Source: Chryseobacterium indoltheticum (GTDB lineage: Bacteria > Bacteroidota > Bacteroidia > Flavobacteriales > Weeksellaceae). Taken from it: 64,000 nt of DNA. The first letter of the stretch is position 1. The number at the start of each line of letters is the position of its first letter. Below, piece by piece: positions 1 through 64,000 of the stretch. The position numbers and the translations under genes were made by a program. Below the pieces are notes generated by a model that did not search any database, had not been told where the DNA came from, and was given only the letters and a program-made list of their open reading frames with translations. The DNA is taken from positions 2,542,001-2,606,000 of the forward strand of contig NZ_CP033929.1 in the NCBI RefSeq assembly GCF_003815915.1. The letters run 5' to 3'.

Positions 1-782
1 AAAGAATACAGCATTTCTTTTTGAATTTCGGGTGAAATAATGGAAGGAGCCACAAAATTTTCATTCACCTGAAATAAAGATGCATTCGTCAACTCATCAT
101 GCTTCAGTAAAAGATCCTCAACAATTCCGGAAAATAGTTCTTGGTTTTTAACATACCAGATTTTATCGGCAAATTCTTTTGCCAAACGCCAGTCGTGTGA
201 TGAAAACAAAATCAGTTTATTTTGTTCTTTGGCAAGTTTTCGAAGTGTTTTTAGAATGATGATTTTATTTTTTTCATCCAAATGAGTTGTGGGTTCATCA
301 AGAATAATAATAGGAGAATTCTGCGTTAATGCACGTCCAATAAATGCTTTTTGCAGATTTCCATCAGAAAGATTTTTTAAAGGAGTATTTTTATATTCAT
401 CTAAATCTAATTCTTTAATAATATCTGAAACCTCTTCCCGGTCTTCTTTTTTAAGCTCAAAATAAAAAGGATAATAAATATATTTCCCCAACGAAATTAA
501 ATCTTCAACTGTATAATTTTGCGGAATAATCGCTTTGGAAAAAACGATGGCAATGTTTTCGGCAATCTCTTTTACAGATAGATGTTTTACATTTTTATTG
601 TTAATCGAAATTTCTCCATTCAGCAAAGAATTTTGATGAAGAATCGATTTAATTAAAGTAGTTTTTCCTACACCATTATTTCCAATCAACAAGCAAACGT
701 CTCCTAAATTCAAAGATGCATTGGCATTTGAGATTAAGGTTTTATCGTAACCAATATTGGCTTGTTTTATTTGTAGGTGCAT
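1..782 (-). CDS. ABC transporter ATP-binding protein (FecE/BtuD type), 3' end cut by window
   Basis: This is the cytoplasmic ATPase of an importer for siderophore, haem or cobalamin. About 260 residues are visible, starting MHLQIKQ at the ATG ending at 782; the C-terminus runs off the window. The ATPase motifs are in order: Walker A GNNGVGKTT near residue 35, signature LSDGNLQ near 134, Walker B IIILDEP near 157 and the H-loop SSHD near 192. The permease gene lies upstream on the same strand, which supports a single transport system. The signature has D where LSGGQ is usual (LSDGN), a common variant in this family. The substrate cannot be told from the sequence. Confidence 0.9.
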   Translation of the reverse strand, partial: MHLQIKQANIGYDKTLISNANASLNLGDVCLLIGNNGVGKTTLIKSILHQNSLLNGEISINNKNVKHLSVKEIAENIAIVFSKAIIPQNYTVEDLISLGKYIYYPFYFELKKEDREEVSDIIKELDLDEYKNTPLKNLSDGNLQKAFIGRALTQNSPIIILDEPTTHLDEKNKIIILKTLRKLAKEQNKLILFSSHDWRLAKEFADKIWYVKNQELFSGIVEDLLLKHDELTNASLFQVNENFVAPSIISPEIQKEMLYS

Positions 783-1050
783 TTGTTGGTTTTTAATTTT
801 CTGCAGATTTGACTTACTCGAACTTACGTTTCACAGATTTACACAGACTTTTATTTTTTCTCCTTGATTTTGTTTTAAATTTTTCACATTCTGTTTTTCA
901 TGCTGGAAGCATCTTTAAAAATTTAGTTTAGGTTCCTGCGGAATGACAAACATCTATTTAAACTTTAAGTAATATTCTCAAGAATTTGCTTCATCTGCAA
1001 AATCTGCGAGAGAATTTAAAATTGACTATTGACTTCATTCACCATTCACT
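783..1050. other. Intergenic spacer without a gene inside the transporter cluster
   Basis: This AT-rich stretch separates the permease stop from the ATPase start. No convincing gene, hairpin terminator or TAnnTTTG promoter is seen. It holds degenerate word repeats (CTGCAGATTTG, CAGATTTACACAGA, ATCTGCAAAATCTGCG, CATTCACCATTCAC) of the kind found as decayed repeat debris in Chryseobacterium spacers. That resemblance is from memory. Confidence 0.5.
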
Positions 1051-2022
1051 TTACACTTTATTCTGCTTCAAAAGCATCATTAAAATTACAGGAATTCCAA
1101 AAACCGAACTAATAACATTTAAAGGAATCTGCGTTTTTTCTGCAATAATTGAGAAAAACAACATCATCAGCATTCCCAAAAACATATTCAGAATCCATTG
1201 CTGCCAAAGTTTTGCTGGATTATAAATCAATCTGCAGAAGTGAGGAACAATAATCCCGATGAATAAAATAGGTCCTAAAAATGCTGTAACCGAAGCCGAA
1301 AGTAAAGAAGAAGCAACGATGATCATCAGTTTCAGATGATTTAAATTAACTCCTAAACTCTGTGCATATGAACTTCCGAGAGAATTTCCGATTAAGGGTT
1401 TTATCGTTTTAAAACAGATTAAGAATCCAATAAAAATTAAAATAGACAGCACGATAATCTGATTTCTCGAAACCATATTATTGGCTCCAAAAGACCATAA
1501 AATATAGTTTTTTAAACTTTGATTTTCTGCATAAAACTGAAGCAACGAAACAATAGCTCCCGCTAAAGCCGACACCAAAAAGCCGAAAATAATAAGATAT
1601 GATTTATCCTGAAATTTATTTGACATTGAAAGCAAAACAAGCATCAAAACTAAGCTTCCAATGATTGCTGATAAACTTAGAAAACTGTTTTGCAGAAATT
1701 CAGGCAGTAAAATATTATGTGAAAAGAAAATGTAAAATGCGACAGATAAGCTTGCGACAGATGTAATTCCTAAAATATCTGGTCCGGCAAGAGGATTCTG
1801 AAAATATTCCTGCATCAGAAAGCCCGATGTCGGAATTGAAATTCCTGCCAAAAGCATTACTAAAACCCGGTTTACACGAATTTCTGCAATCTGGCTATTG
1901 GTAGAATCCTGGAAAAAATCCTGGAAATTTAAAGACAAAAATCCTGTATTCAGATTAATGAGCGCTGTCAAAGTAACTGCGATCAGTAAAAATAAACACA
2001 GGATTTTAAATTTTTTAGACAT
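1051..2022 (-). CDS. FecCD-family iron/cobalamin ABC transporter permease
   Basis: A 323-residue polytopic inner-membrane protein of the BtuC/FecCD family, which forms the channel of siderophore, haem or vitamin B12 importers. It shows an N-terminal membrane helix, the family block RVNRVLVMLLAGISIPTSG near residues 50-68, the segment NPLAGPDILGIT near 77-88, and the C-terminal LGPILFIGIIVPHFCR motif near 250. The start is the ATG 18 bp after the stop of the thioredoxin-like lipoprotein gene, so those two are probably cotranscribed, with the ATPase following after a 268-bp gap. A periplasmic binding protein is not in view and may lie outside the window. Confidence 0.92.
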   Translation of the reverse strand: MSKKFKILCLFLLIAVTLTALINLNTGFLSLNFQDFFQDSTNSQIAEIRVNRVLVMLLAGISIPTSGFLMQEYFQNPLAGPDILGITSVASLSVAFYIFFSHNILLPEFLQNSFLSLSAIIGSLVLMLVLLSMSNKFQDKSYLIIFGFLVSALAGAIVSLLQFYAENQSLKNYILWSFGANNMVSRNQIIVLSILIFIGFLICFKTIKPLIGNSLGSSYAQSLGVNLNHLKLMIIVASSLLSASVTAFLGPILFIGIIVPHFCRLIYNPAKLWQQWILNMFLGMLMMLFFSIIAEKTQIPLNVISSVFGIPVILMMLLKQNKV

Positions 2023-2040
2023 CTTCGAACTAGAATAATC

Positions 2041-2601
2041 TTACTTTAGAAAAGAATCAATTTGTGAATTAAGCATTTCCTCAGTCATTGAACCTTCAGA
2101 TTCTTCTACTTTGTCACCTTTTCTGAAAAAAGTAAATGGAATATTATTTCCTCTCCATTGTTGAAAATTGACAAAAAAGTCTTGATTTAATTTACTATCA
2201 TCAAGAAGAAGAATTTTATCTGCCAGACCACTTTTTTGTGCAAAAGCTGGAACTTCGGTTTCCCAAGCTGGCTTGTTATAAATATTTATAAATGTAAATT
2301 TTACAGGTTTGTCTTTTAATTCTTCAATTTTCTTTTTAAAATGAGGTATTTCCATCATGCATGGGCCACACCACGTTGCAAAAAAATTGGTTACATATAA
2401 AGTATCATTATTTTTGGATAAAATCTCAGTTAATCCTTTCTGATCAACTTCCCTCAGTGCTATTTTAGAAGTTTCAGGTTCTGCATCCTTTTTAATATCC
2501 GCTGAATCTGCTACGGCGATATTTTCTTCCGTTTTTTCTGCTTCTTTTTTACAACTTAGCAATGCAGTAGCCAAAAGTGCAGTTAAAATTATTTTTTTCA
2601 T
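2041..2601 (-). CDS. TlpA/ResA-like thioredoxin-fold lipoprotein
   Basis: A 186-residue exported thiol-disulfide oxidoreductase. A lipoprotein signal ends at LLSC17, so the protein should be membrane-anchored in the periplasm. After a charged linker comes a thioredoxin fold with the redox site WCGPC at Cys78/Cys81 and a cis-Pro region near NIPFTF. Family members reduce or oxidise periplasmic cysteines, often for cytochrome maturation or after oxidative damage. It leads the cluster containing the FecCD permease (18-bp spacing), but no functional link to metal uptake can be read from the sequence. Confidence 0.85.
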   Translation of the reverse strand: MKKIILTALLATALLSCKKEAEKTEENIAVADSADIKKDAEPETSKIALREVDQKGLTEILSKNNDTLYVTNFFATWCGPCMMEIPHFKKKIEELKDKPVKFTFINIYNKPAWETEVPAFAQKSGLADKILLLDDSKLNQDFFVNFQQWRGNNIPFTFFRKGDKVEESEGSMTEEMLNSQIDSFLK

Positions 2602-2698
2602 ACGGATCTATTTATTTTTAGTTATTTATTATGATCGTTGCAAACAATTCTGTTATCAAGAAAATCTCAGCAATGGCGGTTTCATAATTATTTTTTAT

Positions 2699-2706
2699 TA
2701 TTTTTG
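2699..2706 (+). promoter_or_regulatory. Promoter -7 box for the ferredoxin reductase gene
   Basis: TATTTTTG matches the Bacteroidota -7 consensus TAnnTTTG. A transcript would begin about 6 bp downstream, only a few bases before the ATG at 2716. This argues against the in-frame TTG at 2638, which lies upstream of the box. No clear -33 TTG is seen. Confidence 0.5.
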
Positions 2707-2715
2707 AATTGCAGT

Positions 2716-3840
2716 ATGGAACAACAAATCTATAAAGGGAAACTCACGCAGTTTCATCGGTTAAAAATAGCTAAAAAAGAAAAGCTGACCAAAAATACTT
2801 TTTCTTTGGAGCTCGAAATTCCTGAGGATTTAAAAGAAAATTTTCAATTTGAGGCCGGCCAGTATGTAAGCATTCAATTTCAGTCTCACGGTAAAAATGT
2901 TATCAATGATTACTCGATGACGTCGGCTCCGTATGAGAAAAAAATAGTTTTGGGAATCAAAATAAATTCAGTGCAAAGTGCCACTTCGCAGCTATTTGAA
3001 AATTACGAAGTTGGAGATGAAATTTTGGTGAGCGAACCTGGTGGAAGATTTACTTTAGTTTCTAAACCCAGTGAATTCAGAACGATTGTAGGTTTTGCTG
3101 CGGGAATCGGAATTACACCCATTTTAAGTCATTTTAAAAACATCCTTCATACCGAACCGAGAACGAGACTTTTTTTATTTCTTGGAAACAAAAGTTCTGA
3201 AGAACTTGTCTATCGTGAGCTTCTCGATAATCTTGCAAGTAAGCATCATAACAGACTGCAGATTTTTTATTTTTATTCGCAAGAAAAAACAGCAGATCAA
3301 TTTTTCTACGGAAGGCTGGACGCAAAAAAATTAAACTTAATTATCAATCAAATCCTGCATCTGGATGATACCGATGAAGAATCTACAATTTGGGATGCCG
3401 TTGACGAAGTTTTAATCTGCGGAAAAGGGGAAATGATAAAAACGTTGGCCAATGCATGCTATCATCACGGAATTCCAAAAAAGAATATTCATTTTGAATT
3501 GTTCGAAGAGTTTAATGATGATATTTATCCTGTAGAAAAAGAATTTCCGCTGATTGAAGATGTACAGGTAGATTTTAAACTTTTAGGAAAAAACTACCAA
3601 ACTGAGCTTCCAGATAACCGGGAGAAAATTCTGCAGCAGCTTCTGACTCAAAAATTTCCGGTTCCTTATTCCTGCAAATCCGGAATTTGCGGAAGCTGTG
3701 AATGTACTTTGGAAGAAGGCGAAGTAGAGCTTTTGGAAAACGAATATCTTACCGAAAAAGAAGAAGCACAAGGGAAAATATTAGCATGTATGTCGATTGC
3801 AAAAAGTAAGAAAATAAAGCTTAACTTTGATTTCAATTGA
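2716..3840 (+). CDS. PaaE-like ferredoxin/flavodoxin-NAD(P)H oxidoreductase (FAD + 2Fe-2S)
   Basis: A 374-residue soluble electron-transfer flavoprotein related to PaaE and class IA oxygenase reductases. An N-terminal FAD-binding barrel has the flavin motif NDYSMTS near residue 63. An NAD(P)-binding domain follows with GFAAGIGITPILS near 125. The C-terminal plant-type ferredoxin domain has cysteines CKSGICGSC near 320-328 and a fourth near 358. The start is taken at ATG 2716 because a -7 box ends just before it and the upstream extension is not family-like. The partner oxygenase is not nearby, so the substrate pathway is unknown. The stop overlaps the next gene. Confidence 0.88.
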   Translation: MEQQIYKGKLTQFHRLKIAKKEKLTKNTFSLELEIPEDLKENFQFEAGQYVSIQFQSHGKNVINDYSMTSAPYEKKIVLGIKINSVQSATSQLFENYEVGDEILVSEPGGRFTLVSKPSEFRTIVGFAAGIGITPILSHFKNILHTEPRTRLFLFLGNKSSEELVYRELLDNLASKHHNRLQIFYFYSQEKTADQFFYGRLDAKKLNLIINQILHLDDTDEESTIWDAVDEVLICGKGEMIKTLANACYHHGIPKKNIHFELFEEFNDDIYPVEKEFPLIEDVQVDFKLLGKNYQTELPDNREKILQQLLTQKFPVPYSCKSGICGSCECTLEEGEVELLENEYLTEKEEAQGKILACMSIAKSKKIKLNFDFN

Positions 3841-4454
3841 AATTCATCCGAAACATATTCAAATTATTTTTTGTATCAGTAGAAATTGTTTTTCTTCTGA
3901 TATGTTTGTCTAATGCCTGGGTTTTCGGACTCACCAATGGGAGAACTTATACCAAAATATCAAAAATTCCGCCGAGAGAAGTTGCTTTGGTTTTAGGAAC
4001 ATCTCCAAGGATGCGTTCCGGACTTTCAAACCCGTATTTTACCAAAAGGATGGATGCCACGGCGTTGCTTTATCATCACGGAAAAATAAAAAAGATCATT
4101 GTAAGCGGTGAAAAAAGTAAAGGATATAATGAGCCCGCTGCGATGAAAAATTATCTTATTTATCAGGAAGGTGTGCCCGAAGAAATCATAATGGAAGATC
4201 CGGAAGGTTTTAATACTTATAAAAGCATTTTGCGCTGTAAAGATGTTTACAACAAGAAAAATGTGATTATTGTTTCCCAGGGTTTTCACAATCTGAGAGC
4301 TTTGTTTTTTGCAAGAAACAATAATATGAATGCTTTAGGATTTGACGCTCAAGACGTTACAAAACCAGAGAGTTACTACAGAAACCAATCCCGCGAAATA
4401 CTTGCAAGAGTGGCTGCTGTAGTTTATTTTATTTTTGGAATTTCTTCCGATTAG
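3837..4454 (+). CDS. SanA/YdcF-family (DUF218) membrane protein
   Basis: A 205-residue protein with one N-terminal membrane helix (about residues 8-30) and a DUF218/ElyC-SanA-YdcF domain, marked by ALVLGTSP near 50, an IIVSGEKS strand, and the C-terminal VIIVSQGFHNLRALFFAR segment. E. coli SanA affects envelope permeability to vancomycin; the biochemical role of the family is uncertain. Translation probably starts at TTG 3837, which overlaps the preceding TGA as TTGA and implies coupling to the reductase gene. The 3' end overlaps the tamL stop by 4 bp in convergent orientation, leaving no room for a terminator. Confidence 0.85.
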   Translation: MKFIRNIFKLFFVSVEIVFLLICLSNAWVFGLTNGRTYTKISKIPPREVALVLGTSPRMRSGLSNPYFTKRMDATALLYHHGKIKKIIVSGEKSKGYNEPAAMKNYLIYQEGVPEEIIMEDPEGFNTYKSILRCKDVYNKKNVIIVSQGFHNLRALFFARNNNMNALGFDAQDVTKPESYYRNQSREILARVAAVVYFIFGISSD

Positions 4455-7048
4455 AAAGGATATCCGAAAGCAATATTCAATGTAGGTTTTAATGGTTTGA
4501 TATCATGGAATCTCCATCGGTCACCATCAGGTTTGTTTGGATCGTAAATTTTATACGCTAAATCTACTCTTAATGTAATGTAAGCAACATTTACTCTAAG
4601 ACCAAAACCACTACCAATACCCATCTCTTTGATGAATTTATTGAATTTAAACTGGTCATCAAAACCATTATTTTCAGTATTCCAAACGTTTCCAATATCT
4701 GTGAAAATAGCACCTTCATACATATCGGTAAAAGGAATTCTGTATTCTATATTTGTTGTCAGTTTAATATTTCCCATCAAATAAGTACGCACTTTCTCGT
4801 CAATCTGCGAGCCACCCGGGCCTAAGCCTCCAAATGCAACCCAAGCACGAATATCATTAGAACCACCATTAAAATAAGATCTTACAAACGGCATTGTTGA
4901 AGAATTTCCGTAAGGAATACCAATTCCTATAAACTGTCTAAGTGCTAAAGTCTGATTACCATTAAATTTAAAATACTTTCTGACATCAAAATCAAATTTC
5001 ACAAATTGCGCATAAGGAATTCCAAAAATTGTTCTTTCAGGACTTCTTAAAATCCCGCCTTCATCTTGTCTTTTCTGATTAAATATACTTGGAATATTGC
5101 CCGCCAATTCTACTTTTCCATTAAAATAAAAAGCATTGGGATAATCTTTTTTACCAATTTCATTATAAATAAAATTATAAACCATTGATGAAATTAAAAC
5201 ATCCTGAGTTTGCCTGTCTTTGTTTACTAAAGTACCTGTAAAATCTAAAAGTCTCTCTGCTTTTTCTCTATCAAGTGTACCTACATAACCGAGATCTTCT
5301 ATAATTCGTTGAGAAACCTGATCTCTTGTAACAAGTCCGGCATTGAACTCCTGTTCTAACTGAGGATTATAAAGAAAATAATCTGCGAAAGCAGCTCTTC
5401 TCACCACATCATCACCAATAAAGAAATCATAATAACTGTCTTTATTCTTCGTTAAACTGAAAAGTGTATTAAATAACGTTAAACGGTGCGAAACCTGATC
5501 ATTTACATTGGCAAAATAATTCAGACCGGTATTAAAGTTGGTTCTTCCCAACCCGATATTATTCTGTACCGATGCTCCCAAAACGATTGACGATGTGGGA
5601 GTATATCTTTTAGGAATCAATTTGTAATAGTTAAACGGAAGCAGTAATCTAGGGAAACTAAGAGAAGCCTGCGCAGAATATTCATACGCTAAAATTCTTT
5701 TATCCAGATTTTTAGGATTTCTGATAGATCCGAAAGTTCCTGCTAAACTTGTTGTAAGGTTTTCGGCACCATGAAATACGTTTCTGGTCGTTAAATCAAC
5801 CGAGGGTGATATCCCTAAATTTAATAACTGTGAATAATTAATATCAGTTCCTATCTTCAGTTCATATTTATCTAAAGGTTTTAGAATGTATAAAACATCC
5901 ACAATACTGTCATTCGGAGAACTTGCGCCGCCTTGTCGCAAAGAATCTTTAGCTTTTAGGATACTGAAATTATTCATGGCCAAAAGATTTCTTTTGGTAA
6001 GGTCTAATTTTTTCTGATCGTAAACTGCTTTATTATCAACAATAATGGTTCTCCATAACGACGAAGTCTTGTAGTTTTCGTTCATTTTATGAAAACGAAT
6101 TCTTCGAAGACTGTCTTTCACTGTTTTTCTGGGAAAATCGTTGTGATTATCGACAATTGCAACATCAATATTTCCAAAAGTAGCTCTTTTGTAAGGTCTA
6201 TTGACAGAGTCTTTACGAATCTCTAAAACCAAAGGAACTTCTTTACGGCTCAAAAGAGAATCAGCTACGAAACCTACTTCATCATTACCAGCATTGAATT
6301 TATAATAGCCATTTTCACGCATCCAATCATTGATTCGGGTAATTTCTTTTTCTAATACCGTTTGGTCAAGCAATTGCCCTCTTTTTACCAAACTTTCATG
6401 CATCTTTTGCTGATAAAGCCCTTTGATGCCTAAATCGGGGATATTATAATAGTATTCTTTAATATTTGTTGGGCTGTTGTGCGTAATAGAATATTTTACA
6501 GATGCTTTTTTAGCTGCTGAATCAAGCTTGTGAGCGTGTTTCACTTCTGCATCCCAAAAACCTCTGTAGACCATTCTTTTTTCAATAGATTCCGCACTTT
6601 TTTCAGTTCTTGTCTGATCAAGAATCACCGGTGGAGTTCCCCAATTATGATATAATCTATCCATGAAAAGACTTTTCCCCACACTGCTTTGCATATTATA
6701 TTTAATGAAAAGAGAATCACGCAGTTTCTGATTTCTCATTTCACTTGGATAGGTCATATATTCATTAAGAATAGTATCGTATTTTGGATTTGCAGCATTA
6801 TAGAAAAGAAGACTTAAAGGCATGAAAAGCAACTGCTTTTTATTGGGTTTCTGCTGCACATAATCTTCCAGCTCGTCATCAAAAAACTGCTTTTTATCTT
6901 CAAATTCAAAATTGTTTTGAGTAAGCAGATATTCACCATCCGGAACTTTTTTTGTGGTACTACATGCATAAAGTAAACCTACAAATGTTGCAAATGATAT
7001 TATTTTATAATATTTTTGAGGAGAATTCTTAAAATGCTTACAGCTCAT
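4451..7048 (-). CDS. tamL: TamL-type Omp85/BamA-family outer-membrane lipoprotein
   Basis: An 865-residue Omp85-superfamily protein. A lipoprotein signal ends at LLYAC29 and is followed by STTKKVPDGEYLL, typical of Bacteroidota TamL, which replaces TamA. POTRA-like repeats fill the N-terminal half and a 16-strand-type beta barrel the C-terminal part, including SYFNGGSNDIRAW and a terminal aromatic residue (GYPF). It is expected to help insert outer-membrane proteins together with TamB; tamB is not adjacent here. The ATG at 7048 lies inside the divergent methyltransferase gene, so the 5' ends overlap. No in-frame ATG, GTG or TTG was noticed between it and the signal peptide. Confidence 0.9.
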   Translation of the reverse strand: MSCKHFKNSPQKYYKIISFATFVGLLYACSTTKKVPDGEYLLTQNNFEFEDKKQFFDDELEDYVQQKPNKKQLLFMPLSLLFYNAANPKYDTILNEYMTYPSEMRNQKLRDSLFIKYNMQSSVGKSLFMDRLYHNWGTPPVILDQTRTEKSAESIEKRMVYRGFWDAEVKHAHKLDSAAKKASVKYSITHNSPTNIKEYYYNIPDLGIKGLYQQKMHESLVKRGQLLDQTVLEKEITRINDWMRENGYYKFNAGNDEVGFVADSLLSRKEVPLVLEIRKDSVNRPYKRATFGNIDVAIVDNHNDFPRKTVKDSLRRIRFHKMNENYKTSSLWRTIIVDNKAVYDQKKLDLTKRNLLAMNNFSILKAKDSLRQGGASSPNDSIVDVLYILKPLDKYELKIGTDINYSQLLNLGISPSVDLTTRNVFHGAENLTTSLAGTFGSIRNPKNLDKRILAYEYSAQASLSFPRLLLPFNYYKLIPKRYTPTSSIVLGASVQNNIGLGRTNFNTGLNYFANVNDQVSHRLTLFNTLFSLTKNKDSYYDFFIGDDVVRRAAFADYFLYNPQLEQEFNAGLVTRDQVSQRIIEDLGYVGTLDREKAERLLDFTGTLVNKDRQTQDVLISSMVYNFIYNEIGKKDYPNAFYFNGKVELAGNIPSIFNQKRQDEGGILRSPERTIFGIPYAQFVKFDFDVRKYFKFNGNQTLALRQFIGIGIPYGNSSTMPFVRSYFNGGSNDIRAWVAFGGLGPGGSQIDEKVRTYLMGNIKLTTNIEYRIPFTDMYEGAIFTDIGNVWNTENNGFDDQFKFNKFIKEMGIGSGFGLRVNVAYITLRVDLAYKIYDPNKPDGDRWRFHDIKPLKPTLNIAFGYPF
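6988..7018 (+). promoter_or_regulatory. Promoter for the rRNA methyltransferase gene
   Basis: A full Bacteroidota promoter: -33 TTG at 6988-6990, a 20-bp spacer, and -7 TATTTTTG at 7011-7018. The predicted start near 7024 leaves a leader of about 10 bases before ATG 7034. The element lies inside the tamL coding region, and the in-frame TTG at 7016 falls within the -7 box, so it is unlikely to be the start codon. Confidence 0.6.
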
Positions 7049-7759
7049 ACAATTAAAATTTTACAGTCTTTAGATAAAAAGAAGTTCAGGCAAAAATACA
7101 ACTTGTTTTTGGTTGAAGGGAATAAAACTATTATTGAACTTCCTAATTCTAACTTTAAAATTAAAGAAATATTTTCTACACAACCTAACAATTTTCTTTC
7201 CAAAGATGTTCAATTCACGCACATTACTGAAAATGAACTTAAAAAAATAAGTTTTCTACAAAATCCTAAAGATTCTGTAGCTGTTTGTGAGTTATCTGCA
7301 AAGTCTGAGTTTACTGACAAAGATTTTCAGTTGGTTTTAGATGGAATTCAGGATCCGGGGAATTTGGGAACTATTATCCGTTTAGCAGACTGGTTCGGAA
7401 TCGAACAAATTATTTGCAGTGAAGATACCGTAGATTTTTACAATCCGAAAGTTATTCAGGCAACGATGGGTTCTTTTACCAGAGTGAACATTGTGTATTG
7501 CAACTTGGTAGAATATCTTTCAAAAACTGAAAACATCAATGTGGGAACCGATATGGAAGGAGAGAATATTTATCATTTCGAAAAACCAAAAAAAATAAAT
7601 TTGATCTTAGGAAACGAAGGAAATGGAATGCGTGACGAAACAGAAAAATTTCTTCACCAAAAAATAAGTATTCCAAGATTCGGAAAATCGCAGTCTACAG
7701 AAAGCCTGAATGTTTCTATGGCAGCGGGGATAATTTTGGGACAGCTCTTCAGAGTTTAA
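7034..7759 (+). CDS. SpoU/TrmH-family RNA 2'-O-methyltransferase
   Basis: A 241-residue SPOUT methyltransferase predicted to transfer a methyl group from S-adenosylmethionine to a ribose 2'-OH in rRNA or tRNA (RlmB/TrmH-like). An N-terminal substrate-binding part starts MLTAHTIKIL. The catalytic domain carries motif 1 (GIQDPGNLGTIIRLADWFG, near residue 105), motif 2 (LILGNEGNGM, near 190) and motif 3 (STESLNVSMAAGI, near 222), which together form the trefoil knot. ATG 7034 is chosen over the upstream TTG, which lies in the promoter. The exact target nucleotide is not predictable. The gene overlaps tamL by 15 bp at their divergent starts. Confidence 0.88.
   Translation: MLTAHTIKILQSLDKKKFRQKYNLFLVEGNKTIIELPNSNFKIKEIFSTQPNNFLSKDVQFTHITENELKKISFLQNPKDSVAVCELSAKSEFTDKDFQLVLDGIQDPGNLGTIIRLADWFGIEQIICSEDTVDFYNPKVIQATMGSFTRVNIVYCNLVEYLSKTENINVGTDMEGENIYHFEKPKKINLILGNEGNGMRDETEKFLHQKISIPRFGKSQSTESLNVSMAAGIILGQLFRV
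7091..7098 (-). promoter_or_regulatory. Possible tamL promoter inside the methyltransferase gene
   Basis: On the minus strand TATTTTTG matches TAnnTTTG, and would start a tamL transcript near 7085, about 37 bases before its ATG. No good -33 TTG is present, so the support is weaker than for the opposing promoter. Confidence 0.35.
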
Positions 7760-7768
7760 GAGCGATAG

Positions 7769-7839
7769 TGTTTGGAGGGTTTTAGAGTGGGAGAGAATGT
7801 AAAAACACTAACACGCTCCGACTCTAAAACTCTCAAACA
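7769..7839. terminator. Long imperfect inverted repeat between convergent genes
   Basis: TGTTTGGAGGGTTTTAGAGT (7769-7788) is nearly complementary to ACTCTAAAACTCTCAAACA (7821-7839). The two arms are about 20 bp with two mismatches, around a 32-bp loop. It sits between the convergent methyltransferase and the 7843 gene and may act as a bidirectional terminator, or may be a small palindromic repeat. Confidence 0.45.
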
Positions 7840-7842
7840 AAT

Positions 7843-8340
7843 TTATATAAGCTGCTCCATGCTGGATACACTTTTTGTTTTTTGATAAGCCTCCAACTTT
7901 TTACGGATAAATTTCAAAGCCATTGGTGCTACATAAATTAATGCTGCTCCCAAAATCTTCTTTTTCCAGTTTGAGCTTTTCATATTTTTCTTTGCATAGT
8001 TTGCCACAAAGGCAGTTACTGCAAGTTTCATAACAGTATCTATTGCATCGCCTTTAAAAGCGCTTCCGGCAATTCCCATTGCTGTATTTTTACTTAAGAA
8101 AAGATCTTTTACCTCAGAGGTGATCTGTTTTGCGATGACATCTTTTCTGATCACTGTAGTTTCTTCGCCATCTTCATCAATTTTTTCCTTTAAATACTGA
8201 TCGCTAAGACCATTGGTAAATGCACTCAGGCTTTCTTTTGTATTTTTAAAAGTTAAAAGAGCTTCAAGATCATTAATTTCACTTTTCAAAAGTTTCTTCT
8301 TCCTTTTAAGTTCTTCCAGACTCTCGTAATTTCTGCCCAT
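7843..8340 (-). CDS. Hypothetical protein with N-terminal coiled coil
   Basis: A 165-residue protein I cannot assign to a named family. The N-terminus (about residues 5-35) is a Lys/Glu/Leu-rich helix likely to form a coiled coil. The C-terminal half has two moderately hydrophobic helices (GDAIDTVMKLAVTAFVANYA and ILGAALIYVAPMALKFI) that may touch or span the membrane. It starts 3 bp after the stop of the Holin-X-like gene, so the two are translated from one message. With the upstream YtxH gene it resembles the small envelope-stress clusters seen in many bacteria; that is inference. Confidence 0.7.
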   Translation of the reverse strand: MGRNYESLEELKRKKKLLKSEINDLEALLTFKNTKESLSAFTNGLSDQYLKEKIDEDGEETTVIRKDVIAKQITSEVKDLFLSKNTAMGIAGSAFKGDAIDTVMKLAVTAFVANYAKKNMKSSNWKKKILGAALIYVAPMALKFIRKKLEAYQKTKSVSSMEQLI

Positions 8341-8343
8341 AGT

Positions 8344-8652
8344 TTAGTGATTTAAAAATTCGATTACTTTATTTGCCACCATGTGTACGATTCTTTTCTT
8401 AAAGGTAACAACTAAAAACATTATTACAAAATAAAATCCTGCAACAATAAAGAATCCGTATGAATAATTATCTAATGCTTTTCCTATAAGAAACGCCAAC
8501 CCAAAATTGAAGAGAATGATAAAAAAACCAAAAGCCACCAACAATATCACCAAATATGCAATAACACCTGCAGAAATTGAAGATTTCTCTGTGGCCTCAA
8601 TTTTTAGCAAATCTATTCTTTTAGATGCGTATTCTTTAATTGTCTCAATCAT
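8344..8652 (-). CDS. Holin-X/YqjE-like small inner-membrane protein
   Basis: A 102-residue protein with an amphipathic N-terminus (IKEYASKRIDLLKIEATEK) followed by two strong membrane helices (about 30-55 and 63-85) and a basic C-terminus. This is the layout of the phage_holin_3_6 / Holin-X / YqjE family of cellular membrane proteins, which are usually not phage-derived. Family members co-occur with YtxH/YqjD-type proteins, as here. Function is unknown; association with the inner membrane is the only safe inference. Confidence 0.78.
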   Translation of the reverse strand: MIETIKEYASKRIDLLKIEATEKSSISAGVIAYLVILLVAFGFFIILFNFGLAFLIGKALDNYSYGFFIVAGFYFVIMFLVVTFKKRIVHMVANKVIEFLNH

Positions 8653-8676
8653 CCTTATATTTTTTTAAAAGTTACA

Positions 8677-8710
8677 AAAAAAGGAACTCTTTTAACTAAG
8701 TTCCTTTTTT
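8677..8710 (-). terminator. Rho-independent terminator after the ytxH-like gene
   Basis: AAAAAAGGAACT and AGTTCCTTTTTT form a 12-bp stem with a 10-base loop. It lies downstream of the minus-strand YtxH gene, so the following Holin-X gene may need its own promoter or read-through. Confidence 0.75.
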
Positions 8711-8731
8711 ATATTTAATAAAAATTAAATA

Positions 8732-9082
8732 TTAATTCTTAAGATCGTTCAATCCAGATTCTACATCTTTTACCATATCGGTAGTTTTAGAAACAATTTG
8801 ATCTTTGTATTTGTCATATCCGTCTTTTACGGTATGCGCTACATTGCTTGCAGTTTCTTTGAAAGTAGAAGAGATACTATCGTACTGATCTTTTACTTTT
8901 TCAGATACTTCACCATATTTATTTTTAGCCTGATCCTTCAAATCTTCAGCCTTAGTCTTGATTTTTTTTCTTGTTTCTTTTCCTTCTTCAGGTGCATAAA
9001 GCATTCCTAAAATTACACCTGCTGCAGCACCTGCTAATAGACCTGCCAAAATACCTGCTGTATTATTTCCTTTTCTAGACAT
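8732..9082 (-). CDS. YtxH-domain protein
   Basis: A 116-residue protein with a Gly/Ala-rich membrane segment near residues 9-30 (GILAGLLAGAAAGVILGMLY), the following APEEGKETRKKI motif, and a long charged helical tail with amphipathic repeats. This is the YtxH/GvpP-like family, linked in Bacillus to general stress. The N-terminal helix probably anchors it and the tail could act as a coiled coil. A terminator follows it. The specific role is not known. Confidence 0.85.
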   Translation of the reverse strand: MSRKGNNTAGILAGLLAGAAAGVILGMLYAPEEGKETRKKIKTKAEDLKDQAKNKYGEVSEKVKDQYDSISSTFKETASNVAHTVKDGYDKYKDQIVSKTTDMVKDVESGLNDLKN

Positions 9083-9161
9083 TTTTTGTTTTTTTAATAG
9101 TTAATAAATACTAGTTTTCGTTTTAAAAGGTTACAATTAATATACCAATCAAGGTTTATGA

Positions 9162-9848
9162 CTAATAAAAATTGTTAATTTTTGTAAGATATTGCAATAT
9201 ACTTTCTATAGTTTGCCTTTTTGTCAGATTTGTATTGTCTATTACGATAGCGTCTTCTGCCTGTCGCAATGGCGAAATCTCTCTTTCACTGTCAATACGG
9301 TCTCTTTTTATAAGGTTTTCTTTTACACTTATTTCATCAGCTTCTATTCCTAAAGATAAAAGCTCGCTGTATCTGCGCTTTGTGCGTTCATCGATGCTTG
9401 CGGTAAGAAAAAATTTGAAATCGGCATCGGGTAAAACTACAGTTCCGATATCTCTTCCGTCCATTATCACGCCGCCATTTTTTGCAATTAGTCTTTGTGC
9501 ATCGAGCAGAAAGTCTCTTACTTCTTTCTGTTTGGCAATTAAACTTACATTATCAGACACTTCATTGGTACGGATTTCTTTGGAAACATTAATATGATTA
9601 AGGTAAAGAATCAATTCTTCATCTTCTCTTTTAAATTCCAGCTCAATTAAATGAAATGATTTAAAAAGTTCAGGTAAATCGATCTTACCATCTTCGTCCA
9701 TACAGTTTTGTAGAGCAAACCAAGTAATCCCTCGATATAAAGCACCGGTGTCTAAATGGACGATGCCCAATTTTTCGGCAATAATTTTTGAGATTGAACT
9801 TTTTCCCGTAGAAGAAAATCCATCAATAGCGATTACTGGTTTTTTCAT
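9162..9848 (-). CDS. cmk: Cytidylate kinase
   Basis: A 228-residue nucleoside monophosphate kinase that phosphorylates CMP and dCMP with ATP. The P-loop GFSSTGKSS lies at residues 10-18, followed by HLDTGALYRGITW (CMP-site region), GVIMDGRDIGTVVLPDADFKFFLTAS (near 125-150), and a Lid region with RRYSELL and RD/R residues. The length matches bacterial Cmk. It lies 80 bp downstream of porQ on the same strand with no terminator seen between, so the two probably form an operon, a pairing I recall from other flavobacteria. Confidence 0.95.
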   Translation of the reverse strand: MKKPVIAIDGFSSTGKSSISKIIAEKLGIVHLDTGALYRGITWFALQNCMDEDGKIDLPELFKSFHLIELEFKREDEELILYLNHINVSKEIRTNEVSDNVSLIAKQKEVRDFLLDAQRLIAKNGGVIMDGRDIGTVVLPDADFKFFLTASIDERTKRRYSELLSLGIEADEISVKENLIKRDRIDSEREISPLRQAEDAIVIDNTNLTKRQTIESILQYLTKINNFY

Positions 9849-9928
9849 ATCACAAATTTCAAGAAATTTTATTAAAAAATCAAGTATGAATGAACGATAA
9901 AGTTTAATATTTTAAGTTTTGCGGTTCG

Positions 9929-10921
9929 TTACTGTCCTTGGTGACCGCTCAAATCTACAGAAATCCCTATTTGATTAACATTTGAAGAATTATGATATCT
10001 TACATGAGCATAATCTAAACGGAATTTTGAAATCTTCAGACCAAAACCTGCAGACAACCCTGTAAAATTTCGCTGATCAACAACGGCAAGCTCATTTCCT
10101 CTTCTTACATTATAGCCTAATCTTATATTGAACCCTTTTTCAGGGAAAAGTTCGGCACCAAGAGAAAAGTGATCGGCAATTTTTCTACCGAAACCAATTT
10201 CTTGCCCGTTAACATTATAATCAGAAGAAATATCAAATTTCTGCAAATCGTGCGCTGTAATAGTAATCGCTAAAGGTATCGCCTTTAATATTTTTGTATA
10301 TCCCAAATCTATTCTAAACGGAAGATTTTCTCGTTCGCCATTGAAAGATTTAAACTGATATCCGAAGTTTTTGAAAACCACAGAGGCAACTTCTTTACTT
10401 TGCTTATTGTGATACGTTACACCAGCAGTTCCGGATAGGGCAGAAGAAGTATAAGTATCGATTTTTGAAGTGATAAAATTTAATCCTCCACCAATCGTCC
10501 AGTCTTCTTCAAACTGATAAGCATATCCTGCGCCTACAGCTACATCAGAAGCAGAAAATTCGCCCATTTCAAAACCACTTTCATCGGTTCTTGGGATATT
10601 TCCATAGCTTAAATATCTTGCATTTAAGGTAACCATATGCCCATTATCTAAATCTTTTGCAAATGCAACCGTTCCAAATTTCGAATCTGCCAGATAAGTA
10701 GAAGCGTTTACTGAAAGCTGTTTATCTGAATCTTTATTCAACAAAGCAGGATTGGCAATGGCAAAAGATACATCATAATCTCTAATGGTAATAGCATCTC
10801 CACCTAAAGCAGCCTGTCTTGCAGAGACAGGAATATTTAAGAAAGAATAAACGTTTGTTCCAGTTTGTGCAAATGAAACAATTCCCGAAAGAAATAGTGA
10901 AAAAATTAGAACTTTCTTCAA
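9929..10921 (-). CDS. porQ: Type IX secretion system protein PorQ
   Basis: A 330-residue outer-membrane beta-barrel protein of the PorV/PorQ family. A signal peptide ends after ...GIVSFAQ, then comes the family start NVYSFLNIPVSARQAALGGDAI near residue 24. PorQ belongs to the type IX attachment complex that links cargo with C-terminal sorting domains to the surface; several such cargo genes occur in this window. The start codon is TTG: an in-frame TAA lies just upstream and no ATG is available before the signal peptide. A promoter sits 20-50 bp upstream. cmk follows in the same direction. Confidence 0.9.
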   Translation of the reverse strand: MKKVLIFSLFLSGIVSFAQTGTNVYSFLNIPVSARQAALGGDAITIRDYDVSFAIANPALLNKDSDKQLSVNASTYLADSKFGTVAFAKDLDNGHMVTLNARYLSYGNIPRTDESGFEMGEFSASDVAVGAGYAYQFEEDWTIGGGLNFITSKIDTYTSSALSGTAGVTYHNKQSKEVASVVFKNFGYQFKSFNGERENLPFRIDLGYTKILKAIPLAITITAHDLQKFDISSDYNVNGQEIGFGRKIADHFSLGAELFPEKGFNIRLGYNVRRGNELAVVDQRNFTGLSAGFGLKISKFRLDYAHVRYHNSSNVNQIGISVDLSGHQGQ

Positions 10922-10939
10922 ATCAGTATTTAATTAATG

Positions 10940-10969
10940 CAAAAATAATCCTTTTTGCTACTTATCAAA
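10940..10969 (-). promoter_or_regulatory. Promoter for porQ-cmk
   Basis: On the minus strand TTTTG (10970-10966), an 18-bp spacer and TATTTTTG (10947-10940) match the Bacteroidota consensus. The predicted start is near 10934, about 13 bases before the TTG start codon. Confidence 0.6.
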
Positions 10970-11026
10970 ATATTTCTGACATTATTTATGTATAATATTT
11001 TTCTTTTTTTCAATATTTTTAATGAT

Positions 11027-11034
11027 TATATTTG
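11027..11034 (+). promoter_or_regulatory. Promoter -7 box for pyrH
   Basis: TATATTTG matches TAnnTTTG; the transcript would start near 11041, leaving a leader of about 47 bases before pyrH. The -33 region is T-rich without a clear TTG. Confidence 0.5.
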
Positions 11035-11087
11035 CAAAGTTAATTTCTAGGGAAATTAATTCTCAAAAACTATTATTAAAATAAAAG

Positions 11088-11795
11088 ATGAAATATAAAA
11101 GAATCCTTCTGAAACTGAGTGGTGAGGCATTAATGGGGAACAGACAATACGGTATCGATACCGAAAGACTGATAGAATATGCTCAGGAAATCAAGAAAGT
11201 GGTTGACAGAGGCTGCGAAATTGCGATTGTAATCGGAGGAGGAAATATTTTCCGTGGTGTAGCAGGAGCTGCAAAAGGAATGGATAGAGTACAGGGCGAT
11301 TATATGGGAATGCTTGCAACCGTTATCAACGGAATGGCTTTACAAGGTGCTTTGGAAGATGCCGGAATCAGAACCAGACTACAGTCTGCTATCGAAATGG
11401 ATAAAGTGGCTGAGCCTTTCATCAAAAGAAGAGCGGTAAGACATCTTGAAAAAGGCAGAGTAGTAATCTTCGGGGCAGGAACAGGAAATCCTTATTTCAC
11501 AACAGACACTGCAGCTACATTAAGAGCCATCGAAATAGGTGCTGATGTTATCCTTAAAGGCACCAGAGTTGACGGTATCTACGACAGCGATCCTGAAAAA
11601 AATGAAAATGCAGTAAAATATAATTCTTTAACTTTTGAAGAAGTTTTTGAAAAAGACCTTAAGGTAATGGATATGACTGCCTTTACATTAAGCCACGAAA
11701 ATAAATTGCCAATCATCGTTTTTGATATGAATAAAGACGGTAATTTATTGAAAATTGTAGACGGAGAAAATGTAGGAACATTAGTGAATCTTTAA
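11088..11795 (+). CDS. pyrH: UMP kinase
   Basis: A 235-residue hexameric amino-acid-kinase-fold enzyme that converts UMP to UDP with ATP; it is essential for pyrimidine nucleotide supply. Visible landmarks are LLKLSGEAL at residues 6-14, [10 protein letters not shown] near 49-58, and the UMP-binding [20 protein letters not shown] stretch near 128-147. The length equals the usual bacterial form. frr follows 111 bp downstream, a pairing conserved across bacteria. Confidence 0.96.
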
Positions 11796-11906
11796 AAAAA
11801 AAGAGCAAAGTAAAAAGGTAAAAGTTTAAAGTACAAAACCCTAATTACTTATTACTTATTATTGATTGCTCATACAATGTGTAACTTATCAAATTTTTAT
11901 TATATA

Positions 11907-12461
11907 ATGGAAGAATTAGATCTTATCGTAGAATCTGTAAAACATGATATGGAAGCGGCTATAAAGCACTTGGATCATGCATTTCAAAGAATCAGAGCGG
12001 GGCGTGCGTCTACGAGCATGGTTCAGGATGTAATGGTAGAATACTACGGTGCGCCGACTCCTCTTAATCAGGTTGCTAACGTTTCTGTACCAGATGCGAT
12101 GACCATCTCTATTCAACCTTGGGATAGAACTGCGATTGGGGCTATAGAAAAAGCAATTATCAATTCAAATTTGGGTTTTGCGCCCTCTAATAATGGTGAA
12201 AATATTATTCTTAACGTTCCACCTTTGACGGAGGACAGAAGAAGAGAATTGGCAAAGCAGGCTAAAGGAGAAACAGAAGATACTAAAATCGTTGTAAGAA
12301 ATGCCAGACAAAACGGCATCAAAGAATTGAAAAAACTGGAAGGTGTTTCTGAAGATGCTATTAAAGGTGTTGAAGAAGAAATTCAGGCGCTTACAGACAA
12401 GCATGTAAAACTTTGTGACGAGCATCTTAAAACAAAAGAAGCTGAAATTATGAAAGTATGA
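11907..12461 (+). CDS. frr: Ribosome-recycling factor
   Basis: A 184-residue protein that, with EF-G, splits post-termination ribosomes. It begins MEELDLIVESVKHDMEAAI and carries the conserved FQRIRAGRAS near residue 27-36, the domain II beta-rich segment, and the C-terminal helices with KKLEGVSEDAIKGVEEEIQALTDKH. ATG 11907 gives the family length (E. coli 185); an open extension to 11862 is not conserved. A strong hairpin terminator follows, closing the pyrH-frr unit. Confidence 0.95.
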   Translation: MEELDLIVESVKHDMEAAIKHLDHAFQRIRAGRASTSMVQDVMVEYYGAPTPLNQVANVSVPDAMTISIQPWDRTAIGAIEKAIINSNLGFAPSNNGENIILNVPPLTEDRRRELAKQAKGETEDTKIVVRNARQNGIKELKKLEGVSEDAIKGVEEEIQALTDKHVKLCDEHLKTKEAEIMKV

Positions 12462-12486
12462 TTTTCAGTTATTGAAAATATAAAAA

Positions 12487-12512
12487 AAGAGGATTCAGCG
12501 ATGAATCCTCTT
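12487..12512. terminator. Terminator after frr
   Basis: AAGAGGATTCA and TGAATCCTCTT form a perfect 11-bp stem with a GCGA loop, with A and T tracts on the two sides. It lies between frr and the convergent lipoprotein gene and can serve both strands. Confidence 0.85.
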
Positions 12513-12517
12513 CTATT

Positions 12518-13159
12518 TTATAAAATACAGTCTGTTTTTCCTTTCTTGTCTTTGTTTTTCAGAAGCACTTCAAATGTTTTTCTTAATTCTGTATCATTAC
12601 ATTTCTTACTTTCTCCGTCAGAAACATTTTCAGGTTTTGATTGGTTTATAGTTCGCAGTGTGTATTTTTTATCTCTGCAGGAAATTAATTTGTCATTGAT
12701 ATAATAAAATCGTTTTTCTTCTACATCATCTTTTGTTTCCGGTTTTTCTGGTGTTCCTCCGTCAAAATTCCAAACGGTTTCTTCCTGGAAAACAAAAAAT
12801 GGTTTTCCATTTTTCAAGTAATAATTTTCTACAGATGAAAAATGGCTGTCTCCATGAAAATGCTTTATACTTTTCAACTCACCATTTGAACTGTAATAAA
12901 CAACGTTTCCTGACACCTCATCACATTCATAATCAAAGCTTGCAGAATCAAGTTTTTTGGCAATTAATTGATTATTAACCAAAGCATATTCTGCTTTAAT
13001 TTCGTCAATCGTTTGCGGTGAATTGTTTTTATTAAGAGAATCTTTGGAAGAAATCTGTTGTGAAGTGTCTGTTGGAGAATGTACATCAATCGGTTCTTTC
13101 TTTTTGTTTTCACAAGAACACAGAAAGATAAGACCTGGTAGCAGAATGAGTTTTTTCAT
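12518..13159 (-). CDS. Putative lipoprotein of unknown function
   Basis: A 213-residue protein starting MKKLILLPGLIFLCSC; the lipobox cysteine is residue 16, followed by a Lys/Glu/Ser-rich linker, so it should be an envelope lipoprotein. The start at 13159 is chosen because it gives a normal signal; a 28-codon extension upstream would bury it and overlap the next gene. The body has weak YwqK/MORN-like wording (YYSSNGELKSIKHFHGD, YYLKNGKPFFVF). I recognise no catalytic motif. It is the last of three small exported-protein genes on this strand. Confidence 0.72.
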   Translation of the reverse strand: MKKLILLPGLIFLCSCENKKKEPIDVHSPTDTSQQISSKDSLNKNNSPQTIDEIKAEYALVNNQLIAKKLDSASFDYECDEVSGNVVYYSSNGELKSIKHFHGDSHFSSVENYYLKNGKPFFVFQEETVWNFDGGTPEKPETKDDVEEKRFYYINDKLISCRDKKYTLRTINQSKPENVSDGESKKCNDTELRKTFEVLLKNKDKKGKTDCIL

Positions 13160-13223
13160 TAATAATATTTGTTTTTTTGAGAGCAACAAAAAATATGCTA
13201 ATGAATTCACTAAAACATTGGTC

Positions 13224-13574
13224 TTATTCAAACTTTGTTTCAAAACCTGTTTTCAATGCTTTACGTTCTGGTTCAGTTAAAGTTTTCTTATAGATTTCTT
13301 CCCATAACTTGCTCGTCTCATCTAAAGACTCGATTCCCAAATTTTTGACTTTTGCACCCCAAAGTAAAATTGCAAAATCTTTTTTATTATAAAGAGTGTC
13401 TCCAAAACGGATAAATGGTGCAGAAGAATATTTTTCTTCAACCATTTTCGAGAAATCCATACGGCCTTCGATGCTCTCTTTTTTGATTGCTTTTTTGATA
13501 TCTTCCTGATCAGTTTGTTGAGCAAAGGTGAAAACGTTCGCTGAAATCAGTAAAAAAAATAGTATTTTTTTCAT
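13224..13574 (-). CDS. Small exported hypothetical protein
   Basis: A 116-residue protein with a clear signal peptide (MKKILFFLLISANVFTFAQ, cleavage likely after FAQ). The mature part is about 97 residues, mostly charged and helical, with no cysteine or recognisable motif. It lies 17 bp downstream of the 13592-14194 gene and is likely cotranscribed with it. No family assignment is possible by eye. Confidence 0.7.
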   Translation of the reverse strand: MKKILFFLLISANVFTFAQQTDQEDIKKAIKKESIEGRMDFSKMVEEKYSSAPFIRFGDTLYNKKDFAILLWGAKVKNLGIESLDETSKLWEEIYKKTLTEPERKALKTGFETKFE

Positions 13575-13591
13575 TCTAAAAATTTTATTTA

Positions 13592-14194
13592 TTATTTTTT
13601 GCGTTTTTTCATTTCTACACTTTTGTATTTTTCATACAGTTGCGCACATTCAGAAGTAAAATTAGAAGGAATTTCATCATTAAAATCTTCCAGATAAATT
13701 TTTCTAAATACCATTTTAGTTTTAATTGTCGGGATTTTGATTAACTCTCCATTTTCATTATTGGCCAAATGGTCAAAATAATTCCAATCGCCGATATAAT
13801 TTCCCATAAGCAAATTTACGCTTGATTCTCCGCTGCCGTCGTTGACTGCGTTTCCAAATTCATAACGGCTCATCCCAATTAAACGAATACGTTTTTCCTT
13901 TTTCTCCAACCTGAATTGTGCAGAATATCCGCTGCGCATCCAATTATTATTAAGTTCGAAACCATTTTTAGTTTCACTTAATCCGGACGAAATTTCATTT
14001 AAATATTCAATAGGTTTACTTTTTTGAACCTTAAAATCTTTTGAAGAAAGCTTACAAATAATTACAGAATCTTTCCTGTCTAAGAAGATCGAATCTTTCA
14101 CAGAATCAAAATCTATATCTTTTAATAACTGGTCTTGAGCAGCTATAAAATTACAAGAAGAAATAAGAATAAGTATTTGAAGAAGGCTTTTCAT
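13592..14194 (-). CDS. Exported hypothetical protein
   Basis: A 200-residue protein with a signal peptide (MKSLLQILILISSCNFIAAQ) and a mature region rich in Asp, Lys and Asn. Segments DIDFDSVKDSIFLDRKDSVIICKLSS and MVFRKIYLEDF suggest a beta-rich fold similar to uncharacterised flavobacterial periplasmic proteins that recall XAC2610/FG-GAP-like repeats, but this is only an impression. A Cys within the signal (ISSC) might instead act as a lipobox. It heads the group of three exported unknowns. Confidence 0.7.
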   Translation of the reverse strand: MKSLLQILILISSCNFIAAQDQLLKDIDFDSVKDSIFLDRKDSVIICKLSSKDFKVQKSKPIEYLNEISSGLSETKNGFELNNNWMRSGYSAQFRLEKKEKRIRLIGMSRYEFGNAVNDGSGESSVNLLMGNYIGDWNYFDHLANNENGELIKIPTIKTKMVFRKIYLEDFNDEIPSNFTSECAQLYEKYKSVEMKKRKK

Positions 14195-14270
14195 ATTTTG
14201 TGTTTGGGTTTAAATATCAAATTAACATGTGTTTTTGAAGATATTAATTTAAGTATTTAATTTAAATAAA

Positions 14271-14296
14271 AAAATCCGAAATTTCTTCCGGATTTT
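14271..14296 (-). terminator. Terminator after the LptF/LptG permease gene
   Basis: AAAATCCG and CGGATTTT form an 8-bp stem with a 10-base loop right after the stop codon of the minus-strand permease gene. Confidence 0.75.
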
Positions 14297-14300
14297 ATTG

Positions 14301-15755
14301 TTATTGATAACGCTGATGTTCTTTCTGTTTTACGAAAAGTTTCGTAATTGGTTTGAAGAAGGCTTTGTATTTTTCAGAATCAAACAACTGAGAATCTGTC
14401 AAAGCTTTATAAGTCATTAAAATTCCGAAAGGGAATAATATAATGTTTGGAAGCCAGGCCGCCAAATACGGGCTCATTTTCCCCGACCATGCAATATTTT
14501 CAAAACCTACATTGATCACGTAGAAAATGATAAATATTACAATCGCTATAATTACCGGAACTCCCATTCCTCCTTTTCTGATAATAGATCCTAAACTCGC
14601 ACCAATCATAAAGAAAATGATACAGGTAAAAGAGTAGGTAAGGATTCTTTGCTGGTAAATAACGACTTTACTGAAATATTTAACGCTTGGATCCAGCTCT
14701 TTATTTTTTGTATCTAAACTTGTTTTCAGATTATCAAGCCTTAAATATGCATTCGTAAGAAGTTGCAATTTTTTTTCGCCTTTTATAGAATCGAGCTTAT
14801 ATTGTGATTTTACAGGAGCTTTGGTCTTGTTTTTATCCATATAAGTAACTACAGAATTGGTTTGGTTAATAATATCGTTACTGATATTATCTACTGTTCT
14901 GTTGTTATCTTTTTTAGTTTTATCAATCGTGGCCAGAAGCTCTGTATAGGTCTGAAAACGGTAATCATCCGTGATCTGTTCTTTTTCGATAGCCTTATCA
15001 ATCAATTCGCTGATATCGAAGTGAATCGTTAAGGTGTCAAATTTTGTAGCCTGATCGGGCTGCTTTAATCTTACATTATCAGCTTTTCCGGCATAACTGT
15101 CTTCAATGACACTTCCGTTATACAAAATAAGCTTCATGAATTTTCGGTTTTTTGCATTAGCAAACTTTCCTTTTTCAGCTACTATTGTCTGCTGGTTTTC
15201 ATAATTGCCGGCTTTTTTATGAATGAAAATACCTTCCAGATCTCTACCATCTTCGCCTTTAATTTTATCAAATTTTACCATCACGCCGGGTAACTGATCA
15301 ATAAACTGTCCCGGAGTAAAATTTAATGCAGGCTTGGTTTGAGCAATATTAAAAAGCATATTTTTTGCTTTTCTCTGAAAGTCGGGGATAATATTATTTG
15401 AGAAAAAATAGAGCATGACTGCTAAAACAGCTGTTACCCCTAAAAGCGGCATCATCACTCGCGTTAAAGAAATTCCGGCAGCTTTCATTGCTGCAAGTTC
15501 GTAGCGTTCTCCCAGTTCACCGAAAGACATGATACTTGCCAATAAAACCGTCAACGGTAAAACCATACTTACAACACTTACCCCAAGATAGAAAAGGAGC
15601 TTCATGATCTGTAAAGTCGTTAAACCCTTACCCATAAACTGGCCAAGCTGAATCCAGATAATGTTTACGATAAATATAAAAAACAGTACACTGAATATAA
15701 ATAAAAACGGACCAAAAAAGGTCTTGATGATATATCGGTCTAAGATTTTAAACAT
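14301..15755 (-). CDS. LptF/LptG-family lipopolysaccharide export permease
   Basis: A 484-residue inner-membrane protein of the YjgP/YjgQ family, the membrane part of the LptB2FG transporter that extracts lipopolysaccharide toward the outer membrane. It opens MFKILDRYIIKTFFGPFLFIF, the family's typical start. Three N-terminal membrane helices come first, then a periplasmic beta-jellyroll domain (about residues 140-370), here with a Lys/Asp-rich insertion, and three C-terminal helices. F and G cannot be told apart. The LolA-like gene sits just upstream on the same strand, consistent with an envelope-biogenesis cluster. Confidence 0.9.
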   Translation of the reverse strand: MFKILDRYIIKTFFGPFLFIFSVLFFIFIVNIIWIQLGQFMGKGLTTLQIMKLLFYLGVSVVSMVLPLTVLLASIMSFGELGERYELAAMKAAGISLTRVMMPLLGVTAVLAVMLYFFSNNIIPDFQRKAKNMLFNIAQTKPALNFTPGQFIDQLPGVMVKFDKIKGEDGRDLEGIFIHKKAGNYENQQTIVAEKGKFANAKNRKFMKLILYNGSVIEDSYAGKADNVRLKQPDQATKFDTLTIHFDISELIDKAIEKEQITDDYRFQTYTELLATIDKTKKDNNRTVDNISNDIINQTNSVVTYMDKNKTKAPVKSQYKLDSIKGEKKLQLLTNAYLRLDNLKTSLDTKNKELDPSVKYFSKVVIYQQRILTYSFTCIIFFMIGASLGSIIRKGGMGVPVIIAIVIFIIFYVINVGFENIAWSGKMSPYLAAWLPNIILFPFGILMTYKALTDSQLFDSEKYKAFFKPITKLFVKQKEHQRYQ

Positions 15756-15770
15756 TCGCCAAAATTAATG

Positions 15771-15801
15771 AAAAAGCCACAAAGTTTTCTTTGTGACTTT
15801 T
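15771..15801 (-). terminator. Terminator after the LolA-like gene
   Basis: AAAAGTCACAAAG and CTTTGTGGCTTTT (minus strand) pair with one wobble around a 4-base loop and run into a T tract. It lies between the LolA-like gene and the permease gene, so the permease may be expressed by read-through or separately. Confidence 0.7.
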
Positions 15802-15823
15802 AAATTTTAATATTTATTTAGAA

Positions 15824-16471
15824 TTATAATTCTGTAACAAGATAATTTTTGAATTTTGCCTTGTCAAAAACAAACATATTCGGGTCTAGCTGCTGATTTT
15901 CTTTGTATTCTTTTATCGCAATTACAGAGATATCTTTATTGTTTCCGTATTGCTCTAGTTTCAGCATTTGTTTTTTGGCTGAGTCTACATACAAATAAAT
16001 ATACTTTAATCCGTTTGCTTTTACCGGAGTTAATTTAATCAAATCTGCATTCACACCGTCAACAGCCTTTTTACCGCCATACACAACATTGTAATCTTTT
16101 CTGTAAGTCGTAAGATAGTTGATAGGAGAGAACATGGTACTGTTTGCATTTGGTTTTGCCACCGTTACTTCCATGTCTTCAGTATTGATATTGTAGATTT
16201 TATTTCCATCAAAAATCTGCTCGGTTTCCATGATTTTCAACTTGTATTTATTGCCTGCCGAATAATAAATGCCGGGCTCAGTTTTAGAAACCGCTCCGTT
16301 CATTCCGCTTCCAAAAGCAAATTTAAAATATGAGTTTTTCTTAGAATTGTAGTTGGCCGTAATATCGTCTAATATTTTTTTGGCTTTAGCATCAATTTTC
16401 TGAGCCTGCACAAAACCAATACTTCCCACGACTAATGTTCCTACAACTATTTTTGATATTATTTTTTTCAT
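15824..16471 (-). CDS. LolA-like outer-membrane lipoprotein carrier protein
   Basis: A 215-residue periplasmic protein with a signal peptide (cleavage near VQAQ, residue 24) and an LolA/LppX-like half-barrel: KAKKILDDITANYNSKKNSYFKFAF, the IFDGNKIYNINTEDMEVTV turn near 105-123, and the C-terminal DPNMFVFDKAKFKNY. LolA ferries lipoproteins from LolCDE to the outer membrane. It lies 72 bp after ftsK on the same strand and is followed by the Lpt permease gene. Confidence 0.88.
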   Translation of the reverse strand: MKKIISKIVVGTLVVGSIGFVQAQKIDAKAKKILDDITANYNSKKNSYFKFAFGSGMNGAVSKTEPGIYYSAGNKYKLKIMETEQIFDGNKIYNINTEDMEVTVAKPNANSTMFSPINYLTTYRKDYNVVYGGKKAVDGVNADLIKLTPVKANGLKYIYLYVDSAKKQMLKLEQYGNNKDISVIAIKEYKENQQLDPNMFVFDKAKFKNYLVTEL

Positions 16472-16543
16472 TTCTATTTTTCTAATTTTTCCTATTCTTT
16501 AGACTTTCGTACAATCTGAAAGTTAAAATTGGATGTTTTAATT

Positions 16544-19072
16544 TTAATTTCGCAAATCTTCCAAAAACTGTTCCAAAGAATACAGATCACTTATCAAAAC
16601 TTCTCTGGCTTTAGCACCATTAAATCCACCAACAATACCGCTTGCCTCCAATTGATCCATAATTCTTCCAGCTCTGTTATAGCCCAATTTCAATTGTCTT
16701 TGAAGCATTGAAGTAGAGCCTTGCTGAGTGGAAACAATAATTCTTGCCGCCTCTTCAAACAAAGCATCTTTTTCGTTAGGATCAAATGCACCAACTGTAC
16801 TTGTTGCTTCTTCTGAAACATATTCGGGAAGTAAAAATGCAGAAGCATATCCTTTTTGTTCTCCAATAAACTCAGCAAGTCTTTCAACTTCAGGAGTATC
16901 TACAAATGCACACTGAAGTCTTAAAATTTCGTTTCCGTTAAAATAAAGCATATCACCTTTACCAATCAGCTGATCTGCACCTGTTGAATCTAAAATAGTT
17001 CTGGAATCTACACTTGAAATTACTCTGAATGCCGCTCTCGCAGGGAAATTGGCTTTAATCATCCCTGTAATTACGTTTACAGAAGGTCTTTGTGTCGCTA
17101 CAATCAAGTGAATTCCTACCGCTCTTGCCAACTGTGCCAATCTCGCAATCGGAAGTTCAACTTCTTTTCCGGCAGTCATAATCAAATCTGCAAACTCATC
17201 GACTACCAAAACAATGTAAGGTAAATAACGGTGACCGTTTTCAGGATTTAATTTTCTTTCGGTAAATTTTTTATTATATTCCTTTAGATTTTTACAGAAT
17301 GCATTTTTAAGCAAATCATAACGCTGATCCATCTCAATACAGAGAGAATTCAAAGTATTGATTACTTTATTGGTGTCTGTAATGATTGCATCGTCAGAAT
17401 CCGGAAGTTTTGCCAGATAATGTCTTTCAATTTTTGAATATAATGAGAGTTCCACTTTTTTAGGATCTACCATTACAAACTTCAATTCACTTGGGTGTTT
17501 TTTGTAGAGTAGGGAAGTCAGGATTGCATTGATTCCGACAGATTTTCCTTGTCCGGTTGCTCCCGCCATCAAAAGGTGAGGCATTTTTGCTAAATCTGCC
17601 ATAAACACTTCGTTAGAAATTGTTTTACCAAAAACAACAGGCAAATCCATATCTGTATTCTGGAATTTCTGAGAAGCAATCACCGATCTCATAGAAACCA
17701 TTGTCGGATTTTTTCTCGGAACTTCAATACCAATTGTTCCTTTTCCAGGCATCGGTGCAATAATTCTAATCCCTAAAGCAGAAAGATTTAAAGCAATATC
17801 ATCCTGTAATTTTTTGATTGAAGCCACTCTGATTCCTGCTTCGGGTACAATTTCATACAAAGTCACCGTTGGCCCGATCGTCGCTTTAATTTCAGCAATT
17901 CCTACATTAAAGTTTTTTAGAAGTCCGACAATTTTATTTTTATTTTCTTCTAATTCTTCTTTATTAATCGAAATTTCTTCATTCCCGTATTCTTTCAATA
18001 AATCTAAAGTCGGCATCTGGAATTTTGCCAAATCTAAACGATGATCATACAAACCATGTTTATCAACTAAATCCTGAGACTGCTTGTCTGCATCATCAAT
18101 AATATCAATAACCGGAGCAACTTCAACTTTAAATTTGATATCATCCGTTTCAGAAGAGCTTGAAACAGGAGCATCAAAAGCATCTTCAGGTTTTATAACA
18201 GGAATTGTAGGTGTTGTTGTAATATTTAAGTTTAAAGTAGGCGCAGCTTCTTTGTCTTCCTCAAAAGATGTTTGATTGGGTGTCACAATTGTTTCTACTT
18301 CTGTAATCGGCTGAGTTTCCTGAATAACCGGAGCTTGCTTGGTCGTTTCAGGTTTTTTTCTATTTTCGGATAGATCGGTTACGGTAATATTTGGTGTTTC
18401 TTCAATTACTTCCTCTTCCAATTCCTGATCGGCATCAAAACTCTGATCAGAATTTGGCATCATCGATCTTACTTTACCGATGGTATTTTCATTAATTACA
18501 TCAAGTTTAGCTTTTATTGAGCTTGGCCGAAGATTAAATTCAAGAATAAAATACAGGGCAATACTCACAATTAAAACCATCCAAAGACCAACATTTCCGA
18601 TAATCGCAGAAAGGGAATCCATAATTTGATAGCCGTAAACTCCGCTCAACACTCCACCATTACCATTGCCTCTAGTAATAGCACCCAATAAAATAGGTAA
18701 CCAGCAAATAAAAAAAAGTGAGTGCCCGAAAGTCATCCACGGTTTAAAGATTCTTTTCTTTAAAATCATTGTTCCGAAGACTACAAATAGAAAAGCAACA
18801 ATAAATGAAGCAATACCAATACTTTCAAAAATGAAAATATTACCAAGCCAATCGCCAAGTTTTCCAAATATGTTTGATGATTTTATCGTCTTATCCAATA
18901 TAGTTCCGGCCTGGCTCTGATCTGCCTTCCAGTTCATTAAATAAGAAATAAAAGACAGCGTAAGCACTCCGGCAAAAACAATAAATGTAAGTCCGAAAAA
19001 AATACGTGGTTTTGATAAGATTTTGCCTGCCTCAGGCATTTCCTGTTGGTTTTTTTGTGATTTCTTTTCCAT
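16544..19072 (-). CDS. ftsK: DNA translocase FtsK
   Basis: An 842-residue double-stranded-DNA motor that clears the chromosome dimer-resolution region during division. Four or so N-terminal membrane helices (residues 25-190) are followed by an acidic, Pro/Thr-rich linker, then the alpha/beta motor with Walker A GATGQGKSVG near 502 and Walker B LVVDEFADL, and finally the gamma winged helix (RQLKLGYNRAGRIMDQLE) that reads KOPS-like sites. The ATG at 19072 is preferred because a TAnnTTTG box lies 15-22 bp upstream. Longer starts at 19156 or 19291 add Lys-rich residues not typical of FtsK. Confidence 0.94.
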   Translation of the reverse strand: MEKKSQKNQQEMPEAGKILSKPRIFFGLTFIVFAGVLTLSFISYLMNWKADQSQAGTILDKTIKSSNIFGKLGDWLGNIFIFESIGIASFIVAFLFVVFGTMILKKRIFKPWMTFGHSLFFICWLPILLGAITRGNGNGGVLSGVYGYQIMDSLSAIIGNVGLWMVLIVSIALYFILEFNLRPSSIKAKLDVINENTIGKVRSMMPNSDQSFDADQELEEEVIEETPNITVTDLSENRKKPETTKQAPVIQETQPITEVETIVTPNQTSFEEDKEAAPTLNLNITTTPTIPVIKPEDAFDAPVSSSSETDDIKFKVEVAPVIDIIDDADKQSQDLVDKHGLYDHRLDLAKFQMPTLDLLKEYGNEEISINKEELEENKNKIVGLLKNFNVGIAEIKATIGPTVTLYEIVPEAGIRVASIKKLQDDIALNLSALGIRIIAPMPGKGTIGIEVPRKNPTMVSMRSVIASQKFQNTDMDLPVVFGKTISNEVFMADLAKMPHLLMAGATGQGKSVGINAILTSLLYKKHPSELKFVMVDPKKVELSLYSKIERHYLAKLPDSDDAIITDTNKVINTLNSLCIEMDQRYDLLKNAFCKNLKEYNKKFTERKLNPENGHRYLPYIVLVVDEFADLIMTAGKEVELPIARLAQLARAVGIHLIVATQRPSVNVITGMIKANFPARAAFRVISSVDSRTILDSTGADQLIGKGDMLYFNGNEILRLQCAFVDTPEVERLAEFIGEQKGYASAFLLPEYVSEEATSTVGAFDPNEKDALFEEAARIIVSTQQGSTSMLQRQLKLGYNRAGRIMDQLEASGIVGGFNGAKAREVLISDLYSLEQFLEDLRN

Positions 19073-19086
19073 AATGTCAGTCTGGG

Positions 19087-19094
19087 CAAATTTA
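19087..19094 (-). promoter_or_regulatory. Promoter -7 box for ftsK
   Basis: Minus-strand TAAATTTG matches TAnnTTTG; the predicted start near 19081 is 9 bases before ATG 19072. No convincing -33 TTG. Confidence 0.5.
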
Positions 19095-19294
19095 ATGTTT
19101 TTTTTAGATTTTAAATATTTTTTAGGAGAAAACACGTTTGTTTTTTGATGTGACATTTTAGGAAGATAATTACACCTTATTTTTATGGTTAATTTAATAA
19201 AATAAAGCTTATTAAGAACGTTTAAAAATAAGCACAATCCCTTTTTAAGTGACAAAAAACAGCTTTTTTTAGCCTCCTTTCGGTTTATCATCCT

Positions 19295-19302
19295 TATTTT
19301 TG
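19295..19302 (+). promoter_or_regulatory. Promoter -7 box for the ccsBA gene
   Basis: TATTTTTG matches TAnnTTTG; the transcript would begin near 19308, about 15 bases before the ATG at 19323. Confidence 0.5.
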
Positions 19303-19322
19303 CATGTCAAGTAAAAAATATC

Positions 19323-22300
19323 ATGAAGAAGCTGCAGGATATAATTATCTCCACCAGAACAATGGCTGTTCTATTGCTAGTTTATGCATTTGCCATGGCA
19401 TATGCAACGTTCCTAGAAAACGATTACGGAACACCAACCGCAAAAGCCTTAATTTATGAAGCAAAATGGTTTGAACTCATTATGCTTCTCCTCATCATTA
19501 ATTTTGTGGGAAACATTGGGCGATACCGTCTTTGGAAAAGAGAAAAATGGCCTGTATTGGTATTTCACCTTTCATTTATCTTTATTTTCGTTGGAGGCGC
19601 TATTACCAGATACATCAGTTTTGAAGGTCAAATGAGCATCAGAGAAGGTGAAACTTCAAACGAAATTGTTACCGACAAACAATTCTTTAAAATTCAGATC
19701 GAAGATAAAGGTGATGTCTTGAATTATCAGGATGTTCCTTATTTGATGTCTCCGCTACATAAAGATTTTAAGGCAACTTATGATTTCCACGGAAAACCGG
19801 TTAAGATAAAAACTTTGGACTATGTTCAGAGAAAAAAAGACAGTTTAGTTGCTGATAAAAACGGAGCAGAATATCTTCACTTGGTGTCGACTGCAGAAAC
19901 AGGAAGACAGAATATTTACATCAAATCCGGCGAAACAAAATCAATCAACGGAACTTTGGTTACTTTCAACAGAGCTATTGACGGAGCTGTAGAATTTAAA
20001 CAGGTAAACGGGCAAATGATGATTAAAACTCCTGTTGATGCAACTTATATGACGATGGCAACTCAGGCAACAGGAAATACTGCTAAAGATCAATACCAAC
20101 CTTTGGTTTTGAGAAGTCTTTACAGCATTAATGAATTAAAGTTGGTTGTTCCGGAAGGTCTTAGAAAAGGTAAACTAATGGCTTTTGAAGGCGATAGAAA
20201 GAAAGATCAGAATGTTCCTGATGCGATGACGATAGAAATTGAAGGTCCGAAAACGAAACAAATCGTAGAACTCTCTGTAGAAAGAGGAAACCCCAATGCT
20301 TACAAACAAGTAACAATGGATGGTCTGAATATTATGGTTGGTTTTGGCCCTAAAATTTATACCACACCTTTTGCTATAAAACTGGATGATTTCGTAATGG
20401 AAACTTATCCCGGAAGTTCATCTCCCAGTGCATACGAAAGTCACATAAAAATCATCGATGAAGGAAAACAGACTCCTTATAAAATCTATATGAATAACGT
20501 TCTTAATTATAAAGGTTACCGCTTTTTCCAGGCGAGTTATACGCCAGACAGAATGGGAACTTTATTATCTGTGAATCATGACTTTTGGGGAACTTTAATT
20601 TCTTATATTGGTTATGCATTTTTATTCGGAGGTATGTTTGTGATGTTCTTCTGGAAAGGAACCCATTTTTGGAAGCTTAATAAAATGCTGAAAGACATCA
20701 ACAAGAAAAGAGCTGCAACGGTAATTTTATTATTCTTAAGCTTAAGTTTGAGCGCTCAGAAAATCGAAACTCACGGTACTTCAGACGGTAGCAGAGAACA
20801 CGTACATGTAGAAGGAGACGGTCATACTCATGATATTGCTCCTCAAGCAGTTCAGCCACAAGGAAATCAACAGAATTCTTTGGCAGCTCCTTTAACGAAA
20901 ATGAGAATGATTTCGCCTGACGAAATAATTGCCAGAAATAAAATCACTAAAGAACATGCAGATAAGTTTGGTTATCTTTTGGTACAGAATTATGAAGGTA
21001 GAATTGTACCGATCAACACGCAGGCTTTAGATGTTTTAAGAAAACTTTATAAAAGAGATAAATTTAAAGGAACTGACGGGAAATATCTAACGGCTGAACA
21101 ATGGTTCTTATCGATCAATACAGATACACCAAGCTGGACGATGGTTCCGTTAATCAAAGTGGATGCAAAAGGAGGTGAAGAACTTCTGAGAAAAACAAAA
21201 GCCGACGAAGATGGTTACACTTCTTTGATGAATCTTTTCCCGTCTGATGGAAGCGGAAACCTTACTTATATTTTGGATGCCGATTACAACACCGCATTCC
21301 GTAAAAAACCAGCAGAACAATCTGAATACGATAAGCAAATTATTAAACTAAACGAAAGAGTACAGATTTTTAATGAATTCTTCAGCGGACAGTTTATGAG
21401 AATCGTTCCTGTGAAAAATGACCCGAATCATACCTGGCATTCTTGGTTAGACCAAAAAATGGAGCCGGATATGGAATCTCAGAAAGTAATGGGACCGTAT
21501 TTCGCAGAAGCACTTCAGGCACAAAAAACAGGCGACTGGAGCAAAGCAGATGCTGAGTTGAAAAAGCTTTCGGACTATCAGCAAAAATGGGCGAAAGCAG
21601 TAGTTCCATCAGAAACAAAAGTGAATCTGGAGGTTTTCATCAATAAAGCTGATATCAATTTCAAATTATTGATTTTCTATACAATCATTGGAGGTTTATT
21701 ATTGATTTTAGGTTTTTTAGAATTATTTAAGCCTAATAAAACTCTTAACAGAATCATCAAAGGAATTATTTATGTAGGAATTGCAGGGTATGTTGCTCAC
21801 TTCTTAGGATTGATTGCAAGATGGTATATATCAGGTCACGCTCCTTGGAGTAATGGTTACGAAGCAATTATTTTCATTTCATGGGTCGGAATTTCTGCAG
21901 GATTAATGTTCTATTTCGGATTTGGAAAACCAAGCTTAGGGAAAAAGACATTAGATTCTACAGTAAAGCCTGTAAAAAAAGGAAATACTTCCAATGCTTT
22001 AATTCCTGCAGCAGGATTTATGGTTGCTGTTATTATGATGGGATTTGCACACGGAGGTTCAGCGCTTGATCCGCAGATTACACCGCTGGTTCCTGTACTG
22101 AAATCTTATTGGTTAATTGTACATGTTGCCATTATTGTATCGAGCTACGGTTTCTTTGCATTGTCAATGATTATTGCAGTAATTTCATTAGTATTTTATA
22201 TTATCTCAGATAAGAATTTATTTAAAGTTCATAATGATTCTACTTTAAAAGAATTGGCTATTGTATCTGAAATGTCTTTAACTATCGGACTTTTTGCATT

Positions 22301-22655
22301 AACAGTAGGAAACTTCTTAGGAGGAATCTGGGCGAATGAATCTTGGGGAAGATACTGGAGCTGGGATCCAAAAGAAACCTGGGCATTTATTTCAATCATG
22401 GTATATGCTTTTGTTTTACACATGAGATTGGTTCCGGGATTGAGAAGCAGATGGGCATTCCACGTAGCAACAATGTTTGCATTTTGCTCGATGGTAATGA
22501 CGTATTTCGGAGTTAATTATTACTTAAGCGGATTGCACTCTTATGCAGCAGGTGATCCGGTTCCGGTTCCAGCTTGGGTATATATCGGCTTGGCAACTAT
22601 GTTTACTTTAGCATTAGTATCTTACTTTAAGTTTGTTGCTTTAAAGAAAAAATAA
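19323..22655 (+). CDS. ccsBA: Fused CcsB/CcsA (ResB-ResC) cytochrome c synthetase
   Basis: A 1110-residue system II cytochrome c maturation protein that carries haem across the membrane and joins it to apocytochrome c. The N-terminal ResB part has membrane helices near residues 10-30, 55-75 and 75-95, a large periplasmic domain, and a helix near 425-445. The C-terminal CcsA part has about eight helices and the haem-binding WWD-type motif WGRYWSWDPKETW near 1010. Between them lies an unusually long periplasmic region (about 450-770) that opens with a His-rich stretch near 483-503. A strong terminator follows. The FtsK gene is divergent. Confidence 0.92.
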   Translation: MKKLQDIIISTRTMAVLLLVYAFAMAYATFLENDYGTPTAKALIYEAKWFELIMLLLIINFVGNIGRYRLWKREKWPVLVFHLSFIFIFVGGAITRYISFEGQMSIREGETSNEIVTDKQFFKIQIEDKGDVLNYQDVPYLMSPLHKDFKATYDFHGKPVKIKTLDYVQRKKDSLVADKNGAEYLHLVSTAETGRQNIYIKSGETKSINGTLVTFNRAIDGAVEFKQVNGQMMIKTPVDATYMTMATQATGNTAKDQYQPLVLRSLYSINELKLVVPEGLRKGKLMAFEGDRKKDQNVPDAMTIEIEGPKTKQIVELSVERGNPNAYKQVTMDGLNIMVGFGPKIYTTPFAIKLDDFVMETYPGSSSPSAYESHIKIIDEGKQTPYKIYMNNVLNYKGYRFFQASYTPDRMGTLLSVNHDFWGTLISYIGYAFLFGGMFVMFFWKGTHFWKLNKMLKDINKKRAATVILLFLSLSLSAQKIETHGTSDGSREHVHVEGDGHTHDIAPQAVQPQGNQQNSLAAPLTKMRMISPDEIIARNKITKEHADKFGYLLVQNYEGRIVPINTQALDVLRKLYKRDKFKGTDGKYLTAEQWFLSINTDTPSWTMVPLIKVDAKGGEELLRKTKADEDGYTSLMNLFPSDGSGNLTYILDADYNTAFRKKPAEQSEYDKQIIKLNERVQIFNEFFSGQFMRIVPVKNDPNHTWHSWLDQKMEPDMESQKVMGPYFAEALQAQKTGDWSKADAELKKLSDYQQKWAKAVVPSETKVNLEVFINKADINFKLLIFYTIIGGLLLILGFLELFKPNKTLNRIIKGIIYVGIAGYVAHFLGLIARWYISGHAPWSNGYEAIIFISWVGISAGLMFYFGFGKPSLGKKTLDSTVKPVKKGNTSNALIPAAGFMVAVIMMGFAHGGSALDPQITPLVPVLKSYWLIVHVAIIVSSYGFFALSMIIAVISLVFYIISDKNLFKVHNDSTLKELAIVSEMSLTIGLFALTVGNFLGGIWANESWGRYWSWDPKETWAFISIMVYAFVLHMRLVPGLRSRWAFHVATMFAFCSMVMTYFGVNYYLSGLHSYAAGDPVPVPAWVYIGLATMFTLALVSYFKFVALKKK

Positions 22656-22678
22656 AATCATACATATATATTATATAG

Positions 22679-22709
22679 AATCCCGGAAGTTATTTTCGGG
22701 ATTTTTTGT
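22679..22709 (+). terminator. Terminator after ccsBA
   Basis: AATCCCG and CGGGATT form a stem around GAAGTTATTTT, with extra inner pairing, and are followed directly by a T run. Confidence 0.85.
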
Positions 22710-22776
22710 TTTTAAAAAAAAAGTGACATAGGAAACTGAAACGTTAAGAAAATTTTAATTAATCCGTTAAAAAATT

Positions 22777-22923
22777 CCAACTGTTTGAGCACGTAACAAA
22801 ATGTCAAACAATGAACAAATTTCAAATTCGTGCGAGTTTTGGGATTTTAGAATTAATTTCAATTTTTAGTGGAAGATTCTAAGTCTTGAACTTTTGTTTC
22901 TTTTGTTTCAAGACAAAAGAAAT
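22777..22923. repeat. Palindrome-rich element, candidate dispersed flavobacterial repeat
   Basis: Three inverted pairs are nested here: TTAGAAT (22847) with ATTCTAA (22876); GTCTTGAA (22883-22890) with TTCAAGAC (22907-22914); and TTTCTTTTGT (22897-22906) with ACAAAAGAAA (22913-22922). The last two share bases and exclude each other. From memory, very similar wording recurs between genes in Chryseobacterium and Flavobacterium genomes. Confidence 0.5.
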
Positions 22924-22998
22924 AAAAAAGGATAAATTGTATTAAATTTATACATATCTTTATGATATCAAAATAATATCACTTTAAAAATAAAAATC

Positions 22999-23877
22999 AT
23001 GGAAAAAGTTCTAAAACCAATGTCAGGTTATTTGGCATTAGTAATCTCTCTTCTTTTATTGGGAGGTTCAGCTTATCTTTTTATTTATGGTATCAATGAT
23101 GGTGAAAATCCAGATATCACGTATGTTATCATTTCACTTATTTCATTTTTCATTACCTTTTTTTTATTGAAGGGTTTAATGATTATTCAGCCCAATCATT
23201 CAAGAGTGCTTAATTTCTTTGGAAAATATGTAGGCTCTGTAAAAGACAACGGATTGTTTTTTATTAATCCTTTGTATTCATCTCAAAAAATGTCTTTACG
23301 TTCAGAAAACTTACAGGGACAGACTTTGAAGGTAAACGACAAAATGGGAAATCCAATCGAAATTGCAGTGGTGATGGTTTGGAAAGTAGGAGACACCTAC
23401 AAAGCAGCATTTGATGTAGAAAGATATTCAGATTTTGTAAAAATGCAGAGTGAGGCGGCAGTACGTCATTTGGCAATGAGTTTCCCTTATGATAATCTTG
23501 AAGACGATCACGCACCGATTACTTTAAGAGAAGGTGGTGAAAAAATCAATTCAATACTTGAACAGGAATTAACAGACAGACTTTCAAAAGCCGGAATTAT
23601 CATTCAGGAAGCGAGAATCTCACATTTGGCTTATGCATCTGAAATTGCAGGAGCAATGCTTCAAAGACAACAGGCAACCGCCATTGTAGCGGCGAGAACT
23701 AAGATCGTAGAAGGTGCAGTGGGAATGGTAGATTTAGCTTTAAAAAAGCTTTCCGCAGAAAATATTGTTGAATTGGATGACGAAAGAAAAGCAGCAATGG
23801 TAAGCAATTTAATGGTGGTATTATGCGGGGAAAAAGCAGCTCAGCCAATTTTAAATGCAGGAACTTTGTATAATTAA
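22999..23877 (+). CDS. SPFH/band-7 (stomatin/prohibitin-like) membrane protein
   Basis: A 292-residue protein with two N-terminal hydrophobic segments (about 12-32 and 40-62), then the SPFH core: NHSRVLNFFGKYVGSVKDNGLFFINP near 70-95, VMVWKVGDTYKAAFDVERY near 125, and the helical tail with AMLQRQQATAIVAARTKIVEGAVGMVDLAL near 215-245. Such proteins form large membrane-bound oligomers in functional microdomains. It is followed by a small ribbon-helix-helix gene, an arrangement I have seen in other Bacteroidota; a link is plausible but unproven. Confidence 0.88.
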   Translation: MEKVLKPMSGYLALVISLLLLGGSAYLFIYGINDGENPDITYVIISLISFFITFFLLKGLMIIQPNHSRVLNFFGKYVGSVKDNGLFFINPLYSSQKMSLRSENLQGQTLKVNDKMGNPIEIAVVMVWKVGDTYKAAFDVERYSDFVKMQSEAAVRHLAMSFPYDNLEDDHAPITLREGGEKINSILEQELTDRLSKAGIIIQEARISHLAYASEIAGAMLQRQQATAIVAARTKIVEGAVGMVDLALKKLSAENIVELDDERKAAMVSNLMVVLCGEKAAQPILNAGTLYN

Positions 23878-24044
23878 GGTTGAGGATAAGTTTAAGATTT
23901 ATAAAATAAGACTCATTATTAAAGAAAGTATAGATCTTTGCTGAGTGAATGCCTTTGTGAACGAAAAATATCCTCAATAATTTTAAGAAAAAGTCTTTGC
24001 GACCTTTGTGTTAAAAAGAAATTTTTGACTAGAAAAACAATAAA

Positions 24045-24233
24045 ATGAAATCAGAAAAAGCTCAGAAATCTCCCGAAAACAAAAGCAAAAAATCTTTCGT
24101 GATAAGGATAGATGAGTCTACCTATAAACTTCTTGAAAAATGGGCAAGTGACGAGTTTAGAAGCGTCAACGGACAGATTGAATATCTTCTTAATCAGAAT
24201 TTGGTCAATTCGGGGAGAAAGAAAAAAGAATAA
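24045..24233 (+). CDS. Arc-like ribbon-helix-helix small protein
   Basis: A 62-residue basic protein. After a Lys/Ser-rich N-terminus comes KSFVIRIDESTYKLLEKWASDEFRSVNGQIEYLLNQNL, the pattern of an Arc/MetJ strand-helix-helix fold in which the strand residues contact DNA as a dimer. There is no toxin gene next to it. The SPFH gene lies 168 bp upstream on the same strand. A terminator follows. It could regulate the SPFH gene or bind other partners; neither is shown. Confidence 0.8.
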   Translation: MKSEKAQKSPENKSKKSFVIRIDESTYKLLEKWASDEFRSVNGQIEYLLNQNLVNSGRKKKE

Positions 24234-24255
24234 ATTTTATAATTAAAACAAAATT

Positions 24256-24282
24256 AAAAGCAGAGAATTATTCTTTGCTTTT
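24256..24282. terminator. Bidirectional terminator
   Basis: AAAAGCAGAGAA and TTCTTTGCTTTT form a 12-bp stem (one wobble) with a TTA loop and T tracts outward, between the convergent 24045 and 24284 genes. Confidence 0.8.
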
Positions 24283-24283
24283 T

Positions 24284-24478
24284 TTATTGAAAAATCCCGG
24301 TAAAATAACTACTGATTACACTCCAAAAGTTTTTCCCTAAGAAATAAATCAACGTTGAAGTAATAATTCCTTTTACCGTAAAAAAGATGATTCCGCCAAT
24401 ACCGAATTTCTTAAGCATTTTCTTCCACCTTGACTTTTTTTCCACATTCTCTTCGTTTGTAGCTTCTTTCGTTTCCAT
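24284..24478 (-). CDS. Small single-pass membrane protein, unknown
   Basis: A 64-residue protein: an acidic N-terminus, a Lys/Arg-rich stretch (KKSRWKKMLKKFG), then about 35 hydrophobic residues (IGGIIFFTVKGIITSTLIYFLG...). This fits one membrane helix or a hairpin with the N-terminus inside. I recognise no family. Its amino-acid make-up and the flanking terminator support a real gene. Confidence 0.6.
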   Translation of the reverse strand: METKEATNEENVEKKSRWKKMLKKFGIGGIIFFTVKGIITSTLIYFLGKNFWSVISSYFTGIFQ

Positions 24479-24611
24479 TTCTGCAATTATAAAGGTTTAC
24501 TTACAAAGATAAACATGTTTATAATTAGTCCAAATAAAATCATTCAAAAAATTAAAATTTTCCAGGTTCATAATATTTTTTATCTTAGGGGAAACGAAAA
24601 GTTAAATTTTT

Positions 24612-26162
24612 ATGTCAAAGAAAATCAAAGATTTCGGGATTGAAAAATCATTACAAAATTTAGGAATCAAAGATGAAAATAAGGGAACTTCTACAGGAGG
24701 TAAATTTTTTGCATCAGGAAAATCTATAGAAAGTTATTCTCCGGCAGACGGAAGATTAATAGCCAAAGTAAAACTATCAAACGAAAAAGATTACGACAAA
24801 GTAATAGAATCTGCTCAAAAAGCATTTCTGGAATTCAGAACTGTACCAGCGCCAAAAAGAGGCGAAATTGTACGTCAGCTTGGGCAAAAATTAAGAGAAT
24901 ACAAAGACGATCTTGGTAAACTGGTTTCTTATGAAATGGGGAAATCTTTGCAGGAAGGTCTTGGTGAAGTGCAGGAAATGATAGACATCTGCGATTTTGC
25001 AGTGGGCTTATCAAGACAGCTTCACGGGTACACCATGCATTCAGAAAGACCTGGTCACAGAATGTACGAGCAATATCATCCGCTAGGAATTGTAAGTATC
25101 ATCACAGCATTCAACTTTCCGGTAGCTGTTTGGGCTTGGAATACCGCTTTAGCTTGGATTTGCGGAAACGTTACCATCTGGAAACCGTCAGAAAAAACTC
25201 CGCTTTGTGCAATCGCATGTCAGAATATTATGAATGAGGTTTTAGCAGAAAATAATCTTTCTGAAGGAATTTCTAGTGTATTGGTTGCAGACCACACAAT
25301 CGGACAAAAATTGGTTGATGACAAACGAATTACTTTGGTTTCATTCACCGGTTCTACAAGAGTCGGAAGAATGGTTTCTTCTAAAGTTGCTGAAAGATTT
25401 GGTAAATCAATCTTAGAATTAGGTGGTAATAATGCTATCATTATTTCTAAAGATGCTGATCTTGATATGTCAATTATCGGAGCGGTTTTCGGAGCGGTAG
25501 GAACTGCAGGACAAAGATGTACTTCAACGAGAAGATTGATTATTCACGAATCTGTTTATGACGAAGTGAAAAACCGTCTGGCAAAAGCGTACGGACAATT
25601 AAAAATAGGAAATCCTTTGGATGAAAATATGCACGTTGGGCCGCTTATCGATGTTGAAGCTGTCAATCAGTACGAATTGGCAATCGAAAAATGTAAGAAA
25701 GAAGGCGGAAAATTCGTCGTTGAAGGTGGAGTTCTGAAAGGTAAAGATTACGAATCTGGTTGTTATGTAAAACCTTGCATCGCTGAAGTTAAAAATTCTT
25801 ACGAAATCGTACAGCACGAGACTTTTGCACCAATTTTATATCTAATTAAATATAAAACTCTGGAAGAAGCAATTGCCATTCAAAATGATGTTCCGCAAGG
25901 TTTATCTTCAGCAATTATGACTCAGAATTTAAGAGAAGCAGAATTATTCCTTTCTCATGCAGGTTCAGATTGTGGAATCGCCAATGTAAATATTGGAACT
26001 TCAGGTGCCGAGATCGGTGGAGCTTTCGGTGGCGAAAAAGAAACTGGCGGCGGTAGAGAATCTGGTTCTGATGTCTGGAAATATTATATGAGAAGACAAA
26101 CCAATACTATTAATTACACAGCAAGTCTTCCATTAGCTCAGGGAATTAAATTTGATCTTTAA
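24612..26162 (+). CDS. ALDH7-family L-piperideine-6-carboxylate / aminoadipate semialdehyde dehydrogenase
   Basis: A 516-residue aldehyde dehydrogenase of the antiquitin (ALDH7) group. It has the NAD-fold motif FTGSTRVGR near 238, the general-base Glu in LELGGNNA near 267, and the catalytic Cys in GTAGQRCTSTRR near 302. The next gene encodes lysine 6-aminotransferase, so this enzyme most likely oxidises alpha-aminoadipate semialdehyde (in equilibrium with piperideine-6-carboxylate) to L-alpha-aminoadipate with NAD(P)+. The pair corresponds to the pcd/lat genes described in 'Flavobacterium lutescens'. A long hairpin lies between the two genes. Confidence 0.9.
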   Translation: MSKKIKDFGIEKSLQNLGIKDENKGTSTGGKFFASGKSIESYSPADGRLIAKVKLSNEKDYDKVIESAQKAFLEFRTVPAPKRGEIVRQLGQKLREYKDDLGKLVSYEMGKSLQEGLGEVQEMIDICDFAVGLSRQLHGYTMHSERPGHRMYEQYHPLGIVSIITAFNFPVAVWAWNTALAWICGNVTIWKPSEKTPLCAIACQNIMNEVLAENNLSEGISSVLVADHTIGQKLVDDKRITLVSFTGSTRVGRMVSSKVAERFGKSILELGGNNAIIISKDADLDMSIIGAVFGAVGTAGQRCTSTRRLIIHESVYDEVKNRLAKAYGQLKIGNPLDENMHVGPLIDVEAVNQYELAIEKCKKEGGKFVVEGGVLKGKDYESGCYVKPCIAEVKNSYEIVQHETFAPILYLIKYKTLEEAIAIQNDVPQGLSSAIMTQNLREAELFLSHAGSDCGIANVNIGTSGAEIGGAFGGEKETGGGRESGSDVWKYYMRRQTNTINYTASLPLAQGIKFDL

Positions 26163-26173
26163 AATAATTTAGA

Positions 26174-26213
26174 ATCAAGAGATTCTGTAGATGAGTGTAC
26201 AGAATCTCTTGAT
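26174..26213 (+). other. Perfect 16-bp hairpin between ALDH7 and lat
   Basis: ATCAAGAGATTCTGTA (26174-26189) pairs exactly with TACAGAATCTCTTGAT (26198-26213) across an 8-base loop. No T run follows (next bases CCATTTCATT), so it is not a textbook terminator. It could be a partial terminator, an mRNA-stabilising stem or an RNase site. Confidence 0.6.
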
Positions 26214-26240
26214 CCATTTCATTAAAATTTTAAAATTAAT

Positions 26241-27566
26241 ATGAACAATATATTAGAAATTCAGTCAAATAAGATAAAAGAAACCGTTGGTAAACATGTT
26301 TTGGCAGACGGTTTCGATTTTGTAATGGATATCGAAAACTCTCACGGATCTTGGATTCATGATTCTGTTTCTGGGAAAAATTTCCTTGATATGTTCTCAA
26401 TGTTCGGCTCGGCTTCTATTGGGTACAATCACCCTTATCTGGTTGAAAAATCTGATTGGTTGGGAAAAATGGCAATCAACAAGCCTACTTTGGCAGATGT
26501 TTATTCTAAAGAATATGCTCATTTTCTGGAAGTTTTCGAGAGAGTTGTTTTGCCAAAAGAATTACAGTATGCATTTTTTATTGAAGGTGGAGCTTTGGGT
26601 GTTGAAAATGCAATGAAAGCATGTTTTGACTGGAAAACAAGAAAAAATTTCGACAAAGGATTGGATATTGAAGCTGGAATATGCATCCATTTCAGACAGG
26701 CATTTCATGGAAGAAGCGGCTATACTTTAAGTTTAACCAACACTTCAGATCCTAGAAAATATCAATATTTTCCTATGTTTGAATGGCCAAGAATTTTGAA
26801 TCCTAAATTACATTTTCCAATCACAGAAGAAAATTTGGAAGAAACTATTAAGAACGAAAATTTAGCGTTAATTCAAATTACAGAAGCTATTTTATCAAAT
26901 CCTGATCAGGTAGCATGCATCATTATAGAGCCAATACAGGCTGAAGGTGGTGATAATCATTTCAGAGACGAATTTTTTGTCGGTTTAAGAAATATTTGTG
27001 ACGAGCATGAAGTTCTTCTGATATTCGATGAAGTGCAAACCGGAATAGGAATTACAGGCAAAATGTGGGCTTTTGAACACTTAAGCGTGAGACCGGATAT
27101 TATTTCTTTTGGCAAGAAAACCCAGGTGTGTGGAGTTTTGGCGAATAAAGAAAAATTTGATGAAATACCAAACAATGTCTTCAGAGAAAGCTCAAGAATC
27201 AATTCTACCTTTGGAGGTAACTTTATAGACATGTTGCGTTTTCAATTGGTAATGGAAGTTATCGAAAAAGAAAATCTTTTAGAAAATGCAAATATTGTTG
27301 GTGAATATCTATTGGAAGGTCTTCAGAATTTGGCTCAGAAATATCCTGAAAAATTATCTAATGCAAGAGGAAAAGGTTTGATGTGCGCAATAGATTTACC
27401 ATCCCCTCAGCAAAGAGATCACTTAAGAAATGAGCTTTACAACGATGGTTTAATCATTCTTTCTTGTGGTGATCAGTCAATCAGATTCAGACCACATTTG
27501 AATGTTACAACAGAGGAAATTCAAATTGCCATAGACAAAATCGAAAACAATATTAATAAAATTTAA
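26241..27566 (+). CDS. lat: L-lysine 6-transaminase
   Basis: A 441-residue class III PLP aminotransferase. It opens with the lysine-aminotransferase-type segment GKHVLADGFDFVMDIENSHGSWIHD. Other landmarks are the phosphate-binding region FIEGGALGVENAMKACFDWK near 113-132, IIEPIQAEGGDNHFR near 228, FDEVQTGIG near 260, and the likely PLP lysine in SFGKKTQ near 291. It moves the epsilon-amino group of lysine to 2-oxoglutarate, giving the semialdehyde that the upstream ALDH7 enzyme oxidises. The 78-bp gap, same strand and joint function suggest one operon. Confidence 0.92.
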   Translation: MNNILEIQSNKIKETVGKHVLADGFDFVMDIENSHGSWIHDSVSGKNFLDMFSMFGSASIGYNHPYLVEKSDWLGKMAINKPTLADVYSKEYAHFLEVFERVVLPKELQYAFFIEGGALGVENAMKACFDWKTRKNFDKGLDIEAGICIHFRQAFHGRSGYTLSLTNTSDPRKYQYFPMFEWPRILNPKLHFPITEENLEETIKNENLALIQITEAILSNPDQVACIIIEPIQAEGGDNHFRDEFFVGLRNICDEHEVLLIFDEVQTGIGITGKMWAFEHLSVRPDIISFGKKTQVCGVLANKEKFDEIPNNVFRESSRINSTFGGNFIDMLRFQLVMEVIEKENLLENANIVGEYLLEGLQNLAQKYPEKLSNARGKGLMCAIDLPSPQQRDHLRNELYNDGLIILSCGDQSIRFRPHLNVTTEEIQIAIDKIENNINKI

Positions 27567-27628
27567 AACTTCCAGATTTGGAATTTTAAAAAAAACGTTC
27601 TATATTTAGATACTCAAAATGTAATTAT

Positions 27629-27859
27629 ATGGAACGTAACACTAGAGTCTCAGTTTTTGAAAGCGATAAATCTGCAGAAATTCAGTTAATTAAGTCTAAA
27701 TTAGACGATGCACAGATCACTAATGATGTTGAAAATAATTATCTCACTTTTACAACTACGCCTACAGCAACAAGTTTAAAAGTAATGGTAGATTTACATG
27801 ACGAGAAGAAAGCATTTGAAATTATTGATGCTTATCTTCAACAAAATCAGAATCAATAA
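27629..27859 (+). CDS. DUF2007 small protein
   Basis: A 76-residue protein with an alpha/beta ferredoxin-like pattern: strand VSVFESDKSAEIQLIKSKLDDAQI, then TTTPTATSLKVMVDLHDEKKAFEIIDAYL. This is the DUF2007 'putative signal-transducing protein' family, related to PII-like folds, with no proven ligand. It lies 62 bp after lat and before a strong terminator, so it may be the end of the lysine operon. Confidence 0.85.
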   Translation: MERNTRVSVFESDKSAEIQLIKSKLDDAQITNDVENNYLTFTTTPTATSLKVMVDLHDEKKAFEIIDAYLQQNQNQ

Positions 27860-27894
27860 AAACAATTTCATAATTTTAAATTTTACTACTTCGG

Positions 27895-27930
27895 AACCGA
27901 AAATTAATTCTCATTAATTTTCGGTTTTTT
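27895..27930 (+). terminator. Terminator after the DUF2007 gene
   Basis: AACCGAAAATTAAT and ATTAATTTTCGGTT pair perfectly with a TCTC-type loop and run into a T tract. Confidence 0.88.
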
Positions 27931-28032
27931 TGGTGTTAAGCTTTTAAAAAATATTCTTACTAATTTTAAGGTGAAATCTGTAGCATTGAATATGTCATTT
28001 CTTTATTTTCAAATTTGTAATATAAACTTCTT

Positions 28033-28551
28033 ATGACCGATAAAAACGAAATCCATTTTAGAAAAGCTGAATCAAATGATATTGATACCATCTGGGAAAT
28101 TATACAGCAGTCTATCGAACGCAGAAGAAAAGATGGCAGTGATCAATGGCAAAACGGATATCCCAATTTACAAACCATAGAAAGTGATGTTTCTAAAGGG
28201 TTTGGCCATGTTTTGACAGTTAATAATGATGTTGCGGTTTACGTTGCACTGATTTTCAACGACGAACCAGCCTACAGTTCAATTGATGGTGAATGGTTAA
28301 CAACCGGAGAGTTTGTAGTTGTACACAGAGTTGCAGTTTCAGAAAAATTTGCAGGACAAGGACTTGCCAAAAAACTTTTCGATTATATTGAAGATTTTAC
28401 AAAGTCTCAGAATGTTGCTAGCGTAAAAGTTGATACCAATTATGACAATATTGCCATGCTGAAGATTTTAGAATCTAAAGGATACACTTATTGTGGTGAA
28501 GTTGTTCTTGCAGGAGGTGTAAGAAAGGCCTTTGAAAAAGTGTTGATTTAA
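28033..28551 (+). CDS. GNAT-family N-acetyltransferase
   Basis: A 172-residue acetyl-CoA-dependent acyltransferase. IHFRKAESNDIDTIWEII is the typical first strand-helix. The acetyl-CoA motif A appears as VHRVAVSEKFAGQGLAKKLFDYI near residues 97-120, with the Q/RxxGxG/A-type loop. The substrate is unknown. It stands alone between two terminator or promoter regions. Confidence 0.85.
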   Translation: MTDKNEIHFRKAESNDIDTIWEIIQQSIERRRKDGSDQWQNGYPNLQTIESDVSKGFGHVLTVNNDVAVYVALIFNDEPAYSSIDGEWLTTGEFVVVHRVAVSEKFAGQGLAKKLFDYIEDFTKSQNVASVKVDTNYDNIAMLKILESKGYTYCGEVVLAGGVRKAFEKVLI

Positions 28552-28626
28552 AAAAACACAAAAGGTTAAATTAAAAACTCATTGATTCTTTAAGAAACTG
28601 TTTATTTATAAACTCTATCACCTTTG

Positions 28627-28658
28627 TTCGTTTAGTTCCGAACTAATTTCTACATTTG
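28627..28658 (+). promoter_or_regulatory. Efflux-operon promoter with a 15-bp palindromic operator
   Basis: TTCG or TTTG at 28623-28630 and TACATTTG at 28651-28658 form the promoter. The spacer contains the perfect palindrome TTAGTTCCGAACTAA (28632-28646). Its place between -33 and -7, just before a MarR/GbsR-like gene, fits an autorepressor site. Confidence 0.6.
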
Positions 28659-28674
28659 TCAAAATTTTTCAATA

Positions 28675-29130
28675 ATGAAAAAAAGTTTAGAAGTAGATGC
28701 GAAAATCTTTCAGGATGCTGTGAAGTTTTACGGTACTGTTCTTAATCTACCGCCTTTGGCTTCAAAAATTTATTCGTACCTCATTTTCGATTTTGATAAG
28801 GTGGGAATTACTTTTGATGAGTTTGTTGAAGTCTTTTCAGCAAGCAAAAGCTCGGTTTCTACCAACCTCAATTTACTTATCAATTCAGAATTAATCATTG
28901 ATGTTAATAAGATGGATGAAAGAAAACGTTATTTTTTTGCCAATGATGATTACAAAAAAATAAGGTTCGAGAAAATTGTTCAAAAAATGCAAGATGAATT
29001 GAAACTACTAGACGATCTTAAAAATTTCAGAAAAACGGAGCATAAAGAAGACGAAGAAAGAATTGAAGTCTACAAAGCTCTTTTAAACAAAAACATATCA
29101 AATATTCAGGAATCTCTTAATAAACTATAA
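28675..29130 (+). CDS. GbsR/MarR-type transcriptional regulator of the efflux operon
   Basis: A 151-residue winged-helix protein: helix LPPLASKIYSYLIF, the recognition region TFDEFVEVFSASKSSVSTNLNLLINSELI near residues 54-82, the wing with MDERKRYFFAND, and a C-terminal dimerisation coiled coil. It lies 1 bp before the membrane-fusion gene, so it should control the efflux genes and itself, probably through the palindrome in its promoter. The inducing ligand is unknown. Confidence 0.83.
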   Translation: MKKSLEVDAKIFQDAVKFYGTVLNLPPLASKIYSYLIFDFDKVGITFDEFVEVFSASKSSVSTNLNLLINSELIIDVNKMDERKRYFFANDDYKKIRFEKIVQKMQDELKLLDDLKNFRKTEHKEDEERIEVYKALLNKNISNIQESLNKL

Positions 29131-29131
29131 A

Positions 29132-30316
29132 ATGACAAACAAGCTTATACTATTTTCTGTAGCAGCATTTTCACTGACTGCCTGCAAAAAAGAAGCTCCG
29201 AAACAGGATGGCCCAAAACCTTTTCCTGTAGTTTCGGTAGAGAATAAAAATGTAGTAGGGTACGACACTTTCCCTGCAAGTATTGAAGGTAGAGTAAATA
29301 ATGATGTAAGAGCAAAAATTCAGGGTTACATTACTCAGGTTTTGGTGGATGAAGGTCAGTATGTAACTAAAGGGCAACCTTTATTCAGACTAGAAACCAA
29401 TATTCTTACAGAAAACGCTGCTGCTTCAAAAGCAGGAATTGGTGCTGCCGAATCAAATATCGCCGCAGCTCAGGCTCAGGTAAATGCTGCTAATGTAGAA
29501 GTGAATAAACTGAAGCCACTTGTTCAGAAAAACATCATCAGCAACGTACAGTTACAGACGGCGCAGGCCAATTTGGCTCAGGCTCAGGCTGGTTTGCAGC
29601 AGGCTATTGCAGCAAAAAGACAAGCTGTTGCCAACTATAAAGGTGTAGAAGCAAACATTGATTACTCGGTAATCCGTGCTCCTATTTCTGGGGTGATTGG
29701 TAAACTTCCTTTAAAAGTGGGAAGTTTGGTAGGTCCTACAGATCAGGTTGCTTTAACCACGATTTCGGATACTTCAGAGATATTCGCTTATTTTTCAATG
29801 AATGAAAAATCGTATTTTGATTTCTTAGAAAATTCAGTTGGAGCCAATGTTCCAGAAAAAATAAAAAATCTTCCGATGGTTGAACTTGAATTGGCAAACG
29901 GAAGTATTTATCCTGAAAAAGGAAGAATCGAAGCAATTACTGGTTCTTTAGATCCTACAACAGGAACTATTCAGTTCAGAGTTTCTTTTAAAAATGCTCA
30001 AAAACTTTTAAGTAACGGAAACAGTGGAACCATAAGATTCCCTAAACGCTATGACAACGTTTTGGTAGTACCGGAAAGTGCAACTTACGAACAGCAAGGA
30101 ATTGTTTACGTTTATAAAGTTGAAAAGGATACTGCCCGAAATACAGTTGTTGAAGTCATTGAAAGAATCGACAATTTAGCATTAATAAAATCCGGAGTTA
30201 AAAAAGGGGAAGTAATTATTGCAGCCGGAACCGGAAATATAAAGCCGGGTACAGCCGTAAAGCCTAAAAAAGTAAGTATGGACAGCCTCGTTCAATCAGT
30301 AAAACCGAAATTCTAA
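29132..30316 (+). CDS. RND efflux periplasmic adaptor (membrane fusion) lipoprotein
   Basis: A 394-residue AcrA/MexA-like adaptor. The lipoprotein signal ends at SLTAC17. The lipoyl half-motif (VRAKIQGYITQVLVDEGQYVTKGQPLF) is followed by an alpha-hairpin rich in Ala/Gln (about 95-170), the second lipoyl half (YSVIRAPISGVIGKLPLKVGSLV), and beta-barrel and membrane-proximal domains. It bridges the RND pump and the outer-membrane channel. Its stop overlaps the start of the pump gene by one base. Confidence 0.93.
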   Translation: MTNKLILFSVAAFSLTACKKEAPKQDGPKPFPVVSVENKNVVGYDTFPASIEGRVNNDVRAKIQGYITQVLVDEGQYVTKGQPLFRLETNILTENAAASKAGIGAAESNIAAAQAQVNAANVEVNKLKPLVQKNIISNVQLQTAQANLAQAQAGLQQAIAAKRQAVANYKGVEANIDYSVIRAPISGVIGKLPLKVGSLVGPTDQVALTTISDTSEIFAYFSMNEKSYFDFLENSVGANVPEKIKNLPMVELELANGSIYPEKGRIEAITGSLDPTTGTIQFRVSFKNAQKLLSNGNSGTIRFPKRYDNVLVVPESATYEQQGIVYVYKVEKDTARNTVVEVIERIDNLALIKSGVKKGEVIIAAGTGNIKPGTAVKPKKVSMDSLVQSVKPKF

Positions 30317-33300
30317 TGATAAAGAACTTTATTAACAGACCGGTTTTATCAACTGTAATCTCCATCTTGATTGTTATTCTTGGTGTTTTGGGACTTACAG
30401 CACTTCCGGTTACACAATATCCCGATATTGCTCCGGCTACGGTGAGTGTGAGAGCCAATTATACAGGAGCTAATGCTGAAACCGTAATGAAAAGTGTTGT
30501 TGTTCCTTTGGAAGAACAGATCAATGGGGTTGAAGGGATGGATTATATTACTTCAACAGCAGGTAATGACGGTTCAGCACAGATTCAGGTATTTTTCAAA
30601 CAAGGAATAGATGCAGATATTGCTGCGGTAAACGTTCAGAACCGTGTTTCTAGAGCTAGCCCGTTACTTCCTAGTGAAGTTACCCGTGCGGGTGTTGTAA
30701 CTCAGAAGCAACAAACGAGTGCTTTGATGTATCTTTCTTTCTATTCAGAAAATAAGAATATTGATGATGTATATCTTCAAAACTTCCTGAATATTAACGT
30801 GATTCCAAATCTACAAAGGATTAACGGAGTAGGTGAAGCCAACGTTTTTGGTGGTAAAAATTACTCAATGAGAATTTGGCTTGACCCTGCAAAATTGGCA
30901 GCCTACGGAATTACACCCAATGAAGTTACCACGGCTATTAATGATCAGAGTAGAGAAGCTGCAGCAGGATCTTTAGGGCAAAACAGCGGAAGTTCTTTTG
31001 AATATATCATTAAATATGTAGGAAAATTCAGTGAAAAGGAACAGTATGATGATATTATCATCAAATCTCTTCCGGACGGACAGAATTTAATGTTGAAAGA
31101 TGTTGCAAAAGTAGAATTAGGCGGATTATCTTACAGTGGAGTTGGTGAAAACGGAGATTACCCATCAATCAGTATGGGGGTATTTCAAACTCCAGGATCC
31201 AATGCTCAGGAAATTATCGAAAACATCAAAAAACAGCTTAAAGAAAATGAAAGTTCTTATCCTGAAGGTGTAAAATATACTTTTAACTTTGATACCAACG
31301 AATTCCTTGATGCTTCTATCGAAAAAGTAATTCATACTTTGATCGAAGCCTTTATCTTGGTATTTATTGTAGTTTATATTTTCTTACAGGATTTCAGATC
31401 AACATTAATTCCGGCGATTGCGGTTCCGGTATCTATTGTGGGAACATTTTTCTTCCTGAATCTTTTTGGATATTCATTAAACCTATTAACGCTTTTTGCA
31501 TTAGTTTTAGCAATTGGTATTGTGGTAGATGACGCGATTGTCGTCGTCGAGGCTGTACACGCTAAAATGGAACAAGGAATTTCCAATGCAAAAAAGGCAA
31601 CGGTAGAAGCAATGGACGAAATTACAGGTGCGATTATTTCAATTACATTGGTAATGGCAGCGGTATTTATCCCTGTTACATTTATTACAGGGCCTACCGG
31701 GGTATTTTATCAGCAGTTTGGGATTACCTTAATTATTGCGATCATCATTTCGGCGGTAAATGCATTAACATTAAGTCCGGTTTTATGCTCATTATTCTTA
31801 AAACCACACGAAGATCATCACGAAGATTATAAAAATAAAAATTTCATCCAGAAATTCTTCTATAAATTTAATATCGGTTTCAAAACGGCAACTGAGCGTT
31901 ACGGAAGAGGATTTAATTTTCTGATTAAACATAAATGGGTGACTTTAGTAATTCTTATCGTTACCGGAGGAATTATCTATTGGGCAAATGGAAGTATGAA
32001 GAAAGGTTTTGTACCTACAGAAGATAGAGGAATCATCTTTACAGACGTGCAGCTTCCACCGGGAGCATCAATGGAAAGAACCTACAATGTATTGAAGACT
32101 TTGCAGAAAGATGCCATGAAAATTCCGGGAATTCAGAATGTAACTATTTCTACAGGTAGAGGGTTATTATCCGGAAACGGAAGTAATAACGGTCTTGCCT
32201 TTGTTAAACTTAAACCTTTCGACGACAGAAAAGGGGACGGCTTATCATCTGAAGAGATTACAAAAAGATTATTTGGTCTTGCAGGAAAAGTGCCTGATGC
32301 TAAAGTTGTTTTCTTCCAGCCTCCAAGTGTACCGGGATTTGGTAGCAGCGCAGGTTTTGAGATGGTACTTTTAGATAAATCGGGAGGTGATTTTGCTCAG
32401 CTTGATGCCAAATCAAACGAGTTTATCGGAAACCTGATGCAAAGACCGGAAATTGAATTTGCCCAGACTTCATTTAATACAAAATATCCACAGTATTTAA
32501 TGGAAATCAATGTTCCGTTAGCTAAACAAAAAGGTGTTTCTGTAAATGATATTTTGTCTACAATGCAGGGATATATTGGTGGAATTTACGGAGCTGATTT
32601 TACCAAATACGGAAAACAGTTCAGAGTAATGATTCAGGCTCTTCCTGAAAACAGAGTAAATGCTGATAATCTTAATCAATATTATATTAAAACCGGTTCC
32701 GGAGAGATGTCACCGATCTCACAATTTGTGACATTGACTAAATCTTACGGTCCTCAGTCTGTAGGTCGTTATAACCTTTTTACATCAGTAAAAATTACAG
32801 GCGCAAACAAAGCTGGTTACAGTTCGGGTGATGCAATTACGGCGGTGCAGGCGGTAGCTAAAGAGACGCTTGATCAAAATTATGATGTTGAGTTTACAGG
32901 TCTTACAAGAGAAGAATTAAATTCAGGATCTCAGACGTTATTGATCTTTGCTTTAAGTTTGGTGTTTGTTTATTTCATTCTTTCTGCGCAGTACGAAAGT
33001 TATATCCTTCCTTTAGTGGTGGTAATTTCACTTCCTCTTGGGGTAATGGGAGCTTATTTCGGACAGAAAATAATGGGCTTGGAAAACAATATTTACTTCC
33101 AGATTGCATTGATTATGTTGGTCGGTTTATTGGCGAAAAATGCGATTTTGATTATCGAATTTGCTGTTCAGAGGAGGCATCATGGCGAGACCATTGTAGA
33201 ATCTGCAATTAATGCAGCCAAAGCGAGATTGAGACCAATTTTAATGACATCTTTGGCATTTATCTTCGGTTTATTACCATTGGTTTTAGCAAGCGGAATT

Positions 33301-33462
33301 GGTGCGGTTGGTAACAGATCAATTGCAACAGGTGCATCGATCGGGCTATTAATAGGAACTATTTTAGGAGTATTTGTGATTCCGGTTTTGTATGTGATTT
33401 TCCAGACTTTACAGGAAAAAATAAAACCTATCAAGCACGAAGACATCAATTTAGCTGAATAA
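30316..33462 (+). CDS. RND multidrug efflux pump (AcrB/MexB-like, HAE1)
   Basis: A 1048-residue proton-driven inner-membrane transporter with 12 membrane helices and two large periplasmic loops. The proton-relay residues are present: the Asp pair in IGIVVDDAIVVVE (TM4) and Lys in LVGLLAKNAILIIEF (TM10). The start MIKNFINRPVLSTVISILIVILGVLGL is typical. A His/Asp-rich segment (EDHHED) lies on the cytoplasmic linker near 500. The length equals the hydrophobe/amphiphile group, so multidrug or detergent export is expected; actual substrates are unknown. Confidence 0.95.
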   Translation: MIKNFINRPVLSTVISILIVILGVLGLTALPVTQYPDIAPATVSVRANYTGANAETVMKSVVVPLEEQINGVEGMDYITSTAGNDGSAQIQVFFKQGIDADIAAVNVQNRVSRASPLLPSEVTRAGVVTQKQQTSALMYLSFYSENKNIDDVYLQNFLNINVIPNLQRINGVGEANVFGGKNYSMRIWLDPAKLAAYGITPNEVTTAINDQSREAAAGSLGQNSGSSFEYIIKYVGKFSEKEQYDDIIIKSLPDGQNLMLKDVAKVELGGLSYSGVGENGDYPSISMGVFQTPGSNAQEIIENIKKQLKENESSYPEGVKYTFNFDTNEFLDASIEKVIHTLIEAFILVFIVVYIFLQDFRSTLIPAIAVPVSIVGTFFFLNLFGYSLNLLTLFALVLAIGIVVDDAIVVVEAVHAKMEQGISNAKKATVEAMDEITGAIISITLVMAAVFIPVTFITGPTGVFYQQFGITLIIAIIISAVNALTLSPVLCSLFLKPHEDHHEDYKNKNFIQKFFYKFNIGFKTATERYGRGFNFLIKHKWVTLVILIVTGGIIYWANGSMKKGFVPTEDRGIIFTDVQLPPGASMERTYNVLKTLQKDAMKIPGIQNVTISTGRGLLSGNGSNNGLAFVKLKPFDDRKGDGLSSEEITKRLFGLAGKVPDAKVVFFQPPSVPGFGSSAGFEMVLLDKSGGDFAQLDAKSNEFIGNLMQRPEIEFAQTSFNTKYPQYLMEINVPLAKQKGVSVNDILSTMQGYIGGIYGADFTKYGKQFRVMIQALPENRVNADNLNQYYIKTGSGEMSPISQFVTLTKSYGPQSVGRYNLFTSVKITGANKAGYSSGDAITAVQAVAKETLDQNYDVEFTGLTREELNSGSQTLLIFALSLVFVYFILSAQYESYILPLVVVISLPLGVMGAYFGQKIMGLENNIYFQIALIMLVGLLAKNAILIIEFAVQRRHHGETIVESAINAAKARLRPILMTSLAFIFGLLPLVLASGIGAVGNRSIATGASIGLLIGTILGVFVIPVLYVIFQTLQEKIKPIKHEDINLAE

Positions 33463-33483
33463 GAAATCTTTAAGATTTAAATA

Positions 33484-34899
33484 ATGAAAAAATTATCAAT
33501 AATTATAAAAGGAACTGCTTTTTCAGTGGTCACGTTCGCCGTTTTATCATCGTGCATGGTAAGAAAAGAGTACGAAAGACCTGCAGCTGCAGTTGACGAA
33601 AAACTATTCCGTACCGATATGCTGCCTCAAGACAGTACAAGTATTGCGAATGTTTCCTGGAAAGAGATTTTCACAGATCCTATTCTTCAGGGGCACATCA
33701 CAAAAGCTTTGGAAAACAATCTTGATGTAAGAATTGCAGTACAGAATATCACTTCTGCCGAAGCTTATTTGAAACAGGCAAAAGCAGCATACGAACCCAC
33801 TTTATCAATCGGACCGAATTACACGTTTCAGACACAGTCTATCAACACACAGTTTGGTCAGATTATCGGAGAAAGACGTTATGTAAACCAGTTTGACATT
33901 ACGGCAACAATCGGTTGGGAAGCAGATTTGTGGGGGAAAATGAAGTCTCAGCAAAAAGCTCAGTTGGCTACTTATTTAGGAACTTTAGCCGCTCACAAAG
34001 CAGTAAAAAGTGATTTGGTGGCATCAATCGCTTCCGCCTATTTTCAGTTGTTAACTTATGATGATCAGAAAAGAATCATTGAAGAAACAATTAAAGTAAG
34101 AGAAAATAATTTAGAAACCACAAAAGCATTAAAGGAAGCAGGCACATTGACGGAAGTTGCAGTTCAGCAAAGTGAAGCTTTGGTTTATAATGCTAAATCT
34201 TTACTGATCGACATTGATACTCAAATTCAGCTTTTGGAAAACACAGTAAGCATGTTGATGGGTGAGCCTTCGCAGACCATTGCAAGATCATCTTTAAGAT
34301 CACAGTCGTTACCAGAAAGTTTGGCTTTAGGATATCCTGCAAGTTTATTATCAAACCGTCCCGATGTGATGCAGGCAGAATTTAATTTAATGAATGCTTT
34401 TGAGTTAACAAATGTTGCCAAAGCTCAGTTTTATCCAACGCTAAAATTAACAGGAAGCGGTGGAGTACAATCAGTAGACATCGACCATTTGTTTAGTGTA
34501 AACTCTCTTTTTGCCAATGTGGTAGCCGGTTTAGCACAACCAATTTTAAACAGAAGACAGATCAAAACAAATTACGATGTAAGTTTAGCAAATAAAGAAA
34601 CGGCTTATCTGAATTTTAGAAAATCTATTTTGATGGCTGGAAAAGAAGTTTCTGATGCAATAAGAGTATTTTCAGTGCAGGATTCTTTTATAGATTTAAA
34701 GAAAAAAGAGCTGGATTCTTACAAAAAATCAGTTGATTATTCTCAGGAATTGGTCAACTATGGTATGGCAAACTATCTTGAAGTTTTAAATGCAAGTGTA
34801 AATTCATTGAATGCCGAGCTTAATATTTCAAATGCAGAATACAGTAAAATGAAAGCTGCAGTAGATTTGTACCAGGCTTTAGGCGGCGGATGGAAATAA
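33484..34899 (+). CDS. TolC/OprM-family outer-membrane efflux lipoprotein
   Basis: A 471-residue outer-membrane channel of the NodT/OprM group. A lipoprotein signal ends at VLSSC23. Two repeated OEP domains are visible, with NLDVRIAVQNITSAEAYLKQAKAAYEPTL in the first and NRPDVMQAEFNLMNAFELTNVAKAQFYPTL in the second. It completes the tripartite pump and lies 21 bp after the pump gene. A terminator follows. Confidence 0.93.
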   Translation: MKKLSIIIKGTAFSVVTFAVLSSCMVRKEYERPAAAVDEKLFRTDMLPQDSTSIANVSWKEIFTDPILQGHITKALENNLDVRIAVQNITSAEAYLKQAKAAYEPTLSIGPNYTFQTQSINTQFGQIIGERRYVNQFDITATIGWEADLWGKMKSQQKAQLATYLGTLAAHKAVKSDLVASIASAYFQLLTYDDQKRIIEETIKVRENNLETTKALKEAGTLTEVAVQQSEALVYNAKSLLIDIDTQIQLLENTVSMLMGEPSQTIARSSLRSQSLPESLALGYPASLLSNRPDVMQAEFNLMNAFELTNVAKAQFYPTLKLTGSGGVQSVDIDHLFSVNSLFANVVAGLAQPILNRRQIKTNYDVSLANKETAYLNFRKSILMAGKEVSDAIRVFSVQDSFIDLKKKELDSYKKSVDYSQELVNYGMANYLEVLNASVNSLNAELNISNAEYSKMKAAVDLYQALGGGWK

Positions 34900-34936
34900 T
34901 GAAAAGTTAGTTATTATATATTCAAATCTTGTTAAG

Positions 34937-34965
34937 ACGTGTGCTGGAAACAGTGCACGTTTTTT
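34937..34965 (+). terminator. Terminator of the efflux operon
   Basis: ACGTGTGCTG and CAGTGCACGT form a 10-bp stem with two G-U pairs and a GAAA loop, followed by a T run. Confidence 0.85.
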
Positions 34966-35026
34966 ATTTAATTAAAATTACAAACAACTGATTTTCTATA
35001 TTTTAAAATTATATTTCAATTTTTCA

Positions 35027-35057
35027 TTGCATATATGTAGTTAACTACGTAGTTTTG
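35027..35057 (+). promoter_or_regulatory. Promoter with overlapping palindromic operators (GNAT-MarR operon)
   Basis: -33 TTG (35027-35029), a 20-bp spacer, and -7 TAGTTTTG (35050-35057). Two overlapping palindromes, GTAGTTAACTAC (35037-35048) and ACTACGTAGT (35044-35053), fill the spacer and enter the -7 box. A repressor bound there would block polymerase. The MarR protein encoded second in the operon is the obvious candidate. Confidence 0.65.
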
Positions 35058-35074
35058 TACGTAAATTAAAAGTC

Positions 35075-35563
35075 ATGTTAGAAATTAATCTTGTAAACAA
35101 TACTTATTCAAAAGAAATAATAGATTTGGTTCTGAATATTCAGCAAAAGGAATTTAATGTTCCCATTACAATAGAAGATCAACCCGATCTTATGCAAATC
35201 GAAGATTTTTATTTTGCCAATGGCGGAAGTTTTTGGGGAGCTTTCATAGACGGTGAACTTGTTGGAACCATTGCTTTGGTTAAATTTGATGAAAAAGCGG
35301 CGGCAATCCGAAAGATGTTTGTAAAAAAAGAATTCAGAGGAAAAGAATACGGTATCGCTCAGAAGCTATTGGAAATCCTTATTGCTTATTGCCAGAAAAA
35401 CGGAATAGATGAAGTATATTTAGGAACTGTATCGATACTCGAGGCTGCATTGCGTTTTTACGAACGTAATCACTTTATACGAATTGAAAAAGAACAGCTT
35501 CCCTCAAAATTTCCTTTAATGACTGCTGATAATGTATTTTGTTTTCTAAATCTAAAATTATAG
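35075..35563 (+). CDS. GNAT-family N-acetyltransferase
   Basis: A 162-residue acyltransferase with the motif A segment AAIRKMFVKKEFRGKEYGIAQKLLEILIAYC near residues 68-98 and a motif B region YERNHFIRI near 130. It shares an operon with a MarR regulator (3-bp gap), so it may modify or detoxify the compound the regulator senses. The substrate is unknown. Confidence 0.85.
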   Translation: MLEINLVNNTYSKEIIDLVLNIQQKEFNVPITIEDQPDLMQIEDFYFANGGSFWGAFIDGELVGTIALVKFDEKAAAIRKMFVKKEFRGKEYGIAQKLLEILIAYCQKNGIDEVYLGTVSILEAALRFYERNHFIRIEKEQLPSKFPLMTADNVFCFLNLKL

Positions 35564-35566
35564 CTT

Positions 35567-36046
35567 ATGAATGTCATCAACGAATCCGGAACTTTAGCTT
35601 TATCTACAAGATTACAACGCCTTAGCGAGCAATTACGTAAAGACGGAGCCTTGGTTTATAAAGAATTTGGAATAGATTTCGAACCCAAATGGTTTCCGGT
35701 AGTCTTTACATTACATCACAAAAATACACTCAGCGTTGTCGAAATTGCTAATGAAATAGGGTACACGCATCCTTCCACAATCAACCTTTTAAAAGAACTT
35801 GAAAAGCAACAAATGATTATATCTAAAAAAGATAAAACAGATGAACGTAAACGCTTAATTGAATTGGCACCAAAAGGTATTGAATTGATAGAAAAAATGA
35901 TACCCGTGTGGGAAATTATCTCTAAAGTGTTGGGAGAAATAGCAGACAATGAGAATCATTTATTGAAAGCCATTAATGAAGCAGAAGAAAAAATTGCAAA
36001 ACAGTCTTTTTTACAAAGAGTTTTACAATTGAAAAACAACCAATAA
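35567..36046 (+). CDS. MarR-family transcriptional regulator
   Basis: A 159-residue winged-helix regulator. The DNA-binding unit reads LSVVEIANEIGYTHPSTINLLKELEKQQMIISKKDKTDERKRLIELAPKG, with the MarR wing DERKR near residue 104; N- and C-terminal helices form the dimer. It likely controls its own operon at the overlapping palindromes upstream of the GNAT gene. A bidirectional terminator follows. Confidence 0.9.
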   Translation: MNVINESGTLALSTRLQRLSEQLRKDGALVYKEFGIDFEPKWFPVVFTLHHKNTLSVVEIANEIGYTHPSTINLLKELEKQQMIISKKDKTDERKRLIELAPKGIELIEKMIPVWEIISKVLGEIADNENHLLKAINEAEEKIAKQSFLQRVLQLKNNQ

Positions 36047-36161
36047 GTAATGTTAATAAATTGATTGTTTTTAATTTTAACTGATAATTTCAATCATAAA
36101 AGCTATTTCAGAAATATAAAATAGGCAAGCTATTAACAAAAGTTAGCGTTGAATTAAATGC

Positions 36162-36192
36162 AAAAAAACCTTCCCATCGGAAAGGTTTTTTC
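36162..36192. terminator. Bidirectional terminator (marR operon / tRNA-Ala)
   Basis: AAAAAACCTTCC and GGAAAGGTTTTTT pair with a one-base bulge. It sits between the plus-strand MarR gene and the minus-strand tRNA and has T tracts both ways. Confidence 0.8.
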
Positions 36193-36203
36193 ATGAAAAA
36201 AAG

Positions 36204-36277
36204 TGGAGAATACGGGGATCGAACCCGTCACCTTTAGACTGCCAGTCTAACGCTCTAGCCAGATGAGCTAATTCCCC
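36204..36277 (-). tRNA. tRNA-Ala (anticodon GGC)
   Basis: A 74-nt tRNA read on the minus strand. The acceptor GGGGAAT pairs with ATTCTCC and includes the G3-U70 wobble that marks alanine tRNAs; the discriminator is A. The anticodon stem TTAGA/TCTAA encloses the loop CTGGCAG, giving anticodon GGC. The T-arm has GGTTCGATCC. The CCA end is not encoded. A full consensus promoter lies just upstream. Confidence 0.95.
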
Positions 36278-36293
36278 TTTTTTAAGATCGATG

Positions 36294-36324
36294 CAAATGT
36301 AAGTATTTATATAGAATATGCAAA
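36294..36324 (-). promoter_or_regulatory. Promoter for tRNA-Ala
   Basis: On the minus strand -33 TTTG (36324-36321), a 19-bp spacer and -7 TACATTTG (36301-36294). The predicted start near 36288 is about 11 bases before the mature tRNA. Confidence 0.75.
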
Positions 36325-36458
36325 TCTTCTTTAAAAAAAATAAATATTTTAATTTAAAAAAAAAGAACGACAATCATGAAAACAATTTTAAAGATAATTT
36401 TCCGCTAAACAGATCAAAATTATCATCTGTAAAAGATTAAACTATAAAATTAAATTAA

Positions 36459-36466
36459 TATATTTG
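36459..36466 (+). promoter_or_regulatory. Possible -7 box in a 303-bp spacer before the small lipoprotein gene
   Basis: TATATTTG matches TAnnTTTG and would give a leader of about 110 bases. The rest of 36278-36580 is very AT-rich; apart from the tRNA promoter I see nothing else in it. Confidence 0.4.
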
Positions 36467-36580
36467 CCCAATTCAAAAAATATAGAGATATCATCAATTT
36501 TAAAAACAATCTTGAAATTTTCTCCCTTATTTTTAAGAATAAATTGAATAATAAACTTATTTCATAAACTATTGTAACCT

Positions 36581-36952
36581 ATGAAGAAACTATTTTTACT
36601 TTTATTGACTATTTTTTCATTAATTGGATGTACTGCAGATGACGAGACCCTTGTTGATTATGTAGGAACATGGTCTGGAACTTACGAAGGAACCGAAAAA
36701 GGTCTTTGGAAATTCGTAGTTGCTTCCGACGGAAAAGTTACCGGAACAATGTACAATGAAACAAGCAATGAAAATTACAATATTTCAGGATTCCTGGACA
36801 GATCCGGTCAGTTGACTGCTGAATTGGTTTTACCTGCAGACGGACAATTTAACGGAACACTAAACGTTGAAGAAAAGGGAAGTGGAAATTGGACGAACGA
36901 GTCGCCAACTCCTGTCAGAAGCGGATCTTGGTCTGGAGAGAAAAATAAATAG
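36581..36952 (+). CDS. Small lipoprotein of unknown function
   Basis: A 123-residue protein with a lipoprotein signal ending LIGC17. The mature part is a compact beta-rich domain: VGTWSGTYEGTEKGLWKFVVASDGKVTG, then NISGFLDRSGQLTAELVLPADGQFNGTL and GSGNWTN. It looks like a small lipocalin-like or DUF-type beta barrel seen in flavobacterial lipoproteins. No partner gene is adjacent. One of the strongest terminators of the window follows. Confidence 0.75.
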   Translation: MKKLFLLLLTIFSLIGCTADDETLVDYVGTWSGTYEGTEKGLWKFVVASDGKVTGTMYNETSNENYNISGFLDRSGQLTAELVLPADGQFNGTLNVEEKGSGNWTNESPTPVRSGSWSGEKNK

Positions 36953-36968
36953 ACAACTATTATAAATT

Positions 36969-37007
36969 AAAAATCGGCTGCAAACAAAGTTTGCAGCCGA
37001 TTTTTTT
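36969..37007 (+). terminator. Strong terminator after the lipoprotein gene
   Basis: AAAAATCGGCTGCAAAC and GTTTGCAGCCGATTTTT form a perfect 17-bp stem with an AAA loop and a T tract. It can also serve the convergent 37011 gene. Confidence 0.92.
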
Positions 37008-37010
37008 TAT

Positions 37011-37661
37011 TTAAACAAATCCCATTTGTACAACGTGAGAATCTCTCTTTACTGCAACAAAATGAATCACATCATCTTCTTCTGAAAAATGATTTTCAAA
37101 AATTACTTCATTTTGACTTTCCTGCAACTTTATTTTTTCTTCAAAAGACTCTGTAAGATAGTTTTCAAAATCAATTTTTATACTCATAATTACTACTTCA
37201 TCAGCAAAAATCGCTTTATCCAAATGCAGACTTTTGTCCCACAATCCAAGGAAAATCTGAGTATTATGATTAAAATTAGAAATATCACCAAACTCAAATT
37301 GCTGGAGTATTACTCGTCCGTCTTTAGCTTTTAAGCCATTTTTCACCGATCTTTTTCCTTTTTCATTTTCAAGATCTAGATCTTTGATTTTGGTCATTGT
37401 CTTTGCAAACCGTTGATAGAGTAGGGCGTCATCTGCCAACTCAATATACTTTGAGATGCAGGAACGGATTAACTTTCCAATTTTTGAGCAGTGCCCAAAT
37501 TCAGAACTGTTTTGCCTCACCTTTTCATAAGTGGGGCTTTTTTTATAGGCAGCTTTATTAAACCCACTTTTTTTCCGAACAATATTTTTACCATTCAGAT
37601 TATAAAAAACCAGATCACCAATGGATCCGTTGAGTTTAATGAAACTTTCGTAAGTCGCCAT
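37011..37661 (-). CDS. Hypothetical protein, Bacteroidota lineage family
   Basis: A 216-residue cytoplasmic-type protein with no signal or membrane helix. The N-terminal block FIKLNGSIGDLVFYNLNGKNIVRKKSGFNKAAYKKSPTY matches, from memory, a family frequent in Flavobacterium and Chryseobacterium genomes that opens with K-NG-I-GD-TFY and a conserved E-FG run (here NSSEFGHCSKIGKLIR near 52-66). Function is unknown. The gene faces the NlpC/P60 gene across a spacer containing phased 11-bp repeats. Confidence 0.65.
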   Translation of the reverse strand: MATYESFIKLNGSIGDLVFYNLNGKNIVRKKSGFNKAAYKKSPTYEKVRQNSSEFGHCSKIGKLIRSCISKYIELADDALLYQRFAKTMTKIKDLDLENEKGKRSVKNGLKAKDGRVILQQFEFGDISNFNHNTQIFLGLWDKSLHLDKAIFADEVVIMSIKIDFENYLTESFEEKIKLQESQNEVIFENHFSEEDDVIHFVAVKRDSHVVQMGFV

Positions 37662-37717
37662 ATTTCTAAAATAGCTTCAAAGATAAACATAAAAAATAAC
37701 AATTAAAGATATTGCTA

Positions 37718-37761
37718 TATAATTAAAGTATAGTTATAGTATAGTTATTGTATAATTAAAA
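37718..37761. repeat. Four tandem 11-bp repeats upstream of the NlpC/P60 gene
   Basis: Units start at 37718, 37729, 37740 and 37751: TATAATTAAAG, TATAGTTATAG, TATAGTTATTG, TATAATTAAAA. The 11-bp step is about one helix turn, so a protein could bind the same face repeatedly. The third unit ends in the -33 TTG of the promoter. Confidence 0.7.
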
Positions 37762-37778
37762 AAATTAAATTATATTTG
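37748..37778 (+). promoter_or_regulatory. Promoter for the NlpC/P60 gene
   Basis: -33 TTG (37748-37750), a 20-bp spacer, -7 TATATTTG (37771-37778); predicted start near 37784, about 23 bases before the ATG. Confidence 0.7.
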
Positions 37779-37806
37779 TAATCATAAATATCTAATTGAT
37801 TTTCAA

Positions 37807-38388
37807 ATGAATAAGGATTTGCGTTTTTCGGAAATTAAATTATATAAAGGGCTTGTTGTTTTAGCAATAATTTCAACAACAATTATTTCTTGTGGAAGCT
37901 CGAAAAATGTTTCTTCTTCTAATTCTAAGAAAACATCATCGAAAAGTATAAGTAAAGCTGAAAATCTAAGAAAATTGGATTCTGATTTCGATGGTAAAGT
38001 TCCGGGTTCTGTAAAGAGTCTTTTAAAAGACGCAGAAACGTATTTGGGAGCTCCGTATAAATTTGGAGGCAATAGTTCTTCAGGTTTTGACTGTTCCGGA
38101 TTTACCGTGAAAGTTTTTCAGGATAATAATTTCAGTTTACCCAGAAGATCTTCAGATCAGGCAGATTCAGGAAAATCTATCGATATTAAAACCGTAAAAC
38201 CAGGCGATTTGCTGTTTTTTGCTACGGCTGGCGGAAGTAGGGTTTCCCACGTAGGGATTGTTCACACTATTGAAAATGATGGTGAAGTAAAATTCATCCA
38301 TGCATCAACTTCTAAAGGAGTAATCATATCTTCTTTAAATGAAAAATACTGGAACAAAGCCTATCTTCACGCTCAAAGAGTTTTATAG
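37807..38388 (+). CDS. NlpC/P60 (C40) cell-wall peptidase lipoprotein
   Basis: A 193-residue exported gamma-D-glutamyl endopeptidase-like protein. A lipoprotein signal ends at IISC29, followed by a Ser/Lys-rich linker. The catalytic domain has Cys in FDCSGFTV near residue 96, His in SHVGIVHT near 148 and a third polar residue in FIHAS near 160. Such enzymes cut peptidoglycan stem peptides. The N-terminal 18 residues before the hydrophobic core are long for a signal peptide, but no later ATG is present. Confidence 0.88.
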   Translation: MNKDLRFSEIKLYKGLVVLAIISTTIISCGSSKNVSSSNSKKTSSKSISKAENLRKLDSDFDGKVPGSVKSLLKDAETYLGAPYKFGGNSSSGFDCSGFTVKVFQDNNFSLPRRSSDQADSGKSIDIKTVKPGDLLFFATAGGSRVSHVGIVHTIENDGEVKFIHASTSKGVIISSLNEKYWNKAYLHAQRVL

Positions 38389-38612
38389 TTACTGCAAACT
38401 CTGTAAAGAATTTCATTGGATCTAATTTTTCAAAAATAGTTAGTGCCTTTATTTAGCTTATTTTTTCATATACTTTTTTATTGTGTTTAATAACTATTTA
38501 ACAGCACTAACCACTCTTTTGATTATATAAAACAAGATAGAAGATTAATCTTTGGCTGCAATTATTTTAGTTTTGTAATACAACATTCAAAAGATTTTGC
38601 CTAACTTTTTTG

Positions 38613-38620
38613 TATATTTG
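38613..38620 (+). promoter_or_regulatory. Promoter -7 box for dapD
   Basis: TATATTTG matches TAnnTTTG; the start near 38626 leaves a leader of about 29 bases. Farther up, GTTAGTGC (38439) and GCACTAAC (38514) are inverted, as are AATAGTTA (38435) and TAACTATT (38501). Confidence 0.5.
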
Positions 38621-38654
38621 GCAGTGAATTTTTTAACAAATTATAAACATAATT

Positions 38655-39467
38655 ATGTCGTTACAACAAACTATTGAAAATATCTGGGACAACAGAGAAT
38701 TATTGCAGAATGAAGACAGCCAAAAGGCTATAAGAGAGGTGATTTCTTTGGTTGACAAAGGCGAACTTCGTACAGCTGAGCCTACAGAAAACGGATGGCA
38801 GGTGAATGAGTGGGTAAAAAAAGCAGTAGTAATGTATTTCCCGATCCAGAAGATGGAAACTATTGAAGTAGGTCCGTTTGAATTTCATGATAAAATGCCT
38901 TTGAAGAGAAACTATGCAGAAAAAGGGGTTAGAGTTGTACCGCATGCCATTGCAAGAGAAGGTGCTTACATCGCCTCAGGCGTTATTTTGATGCCTTCTT
39001 ATGTGAATATTGGTGCTTATGTAGATTCAGGAACAATGGTTGATACCTGGGCAACGGTTGGAAGCTGTGCACAGATCGGTAAAAATGTTCACTTAAGTGG
39101 TGGTGTTGGTATTGGTGGTGTTTTAGAACCGCTTCAGGCTGCTCCGGTAATCATTGAAGATGACTGTTTTATCGGTTCCAGATGTATCGTTGTAGAAGGA
39201 GTTCACGTTGAAAAAGAGGCAGTTTTAGGTGCAAATGTAGTGTTAACCGCTTCTACAAAAATTATCGATGTTACAGGAGATACTCCTCTTGAAATAAAAG
39301 GTAGAGTTCCTGCTCGTTCGGTTGTAATTCCTGGAAGTTATACCAAACAATATCCTGCCGGAGAATATCAGGTTCCTTGTGCTCTGATTATAGGTCAGAG
39401 AAAAGAATCTACAGACAAAAAAACATCTCTTAATGATGCTTTAAGAGAAAATAATGTAGCTGTTTAA
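38655..39467 (+). CDS. dapD: 2,3,4,5-tetrahydropyridine-2,6-dicarboxylate N-succinyltransferase
   Basis: A 270-residue left-handed beta-helix enzyme of the lysine/diaminopimelate pathway that transfers succinyl from succinyl-CoA to tetrahydrodipicolinate. An N-terminal helical domain precedes hexapeptide repeats (about 95-200), with the conserved MVDTWATVGSCAQIGKNVHL near 131-150 and GGVLEPLQAAPVIIEDDCFIGSRC near 155-178. The length is usual for DapD. It provides both lysine and the diaminopimelate of peptidoglycan. Two glycosyltransferase genes follow closely. Confidence 0.95.
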   Translation: MSLQQTIENIWDNRELLQNEDSQKAIREVISLVDKGELRTAEPTENGWQVNEWVKKAVVMYFPIQKMETIEVGPFEFHDKMPLKRNYAEKGVRVVPHAIAREGAYIASGVILMPSYVNIGAYVDSGTMVDTWATVGSCAQIGKNVHLSGGVGIGGVLEPLQAAPVIIEDDCFIGSRCIVVEGVHVEKEAVLGANVVLTASTKIIDVTGDTPLEIKGRVPARSVVIPGSYTKQYPAGEYQVPCALIIGQRKESTDKKTSLNDALRENNVAV

Positions 39468-39477
39468 ATTTTTGCAA

Positions 39478-40152
39478 ATGGCAATTCCTAAACAAATTTT
39501 TCAGACTTTTAAAACCGATAAGCTTCCTTGGCTTACGAAGTTTCATATCAAAAGAATGCTCAAAAAAAACCCTGAATACGAATATCATTTTTATGATGAT
39601 AATCGAATTCAGACTTTTTTTAAAGATGAGTTTCCACCTGAATATTTGAAAGCTTATAACAGACTGACGATAGGAGCTGCCAAAGCAGATTTCTTCAGAT
39701 ATGCCATTCTTTACAAAAAAGGTGGTGTTTATTTAGATGTAGACAGCGGAATCAATAAGCCGATCAAAAAGTTTATTCGTGAAGACGATGTAGCTCTTGT
39801 GACGGATGAAATTCCACAAACTTATTACGTACAATGGGGTCTTGCATATGCTGCAGGACACCCATTTTTACAGAGAACATTAGAAATGATTATGGATAAT
39901 ATCAAAAACAATCCATATCCTCATAATGTACATAAAACGACTGGCCCAACCGTTTATACAGACGCTGTGAGAGCATGTTTAGAGGAAGATCCCACAATTC
40001 CGCATCGATTTATGGGACCGCATTATGACAATAATATGCAGTTTAAATATAAGCTGGGTAAATTCTTCCTTTACAGTGATAAATCTGAACACTGGAAAAG
40101 AAAACAGCTCACCCAAAACATCATAAAACCTGAGAATGAAGATAGCATTTGA
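39478..40152 (+). CDS. Glycosyltransferase family 32-like (OCH1/TcdA-type sugar-binding region)
   Basis: A 224-residue GT-A-fold enzyme with no membrane segment. IPKQIFQTFKTDKLPW opens the domain, then NRLTIGAAKADFFRYAILYKKGGVYLDVDSG near residues 62-92 provides the DxD metal-nucleotide motif. The length is short for the family but has all core motifs. ATG 39478 is used; the TTG two codons earlier adds nothing. It begins 10 bp after dapD and overlaps the next glycosyltransferase by 17 bp, so the three may be cotranscribed. Acceptor unknown. Confidence 0.85.
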   Translation: MAIPKQIFQTFKTDKLPWLTKFHIKRMLKKNPEYEYHFYDDNRIQTFFKDEFPPEYLKAYNRLTIGAAKADFFRYAILYKKGGVYLDVDSGINKPIKKFIREDDVALVTDEIPQTYYVQWGLAYAAGHPFLQRTLEMIMDNIKNNPYPHNVHKTTGPTVYTDAVRACLEEDPTIPHRFMGPHYDNNMQFKYKLGKFFLYSDKSEHWKRKQLTQNIIKPENEDSI

Positions 40153-41236
40153 TGCCAAACGTTTTTTTCATAATACTTCAGGATTAGGGAATTATTCGAG
40201 AGATTTAGTTAGAATTCTGTCTAAATATTATCCTGAAAATCAATACTTATTACTCAACAAAAACAAATCTGAAAGAGGTTCCGATATTGTAGAAAACTCC
40301 GATGTTACCTTTGTAGAAACCTCTAAAGGAACGATGTCTCGCCAGTTTAAAATGGGAAAAGATGCGCAAAAAGAAGGTGCAGATATTTTCCATGGATTAT
40401 CAGGAGAATTACCTTTACAATGGGATAAAAAACCCATCAAAAAAATCGTCACAATTCACGATTTGATATTCGTAAGATATCCTCAATATTATTCTTTTTT
40501 TGACAGAAAAATCCATCTTTGGAAATTCAAAAAAGCGGCAAATACTGCAGATAAGATCATTGCGATTTCGGAGCAGACAAAAAGAGATATTATTCAATTT
40601 TTAAAAGTCTCTGAAAGTAAAATCGAAGTGATTTATCAAGGTTGTCATCAAGCTTTTAAAGAAGAACAATCCGAGGAATTTATTAAGAAAACCAAAAAAA
40701 AATTTAATCTTCCGGAACGGTTTATTTTAAATGTAGGAACGATTGAAGAACGTAAAAATCTTTTTAGCATTATTAAAGCAATAAAAGACACCACAATTCC
40801 TTTGGTTGTTGTTGGAAAGAAAACGAAGTATTTTCAAAAAATAAAGCATTTTATTGAGAAAAATAAAATGGAGGGACAAATTCATTTTTTGGAAGGAGTT
40901 TCAATGGATGAATTAGCAGCAATTTACAAGCTGGCAGATATTTTTGTTTACCCAAGCTTTTTTGAAGGATTTGGAATTCCCGTAATCGAAGCTCTTTTTT
41001 CAAAAACGGTTACGATTACAAGCAATACAAGCTGCCTTCCTGAAGCTGGAGGCCCGGATTCAGTTTACATCGATCCAAAAAATCATCTGGATATTCAATC
41101 AAAAATAAAATTTTTGTGGGATAGCGAATCTGAGAGAAAACGCCGTTCTGATAAAGGATTTGAGTTCGTTCAGAAGTTCAATGACGAGCCCATTGCGCAT
41201 CAGCTGATGAGTCTCTATCAAAAAAATATTTCTTAA
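40136..41236 (+). CDS. Glycosyltransferase family 4 (group 1)
   Basis: A 366-residue GT-B enzyme. The N-terminal Rossmann domain has DAKRFFHNTSGLGNYSRDL near residues 5-23. The C-terminal domain carries FILNVGTIEERKNLFSIIKAI near 198 and the nucleotide-sugar Glu motif YPSFFEGFGIPVIEAL near 278-293. It overlaps the GT32 gene by 17 bp, which suggests translational coupling and that the two act on one glycan. The his operon promoter follows directly. Confidence 0.9.
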   Translation: MKIAFDAKRFFHNTSGLGNYSRDLVRILSKYYPENQYLLLNKNKSERGSDIVENSDVTFVETSKGTMSRQFKMGKDAQKEGADIFHGLSGELPLQWDKKPIKKIVTIHDLIFVRYPQYYSFFDRKIHLWKFKKAANTADKIIAISEQTKRDIIQFLKVSESKIEVIYQGCHQAFKEEQSEEFIKKTKKKFNLPERFILNVGTIEERKNLFSIIKAIKDTTIPLVVVGKKTKYFQKIKHFIEKNKMEGQIHFLEGVSMDELAAIYKLADIFVYPSFFEGFGIPVIEALFSKTVTITSNTSCLPEAGGPDSVYIDPKNHLDIQSKIKFLWDSESERKRRSDKGFEFVQKFNDEPIAHQLMSLYQKNIS

Positions 41237-41240
41237 AATT

Positions 41241-41270
41241 CTTGTGGAATTAAAAATTAGTTCTACATTT
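41241..41270 (+). promoter_or_regulatory. Promoter of the histidine operon
   Basis: -33 TTG (41241-41243), a 19-bp spacer, -7 TACATTTG (41263-41270). The predicted start near 41276 is 17 bases before the leader-peptide ATG. Confidence 0.75.
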
Positions 41271-41292
41271 GTACCACAATATTCAAAGAAAT

Positions 41293-41340
41293 ATGAAACT
41301 GAATTTTTTAACAGTACATCATTATCATCATCTCTGCTAA
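41293..41340 (+). CDS. hisL: his operon leader peptide
   Basis: A 15-codon frame encoding MKLNFLTVHHYHHLC, ending in TAA at 41338-41340. Four of five consecutive codons are His (CAT CAT TAT CAT CAT). It lies between the his promoter and a terminator, ahead of hisG, exactly as attenuation leaders do. Ribosome stalling at the His codons would signal histidine shortage. It is too short to be found by size-based gene calling. Confidence 0.88.
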   Translation: MKLNFLTVHHYHHLC

Positions 41341-41413
41341 GACGGAATTGATTGATATGCAACACAGTTAAAAATCAAAAAATAATTAAACCGTCTGAGT
41401 AAACAGACGGTTT
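41340..41413 (+). promoter_or_regulatory. his attenuator: terminator and competing antiterminator
   Basis: Terminator: AAACCGTCTG (41388-41397) and CAGACGGTTT (41404-41413), followed by a T run. Competing arm: AGACGG at 41340-41345, identical to the 3' terminator arm, can pair with CCGTCT (41391-41396). A ribosome reaching the leader stop codon would cover this arm and allow termination; one stalled on the His codons would leave it free. Confidence 0.8.
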
Positions 41414-41488
41414 TTTGTTTCTAAATTCTTTCACGGTAATTTATTTCAGATAATCAGTTTTTATTTACTCAGACTCAATAAAATTGAA

Positions 41489-42346
41489 ATGAGTACATTA
41501 AAAATTGCCATACAAAAAAGCGGACGGCTTTATGAAGAATCTCTTCAGCTTCTCAAAGATTGCGGAATCCTCATCAACAACGGAAAAGACCAACTGAAAG
41601 TTTCTGTAGATAATTTCCCAATGGAAATCATGTATCTGCGAAATTCTGATATTCCCCAATATCTGGAAGATGGCGTAGTTGATATTGCTATTGTCGGCGA
41701 AAACCTCTTGGTCGAAAAACAGAAAAATATTGAAATTATCCAAAGTTTAGGATTTTCAAAATGCCGGGTTTCTTTAGCCATTCCTAAGGAAATTGAAACC
41801 GATGATATCACTTACTTCCAGGATAAAAGAATTGCAACTTCTTATCCCAATACTCTCAATAATTTTCTTTTAAAAAATAATATTTCTGCAGACATACACG
41901 TCATTTCCGGTTCAGTAGAAATTGCTCCAAATATCGGTCTTGCCGATGGAATCTGTGATATTGTAAGCTCCGGAAGTACTTTATTTAAAAATGGTTTAAG
42001 AGAAACTGTTACTATTTTAAAATCTGAAGCTGTTCTGGCTAAAACATCATTATTAAGTAATGATAAACAAAGTATTTTAGAAAAATTTCTGTTCAGAATT
42101 CAGTCTGTTTTAAGGGCAAAAAATTCTAAATATATTTTGATGAATGTTCCGAATGATAAGATTGCGGAAATCTCAAATATTCTTCCGGTCTTAAAAAGTC
42201 CTACCGTCATTCCTTTGGCAGAAAAGAATTGGAGCAGCATTCATTCCGTAATTGATGCAGAGCGGTTTTGGGAAGTTATAGATGAGCTGAAAGAAAAGGG
42301 AGCCCAAGATATTTTAATAATTCCAATCGATAAAATGGTCATATAA
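41489..42346 (+). CDS. hisG: ATP phosphoribosyltransferase, long form
   Basis: A 285-residue enzyme for the first, committed step of histidine synthesis: ATP + PRPP to phosphoribosyl-ATP. LKIAIQKSGRLYEESLQLL opens domain I; the PRPP-binding loop is ICDIVSSGSTLFKNGL near 161-176. A C-terminal ACT-like regulatory domain (about 215-285, ending EVIDELKEKGAQDILIIPIDKMV) marks the long, histidine-inhibited form, so no HisZ partner is needed. It is the first structural gene after the attenuator. Confidence 0.95.
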   Translation: MSTLKIAIQKSGRLYEESLQLLKDCGILINNGKDQLKVSVDNFPMEIMYLRNSDIPQYLEDGVVDIAIVGENLLVEKQKNIEIIQSLGFSKCRVSLAIPKEIETDDITYFQDKRIATSYPNTLNNFLLKNNISADIHVISGSVEIAPNIGLADGICDIVSSGSTLFKNGLRETVTILKSEAVLAKTSLLSNDKQSILEKFLFRIQSVLRAKNSKYILMNVPNDKIAEISNILPVLKSPTVIPLAEKNWSSIHSVIDAERFWEVIDELKEKGAQDILIIPIDKMVI

Positions 42347-42347
42347 T

Positions 42348-43622
42348 ATGAAAATTAATAAATATCCTCAAAAAGAAATCTGGCCAGAATTGGTAAAACG
42401 GCCAATTATAAAAAGAGAAGAAATTACAGAAATTATTGCTGAAATTTTTTCAAAAGTTAAAGAAAATGGTGATCAGGCATTAATTGATCTTAATAAAAAA
42501 TTTGATAAGGCTGAAATTAAAAATATCAATGTTTCTGAAGAAGAAATAGATAATGCAAAAGGTGTAATAAGCAGTGAATTAAAAAATGCAATTCAACAGG
42601 CAAAAGAAAATATTACAAAATTTCACGCTTCGCAAATTACCAAAATTGAGAAAATTGAAACTACAAAAGGAGTCATTTGCTGGCGAGAAAACAGAGCTAT
42701 CGAAAAAGTTGGAATCTATATTCCGGGAGGAACAGCGCCTTTATTTTCTACGGTTTTAATGCTGGCAATTACCGCTCAATTGGCTGGTTGTAAAGAAATT
42801 ATTTTGTGCACTCCGCCCGATAAAAATGGAAATATCAATCCAGCGATTCTTTATACTGCTCAACTTTGTGGAGTAAAAAAAATATTTAAAACCGGCGGTG
42901 CACAAGCTATTGCGGCAATGACTTTTGGTACAGAATCGGTTCCCAAAGTCTATAAAATTTTCGGTCCCGGAAACCAATTTGTTGTCGCAGCAAAAGATTT
43001 TGCTCAAAAATACAATGTAGCGATTGATATGCCTGCAGGACCAAGTGAAGTTTTGATAATTGCTGATGAAAAGGCGATACCAGAATATTGCGCTGCAGAT
43101 TTGCTTTCTCAGGCAGAGCACGGAAGTGACAGCCAGGTGATTTTTATTTCAACAGATTTAAGGATTTTAAATGAAACGATTGAGGAATTGAAAAAACAAA
43201 TTAAAGAGCTTCCCAGAAATGAGTTCGCTCAACAATCATTGAATAACAGCCATTTTATTTTATTGAATTCTGTTGATGAAGCTTTAGAATTCAGCAATTT
43301 GTATGCTCCTGAACATTTGATTTTAGCCATAGAAAATTTCGAAAACTATATCGATAAAATACAAAATGCCGGTTCTGTTTTTCTCGGAAATTACTCATGT
43401 GAAAGTGCCGGAGATTATGCGAGCGGAACCAATCATACGCTTCCAACTAATGGATTTGCAAAAAATTACAGCGGAGTTTCTTTAGACAGTTTTGTCAAAA
43501 AAATTACGTTTCAGAATTTGTCACAGGAAGGGTTACAAAATTTAGGTAAAACAATAGAGATCATGGCCGAAGCTGAAGGTCTTCTGGCACACAAAAATGC
43601 AGTATCAATAAGATTAAAATAA
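42348..43622 (+). CDS. hisD: Histidinol dehydrogenase
   Basis: A 424-residue zinc enzyme that carries out the last two oxidations, L-histidinol to L-histidine, with NAD+. Landmarks are VGIYIPGGTAPLFSTVLM near 119-136, IFGPGNQFVVAAK near 204-216, DMPAGPSEVLIIAD near 226, the zinc and catalytic residues in LSQAEHGSDSQVIF near 251-264, and LYAPEHL near 322. It begins 1 bp after the hisG stop. Confidence 0.96.
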   Translation: MKINKYPQKEIWPELVKRPIIKREEITEIIAEIFSKVKENGDQALIDLNKKFDKAEIKNINVSEEEIDNAKGVISSELKNAIQQAKENITKFHASQITKIEKIETTKGVICWRENRAIEKVGIYIPGGTAPLFSTVLMLAITAQLAGCKEIILCTPPDKNGNINPAILYTAQLCGVKKIFKTGGAQAIAAMTFGTESVPKVYKIFGPGNQFVVAAKDFAQKYNVAIDMPAGPSEVLIIADEKAIPEYCAADLLSQAEHGSDSQVIFISTDLRILNETIEELKKQIKELPRNEFAQQSLNNSHFILLNSVDEALEFSNLYAPEHLILAIENFENYIDKIQNAGSVFLGNYSCESAGDYASGTNHTLPTNGFAKNYSGVSLDSFVKKITFQNLSQEGLQNLGKTIEIMAEAEGLLAHKNAVSIRLK

Positions 43623-43626
43623 AAAT

Positions 43627-44661
43627 ATGACAACATTAAATATTAAAAAACTCGTTAGAAAAAATATATTGGAACTCAAACCGTACATTAGTTTCAGGGA
43701 TAATAATCAATTTAAAAATCCTGTATTGCTGGACGCAAACGAAAGTCCTTTCGGCGAATATCATCGTTATCCTGATTCTACACACAAAAAAATAAGAGAT
43801 AAAATAGCAGATTTTAAAAATATATATCCAAATCAAATTGCGATAGGAAATGGCAGTGATGAACTGATTGATTTAATCATCAAAATATTTTGTGAACCAA
43901 AAAAAGATTCTGTTTTAGTGATGAATCCTTCATTCGCGATGTACGGATTTTATGCAGCGATTAACGAAAATGAAGTTATATCGCTCAACCTTGATGAAAA
44001 TTTTGAGATTAAAAAAGAAGATTTTCTACAAACCGTTAAAGATAATCAGCCAAAGGTCTTATTTCTCTGTTCGCCAAATAATCCCACAGGAAATTCGATC
44101 CGTGATCTTGAGTTTTACATTAAAAATTTCAATGGAATTGTGGTTGTTGACGAAGCATATATCGAGTTTTCTAACCAGAAATCGTGTCTTGAACTTATTA
44201 ATAATTATCCTAATCTGATTGTCTTGCAAACCTTCTCAAAAGCGTGGGGTTTGGCTGGAGCAAGAGTTGGAGTTGCTTATTCTTCAGAAGAAATCACTTC
44301 TCTATTTTACACGGTTAAATCACCATTTAACGTTAATAATCTGAGCCAGAACTTGGTTTTAGAAATATTAGATCAGGTAGAAGATTTTCAGAATAATTTA
44401 AATAAAATCTTAGAAGAACGAGACTGGCTAAACGATCAGCTTACCCATATTGAATGTATTACAAAAGTATATCCGACTGATGCGAATTTCTTCTTGATTG
44501 AGTTTAAAGATGTAGAGAACGTTTACGCCAAACTGTTGGAAAATGAAATTTTGACAAGCAAAAGAAGTCCTCAAATCCCAAATTGTATCAGAATTAATGT
44601 AGGGAATAGAGAAGAAAATATTCAATTGATTAACGTTTTAAATCAATGCGAAACCTTATAG
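43627..44661 (+). CDS. hisC: Histidinol-phosphate aminotransferase
   Basis: A 344-residue PLP enzyme converting imidazole-acetol phosphate and glutamate to histidinol phosphate. LLDANESPFGEYHRYPD lies near residues 34-50, SPNNPTGNSI near 152, and the PLP lysine is in TFSKAWGLAGARVG near 205. It starts 4 bp after hisD. Its last codons and stop (ACC TTA TAG) lie inside a 33-bp perfect palindrome that extends into the hisC-hisB gap, so the C-terminus may have been set by that element. Confidence 0.95.
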   Translation: MTTLNIKKLVRKNILELKPYISFRDNNQFKNPVLLDANESPFGEYHRYPDSTHKKIRDKIADFKNIYPNQIAIGNGSDELIDLIIKIFCEPKKDSVLVMNPSFAMYGFYAAINENEVISLNLDENFEIKKEDFLQTVKDNQPKVLFLCSPNNPTGNSIRDLEFYIKNFNGIVVVDEAYIEFSNQKSCLELINNYPNLIVLQTFSKAWGLAGARVGVAYSSEEITSLFYTVKSPFNVNNLSQNLVLEILDQVEDFQNNLNKILEERDWLNDQLTHIECITKVYPTDANFFLIEFKDVENVYAKLLENEILTSKRSPQIPNCIRINVGNREENIQLINVLNQCETL

Positions 44662-44683
44662 GTTTTTAAAACCTATAAGGTTT
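44651..44683. repeat. 33-bp perfect palindrome at the hisC 3' end
   Basis: AAACCTTATAGGTTTT (44651-44666), one central T, then AAAACCTATAAGGTTT (44668-44683). It supplies the hisC stop codon. From memory, this kind of A/T-capped ACCTATAAGGT palindrome is dispersed in flavobacterial genomes. It lies between cotranscribed genes and might also lower downstream expression. Confidence 0.75.
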
Positions 44684-44722
44684 AATAGAGTTTCAAAATA
44701 ATAAATTTACAATTATTTAAAA

Positions 44723-45817
44723 ATGAAAAAAGTATTATTTATAGATCGAGACGGAACTTTAATTATTGAGCCACCGACCGATTTTCAGGTTGATTCTTTG
44801 GAAAAACTAGAATTTTATCCCGGTGTTTTTCAAAATTTATCAAAAATCGTAAAAGAATTAGATTACGAATTGGTAATGGTTACCAATCAAGACTGTTTGG
44901 GAACTGAAAGCTTTCCTTTTGAAAATTTCACAAAACCACATGAAAAGATGTTAAAAGCTTTTGAAAATGAAGGCATTGTTTTCAGTGACATTTTGATCGA
45001 TAAAAGTTTTGAAAATGAAAATTCGCCTAATCGAAAACCCGAAATTGGAATGCTTGGAAAATATATCTACGGAGATTATGATTTAAAAAATTCTTTTGTG
45101 ATCGGCGATCGATTGACTGATATTCAGTTGGCAAAAAACTTAGGTTCAAAAGCTATTTTCATCAGTGAATTAGAAAATCAAAATTCAGAACTAACAACAA
45201 AAAATTGGAATGAGATCTACCAATATTTAAAACAAATTCCAAGAAAAGCTAATGTTTTCAGAAATACAAATGAAACCGAAATTGAAATTGAAGTCAATCT
45301 CGATGGAAGCGGAAATTCCGAAATCTCAACAGGTCTTCATTTTTTTGACCATATGCTTGAACAAATATCAAAACACGGTAATTTAGATCTGAAAATTAAA
45401 GTAAAAGGAGATTTGCAGGTTGATGAGCATCATACAATCGAAGATACAGGTCTCGTTTTAGGCAAAGCTTTCGTTAAGGCTTTAGGTAAGAAAAAAGGAA
45501 TTGAAAGATATGGTTTTTTGCTTCCGATGGATGATTGCCTTTCTCAGATTGCCATTGATTTTGGCGGACGGCCTTGGTTGGTTTGGAATGTTAATTTTAA
45601 AAGAGAAAAAATTGGTGATGTACCGACAGAAATGTTTGAGCACTTTTTCAAATCTTTTTCAGATACCGCAAAATGCAATTTGAATATCAAGTCTGAAGGA
45701 GAAAATGAGCACCACAAAATAGAATCGATTTTCAAAGCATTTGCAAAAACTATAAAAATGGCGGTAAAACAAACGGATCAAAACTATAATTTACCATCCA
45801 CAAAAGGAAGTTTATAA
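44723..45817 (+). CDS. hisB: Bifunctional histidinol-phosphatase / imidazoleglycerol-phosphate dehydratase
   Basis: A 364-residue two-domain enzyme for steps 6 and 8. The N-terminal HAD phosphatase has the nucleophile motif FIDRDGTLI at residues 6-14 and [17 protein letters not shown] near 126-142. The C-terminal dehydratase (from about 178) has the metal-binding [14 protein letters not shown] near 205 and [14 protein letters not shown] near 233. This fused form is also known from enterobacteria. The stop overlaps the hisH start by one base. Confidence 0.96.
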
Positions 45818-46395
45818 TGATAGCAATTTTAAAATACAACGGCGGAAACGTAAGTTCTGTACAAAATGCATTGAACAGATTAGGAGCAGAATCTATCATT
45901 ACGGATGATTTTGAATTGATAAAAAAAGCCGATAAAGTAATTTTTCCGGGAGTTGGAGAGGCATCTTCAACAATGAAAATTTTAAAGGAAAAAGGATTAG
46001 ACCAGTTAATTCCAAGTTTGAAGCAGCCTGTTTTGGGAATCTGTCTTGGAATGCAGTTAATGTGTAAAAATAATGAAGAAGGAAATACAGTCGGAATGGG
46101 AATTTTTGATTGTAATGTAAAAAAGTTTCCGTCGCTTGACCTTGTTCCGCACATGGGTTGGAACACGGTTTTAGATTTAAAATCTCCATTATTTTCGGAG
46201 ATTTCGGAGGAAGATGATCTGTATTTTGTTCACAGTTTTTATTGCGAGTTATCAGAAAATACAACTTCGGTTTGTGATTACATTTTGCCTTTCAGTGCAT
46301 CGTTGCAGAAAGATAATTTTTTTGCTACTCAATTTCATCCTGAAAAATCAGGAAAAGTAGGAAACAAAATGCTAGAAAATTTCTTAAAAATCTAA
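45817..46395 (+). CDS. hisH: Imidazole glycerol phosphate synthase, glutaminase subunit
   Basis: A 192-residue class I glutamine amidotransferase that supplies ammonia to HisF. The oxyanion/nucleophile motif LGICLGMQLM places Cys near residue 76; the His-Glu pair is in FHPEKSG near 171-175. VIFPGVGEASSTM near 41 is the family's glycine-rich loop. It is translationally coupled to hisB. Confidence 0.95.
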   Translation: MIAILKYNGGNVSSVQNALNRLGAESIITDDFELIKKADKVIFPGVGEASSTMKILKEKGLDQLIPSLKQPVLGICLGMQLMCKNNEEGNTVGMGIFDCNVKKFPSLDLVPHMGWNTVLDLKSPLFSEISEEDDLYFVHSFYCELSENTTSVCDYILPFSASLQKDNFFATQFHPEKSGKVGNKMLENFLKI

Positions 46396-46410
46396 ATAAA
46401 ACTATTAAAA

Positions 46411-47124
46411 ATGAAAATAATTCCCGCCATAGATATTATTGATGGAAAGTGTGTAAGACTGTCAAAAGGAGATTACAACACAAAGAAAATCTATAATGAA
46501 AATCCGTTGGAAATTGCCAAAGAATTTGAAGATTGTGGAATCAGATTTTTGCATGTGGTAGATTTGGACGGTGCAAAATCAAAACATATTGTTAATCAAA
46601 AAGTGCTGGAAACTTTAGCTAGTAAAACATCTTTGCACATTGATTTCGGTGGAGGACTAAAAAGCGAAAAAGATATCGAAACAGCTTTTAATTGTGGCGC
46701 AAAACAAATTACAATCGGAAGTATTGCCGTTCAAAATCCTGAGTTTTGTTTTCAACTCATCAAAAAATATGGTGCAGAAAAGATAATTCTCGGAGCTGAT
46801 TGTGAAAATAAAAAAATAAAAACTTCAGGGTGGCTGGAAGAAAGCAATCAAGATGTTATTGATTTTATTCTTAATTATCAGAAAAATGGAATTAAAAATG
46901 TGATTTGCACCGATATTTCAAAAGATGGAATGTTGCAAGGAGCCTCAGAAGATTTGTACGCAGAAATTTTAGATAAAACAAATACTAAACTTATTGCAAG
47001 TGGCGGAATTTCCTGCATTGAAGATGTTTGTAAAATGAAAGAAATAGGTTGCAGCGGAACCATTATCGGAAAAGCGATTTATGAAGGAAATATTTCACTA
47101 AAACAATTGGAAAGTTTTATTTAA
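46411..47124 (+). CDS. hisA: ProFAR isomerase (HisA)
   Basis: A 237-residue (beta/alpha)8 isomerase converting ProFAR to PRFAR. Catalytic Asp8 is in [14 protein letters not shown] and the second Asp in [14 protein letters not shown] near 169-175. Phosphate-binding loops [12 protein letters not shown] near 77 and [11 protein letters not shown] near 194 are present. It lies 15 bp after hisH and 131 bp before hisF. Confidence 0.95.
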
Positions 47125-47160
47125 CCACAAAAGTTTTTACAAAAATTAATCTTCACGAAA

Positions 47161-47204
47161 GTCCCAAAGGGACGATTTAGTAAAGGATAGGATGAAGTCC
47201 TATC
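47161..47204. repeat. Paired short palindromes in the hisA-hisF gap
   Basis: GTCCCAAAGGGAC (47161-47173) and GATAGGA/TCCTATC (47186-47192 and 47198-47204) lie 12 bp apart in the only long gap among the his genes. The wording resembles REP-like flavobacterial repeats. A weak internal promoter (TGTATTTG, one mismatch to TAnnTTTG) follows at about 47227. Confidence 0.6.
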
Positions 47205-47255
47205 AAAAAATATAATTCAAAAAATTGTGTATTTGCATCATATCAATAAAATAAA

Positions 47256-48008
47256 ATGCTTAAAAAAAGAATAATCCCATGTCTGGATATAAAAGACGGA
47301 ACTACCGTAAAAGGAATCAACTTTGAAGGTTTAAGAAATGCCGGAAACCCAATAGTTTTAGCCAAAAAATATGAAAATGAAGGAGCTGACGAATTGGTTT
47401 TTCTCGACATTACCGCCACAATTGAAGAACGGAAAACATTTGTTGAACTCGTTAAAAATATTGCCAAAGAACTCAGTATTCCATTTACAGTTGGGGGCGG
47501 AATTTCTTCTGTTGAAGATGTAAGAAAATTACTGGAAGCCGGAGCAGATAAAATCAGCATTAATTCGTCTGCAGTGAAAAATCCGTGTTTGATTTCTGAC
47601 TTAGCTAGAGAATTTGGCAGTCAGTGCATTGTCGTTGCCATTGATACAAAACTGATAAATGATACCGATTGGGTTTTTGTAAAAGGTGGAAGAGAAATAA
47701 CTGATTTAAAAACTTTAGATTGGGCAAAAAGAACCGAAGAATTGGGTGCAGGCGAAATTCTTTTAACCTCAATGAATGGAGACGGAACTAAAAACGGCTT
47801 TGATTTGAGACTTACAAAACTGATTTCAGATGCTGTAAATATTCCGGTGATTGCCTCTGGCGGCGCCGGAAAAACCGAAGATTTTAAAAATGTATTTAAT
47901 CAGACCAAAGCAACGGGAGCTTTGGCTGCAAGCGTTTTCCATTTTGGTGAAATTAGAATTGATGATTTAAAAAACGAATTGAAAAATAAAAATATTAATG
48001 TAAGATGA
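47256..48008 (+). CDS. hisF: Imidazole glycerol phosphate synthase, cyclase subunit
   Basis: A 250-residue (beta/alpha)8 cyclase that, with HisH, turns PRFAR into imidazole glycerol phosphate and AICAR. Catalytic Asp11 is in [14 protein letters not shown] and the second Asp in [15 protein letters not shown] near 131. Phosphate loops are [13 protein letters not shown] near 78 and [12 protein letters not shown] near 203. It overlaps hisIE by 4 bp (ATGA). Confidence 0.96.
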
Positions 48009-48592
48009 AAATAGATTTTAGTAAAACAAATGGTCTTGTTCCGGTAATTATTCAGGATGAAAGAACTTTGCAGGTTTTAATGTTGGGCTATATGAATGAA
48101 GAGGCTTTTAGCAAAACAAAAGAAGAAGGAATTGTCACTTTTTTCAGTCGTTCAAAAAACAGATTATGGACAAAAGGTGAGGAGTCAGGAAACTTTTTAA
48201 GCGTAAAAAATATTGAAGTAGATTGTGATCAGGATACGATCCTAATTAAAGTTATTCCCACAAATACCGTTTGTCATACCGGAAGTTTCAGCTGTTTTGG
48301 AGAAAAAGATAGCAAAGGATTTTTGTATGAGCTTGAAGAAAAAATAAGCCAGCGAATTGATGATAAGATTCAAGACTCTTATACTTATTCTTTGTACCAG
48401 AAAGGGATTAATAAAGTTGCTCAAAAAGTAGGAGAAGAGGCTGTAGAATTGGTAATAGAAGCAAAAGATGATAATGAAAATCTGTTTAAAAATGAAGCTG
48501 CCGATTTACTATATCACTTTTTAATTTTACTGAAAGCTAAAAATATACATTTAGCAGATATTGAAGAAATACTTTTGGACAGAAATAAATAA
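48005..48592 (+). CDS. hisIE: Bifunctional phosphoribosyl-AMP cyclohydrolase / phosphoribosyl-ATP pyrophosphatase
   Basis: A 195-residue fusion for steps 2 and 3. The HisI part has [12 protein letters not shown] near residues 26-37, [18 protein letters not shown] near 48-65, and the zinc-binding [13 protein letters not shown] near 89-101. The HisE part (from about 110) shows [19 protein letters not shown] and [14 protein letters not shown]. It completes the operon; an inverted repeat follows. Confidence 0.95.
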
Positions 48593-48643
48593 TTATTATC
48601 AAGCTACAAACTTATTGTTTAGATTGCAACCTATTTATCTTTT

Positions 48644-48698
48644 GCCACGAATACACTAATATTATCAAAGAAAATATAAATATTTGTGTATTCGTGGC
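48644..48698. terminator. Inverted repeat closing the his operon
   Basis: GCCACGAATACAC (48644-48656) and GTGTATTCGTGGC (48686-48698) pair perfectly over 13 bp; AATATT words extend the stem inward. It lies between the convergent hisIE and M28 peptidase genes. It could be a terminator, but the GCCACGAATACAC word is one I recall as a dispersed repeat in Chryseobacterium. Confidence 0.6.
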
Positions 48699-48715
48699 TT
48701 ATAAATTTTATCATT

Positions 48716-49885
48716 TTATTTTTCGATAATTACTTTCTTGGTAACCGTTTCACCTTCAGATTTTACAGTACATAGATAAACCCCGCTTGATAGTTTTGAA
48801 ACGTTAATAGTCGTCTCATTTTCGTGGGTTGAAATGAGCCTGCCATTCATATCTTTTATTTCAAAATTGAAATTCTTAACTTCTTTCGGAATTTCAACAT
48901 TCAAAATATCTTTTGCCGGATTAGGATAAATTTTAATAGATTCCAGTTTACTTTGAGAACTTTCATTAGTTCCTAAAACTGAAGTCGCCACTGCAAAGTG
49001 CTGTAAAGCTCCTACCGCAGCCTTTCCTACATTGAAAACATACGTTGGGTCTACATTGGCAAAAGTATCATTAGCGGTATGTTCATTTTGGCTCTGTGGA
49101 GTTTCGTAGAAACCGGTAATAATATCTCCTTTCCCTTCAAATGGAACATAATCTGATGAATATGCATTAGACATTACAGTCTGTAAAGGAGAATATAGCG
49201 TCGTACACGTTGCCAATTGTTGCGTAAAAGATAAAGATGCAGCGTTATTTCCCGGTAAACCCGACTGATCACTTTCACATTTTATCGAATTACTCGGGGC
49301 AGAAAATTTACCTCCAACCTGATCAATATTGAAAACCAATCTCAGATCTAGCTGACGTACACCATTCTGAAAAACCACATTATTTACATAGTGATAACTA
49401 CCCAAAAGTCCCTGTTCTTCGCCTGAGAAATGAATAAACTTTATAGAATATTCGGTCGGAATATCTTTTAAAATTCTGGCAGCTTCCAGCAAAATAGATG
49501 TTCCGCTGCCATTGTCACTAACTCCTGGGCCAACAATCGTATCGTAGTGACCGCAAATAATGACATACGTATTTGGATAAACAGTTCCTGTTTTTGTAAT
49601 AACTAAATTTTTTGTGGTATTTCCGTTTACCGTAAAACTATCTTCAGTAATTTGACTTTGCGCATAACCGTAGGTTTGGTATTTAGTTTTAAGCCAGTCC
49701 AAAGTATTATTATTTGCTGTAGAACCAGAAGTTTTTACACCAAATGATGCAAATTCCTGCAGTAGTGATGTGATATTAGCTTGCGTTACCTGGTTGGCTC
49801 TTGCTTGATAAGCCTGAATGAAATTTTGAGCCTGAACACTATAAGATGCTAATGAAAATAATAGAAGAGTAGTTAATTTTTTCAC
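48716..49885 (-). CDS. Secreted M28-family zinc aminopeptidase with type IX sorting domain
   Basis: A 389-residue exported peptidase. After the signal peptide (ending SVQAQ near residue 19) the M28 domain has zinc ligands in CGHYDTIVGPGVSDNGSG near 111-128 and FSGEEQGLLGS near 153. A Por secretion type A domain follows at about 318-389 (IKIYPNPAKDILNVEI ... SSGVYLCTVKSEGETVTKKVIIEK), directing surface release by the type IX system. The start codon is GTG. Aminopeptidase activity on peptides is the family norm. Confidence 0.9.
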   Translation of the reverse strand: MKKLTTLLLFSLASYSVQAQNFIQAYQARANQVTQANITSLLQEFASFGVKTSGSTANNNTLDWLKTKYQTYGYAQSQITEDSFTVNGNTTKNLVITKTGTVYPNTYVIICGHYDTIVGPGVSDNGSGTSILLEAARILKDIPTEYSIKFIHFSGEEQGLLGSYHYVNNVVFQNGVRQLDLRLVFNIDQVGGKFSAPSNSIKCESDQSGLPGNNAASLSFTQQLATCTTLYSPLQTVMSNAYSSDYVPFEGKGDIITGFYETPQSQNEHTANDTFANVDPTYVFNVGKAAVGALQHFAVATSVLGTNESSQSKLESIKIYPNPAKDILNVEIPKEVKNFNFEIKDMNGRLISTHENETTINVSKLSSGVYLCTVKSEGETVTKKVIIEK

Positions 49886-49912
49886 TTTTAATAAGATACT
49901 TTAATAATCTAG

Positions 49913-49944
49913 CAAATGTAGATAATAAAAAAATCCCGAGCAAA
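49913..49944 (-). promoter_or_regulatory. Promoter for the M28 peptidase gene
   Basis: Minus strand: TTTG (49944-49941), 20 bp, TACATTTG (49920-49913). The -33 box lies within the loop of the rplT terminator hairpin. Confidence 0.6.
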
Positions 49945-49957
49945 AAACCCGGGATTT
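49931..49957 (-). terminator. Terminator of thrS-infC-rpmI-rplT
   Basis: AAATCCCG and CGGGATTT pair around an 11-base loop; on the minus strand a T run follows. It lies 26 bp past the rplT stop. Confidence 0.85.
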
Positions 49958-49982
49958 AATATTGATAACAAAAAATTTTACA

Positions 49983-50327
49983 TTATTTTACTTGATCTAC
50001 AACTGCTTTGAAAGCTTCAGGATAGTTCATCGCTAAATCAGCTAAAACTTTTCTGTTTAATTCAATGTTGTTCTTTTTAAGAGCTCCCATAAACTGAGAG
50101 TAAGACATTCCGTGCTCTCTAGCTCCTGCGTTGATACGCATGATCCAAAGTGATCTGAAGTTTCTCTTTTTCTCTTTTCTTCCACGGTAAGCATATTGCA
50201 TTGCTTTTTGTACCGCGTTTTTAGCAACAGTCCAAACGTTCTTTCTTCTACCGAAAAAACCTTTAGCTTGTTTCATTAATTTTTTTCTGCGAGCTCTAGA
50301 AGCTACTGCATTTACTGATCTTGGCAT
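49983..50327 (-). CDS. rplT: 50S ribosomal protein L20
   Basis: A 114-residue basic protein ([30 protein letters not shown]...) that binds 23S rRNA early in assembly. Length and sequence are standard. It is last in the infC-rpmI-rplT set, 117 bp after rpmI. In some bacteria L20 represses its own operon; I could not identify an L20 leader structure here. Confidence 0.97.
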
Positions 50328-50444
50328 AATTTAAATTGTTTTTTTGAAAAGGGCGGCAACATATGTTACTCTTAGTGGCACCGTTTCAGGGTTAAAATGT
50401 TGAATTTGTTTGAATTCTTATAAACCGAATAGGATTTATAAAAA

Positions 50445-50642
50445 CTACTTAATTGCTAATTGACGTTTAACGCTTTTTTCGTCCACTTTAGCTACGTAAG
50501 AAGTAGTAGTAAGATTTCTCTTCTGCTTAGTTTCTTTCTTAGTTAAGATGTGGCTTTTGTAAGCGTTTTTTCTTTTGATCTTTCCAGAACCGGTAAGAGC
50601 AAAACGTTTCTTAGCACCTGATTTCGTTTTTAATTTTGGCAT
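50445..50642 (-). CDS. rpmI: 50S ribosomal protein L35
   Basis: A 65-residue basic protein ([20 protein letters not shown]...) of the large subunit. Sequence and place between infC and rplT are canonical, though the gap from infC is an unusually long 374 bp containing a GC-rich element. Confidence 0.97.
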
Positions 50643-50705
50643 TGTTTGCTTTTTTATGTTTTTGTTATCAATATCGTTTCAAATGTACCACTGTAACAGT
50701 TTATC

Positions 50706-50736
50706 AATTTACCAATAATTGTTACATTGGTAAATT
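50706..50736. repeat. 11-bp inverted repeat with overlapping direct repeat
   Basis: AATTTACCAAT (50706-50716) and ATTGGTAAATT (50726-50736) form a perfect stem with loop AATTGTTAC. ATTGTTACATTG occurs twice in direct orientation (50718 and 50742). Confidence 0.65.
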
Positions 50737-50756
50737 ATTAGATTGTTACATTGATT

Positions 50757-50887
50757 GGGGCGTGTCCCTCACTCACTCATTCCGCTTCGCTGCATTCACT
50801 CATTAGGGTCGGGCTCTTCATTGCAAGTCCTCGCTCCGCCGCATTTTCCGGTCTTGCTGTGGGCTTTTCATTACGATCCCTCACGCA
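50757..50887 (-). repeat. GC-rich structured repeat element, candidate flavobacterial RNA motif
   Basis: About 131 bp, clearly more GC-rich than its surroundings. Read on the minus strand it starts GCGTGAGGGAT and ends GGGACACGCCCC, and the ends pair (GCGTG with CACGC). Inside are two near-identical words, GAAAAGCCC and GAAGAGCCCG. It resembles, from memory, a dispersed Bacteroidota element (possibly the Flavo-1 RNA family); this is unverified. Confidence 0.55.
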
Positions 50888-50910
50888 GATAATTGGTGTG
50901 CAAAATTACG

Positions 50911-50918
50911 AAAAATAA
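50911..50918 (-). promoter_or_regulatory. Possible promoter reading into the GC-rich element and rpmI-rplT
   Basis: Minus-strand TAATTTTG matches TAnnTTTG; a transcript would begin near 50905, just before the GC-rich element, giving rpmI a leader of over 260 bases. Confidence 0.4.
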
Positions 50919-50925
50919 TAATACG

Positions 50926-50954
50926 AAAAGAGACTTTCAAAGAAAATCTCTTTT
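50926..50954 (-). terminator. Hairpin after infC
   Basis: AAAAGAGA (50926-50933) and TCTCTTTT (50947-50954) form an 8-bp stem with a 13-base loop. A possible infC terminator, without a clean T run. Confidence 0.45.
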
Positions 50955-51016
50955 ATATATCGTAAACCAAAAATATCAAAGTCTGAAAACTCCAAATATT
51001 TTGGTGTAATTATGTA

Positions 51017-51577
51017 TTATTTAGCTGGTTTCTTAGGACTCATCATCATAATCATTCTTTTACCTTCAAGTTTTGGTAACTGGTCTACTTTTCCAACGTG
51101 CTCCAATTCCTGAGCCAGTTTTAAAAGTAAAATTTCTCCTTGGTCTTTAAAGATAATAGAACGGCCTTTGAAAAATACGTAGGTTTTCAATTTTGAACCT
51201 TCTTCCAAAAACTTTTCAGCATGTTTTTTCTTAAAATCATAATCGTGCTCGTCAGTCTGAGGTCCGAAACGGATCTCTTTTACCACCACTTTGATTTGTT
51301 TTGCTTTAAGTTCTTTTGTTTTTTTCTTTTGCTCGTATAAAAACTTTTTATAGTCTAATATTCTTGCAATGAAAGGTTCAGCTTTATCTGAAATCACGAC
51401 CAAATCTAGTTCCTGTTCCTTGGCAATTTGTCTCGCTTTGTCAATCGGGAAAATTCCCGGCTCTACGTTATCGCCCACTAAACGAAGTTCTCTTACGCGA
51501 ATCTTATCGTTTATCATGTGTAAGTCCTCTTGTACGGGACGTCTCTGTGGGCCTCTGTTGTTAAATCTCTGTGCTAT
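51017..51577 (-). CDS. infC: Translation initiation factor IF-3, probable non-AUG (AUA) start
   Basis: IF-3 keeps ribosomal subunits apart and checks start codons. From the first ATG (51517) the protein has 166 residues and begins [23 protein letters not shown]. Comparison with E. coli IF-3 (RINGEIRAQEVRL) shows that this Met aligns inside the N-terminal domain. The frame is open upstream to 51597 and encodes [15 protein letters not shown], which looks conserved, but contains no ATG, GTG or TTG. An AUA at 51577 would give about 186 residues. E. coli infC starts at AUU and is autoregulated by that codon, so a rare start here is reasonable. The C-terminal domain ends [12 protein letters not shown]. 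Confidence 0.8.
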
Positions 51578-51606
51578 TGTATTAAATTTTATTGGTTAAT
51601 TCTATT

Positions 51607-51644
51607 CTAAAAAATCATTCGAACAAAATAAATTTGTTCAGAAT
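51607..51644 (-). terminator. Hairpin between thrS and infC
   Basis: GAACAAA (51621-51627) and TTTGTTC (51633-51639), extended by ATTC/GAAT with one bulge, are followed on the minus strand by a T run. It lies between the thrS stop and the infC start and may partly terminate or attenuate transcription. Confidence 0.55.
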
Positions 51645-51656
51645 AACAATTGGATC

Positions 51657-53594
51657 TTATGCTTGGTACTCAACTGCTGTTTTTGAAGCTTCTTTAAAGT
51701 AAGCTACAAAATCTTCAACACTCATTACTCCAAGATCTCCTTCTCCACGTCTTCTTACAGAAATTGTGCCATCCTTTTCTTCATTTTCGCCCACTACAAT
51801 CATGAATGGAATCTTCTTCAATTCGGCATCACGGATTTTTTTACCCGTCTTTTCATTTCTGTCATCAATCAGACCGCTAATATCGTGATTTTCTAAAAGT
51901 TGTGAAACTTTTTTAGCATAATCTACATATTTTTCACTGATTGGTAATATGGTAAACTGATCTGGAGCCAGCCACAATGGGAAATCTCCGGCAGTATTTT
52001 CTAATAAGATTGCGATGAAACGTTCCATAGAACCAAACGGTGCTCTGTGAATCATCACTGGTCTGTGCTTCTCGTTATCACTTCCTATGTAAGTAAGATC
52101 GAATCTTTCAGGCAGATTATAATCAACCTGAATAGTTCCTAACTGCCATTTTCTTCCTAAAGCATCTTTCACCATGAAATCTAACTTAGGACCGTAGAAT
52201 GCAGCTTCGCCATATTCTGTAACGGTATTCAGTCCTTTTTCTCTGGCTGCAGTTACGATTGCATTTTCTGCTTTTTCCCAGTTTTCATCAGTTCCGATAT
52301 ACTTTTCTTTGTTATCAGGATCTCTTAATGATATCTGAGCTGTAAAGTCTGCAAATCCAAGTGAGCCGAAAACATAAAGAACCAAATCAATCGTTTTCTT
52401 AAACTCATCCATCAACTGATCCGGAGTACAGAAAAGGTGTGCATCATCCTGAGTAAACCCACGAACTCTCGTTAAGCCGTGAAGTTCACCACTTTGCTCA
52501 TATCTGTAAACCGTACCGAATTCTGCATATCTTTTTGGCAAATCTCTGTAGCTCCATTGTGAAGTTTTGTAAATCTCACAATGATGCGGACAGTTCATTG
52601 GCTTCAGCATAAATTCTTCCCCTTCATTCGGAGTTTTAATCGGCTGAAAGCTATCTGCTCCATATTTATCCCAGTGTCCTGAAGTTACATATAATTCTTT
52701 AGCTCCGATGTGAGGAGACATTACAAATTCGTACCCTCCTTTTTTCTGAGCATCAGAAAGGAAATTTTCCAATTTTTTTCTCAAAGCTGTACCTTTTGGT
52801 AACCAAAGTGGTAAACCCGCACCTACTTTTTCTGAGAAAGCAAAAATTCCTAATTCTTTACCTAATTTTCTGTGATCTCTTCTTTTTGCCTCTTCTAATA
52901 ACTCAAGATACTCAGTCAGTTCTTTCTGTTTTGGGAAAGAAATACCGTATACTCTTGTTAACTGAGGATTTTTCTCATTTCCTCTCCAATATGCTCCTGC
53001 AGCATTTAAGATTTTCATTGCTTTCACAATTCCTGTAGTTGGAATGTGACCGCCACGACAAAGATCTGTGAAGTTATCGTGTGTCACAAAAGTGATTTCT
53101 CCATCATTAAGATTAGAAATCAATTCTACTTTGTAAGGATTGTCTGCATACGTTTTTAAAGCTTCTTCTTTAGAAACAGGATACAATGAGAACGTTGATC
53201 CTTTTTTAGCATTTTCTAAAACCTTTTTTTCGATTTTTTCAAAATCTTTTTCAGATAAAGTTTCGTCACCAAAATCTACATCATAATAAAAACCGCTTTC
53301 AATTGCAGGACCAATCGTTAACTTAGCATTAGGATAAAATTCAAGGATAGCCTGCGCCAAAAGGTGAGCAGAAGAGTGCCAGAAGGCCTTCTTACCAAGA
53401 TCATCATTCCATGTCAAAAGCTGTACCTTTGAATCTGTGGTTATAGGCGTGGTAATTTCGACTTGTGTGCCGTTTACAACTGCGGAAATGGTATTTCTAG
53501 CCAATCCCTCGCTTATAGATTTTGCCACATCCAAAGGAGTCGTTGCTCCTTCAAATTCTCTGACGCTATTGTCTGGAAGTGTAATTTTTATCAT
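51657..53594 (-). CDS. thrS: Threonyl-tRNA synthetase
   Basis: A 645-residue class II synthetase that charges tRNA-Thr. A TGS domain (residues 1-62, [19 protein letters not shown]) is followed by the editing domain with [11 protein letters not shown] near 73-83 and CRGGH near 180, the catalytic core with the zinc Cys in [15 protein letters not shown] near 335 and [21 protein letters not shown] near 365, and the anticodon-binding domain. The length is typical. It leads thrS-infC-rpmI-rplT, a common bacterial order. Confidence 0.97.
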
Positions 53595-53618
53595 TGTTTA
53601 CTAAGAAATTTTAAGTTG

Positions 53619-53626
53619 CAAAAATA
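53619..53626 (-). promoter_or_regulatory. Promoter -7 box for thrS
   Basis: Minus-strand TATTTTTG; the start near 53613 leaves about 19 bases of leader, too short for a T-box or classical thrS operator. Confidence 0.5.
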
Positions 53627-53751
53627 CGCTTTTTTTACGTCTTTAAGAAATCGTAGAACGATAATTCACAAAAAATACAATTTATTTTAAATTTTCACGT
53701 TAACGATTCCTTTCTATAATCAAACATTGGAGTCTTATCCGATGATATGAA

Positions 53752-53875
53752 ATCGTGAGAGTCTGCTGAAAGTTGCAGCCCGACCTGAACGAAGCTCATT
53801 TTTTGTGTGCTGAAAAATTCCGTTAAGACTACAATGTATGCAAAAAATAGCGGGAGTGGTGGGCGGAAATTGCTG
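53752..53875 (+). repeat. Candidate second, degenerate copy of the GC-rich element
   Basis: Read on the plus strand it has CGTGAGAGT at the start, then GCAGCCCGACC (the element at 50757 has GAGCCCGACC), a long hairpin of GCTCATTTTTTG (53794-53805) with CAAAAAATAGC (53841-53851), and GGTGGGCGG at the end. Order and wording parallel the 50757-50887 element in opposite orientation, but the match is partial. Confidence 0.4.
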
Positions 53876-53879
53876 CCAT

Positions 53880-53910
53880 AAAAAAAAAACACCAAGCTTT
53901 CACTTGATGT
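53880..53910 (-). terminator. Terminator overlapping the end of the 53900 gene
   Basis: On the minus strand ACATCAAG and CTTGGTGT pair (one G-U) with a 6-base loop, then a run of ten or more T. The left arm includes the last sense codons. Confidence 0.82.
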
Positions 53911-54085
53911 TATCTGTTTTTCCTGACTGGTTGTTTTTAGAAGATTTTTGAACATCTTCCTTATCAACATCGGATGGATTTTGTTTTTCTGAAGAAGCCG
54001 GAATATCACGGAAGTCTTCATTTTGTTTTTTGGTTTCTGCTGAGTTAGCAGATTCTTTCTTTTTGTTATCGTCTTTTGAGTCCAT
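53900..54085 (-). CDS. Small hydrophilic hypothetical protein
   Basis: A 61-residue, very polar protein (Lys, Glu, Asp, Ser, Asn, Gln make up most residues; no Trp, Tyr, Cys or Leu; a single Phe). It is likely disordered. It starts 12 bp after the DUF4230 gene and ends in a terminator, so it looks like a genuine last gene of that operon, though low complexity makes function unreadable. Confidence 0.6.
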   Translation of the reverse strand: MDSKDDNKKKESANSAETKKQNEDFRDIPASSEKQNPSDVDKEDVQKSSKNNQSGKTDNIK

Positions 54086-54097
54086 AATTTTGAATTT

Positions 54098-54703
54098 TTA
54101 GAGTCCAAGAACACCGATTTTGCCGGTTTGATCTTCTATCTTATAATTCAAAGCCTTTGCCAAAACGAAAATACTATTAAGATTTTCCATTAATTGTTGA
54201 TGACCTTCGCTTCTCAATTTGTTCTGATCTACAGATTTCACAGCTGTTTGCTTTGCTTTTTGCTGTACATTTTTGATATCTTTTTCAGAAATCCTGTTGA
54301 TAAAAGAATCGTCTAACGACTGTATTTCTACACTTGGCGTAATTCTGATATCAGCATTAGGAAGTTCTCTGATAATTAATTTCTTATTAATAGAATCTAC
54401 TTCTATTTTCATCTTATTCAGATCATAAGAAACCTGTGCATTGGTCTTTGTATAAGTAATAACGCTGTTACTCGTCATTTCTTTCCCTAAAAACTCATAG
54501 CCGAATTTGGTTTTCTGCATGGCGGAAAAATCCTGTTCCAAAACAACCATTTTATTCATTTTGGAGATCTGATTGGTCAGAATATAATAATCGGATTTTT
54601 CAGTTTTTTCGCTTACCTTAAAACAAGACCTGAAACTGAAAAACAGAATCAGCATCAAAAGAATGCCCGCAACAAATGGAATAATTAATTTTAGATTTCT
54701 CAA
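54098..54703 (-). CDS. DUF4230 membrane-anchored protein
   Basis: A 201-residue protein with one N-terminal membrane helix (about residues 7-25, LIIPFVAGILLMLILFFSF) and a DUF4230 domain outside: KMNKMVVLEQDFSAMQKTKFGYEF, NAQVSYDLNKMKIEVDSINKKLIIRELPNADIRITPSVEI, and a helical end. Function is unknown. It starts at TTG overlapping the previous stop as TTGA, so it is translated with the thioredoxin-fold gene. Confidence 0.8.
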   Translation of the reverse strand: MRNLKLIIPFVAGILLMLILFFSFRSCFKVSEKTEKSDYYILTNQISKMNKMVVLEQDFSAMQKTKFGYEFLGKEMTSNSVITYTKTNAQVSYDLNKMKIEVDSINKKLIIRELPNADIRITPSVEIQSLDDSFINRISEKDIKNVQQKAKQTAVKSVDQNKLRSEGHQQLMENLNSIFVLAKALNYKIEDQTGKIGVLGL

Positions 54704-55296
54704 TTTTCTTTTTTAAATATTTCTCTGATTACCGACTTGTCATCTTTTTTTAAGATTTCTACAAGGTCTCTTTCTACGTAACCTGTCGTCGGCATTTCTA
54801 TCATTCTTCCAATTTCCTTGCCATATTTTTCGACAATAATTGTAGGAACTTTAGAAACATTATATTTTACTTCATCACCTGTAGGAGATTCTTTTTTACG
54901 GTTAACCGCAATGATCGTCAATCTGTTGTCGGGATATTTTACCTCATCCAAAATTTTCATCAATCTCGGAAAATCTCTATGACTGTCTTCACACCAGGTT
55001 CCGATAAAAACAATCAGATTATAAGAATTGATATTATTTTTTTTCAGTTCTCCAACAGCTTTTTGATCTAAAGCGTATTCATTAAATTCTTTTGTATACC
55101 ATTCTGAATACGGCTCTTTCACAAACTGATCCTTAAGTTGGTGTCCCAAAAGCATTTTTCCGTCATTGGTTGTTTCCACCTCTCTGTTTACTACGACTTT
55201 CTGAGCATTATACTGCTGCATAGCCAAAGTAAGAACTGAAAAGGTAAAAATATTGGTGATGATTTTTTTGCAAATCATATTTCTATTATTTTTCAT
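54700..55296 (-). CDS. Exported thioredoxin-fold protein with a CxxS site
   Basis: A 198-residue protein with an N-terminal signal (MICKKIITNIFTFSVLTLA) and a thioredoxin fold: NLIVFIGTWCEDSHRDFPRLMKILDEV near residues 92-118 and a cis-Pro region VSKVPTIIVEKYGKEIGRM near 150-168. The active site is CEDS, with the second redox cysteine replaced by Ser, so it is unlikely to be a simple oxidase or reductase; monothiol isomerase, binding or peroxidase-like roles are possible. It may start at the internal Met7. Confidence 0.8.
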   Translation of the reverse strand: MKNNRNMICKKIITNIFTFSVLTLAMQQYNAQKVVVNREVETTNDGKMLLGHQLKDQFVKEPYSEWYTKEFNEYALDQKAVGELKKNNINSYNLIVFIGTWCEDSHRDFPRLMKILDEVKYPDNRLTIIAVNRKKESPTGDEVKYNVSKVPTIIVEKYGKEIGRMIEMPTTGYVERDLVEILKKDDKSVIREIFKKEN

Positions 55297-55322
55297 TGTA
55301 TTTGTGAATCTTTTATTTCATA

Positions 55323-55790
55323 TTAATTTTCGATAATTTTTTTTAAGTCAGCAGGCGAGTAGTATTTATTTTTCAATACTTTATGGTCTGCTTTTCTGTA
55401 GACATTGAATTTTTCTCCGGATTTTTCATAGAAAGATTCGACATCTTTTGCTGCATAAAATTCTACTGTTTCATTTGCCTGTTCTTCATTATCGCAAGCT
55501 TTAGACATATTAGAACGCTGCACTTCGTTGAATAATTCTACAAACTTGTCACCCAATCCGAATTCTAAAACCGCGCCACTCAAAACATACTGCAAATCAC
55601 ACAAAGCATCAGCAATTTCTACAATATCGTTATCGGCAATAGCTTGTTTTAATTCATTTAATTCTTCCTGCAAAAGTTCAACTCTCAAATTACATCTTTC
55701 TTGAGAAGGAATTTGTGGAGTATCTAAAATAGGGGCTTTAAAAGTGGTGTGGAATTCTGCTACTTGGTTCAGGCTGTCAATTTTATCCAT
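55323..55790 (-). CDS. MazG-like nucleotide pyrophosphohydrolase
   Basis: A 155-residue all-alpha NTP-PPase superfamily protein. Metal-binding acidic motifs are RVELLQEELNELKQAIADND near residues 36-55 and EIADALCDLQYVLSGAVLEFG near 58-78. It resembles the phage/bacterial MazG-like group that hydrolyses (d)NTPs to monophosphates, perhaps for house-cleaning. It heads the operon with the thioredoxin-fold and DUF4230 genes and has a -7 box upstream. Confidence 0.85.
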   Translation of the reverse strand: MDKIDSLNQVAEFHTTFKAPILDTPQIPSQERCNLRVELLQEELNELKQAIADNDIVEIADALCDLQYVLSGAVLEFGLGDKFVELFNEVQRSNMSKACDNEEQANETVEFYAAKDVESFYEKSGEKFNVYRKADHKVLKNKYYSPADLKKIIEN

Positions 55791-55808
55791 GAAATTTTTT
55801 ATTTAGGG

Positions 55809-55816
55809 CAAATATA
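55809..55816 (-). promoter_or_regulatory. Promoter -7 box for the MazG-like operon
   Basis: Minus-strand TATATTTG; predicted start near 55803, about 13 bases before the ATG. Confidence 0.55.
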
Positions 55817-55890
55817 AAAATTAGGAATGAGAAAATATGATTGATTGAGGTTTAAATTAACGTACTCAATAAAGTTGCGAGATACGAGAT

Positions 55891-55937
55891 AGGATTAATA
55901 CGAGTTTTAAATCTCGAAACCCGAAACTCGAAATCCT
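55891..55937. repeat. Nested inverted repeat
   Basis: AGGATT (55891) pairs with AATCCT (55932), enclosing CGAGTTT (55901) with AAACTCG (55924). The words GCGAGATACGAGAT just before resemble decayed repeat debris common in these genomes. Confidence 0.45.
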
Positions 55938-55940
55938 AAA

Positions 55941-55972
55941 TAAAAAAAAGGCCGCCCGTTTCCGAGCAGCCT
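55941..55972 (-). terminator. Terminator of the reprolysin-like protease gene
   Basis: On the minus strand AGGCTGCTCG and CGGGCGGCCT pair over 10 bp (two G-U) with a GAAA loop, then a T run. Confidence 0.88.
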
Positions 55973-56002
55973 AAAAAGATCTAAAGTTTAATTGAGAGGA
56001 AG

Positions 56003-58933
56003 TTAGTTTTTAATAAATCGCTTAGAAACTTCGCCCACCTGAATTACGTAAGCACCTTTTACAAGACCGCTTACATTCACTGAGCCTCCTTTGAGTTTTC
56101 CTGAATTGATTAGTTTTCCACCCATATCGAAGATTTTATAATCTTCACTATTTGTATTTGAAACATTTAAAATGTCTCTTGCAGGATTTGGATACAATTT
56201 AATATCCGTCATGAGATCTTTCGTGTCAAAATCTTCACCTCTTCCGGATGAAACAATATTTAAAGTATAATCTTCAACCTGTCCGTAAGTATAAGAACCG
56301 CAAGAAGATGAAGGAACAGAACTGTATTGCATCATTACCCTCATTCTCGTATTACCAAGAGTTGCTGTTGACGGAATTGTAATTGATCCTGTTACCGGAC
56401 TTGTCTGTGAACCTGTTTTCGTCCAGGCCAATTCTCCACTATCTGTAAAGTCACCATCTTTATTGTAATCAATGTAAACTGCATAAGCTTCGTTATATTT
56501 AGTTGAAGTCCAAACCGGAGTTACAGAAATCGTATAAGCTGAACCTCGTGTAACATTGGTGGAAACTGAAGTAAAGTTTTCGTAACCAGAAGTTCCTGTT
56601 GAAGTATTATTAATCGTTCCGAATTTTACATTCCCGATTCTTTCATCCGATGTATTGGTTGATGTTGCCGAACAATAAGTAACCGAGCTTCCAGCAAGAG
56701 TTGTCACAGAAACTGTATTGCTTGAAACAGAATTATTTCCTGCCGCATCTTTAGCTTTAACGGTAAAACTGTACGTCGTAGAAGGCGTTAAACTTGTTAC
56801 GGTATAAGAAGTAGAAGTTGTAGAACCAACCAATGAAGCACCCTGATAAACATCATAACCTGTTACAGCAACATTATCTGTAGCGCCCGACCAAGAAAGA
56901 TTCGTGCTTGAAGAAGTAGTTCCTGAAGCTGCTAAAGTTGGAGCCGTCGGTGGAGTAGTATCAGAAGTTCCTGAACCTGCATTTACCGTAATATTTGCAT
57001 TGTTTACATCAAAGAAAATATGATTTGAACCCTTTACCATAATTCTTCCTGTAGTCGTAGACGAATTTGGAATAACTACCGCCTGAGAACCATCGTTTGG
57101 AGTTCCTGAAAGTAGAGTCGTCCATGTATTTCCGCTGTCTGTAGACCAAAGAATATCTACGTTTGCAGCATTTACGCCGTTTGCTGTAGTTCCGGCAACA
57201 TTCCAGGTTATTGTTTGAGAAGTTCCTCCCGAATAAGTTGTTGCTGTATTTTGAGAACTTACACTGAATGGACCTGCAGTTCCGTTAACAGTAATTACCG
57301 CATCATCAGAATTATTTCCAGAACCTCCAGCTCTGTTATCACGAACTGTGAATCTAAAATTATAAGTTCTTGCAACGTTTGATAATGCTTCAACAGTAAT
57401 TTCTGAGCCAGCTGTTGTTGTCGCACCCGTTAAAACAGAAGCCATTCTTGGGAAATATCTTGTAGGAGTTGTTTGTGGAGTCCACGATCTGAACGTTGGC
57501 CCTGTTGCTTTTGTAGCACTTGCCGCTGAACTCGCTCCGGTTTGAGAAGAAGATGCATTATTCATCTGTTCCCAGATATAAGTAAGAGCATCTCCGTTTG
57601 CATCAGTTCCAGCACCGGTTAGCATAAATGGAGTTCCTTTCGGAATGGTATAATCTGCACCTGCATTTGCTGTTGGTACTGAGTTTCCTGTACTCGTACT
57701 TGTAGGACAGGTTTTAGCCTTAATATTATCTGTAATCTGCTGAATACTTACTGCATGAAAAAAAGAATCTGAGTGCGCCTGAATATCCTGACTTGTAATT
57801 CCAGCATATCCCATAATAGTCGATCCGGAACCAGGTTCCATATTAACTCCGGTTCCTTCATTACTCATTGAGAATGTATGATTTCCACCAAACTGATGAC
57901 CCAATTCGTGAGCTACATAATCGATATCAAAATTATCTCCCGAAGGGATTGCATCTGCCGGAGAAGTATAACCACTTCCTTTTGATCCGTTCACACAAAC
58001 ACAGCCGATGCAGCCTGCATTTCCGCCACCTCCGGAAGCTCCGAATAAATGCCCAACATCGTAATTAGCTTCACCAATTACTGAAGTTAAGGTCGATTGA
58101 AGCTGAGAATTCCAGCTGCTCATTCCTGAAGCTGCAGAATAAGGATCCGTAGAAGCGCTGGTGTAAATTACAGCGTCATTATTGGCAATTAAGACCATTC
58201 TCGCCGAAAAGTCTTTTTCAAAAACTCCGTTTACACGGGTCATTGTATTGTTCATTGCCGCTAAAGCAAGTGCTTTTGTCCCTCCAAAATAGGTCGTGTA
58301 TTCTCCTGTGGAAGACAAAGCTAATCTGAATGTTCGTAGTTTTGCATCATCTGCATTGGGTCTTGCTGCAAGATTATCTGTGCTCGAAATTCCTTTCTGA
58401 GCAACATCAATTACTGTACATTCAAACTTATTAAGATCATCTTTTTTGTCCGATTTTCTGTAAACGACATAGGTTGAAAGATCTTTTGTATAAGGCTCAA
58501 TAAAAACCGCAGACTTATCACCGTAAATTTCCATAGAAGATAAACCCAATGGAGAAATACTGAAATACACTGTAGAATTTGAATCTCCCAGACCTTCACC
58601 AACGTAAGATTTGATATCCGGATACTTCGCAGCCAATTGAGGATCGAAATTGGAATTTTCCCTTACTTTGAAATGTTCCAATTTGCCATCAGAATTTGGG
58701 AAAGAAATGATAATGTCTGATTTTTCGCCAACAGCCAATCTTTTTGGAGCTTTTGCCAAAGCATTTTTCAATCCGTCAATATCTAAACTATAGATCTTCG
58801 GATTGTTGATTGTTGATTTGTTTTCAAAAATTTCTGAATTTGTTTTTTTAGAACTTTCAGACCAAAGACGGTCTGTCTGAGCGAATGAAATGCCTGAAAC
58901 CAGCATTCCAATCACCAATAGTTGTTTTTTCAT
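56003..58933 (-). CDS. Secreted reprolysin-like metalloprotease with FN3, GEVED and type IX sorting domains
   Basis: A 976-residue exported protease. A signal peptide ends ISFAQ (about residue 19); a propeptide-like region precedes the metzincin domain with zinc motif HELGHQFGGNH near 341 and the Met-turn GSTIMGYAG near 370. Later come a beta-sandwich part, an FN3 domain (about 650-745, TAPTLAASGTTSSSTNLSWSG), a GEVED domain (near 760-890, YIDYNKDGDFTDSGE) and a Por sorting domain (KLYPNPARDILNV to the end). It should be released by the type IX system to degrade proteins outside the cell. Confidence 0.93.
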   Translation of the reverse strand: MKKQLLVIGMLVSGISFAQTDRLWSESSKKTNSEIFENKSTINNPKIYSLDIDGLKNALAKAPKRLAVGEKSDIIISFPNSDGKLEHFKVRENSNFDPQLAAKYPDIKSYVGEGLGDSNSTVYFSISPLGLSSMEIYGDKSAVFIEPYTKDLSTYVVYRKSDKKDDLNKFECTVIDVAQKGISSTDNLAARPNADDAKLRTFRLALSSTGEYTTYFGGTKALALAAMNNTMTRVNGVFEKDFSARMVLIANNDAVIYTSASTDPYSAASGMSSWNSQLQSTLTSVIGEANYDVGHLFGASGGGGNAGCIGCVCVNGSKGSGYTSPADAIPSGDNFDIDYVAHELGHQFGGNHTFSMSNEGTGVNMEPGSGSTIMGYAGITSQDIQAHSDSFFHAVSIQQITDNIKAKTCPTSTSTGNSVPTANAGADYTIPKGTPFMLTGAGTDANGDALTYIWEQMNNASSSQTGASSAASATKATGPTFRSWTPQTTPTRYFPRMASVLTGATTTAGSEITVEALSNVARTYNFRFTVRDNRAGGSGNNSDDAVITVNGTAGPFSVSSQNTATTYSGGTSQTITWNVAGTTANGVNAANVDILWSTDSGNTWTTLLSGTPNDGSQAVVIPNSSTTTGRIMVKGSNHIFFDVNNANITVNAGSGTSDTTPPTAPTLAASGTTSSSTNLSWSGATDNVAVTGYDVYQGASLVGSTTSTSYTVTSLTPSTTYSFTVKAKDAAGNNSVSSNTVSVTTLAGSSVTYCSATSTNTSDERIGNVKFGTINNTSTGTSGYENFTSVSTNVTRGSAYTISVTPVWTSTKYNEAYAVYIDYNKDGDFTDSGELAWTKTGSQTSPVTGSITIPSTATLGNTRMRVMMQYSSVPSSSCGSYTYGQVEDYTLNIVSSGRGEDFDTKDLMTDIKLYPNPARDILNVSNTNSEDYKIFDMGGKLINSGKLKGGSVNVSGLVKGAYVIQVGEVSKRFIKN

Positions 58934-58960
58934 ATATTATCTATTTTGATTTTGGAATAT

Positions 58961-58995
58961 CAAAGCTAATAAAAATTATATTATGAAAAACAAAA
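58961..58995 (-). promoter_or_regulatory. Promoter for the metalloprotease gene
   Basis: Minus strand: TTTTG (58995-58991), 22 bp, TAGCTTTG (58968-58961); predicted start about 22 bases before the ATG. Confidence 0.55.
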
Positions 58996-59088
58996 TTATT
59001 TAAGAAAATTTTAGATATTTAATTTAATAAATTATGCAATGCATTGAATAAACAATATATCATTATGAAAATACTTACATAAAATAAA

Positions 59089-59117
59089 AATAGCACACGT
59101 AAATTACGTATGCTATT
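59089..59117 (-). terminator. Terminator of the acyl-CoA dehydrogenase gene
   Basis: On the minus strand AATAGCATACGT and ACGTGTGCTATT pair over 12 bp (one G-U) with a 5-base loop, followed by T residues. Confidence 0.85.
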
Positions 59118-59154
59118 CCTTTATATTAATTTTAAGGTAAATTAACCCAAAAAA

Positions 59155-60294
59155 TTATTTTGTGATATCTCTACCGATAACCATTCTCTGAATTTCTGAA
59201 GTACCTTCACCAATCGTACAAAGCTTAGAATCTCTGTAGTATTTCTCAGCCGGGAAATCTTTTGTATACCCGTAACCTCCAAAAATCTGAACTGCATTGT
59301 TAGAAATTCTAACACATGCCTCAGAAGCATACAATTTTGCCATTGCCCCTTCTTTTGTCATTTTCTGTTTTGCATTTTTCAGCGTAGAAGCTCTCTGGAT
59401 CAATAATTCTGCTGCATCAATTTCTGTTGCCATATCAGCCAACATAAAGTTGATCGCCTGGAATTCTGAAATAGATTTTCCGAACTGTTTTCTTTCTTTA
59501 GCATATTTTAATGCCGCTTTATAAGCTCCTCTTGCAGTTCCTAAACTTAACGCAGCAATAGAAATTCTACCACCGTCAAGAATTTTCATCGCCTGTTTGA
59601 AACCTTCACCAACTTCACCTAAACGATTCGCATCTGAAACACGAACGTTGTCAAAAATAAGTTCTGCCGTTTCTGAAGCTCTCATCCCAAGTTTGTTTTC
59701 TTTTTTACCTGAAGTAAAACCAGCCATTCCTTTTTCTAAAACGAAAGCAGTAGAATTATTTTTAGCTCCAATTTCTCCAGTTCTAGTCATTACAACAGCG
59801 ATATCACCAGAAATTGCATGAGTGATAAAGTTTTTAGCTCCGTTGATTATCCACTCGTCACCATCTTTTACAGCTGTAGTAGACATCCCTCCAGAATCTG
59901 ATCCTGTATTGTGCTCTGTAAGCCCCCAAGCTCCTATTACTTTACCGGTAGCTAACTGTGGAAGCCATTTGTTTCTTTGTTCTTCATTTCCAAATTCATA
60001 GATATGATTGGTACACAATGAATTGTGTGCCGCAACTGATAATCCAATTGAAGGATCTACCTGAGAAATTTCATCCAGAATAGCAACATATTCGTGATAG
60101 CCAAGACCAGAACCACCATATTCTTCAGGAATCACAATTCCCATAAATCCCATGTCACCTAACTGGTGAAATAGCTCTTTAGGAAAAGTCTGACTTTCGT
60201 CCCACTCCATAATATTGGGTCTGATATTCTTTTCAGCAAATTCCTTTGCTGTTTCCGCGATCATTTTGATGTTGTTAATCGTTTCTGTGTTCAT
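59155..60294 (-). CDS. Acyl-CoA dehydrogenase
   Basis: A 379-residue FAD enzyme that oxidises acyl-CoA to enoyl-CoA in fatty or branched-chain acid breakdown. It shows GIVIPEEYGGSGLGYHEYVAILDEIS near residues 49-74, GAWGLTEHNTGSDSGGMSTTA (FAD region) near 122-142, and the C-terminal QIFGGYGYTKDFPAEKYYRDSK followed by the catalytic-Glu segment TIGEGTSEIQRMVIGRDI. ATG 60294 is chosen because the alternative at 60318 lies in the promoter. Chain-length preference is not predictable; short-chain types look most similar. Confidence 0.93.
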   Translation of the reverse strand: MNTETINNIKMIAETAKEFAEKNIRPNIMEWDESQTFPKELFHQLGDMGFMGIVIPEEYGGSGLGYHEYVAILDEISQVDPSIGLSVAAHNSLCTNHIYEFGNEEQRNKWLPQLATGKVIGAWGLTEHNTGSDSGGMSTTAVKDGDEWIINGAKNFITHAISGDIAVVMTRTGEIGAKNNSTAFVLEKGMAGFTSGKKENKLGMRASETAELIFDNVRVSDANRLGEVGEGFKQAMKILDGGRISIAALSLGTARGAYKAALKYAKERKQFGKSISEFQAINFMLADMATEIDAAELLIQRASTLKNAKQKMTKEGAMAKLYASEACVRISNNAVQIFGGYGYTKDFPAEKYYRDSKLCTIGEGTSEIQRMVIGRDITK

Positions 60295-60315
60295 ATTACA
60301 TGTATAGTTATGTCC

Positions 60316-60323
60316 CAAAGATA
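60316..60323 (-). promoter_or_regulatory. Promoter -7 box for the acyl-CoA dehydrogenase gene
   Basis: Minus-strand TATCTTTG; the start near 60310 leaves about 16 bases before ATG 60294. Confidence 0.55.
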
Positions 60324-60486
60324 CTTAAATTGCCGAAATACGAAAATATTTTGTTTTGAAGATAAGTTGCAGCAAATAAGTAATTAATTGTCAGTAAATT
60401 AAATTTAAATTGTTAATAATATATTAATCTCAGTAATTAGCATTCCGCATGTTTATTTCTTACTTTAGCTATCCAATTTTTCACCC

Positions 60487-62352
60487 ATGAAAAAACTTTT
60501 ACTACCTATATTTTTTATATCTGTTTACGTTTCAGCACAAATTCCGGCGGGATATTATGATGGAACAACAGGATTGACAGGTTATGCTTTAAAATCTAAG
60601 CTTCATGAAATTACTGCAACAAAAAATGTCAACTGGGGTTACAGTGACTTGCCTAATTTGTACAATCAAACCGATTTAGATCAATATTATGATCACGGAT
60701 CTAGTAACACAACAGTTTTACTGGACATGTATTCCGAAATCCCGACAGGTCCGGACGCCTACGAATATACTTCTGCAAACCTGATCAGTACGTCAGGCGC
60801 CGAGGGGCTAGGGTACAACAGAGAACATGCCGTACCACAAAGCACTTTTAACAGTAATTATCCGATGTATTCAGACTTGCATTTTGTCATTCCTACAGAT
60901 GCAAGGATCAATCAGTTGAGAAACAATTACCCTTACGGAATTGGGAACTCCACCATTCACTATACTTTTAGCAATACATCAAAAATTGCCAACAGCGCTA
61001 TTCCGAATTATGTATATACCAATAGGGTTTATGAGCCAATAAATGAATTTAAAGGAGATATTGCAAGAATGCTGCTCTATTTTGCAGTGAGATACGAAAG
61101 CAAATTGCCGGTATTTAATTATTCCACTAATATTAATCCTGCGATAGATCGTTCGCCGTTTGACGGAACAGCAGAGCGTGCATTTGATCCTGCTTACATT
61201 TCGATGCTTATTCAGTGGCATACGCAAGACCCGGTTTCTCAGAGAGAAATCAATAGAAACAATGCGGTATATGCTATTCAGAATAACAGAAACCCCTTTA
61301 TTGACAACCCGCAATGGGTTAATGCAATTTGGGTACAGACTCCAGACGCAGTCGCGCCACAACCTCCTGCCAATTTAACTATTACACAATCCGGTGCTTA
61401 TTATACAAACATTGCATGGTCGCCAAGCGCTAGTACAGACGTCATAGGATATCATGTTTATCAGAATGGCGTTTTTTTAGCAACTACAAAATCAACATCT
61501 CTTGTTATTGATCATTTAAATCCTGCAACATCCTACTTATTTACTGTGCGAGCTTATGATCAGGGTTATCTACAATCTACAGACAGCAATACTGCAACTG
61601 TATCTACTCTTGCAACAGATTCAAATTCTAAAGATCTTTTAATTACAAAATATATTGAAGGAACAGACAATAATAAAGCTTTGGAGATCTTAAATAAAAC
61701 CGGTCATGAAGTTAATTTAAACAATTACAGTATCAAAACACAGTATTATAACAGCATAACGGATTCCTATTATTTCGCAGGGAGTTTTGAACTTGAAGGC
61801 AAAATTCAGAATAACGAAAGTTTTATCATCCTCAATCCAAAATCTGCGCTGTCATGCGTTACAAACAGTGATGCTTTATTTCTTACTGCAGGAGAAGCTT
61901 TAACTTTTACCGGAACTCAATATGTAGAGTTAGCCTATAATTCGGCGACAATTGATGCTATAGGAAGTAAATTTGCAAGCAACACCAATGCAAACATCTC
62001 TCTGTATAGAAAAAATACTGTTACTCAGCCAACTTCAACTTTCAATAGTAATGAATGGGATTCTTATGCAAGCAATTACTGCCAAAATCTAGGTACATTA
62101 ACTACTTCTGAAGCCGAATTATTTGTTAAAAAAGAGTTTAAAATCTATCCGAATCCGGTTCATGAAAACATTTTTGTAAGTGGAAAAACTGAAAATGTTC
62201 AGAATGCTCAAATTCTAGATTATTCAGGGCAATTAATTTATAGCGAGAAAACGCCATTTAAAAACAAGAAAAATATTTCTGTACAGAATTTAAAAACTGG
62301 TTCTTACTTGTTGAAACTTGACGATAAAGCTTATCAGTTTATTAAGAAGTAG
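60487..62352 (+). CDS. Secreted endonuclease I with FN3, lamin-tail-like and type IX sorting domains
   Basis: A 621-residue exported nuclease. A signal peptide ends VSAQ (about residue 18). The endonuclease I domain has the active-site motif GYNREHAVPQSTF near 109-121 and DLHFVIPTDARINQLRNNYPYG near 132-153. An FN3 domain (about 293-378) is followed by a lamin-tail-like beta domain (DLLITKYIEGTDNNKALEI near 384) and a Por sorting domain (KIYPNPVHENIFV, about 553-621). It probably digests extracellular DNA or RNA for nutrients. A terminator follows. Confidence 0.92.
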   Translation: MKKLLLPIFFISVYVSAQIPAGYYDGTTGLTGYALKSKLHEITATKNVNWGYSDLPNLYNQTDLDQYYDHGSSNTTVLLDMYSEIPTGPDAYEYTSANLISTSGAEGLGYNREHAVPQSTFNSNYPMYSDLHFVIPTDARINQLRNNYPYGIGNSTIHYTFSNTSKIANSAIPNYVYTNRVYEPINEFKGDIARMLLYFAVRYESKLPVFNYSTNINPAIDRSPFDGTAERAFDPAYISMLIQWHTQDPVSQREINRNNAVYAIQNNRNPFIDNPQWVNAIWVQTPDAVAPQPPANLTITQSGAYYTNIAWSPSASTDVIGYHVYQNGVFLATTKSTSLVIDHLNPATSYLFTVRAYDQGYLQSTDSNTATVSTLATDSNSKDLLITKYIEGTDNNKALEILNKTGHEVNLNNYSIKTQYYNSITDSYYFAGSFELEGKIQNNESFIILNPKSALSCVTNSDALFLTAGEALTFTGTQYVELAYNSATIDAIGSKFASNTNANISLYRKNTVTQPTSTFNSNEWDSYASNYCQNLGTLTTSEAELFVKKEFKIYPNPVHENIFVSGKTENVQNAQILDYSGQLIYSEKTPFKNKKNISVQNLKTGSYLLKLDDKAYQFIKK

Positions 62353-62377
62353 GATTAAATTTAAATACAAACTGTAC

Positions 62378-62407
62378 AACTTCGTTCAACTTTGAGCGAA
62401 GTTTTTT
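62378..62407 (+). terminator. Terminator after the endonuclease gene
   Basis: AACTTCGTTC and GAGCGAAGTT form a 10-bp stem (one G-U) with loop AACTTT, then a T run. Confidence 0.87.
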
Positions 62408-62418
62408 GTTTATAAAAT

Positions 62419-62487
62419 TTATAAGCAAAAAAGCTAATATTTATTACTTATAATCAAATCTGCTTATATTTTTTATTTATAAGTAAT
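62419..62487. promoter_or_regulatory. Array of four inverted half-sites upstream of the SatD gene
   Basis: TTATAAGCA (62419-62427), TACTTATAA (62445-62453), TGCTTATA (62461-62468) and TTATAAGTA (62477-62485) are copies of one half-site in alternating orientation; the second and fourth extend to a perfect 11-bp inverted pair, ATTACTTATAA / TTATAAGTAAT. The last three start exactly 16 bp apart. The SatD protein has a C-terminal helix-turn-helix that could bind here. Confidence 0.65.
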
Positions 62488-62493
62488 AATGAT

Positions 62494-62501
62494 TATATTT
62501 G
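62494..62501 (+). promoter_or_regulatory. Promoter -7 box giving an apparently leaderless satD transcript
   Basis: TATATTTG ends only 4 bases before the ATG at 62506. By the usual spacing the RNA would start at or within two bases of the start codon. Confidence 0.6.
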
Positions 62502-62505
62502 CAAA

Positions 62506-63111
62506 ATGATAGCGGTCATTACCGGTGATATTATAAATTCACAGCATGCAGATACTGAAGTTTGGATTACCAAGCTTAAAAATCTTCTCGACAAGTGGGG
62601 AAGTGCTCCTGAAACATGGGAAATCTACAGAGGCGACGAATTTCAATTTAAATGTAATATCGATGATGTTTTTTGGCATTTCTTAGCTATCAAATCTCTT
62701 ATAAAAAGTCAGGAAAATTTAGATGTAAGAATTGCGATTGGAATTGGAGAAGAAAGTTTTTCATCCGAAAAAATTACCGAATCCAACGGTTCCGCTTACG
62801 TGAATTCCGGAAGATTATTGAATGATCTGAAGAGTGATGGCGACACCGTTTCCATTAAAACTTCCAACGATCCTATAGACCGTGATCTCAATATTTTATT
62901 AAAATGGGCATCCAAAGATTTTGATAATTGGACGATGGCAACTGCCGAAATTATCCACGAAATGATAATGAATCAAGATTATACACAAGAAGATCTTGCC
63001 AAAAAATTTACCATTTCACAGTCCTCAATCAGCCAAAGGCTGAAGCGTGCAAACTACGAACTGATCGTAGAAACCAATCATTATTTTAAAAAGAAAATTT
63101 CAGAACTGTAA
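62506..63111 (+). CDS. SatD-family protein with C-terminal helix-turn-helix
   Basis: A 201-residue protein. The N-terminal part, MIAVITGDIINSQ then YRGDEFQFKC near residues 42-51 and VRIAIGIGEESF near 74-85, is the SatD pattern that recalls nucleotide-cyclase-like folds. The C-terminal segment YTQEDLAKKFTISQSSISQRLKRANYELI near 164-192 is a clear helix-turn-helix. It is followed after 2 bp by a DUF3307 membrane gene, a pairing I recall from other Bacteroidota. It may be an autoregulator sensing a nucleotide; that is inference. Confidence 0.85.
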   Translation: MIAVITGDIINSQHADTEVWITKLKNLLDKWGSAPETWEIYRGDEFQFKCNIDDVFWHFLAIKSLIKSQENLDVRIAIGIGEESFSSEKITESNGSAYVNSGRLLNDLKSDGDTVSIKTSNDPIDRDLNILLKWASKDFDNWTMATAEIIHEMIMNQDYTQEDLAKKFTISQSSISQRLKRANYELIVETNHYFKKKISEL

Positions 63112-63113
63112 GC

Positions 63114-63809
63114 ATGATTTTTATTCAACTCATATTGGCACATTTACTCGGAGATTTTATTCTTCAGCCAAATTCTTGGGTTGCAGATAAAGAGAACCGT
63201 AAACTGAAAAGTTCATATTTATATTTTCATGTGCTTATTCACACTGTTTTAAGTTTTATTTTCCTTTGGGATCTTAAACTTTGGTGGGTAGCAGTTTTAG
63301 TGGGAATCACTCATTTCATTATTGATGCCTGTAAACTTAGTTTTCAGAATATTCAGACAAAAAAGGCGTGGTTCTTTATAGATCAGGCTCTTCATGTAGC
63401 TGTTATCGGAGGAATTTCTCTTTATTTCAGTGAATTTAATTTTGAATTTCTAAAAGATCAGGAATTTTTGAAAATTTTAATGGCTGCTTTGTTTTTAACA
63501 TCGCCAGCTTCAATTTTTATTAAACTATTGTTATCATCTTGGACTCCCGTGAGCGAAGGAGAAAATAATTTGCAAAGCGAATCTTTATCGAGTGCCGGAA
63601 AATACATCGGGATTTTAGAACGGTTATTGGTTTTCGCATTTATTGTAGTCAATCATTGGGAAGGAGTTGGTTTTATGGTCGCTGCAAAATCTGTTTTCAG
63701 ATTCAGTGATCTCGCACAGGCAAAACAAAGAAAACTGACAGAATATGTATTGATCGGTACACTATTAAGTTTTGGAACTGCTGTTATAGCAGGAATTTTA
63801 ATTAAGTAA
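63114..63809 (+). CDS. DUF3307 membrane protein
   Basis: A 231-residue polytopic protein with about six membrane helices. The N-terminal LILAHLLGDFILQPNSWVADKE (residues 5-26) and HVLIHTVLSFIFLW then GITHFIIDACKLS carry His and Asp residues inside helices that could bind metal or catalyse within the membrane. It starts 2 bp after satD and so forms one operon with it. The function of DUF3307 is unknown; the regulator-membrane layout suggests a sensor-effector pair. Confidence 0.85.
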   Translation: MIFIQLILAHLLGDFILQPNSWVADKENRKLKSSYLYFHVLIHTVLSFIFLWDLKLWWVAVLVGITHFIIDACKLSFQNIQTKKAWFFIDQALHVAVIGGISLYFSEFNFEFLKDQEFLKILMAALFLTSPASIFIKLLLSSWTPVSEGENNLQSESLSSAGKYIGILERLLVFAFIVVNHWEGVGFMVAAKSVFRFSDLAQAKQRKLTEYVLIGTLLSFGTAVIAGILIK

Positions 63810-63831
63810 AAGTATATAAATCTAATTAACT

Positions 63832-63855
63832 GAAAACCTTTGATTCAAGGTTTTC
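63832..63855 (+). terminator. Hairpin between DUF3307 and purC
   Basis: GAAAACCTT and AAGGTTTTC form a perfect 9-bp stem with loop TGATTC. Only a short T stretch is within the stem, so termination is possible rather than certain. Confidence 0.55.
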
Positions 63856-63877
63856 TAAAGTAAAAAAAGTAAAAATT

Positions 63878-64000
63878 ATGAGTCAAAAGCTAGAAATGCT
63901 GTATGAAGGTAAAGCAAAACAAGTATTTGCAACCGAAAATCCTGAAGAAGTTGTGGTACGTTTCAAAGACGATGCAACAGCGTTTAATGCTCAAAAAAGA
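63878..64000 (+). CDS. purC: SAICAR synthetase (phosphoribosylaminoimidazole-succinocarboxamide synthase), 5' part
   Basis: The first 41 codons are visible and the gene runs off the window. [41 protein letters not shown] has the PurC N-terminal [10 protein letters not shown] nucleotide-binding loop and the FKDDATAFN strand. The enzyme adds aspartate to CAIR with ATP in purine synthesis. It is of the short form type (as in E. coli) judging by the start. Confidence 0.92.

Follow-up and report, generated by a model that had tools for sequence, protein, structure and literature searches.

The enterobacterial trp attenuator consists of a protector (1:2), an antiterminator (2:3) and a terminator (3:4), and the enterobacterial his leader has more alternative stems than these three. 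A comparative paper by Vitreschak and colleagues from 2004 reportedly mentions attenuators in Bacteroidetes/Chlorobi. Closer to the locus studied here, the portion of PMC9723704 available to us describes leader-peptide attenuation candidates before amino-acid operons in Flavobacterium psychrophilum and other Flavobacteriaceae, together with a conserved structured 5' element before hisG, with no Rfam hit, in F. psychrophilum and relatives. For another amino acid, the Bacteroid-trp motif (RF01692) of Bacteroidetes is marked as a likely cis-regulatory RNA in Table 1 of PMC2864571, the part of that paper used here. The accessible sections of PMC6429828 contain nothing on a hisG leader element.

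Here, we analyzed a stretch of 64,000 nucleotides from Chryseobacterium indoltheticum (contig NZ_CP033929.1, positions 2,542,001 to 2,606,000), hereafter the window, from whose first nucleotide all positions are counted. The region upstream of hisG very probably encodes a ribosome-mediated histidine attenuator built from three helices that exclude one another. Leader-peptide attenuation and a 5' element of hisG have already been reported in Flavobacteriaceae; the attenuator found here is a well-supported addition to them, and what it contributes is the anatomy of the element, its protector, its co-variation and its reach across the phylum.

The leader and its surroundings

According to the ORF list, the his operon, hisG-hisD-hisC-hisB-hisH-hisA-hisF-hisIE, occupies 41489..48592 on the forward strand, and every one of its eight genes is matched above the cut-off by one or more NCBIfam models carrying that gene's name. 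Of the 80 closest hisG loci found in named genomes, 70 carry the name Chryseobacterium. A gap of 252 nt separates the end of a glycosyltransferase-like gene on the forward strand (41236) from the start of hisG (41489), and it contains a promoter motif, a 15-codon ORF and an intrinsic terminator. Elsewhere in the window, a tRNA gene at 36204-36277 on the reverse strand is the sole Rfam match at gathering score.

The promoter is of the Bacteroidota type (41242..41271, forward strand) and combines TTG at 41242-41244 with TACATTTG at 41264-41271, 19 nt apart; transcription would be expected to start near 41277. We take TAnnTTTG to be the Bacteroidota promoter consensus. A reading of this DNA made from the letters alone, hereafter the sequence-only reading, had placed a promoter here, and the motif is both present and kept before the leaders of relatives: TAnnTTTG lies at most 75 nt 5' of the leader at 71 of 71 loci in the genus and at 114 of 146 elsewhere, compared with 114 of 2170 mononucleotide shuffles. 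A sigma-70 scan for the TTGACA/TATAAT consensus returned 0 promoters against a shuffle mean of 3.0.

The leader ORF, MKLNFLTVHHYHHLC, spans 15 codons on the forward strand (41293..41340), from ATG at 41293 to TAA at 41338-41340, and its stop lies 148 nt from hisG. Its regulatory codons, His-His-Tyr-His-His (CAT CAT TAT CAT CAT), can be read directly in the sequence at 41317..41331, so that the 15-codon frame with four His among five codons, as claimed earlier, is indeed there. Conservation of this run in relatives had been named beforehand as decisive. Among 141 hisG upstreams drawn from the same genus and family, 140 contain a His-run ORF (at least three His in six codons) and 130 contain at least four His, whereas dinucleotide shuffles of the same family regions yielded such an ORF in 8 of 1410 cases. 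The one family locus without a His-run ORF, L059, belongs to a genome of 1.6 Mb that is 83% complete. The biosynthetic operon is thus preceded by a short frame in which codons for its end product form a run.

Between the leader and the first gene, the terminator scan located an intrinsic terminator with a 10-bp stem and a 6-nt loop, followed by T's (41388..41413, forward strand). Two terminator-like sites were found, which are one hairpin scored on both strands, against a shuffle mean of 0.1, and the hairpin coincides to the nucleotide with the one proposed in the sequence-only reading. In an alignment of 87 loci sampled by genus, 92.9% of the cells of the terminator stem are paired, and two-sided changes occur in all 10 of its 10 pairs. 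Of all 217 leaders, 18 show no terminator or only a weak one, the finder requiring a hairpin stronger than -8 kcal/mol. In family f35, which lies outside the class, the terminator finder found none after the His-rich ORFs that precede hisG at several loci (L171, L173, L174, L181, L190-L192 and L194); these loci possibly have another output, such as translation control.

Pairing of the leader arm with the terminator

Pairing analysis identified an antiterminator arm, TGCTAAGACGG (41335..41345, forward strand), which overlaps the leader stop codon. Its partner, CCGTCTGAGTA (41391..41401, forward strand), comprises the 5' arm and the loop of the terminator, and 10 of the 11 positions pair. AGACGG at 41340-41345, a copy of the terminator's 3' arm, is the only AGACGG within 41276-41387, and CCGTCT lies at 41391-41396. 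The duplicated arm at the stop codon and its CCGTCT target are accordingly real, and the sequence-only reading had understated the length of the duplicated arm.

We evaluated this pairing across loci by testing the leader sequence between the first His codon and the terminator, that codon included, against the terminator 5' arm plus loop, with shuffled leaders as the control and p<=0.05 as the threshold. We removed three duplicates and the 16 loci from 0.6-Mb genomes ahead of the terminator and pairing tests; dropping in addition the 18 leaders, of the 217, whose terminator was absent or not stronger than -8 kcal/mol left 199. The pairing was significant at 168 of these 199 loci, and at 71 of 71 within the genus. 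Counted by genus, 52 of 59 have at least one significant member and 47 of 59 a significant majority. In 7 of the 59 no member reached significance, the weak spots including some single-locus genera, and in genus g26 the pairing is weak (4 of 20 loci at p<=0.05). With the exceptions of g26 and these 7 of 59 genera, the leaders possess an antiterminator that would exclude the terminator, at a distance fixed by the regulatory codons.

Swapping leaders and terminators among the 59 genera gave the same picture. Native combinations pair at -14.26 kcal/mol versus -9.62 kcal/mol for swapped ones, and the best of 5000 permutations reached -10.99 kcal/mol; after correction for composition, the values are z -3.23 versus -0.96, with a best permutation of -1.70. 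In the 87-row alignment, the 11 antiterminator pairs are formed in 72.6% of cells compared with 26-38% when slid. Cells changed on both sides number 34, compared with 18.1 (sd 3.0) in shuffles, and 8 pairs show a two-sided change, a number reached by 14 of 500 shuffles; the number of pair types in these rows is not unusual (94 of 500 shuffles).

Co-variation of the two arms had been set beforehand as a check, and it appears between genera but not within Chryseobacterium. Among 107 Chryseobacterium leaders, the antiterminator helix is formed in 99.4% of 963 cells, all changes are one-sided, and no shuffle measure for the helix is above chance, so that conservation rather than co-variation is what these leaders demonstrate. 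The stop codon of these 107 leaders is TAA in 55, TAG in 49 and TGA in 3, and it is retained despite the one-base difference at the arm.

The arm starts 18-34 nt (5th-95th percentile; median 21) past the first base of the first His codon, it begins more than 12 nt past that base in all 168 significant loci, and its 3' end falls at -10 to +5 relative to the stop codon's last base (5th-95th percentile, 168 loci). The footprint of a ribosome reaches about 12 nt ahead of the A site. A ribosome at the first His codons would leave the arm free, and a ribosome at the stop would cover it.

The sequence-only reading had further regarded the stop codon itself as the site of the antiterminator. Its arm does pair with the terminator; the overlap with the stop, however, is not general. 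Among the 107 Chryseobacterium leaders, 101 have an arm that overlaps the stop codon, and in the other 6 the frame extends to 20-22 codons, with the stop further downstream. Judged by eye, most other genera carry the arm within the frame, its start about 9-23 nt 5' of the stop, and a few others also have it on the stop, e.g. g14 and some f17 genera. Overlap with the stop is therefore one arrangement of several, not a principle.

A U.U mismatch in the middle of the terminator stem was observed at L060, L108, L110-L112, L047, L052, L054 and L103. At these loci, the leader copy is complementary where the terminator's own 3' arm has U.U; L060, for instance, has CCGTCTGA then TCAGTCGG in the terminator, whereas its leader has CAGACGG. 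The mismatch may tune the balance between terminator and antiterminator.

The predicted protector hairpin and the proposed switch

Folds, pair counts and the loci of other genera point to a protector hairpin around the antiterminator arm (41305..41374, forward strand). In the fold, the outer stem joins TTTTTTAACAGT at 41305-41315 with ACAGTTAAAAA at 41364-41374, and the middle stem joins the His-Tyr-His codons at 41320-41330 with GATTGATATG at 41349-41359, both on the forward strand; the inner hairpin, 41333-41336 with 41343-41346 on the same strand, ties up 5 of the 11 arm bases. The design had been described in the sequence-only reading as simpler than the enterobacterial one. This description is not supported, since a predicted protector hairpin encloses the arm and the element follows the three-helix logic of the trp attenuator.

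A competing model, the one given in the sequence-only reading, dispenses with the protector and sets only the stop-codon arm against the terminator: in such a two-arm attenuator, ribosome-free RNA would read through by default. It draws on the observation that arm and terminator are the best conserved parts of the element (the 99.4% of 963 genus cells given above), and RNAalifold, run on the 87-row and the 107-row alignments, did not recover the protector. The folding of the leaders argues against this model. The window leader before the terminator folds at -16.2 kcal/mol, and 4 of 200 shuffles fold as well; the 107 genus leaders have a median z of -2.57, with 89% below -1.65. Over all genera, with at most two loci from each, 55 of 75 leaders lie below -1.65 (median -2.60), and the remaining 20 of 75 do not fold significantly better than shuffles. 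At least six pairs surround the arm in 69 of the same 75 leaders, a figure that has no control.

Pair counts within the genus bear on the same question. Spacer lengths vary, so the protector pair columns were taken from single-sequence folds, which biases the counts toward structure, and the slid controls correct this bias in part. Repeated-leader loci, L293 (short upstream) and L321 (cut inside the leader) were left out of the genus alignment. Counted in this way, the outer stem is formed in 86.0% of cells, compared with 35-58% when slid, again contrary to a design without a protector. Compensatory replacements turn A-U into G-C in 29 rows and U-A into C-G in 7 rows. Outer-stem cells changed on both sides number 52 versus 18.6, above every shuffle, whereas the numbers of two-sided changed pairs and of pair types are not above shuffles. 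These changes also alter the peptide (Thr7 to Ala, Leu6 to Ser), which means that peptide and distal strand changed jointly. On a hisG tree of 67 rows, from which 40 of the 107 genus rows without a complete hisG were excluded, the 5' strand made each compensatory change once only; the co-variation support within the genus thus amounts to two 5'-strand changes, a point on the side of the two-arm model. In the middle and inner stems, 96.8% of cells are paired, compared with 16-49% slid, which is weak evidence by itself because these stems vary little, and the middle stem is also constrained by the His codons. The bases of the Tyr codon are paired in 95, 100 and 90 of 107 genus rows as part of the middle stem, and this pairing may explain the odd His-His-Tyr-His-His order.

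On the strength of leader folding z and outer-stem pair counts, we rejected the two-arm design without a protector, which we consider improbable. The three-helix attenuator is retained, with a protector that as a predicted structure would give termination without translation and whose co-variation support is modest. Because the protector encloses the arm, RNA that is not translated, or that the ribosome has left, should terminate in the manner of the trp attenuator, and the protector, antiterminator and terminator helices together would make a three-state switch, as in trp.

What the computation shows is the leader, three helices that are conserved and co-vary, and a link to hisG. For the cell, we infer that a ribosome waiting for charged tRNA-His, and the stretch of RNA it occupies, would set termination against read-through. 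Transcription would begin just past TACATTTG, and a ribosome would start on the leader. When histidine is plentiful, the ribosome would reach the stop and cover the arm at 41335-41345, preventing it from pairing with 41391-41401; with the arm covered, the terminator would form and transcription would end before hisG. When histidine is scarce, the ribosome would wait at the first His codons (41317-41322) and hold the protector open, leaving the arm, 18 nt downstream, free to pair with CCGTCTGAGTA. This helix would preclude the terminator, and hisG to hisIE would be transcribed. In RNA that is not translated, or after release of the ribosome, the protector (about 41305-41374) would form around the arm and the terminator would win.

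Distribution across Bacteroidota and comparison with known systems

When a covariance model built from the genus element was run on the 118 genus genomes, 112 of them had a single strong match (E<=1.6e-16), with the next matches from E 8.8e-4; checked by eye, no genome carries the strong match twice. The six remaining genomes comprise five that also lack a hisG match (G021, G063, G071, G072 and G078) and G089, whose hisG match starts at base 109 of its contig. The former five are possible histidine auxotrophs; one of them, G021, is a draft in 360 contigs. A comparison by eye of 15 genomes placed the end of the element 77-84 nt before the start of the hisG family match in all 15. At G062:C1:100984-101450 and G092:C1:4497555-4498093, hisG is split or interrupted by stops, whereas the covariance model finds the upstream leader intact; the completeness of G062 is only 75%, so that sequencing errors are possible.

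Beyond the genus and family, 77 of 115 further loci have a His-run ORF (three duplicates removed; this count has no shuffle control). By eye, the ORF is found in 28 of 29 loci at the order level outside the 0.6-Mb group, 23 of 24 at the class level outside the order, and 26 of 46 at the phylum level outside the class. In the group of 0.6-Mb genomes (genus g51: L146-L148, L150, L151, L153, L154, L156, L158, L159, L161-L164, L166 and L167), 0 of 16 hisG upstreams have a His-run leader; apparently, the switch was lost in lineages with small genomes and hisG was retained.

The same genome also contains a Trp-run leader, MIISNNKNWWWHSNSSSGLMLLSCC (L260:1281-1358, G000:C1 near 3.05 Mb), before a trpE-like gene that scores 409.9 bits, below the family cut-off of 517.7. 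At this one locus, for which there is no control, we found an in-frame arm with TCGTCGGGTCT, a protector hairpin and a terminator whose stem lies at L260:1394-1417, and the TCGTCGGGTCT arm pairs with the terminator arm at -13.2 kcal/mol. The plan of the Trp-run leader is the same as that of the his leader. The genome has no ilvD match and hence no ilv leader for comparison, and upstream of its one homoserine dehydrogenase gene no run-type leader was found among ATG-started ORFs.

These data also bear on the view that there is no histidine switch at all. The hairpin could simply be the terminator of the upstream glycosyltransferase-like gene, which ends at 41236 on the same strand, so that its transcripts would meet it; or the ORF could be a plain upstream frame that aids translation, its His run having another role such as metal binding. 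Against both stand a promoter motif between the upstream gene and the leader, a leader arm that co-varies with the terminator, an element that in the genus is single-copy and absent where hisG is absent, and a Trp-run leader before the trpE-like gene of the same genome. Moreover, the leader stop lies 148 nt from hisG, far from the distance peak of 11-14 bp given for Bacteroidetes leader genes in the part of PMC4833913 available to us. We rejected these explanations on the arm co-variation, the promoter motif, the hisG linkage and the distance from stop to hisG, and regard them as highly improbable.

Returning to the histidine attenuator, we lean slightly toward a single form that is ancestral to much of Bacteroidota and combines regulatory codons, ORF end and antiterminator arm in one protector hairpin. 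On this view, co-variation of its arms retuned the attenuator, small-genome lineages lost it, and the similarly built Trp leader echoes it. The analysis provides a concrete regulatory model, with named arms that can be mutated, for the his operons of Chryseobacterium and most sampled relatives. Because a working attenuator needs a ribosome close behind RNA polymerase, the coupling of transcription and translation in Bacteroidota, where translation initiation hardly uses Shine-Dalgarno pairing, could be tested with this element by simple genetics; if the attenuator works, the coupling between RNA polymerase and ribosome must be close in this phylum. On coupling and runaway transcription in Bacteroidetes, the literature as far as it was accessible yielded nothing but a review.

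Among described RNA families, the Rfam His_leader (RF00514) resembles the element in its His-run leader peptide, its intrinsic terminator and its his operon. It aligns end to end (1-126) to the window with 29.8 bits (E 0.003 to 0.0037) and is the top of 16 matches up to E 10 in 41200-41500, but it does not reach the gathering cut-off of 49 bits and is absent from the gathering-score search of the window. It scored 36.0 bits at L152 and 33.6 bits at L126, both below the cut-off, and gave no match at E<=0.1 in the other 7 loci of that test; annotation based on the cut-off would therefore miss the element in the window and the tested loci. The name of the Bacteroid-trp motif, RF01692, which PMC2864571 marks as a likely cis-regulatory RNA, ties it to trp genes; it concerns another amino acid, does not figure in the list of 16 matches for 41200-41500 (E up to 10), and gave no match at E<=0.1 to the trp leader locus L260.

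The hisG element described in PMC9723704, to judge from the text available to us, is very probably the same element in other genera, and that text does not describe arms, protector or co-variation. Relative to the enterobacterial his leader with its extra alternative stems, the Chryseobacterium element has three helices. It shares its protector, antiterminator and terminator logic with the trp attenuator and differs from it in that His codons would be sensed and in the placement of the arm, which lies on the stop codon here and in-frame in most other genera.
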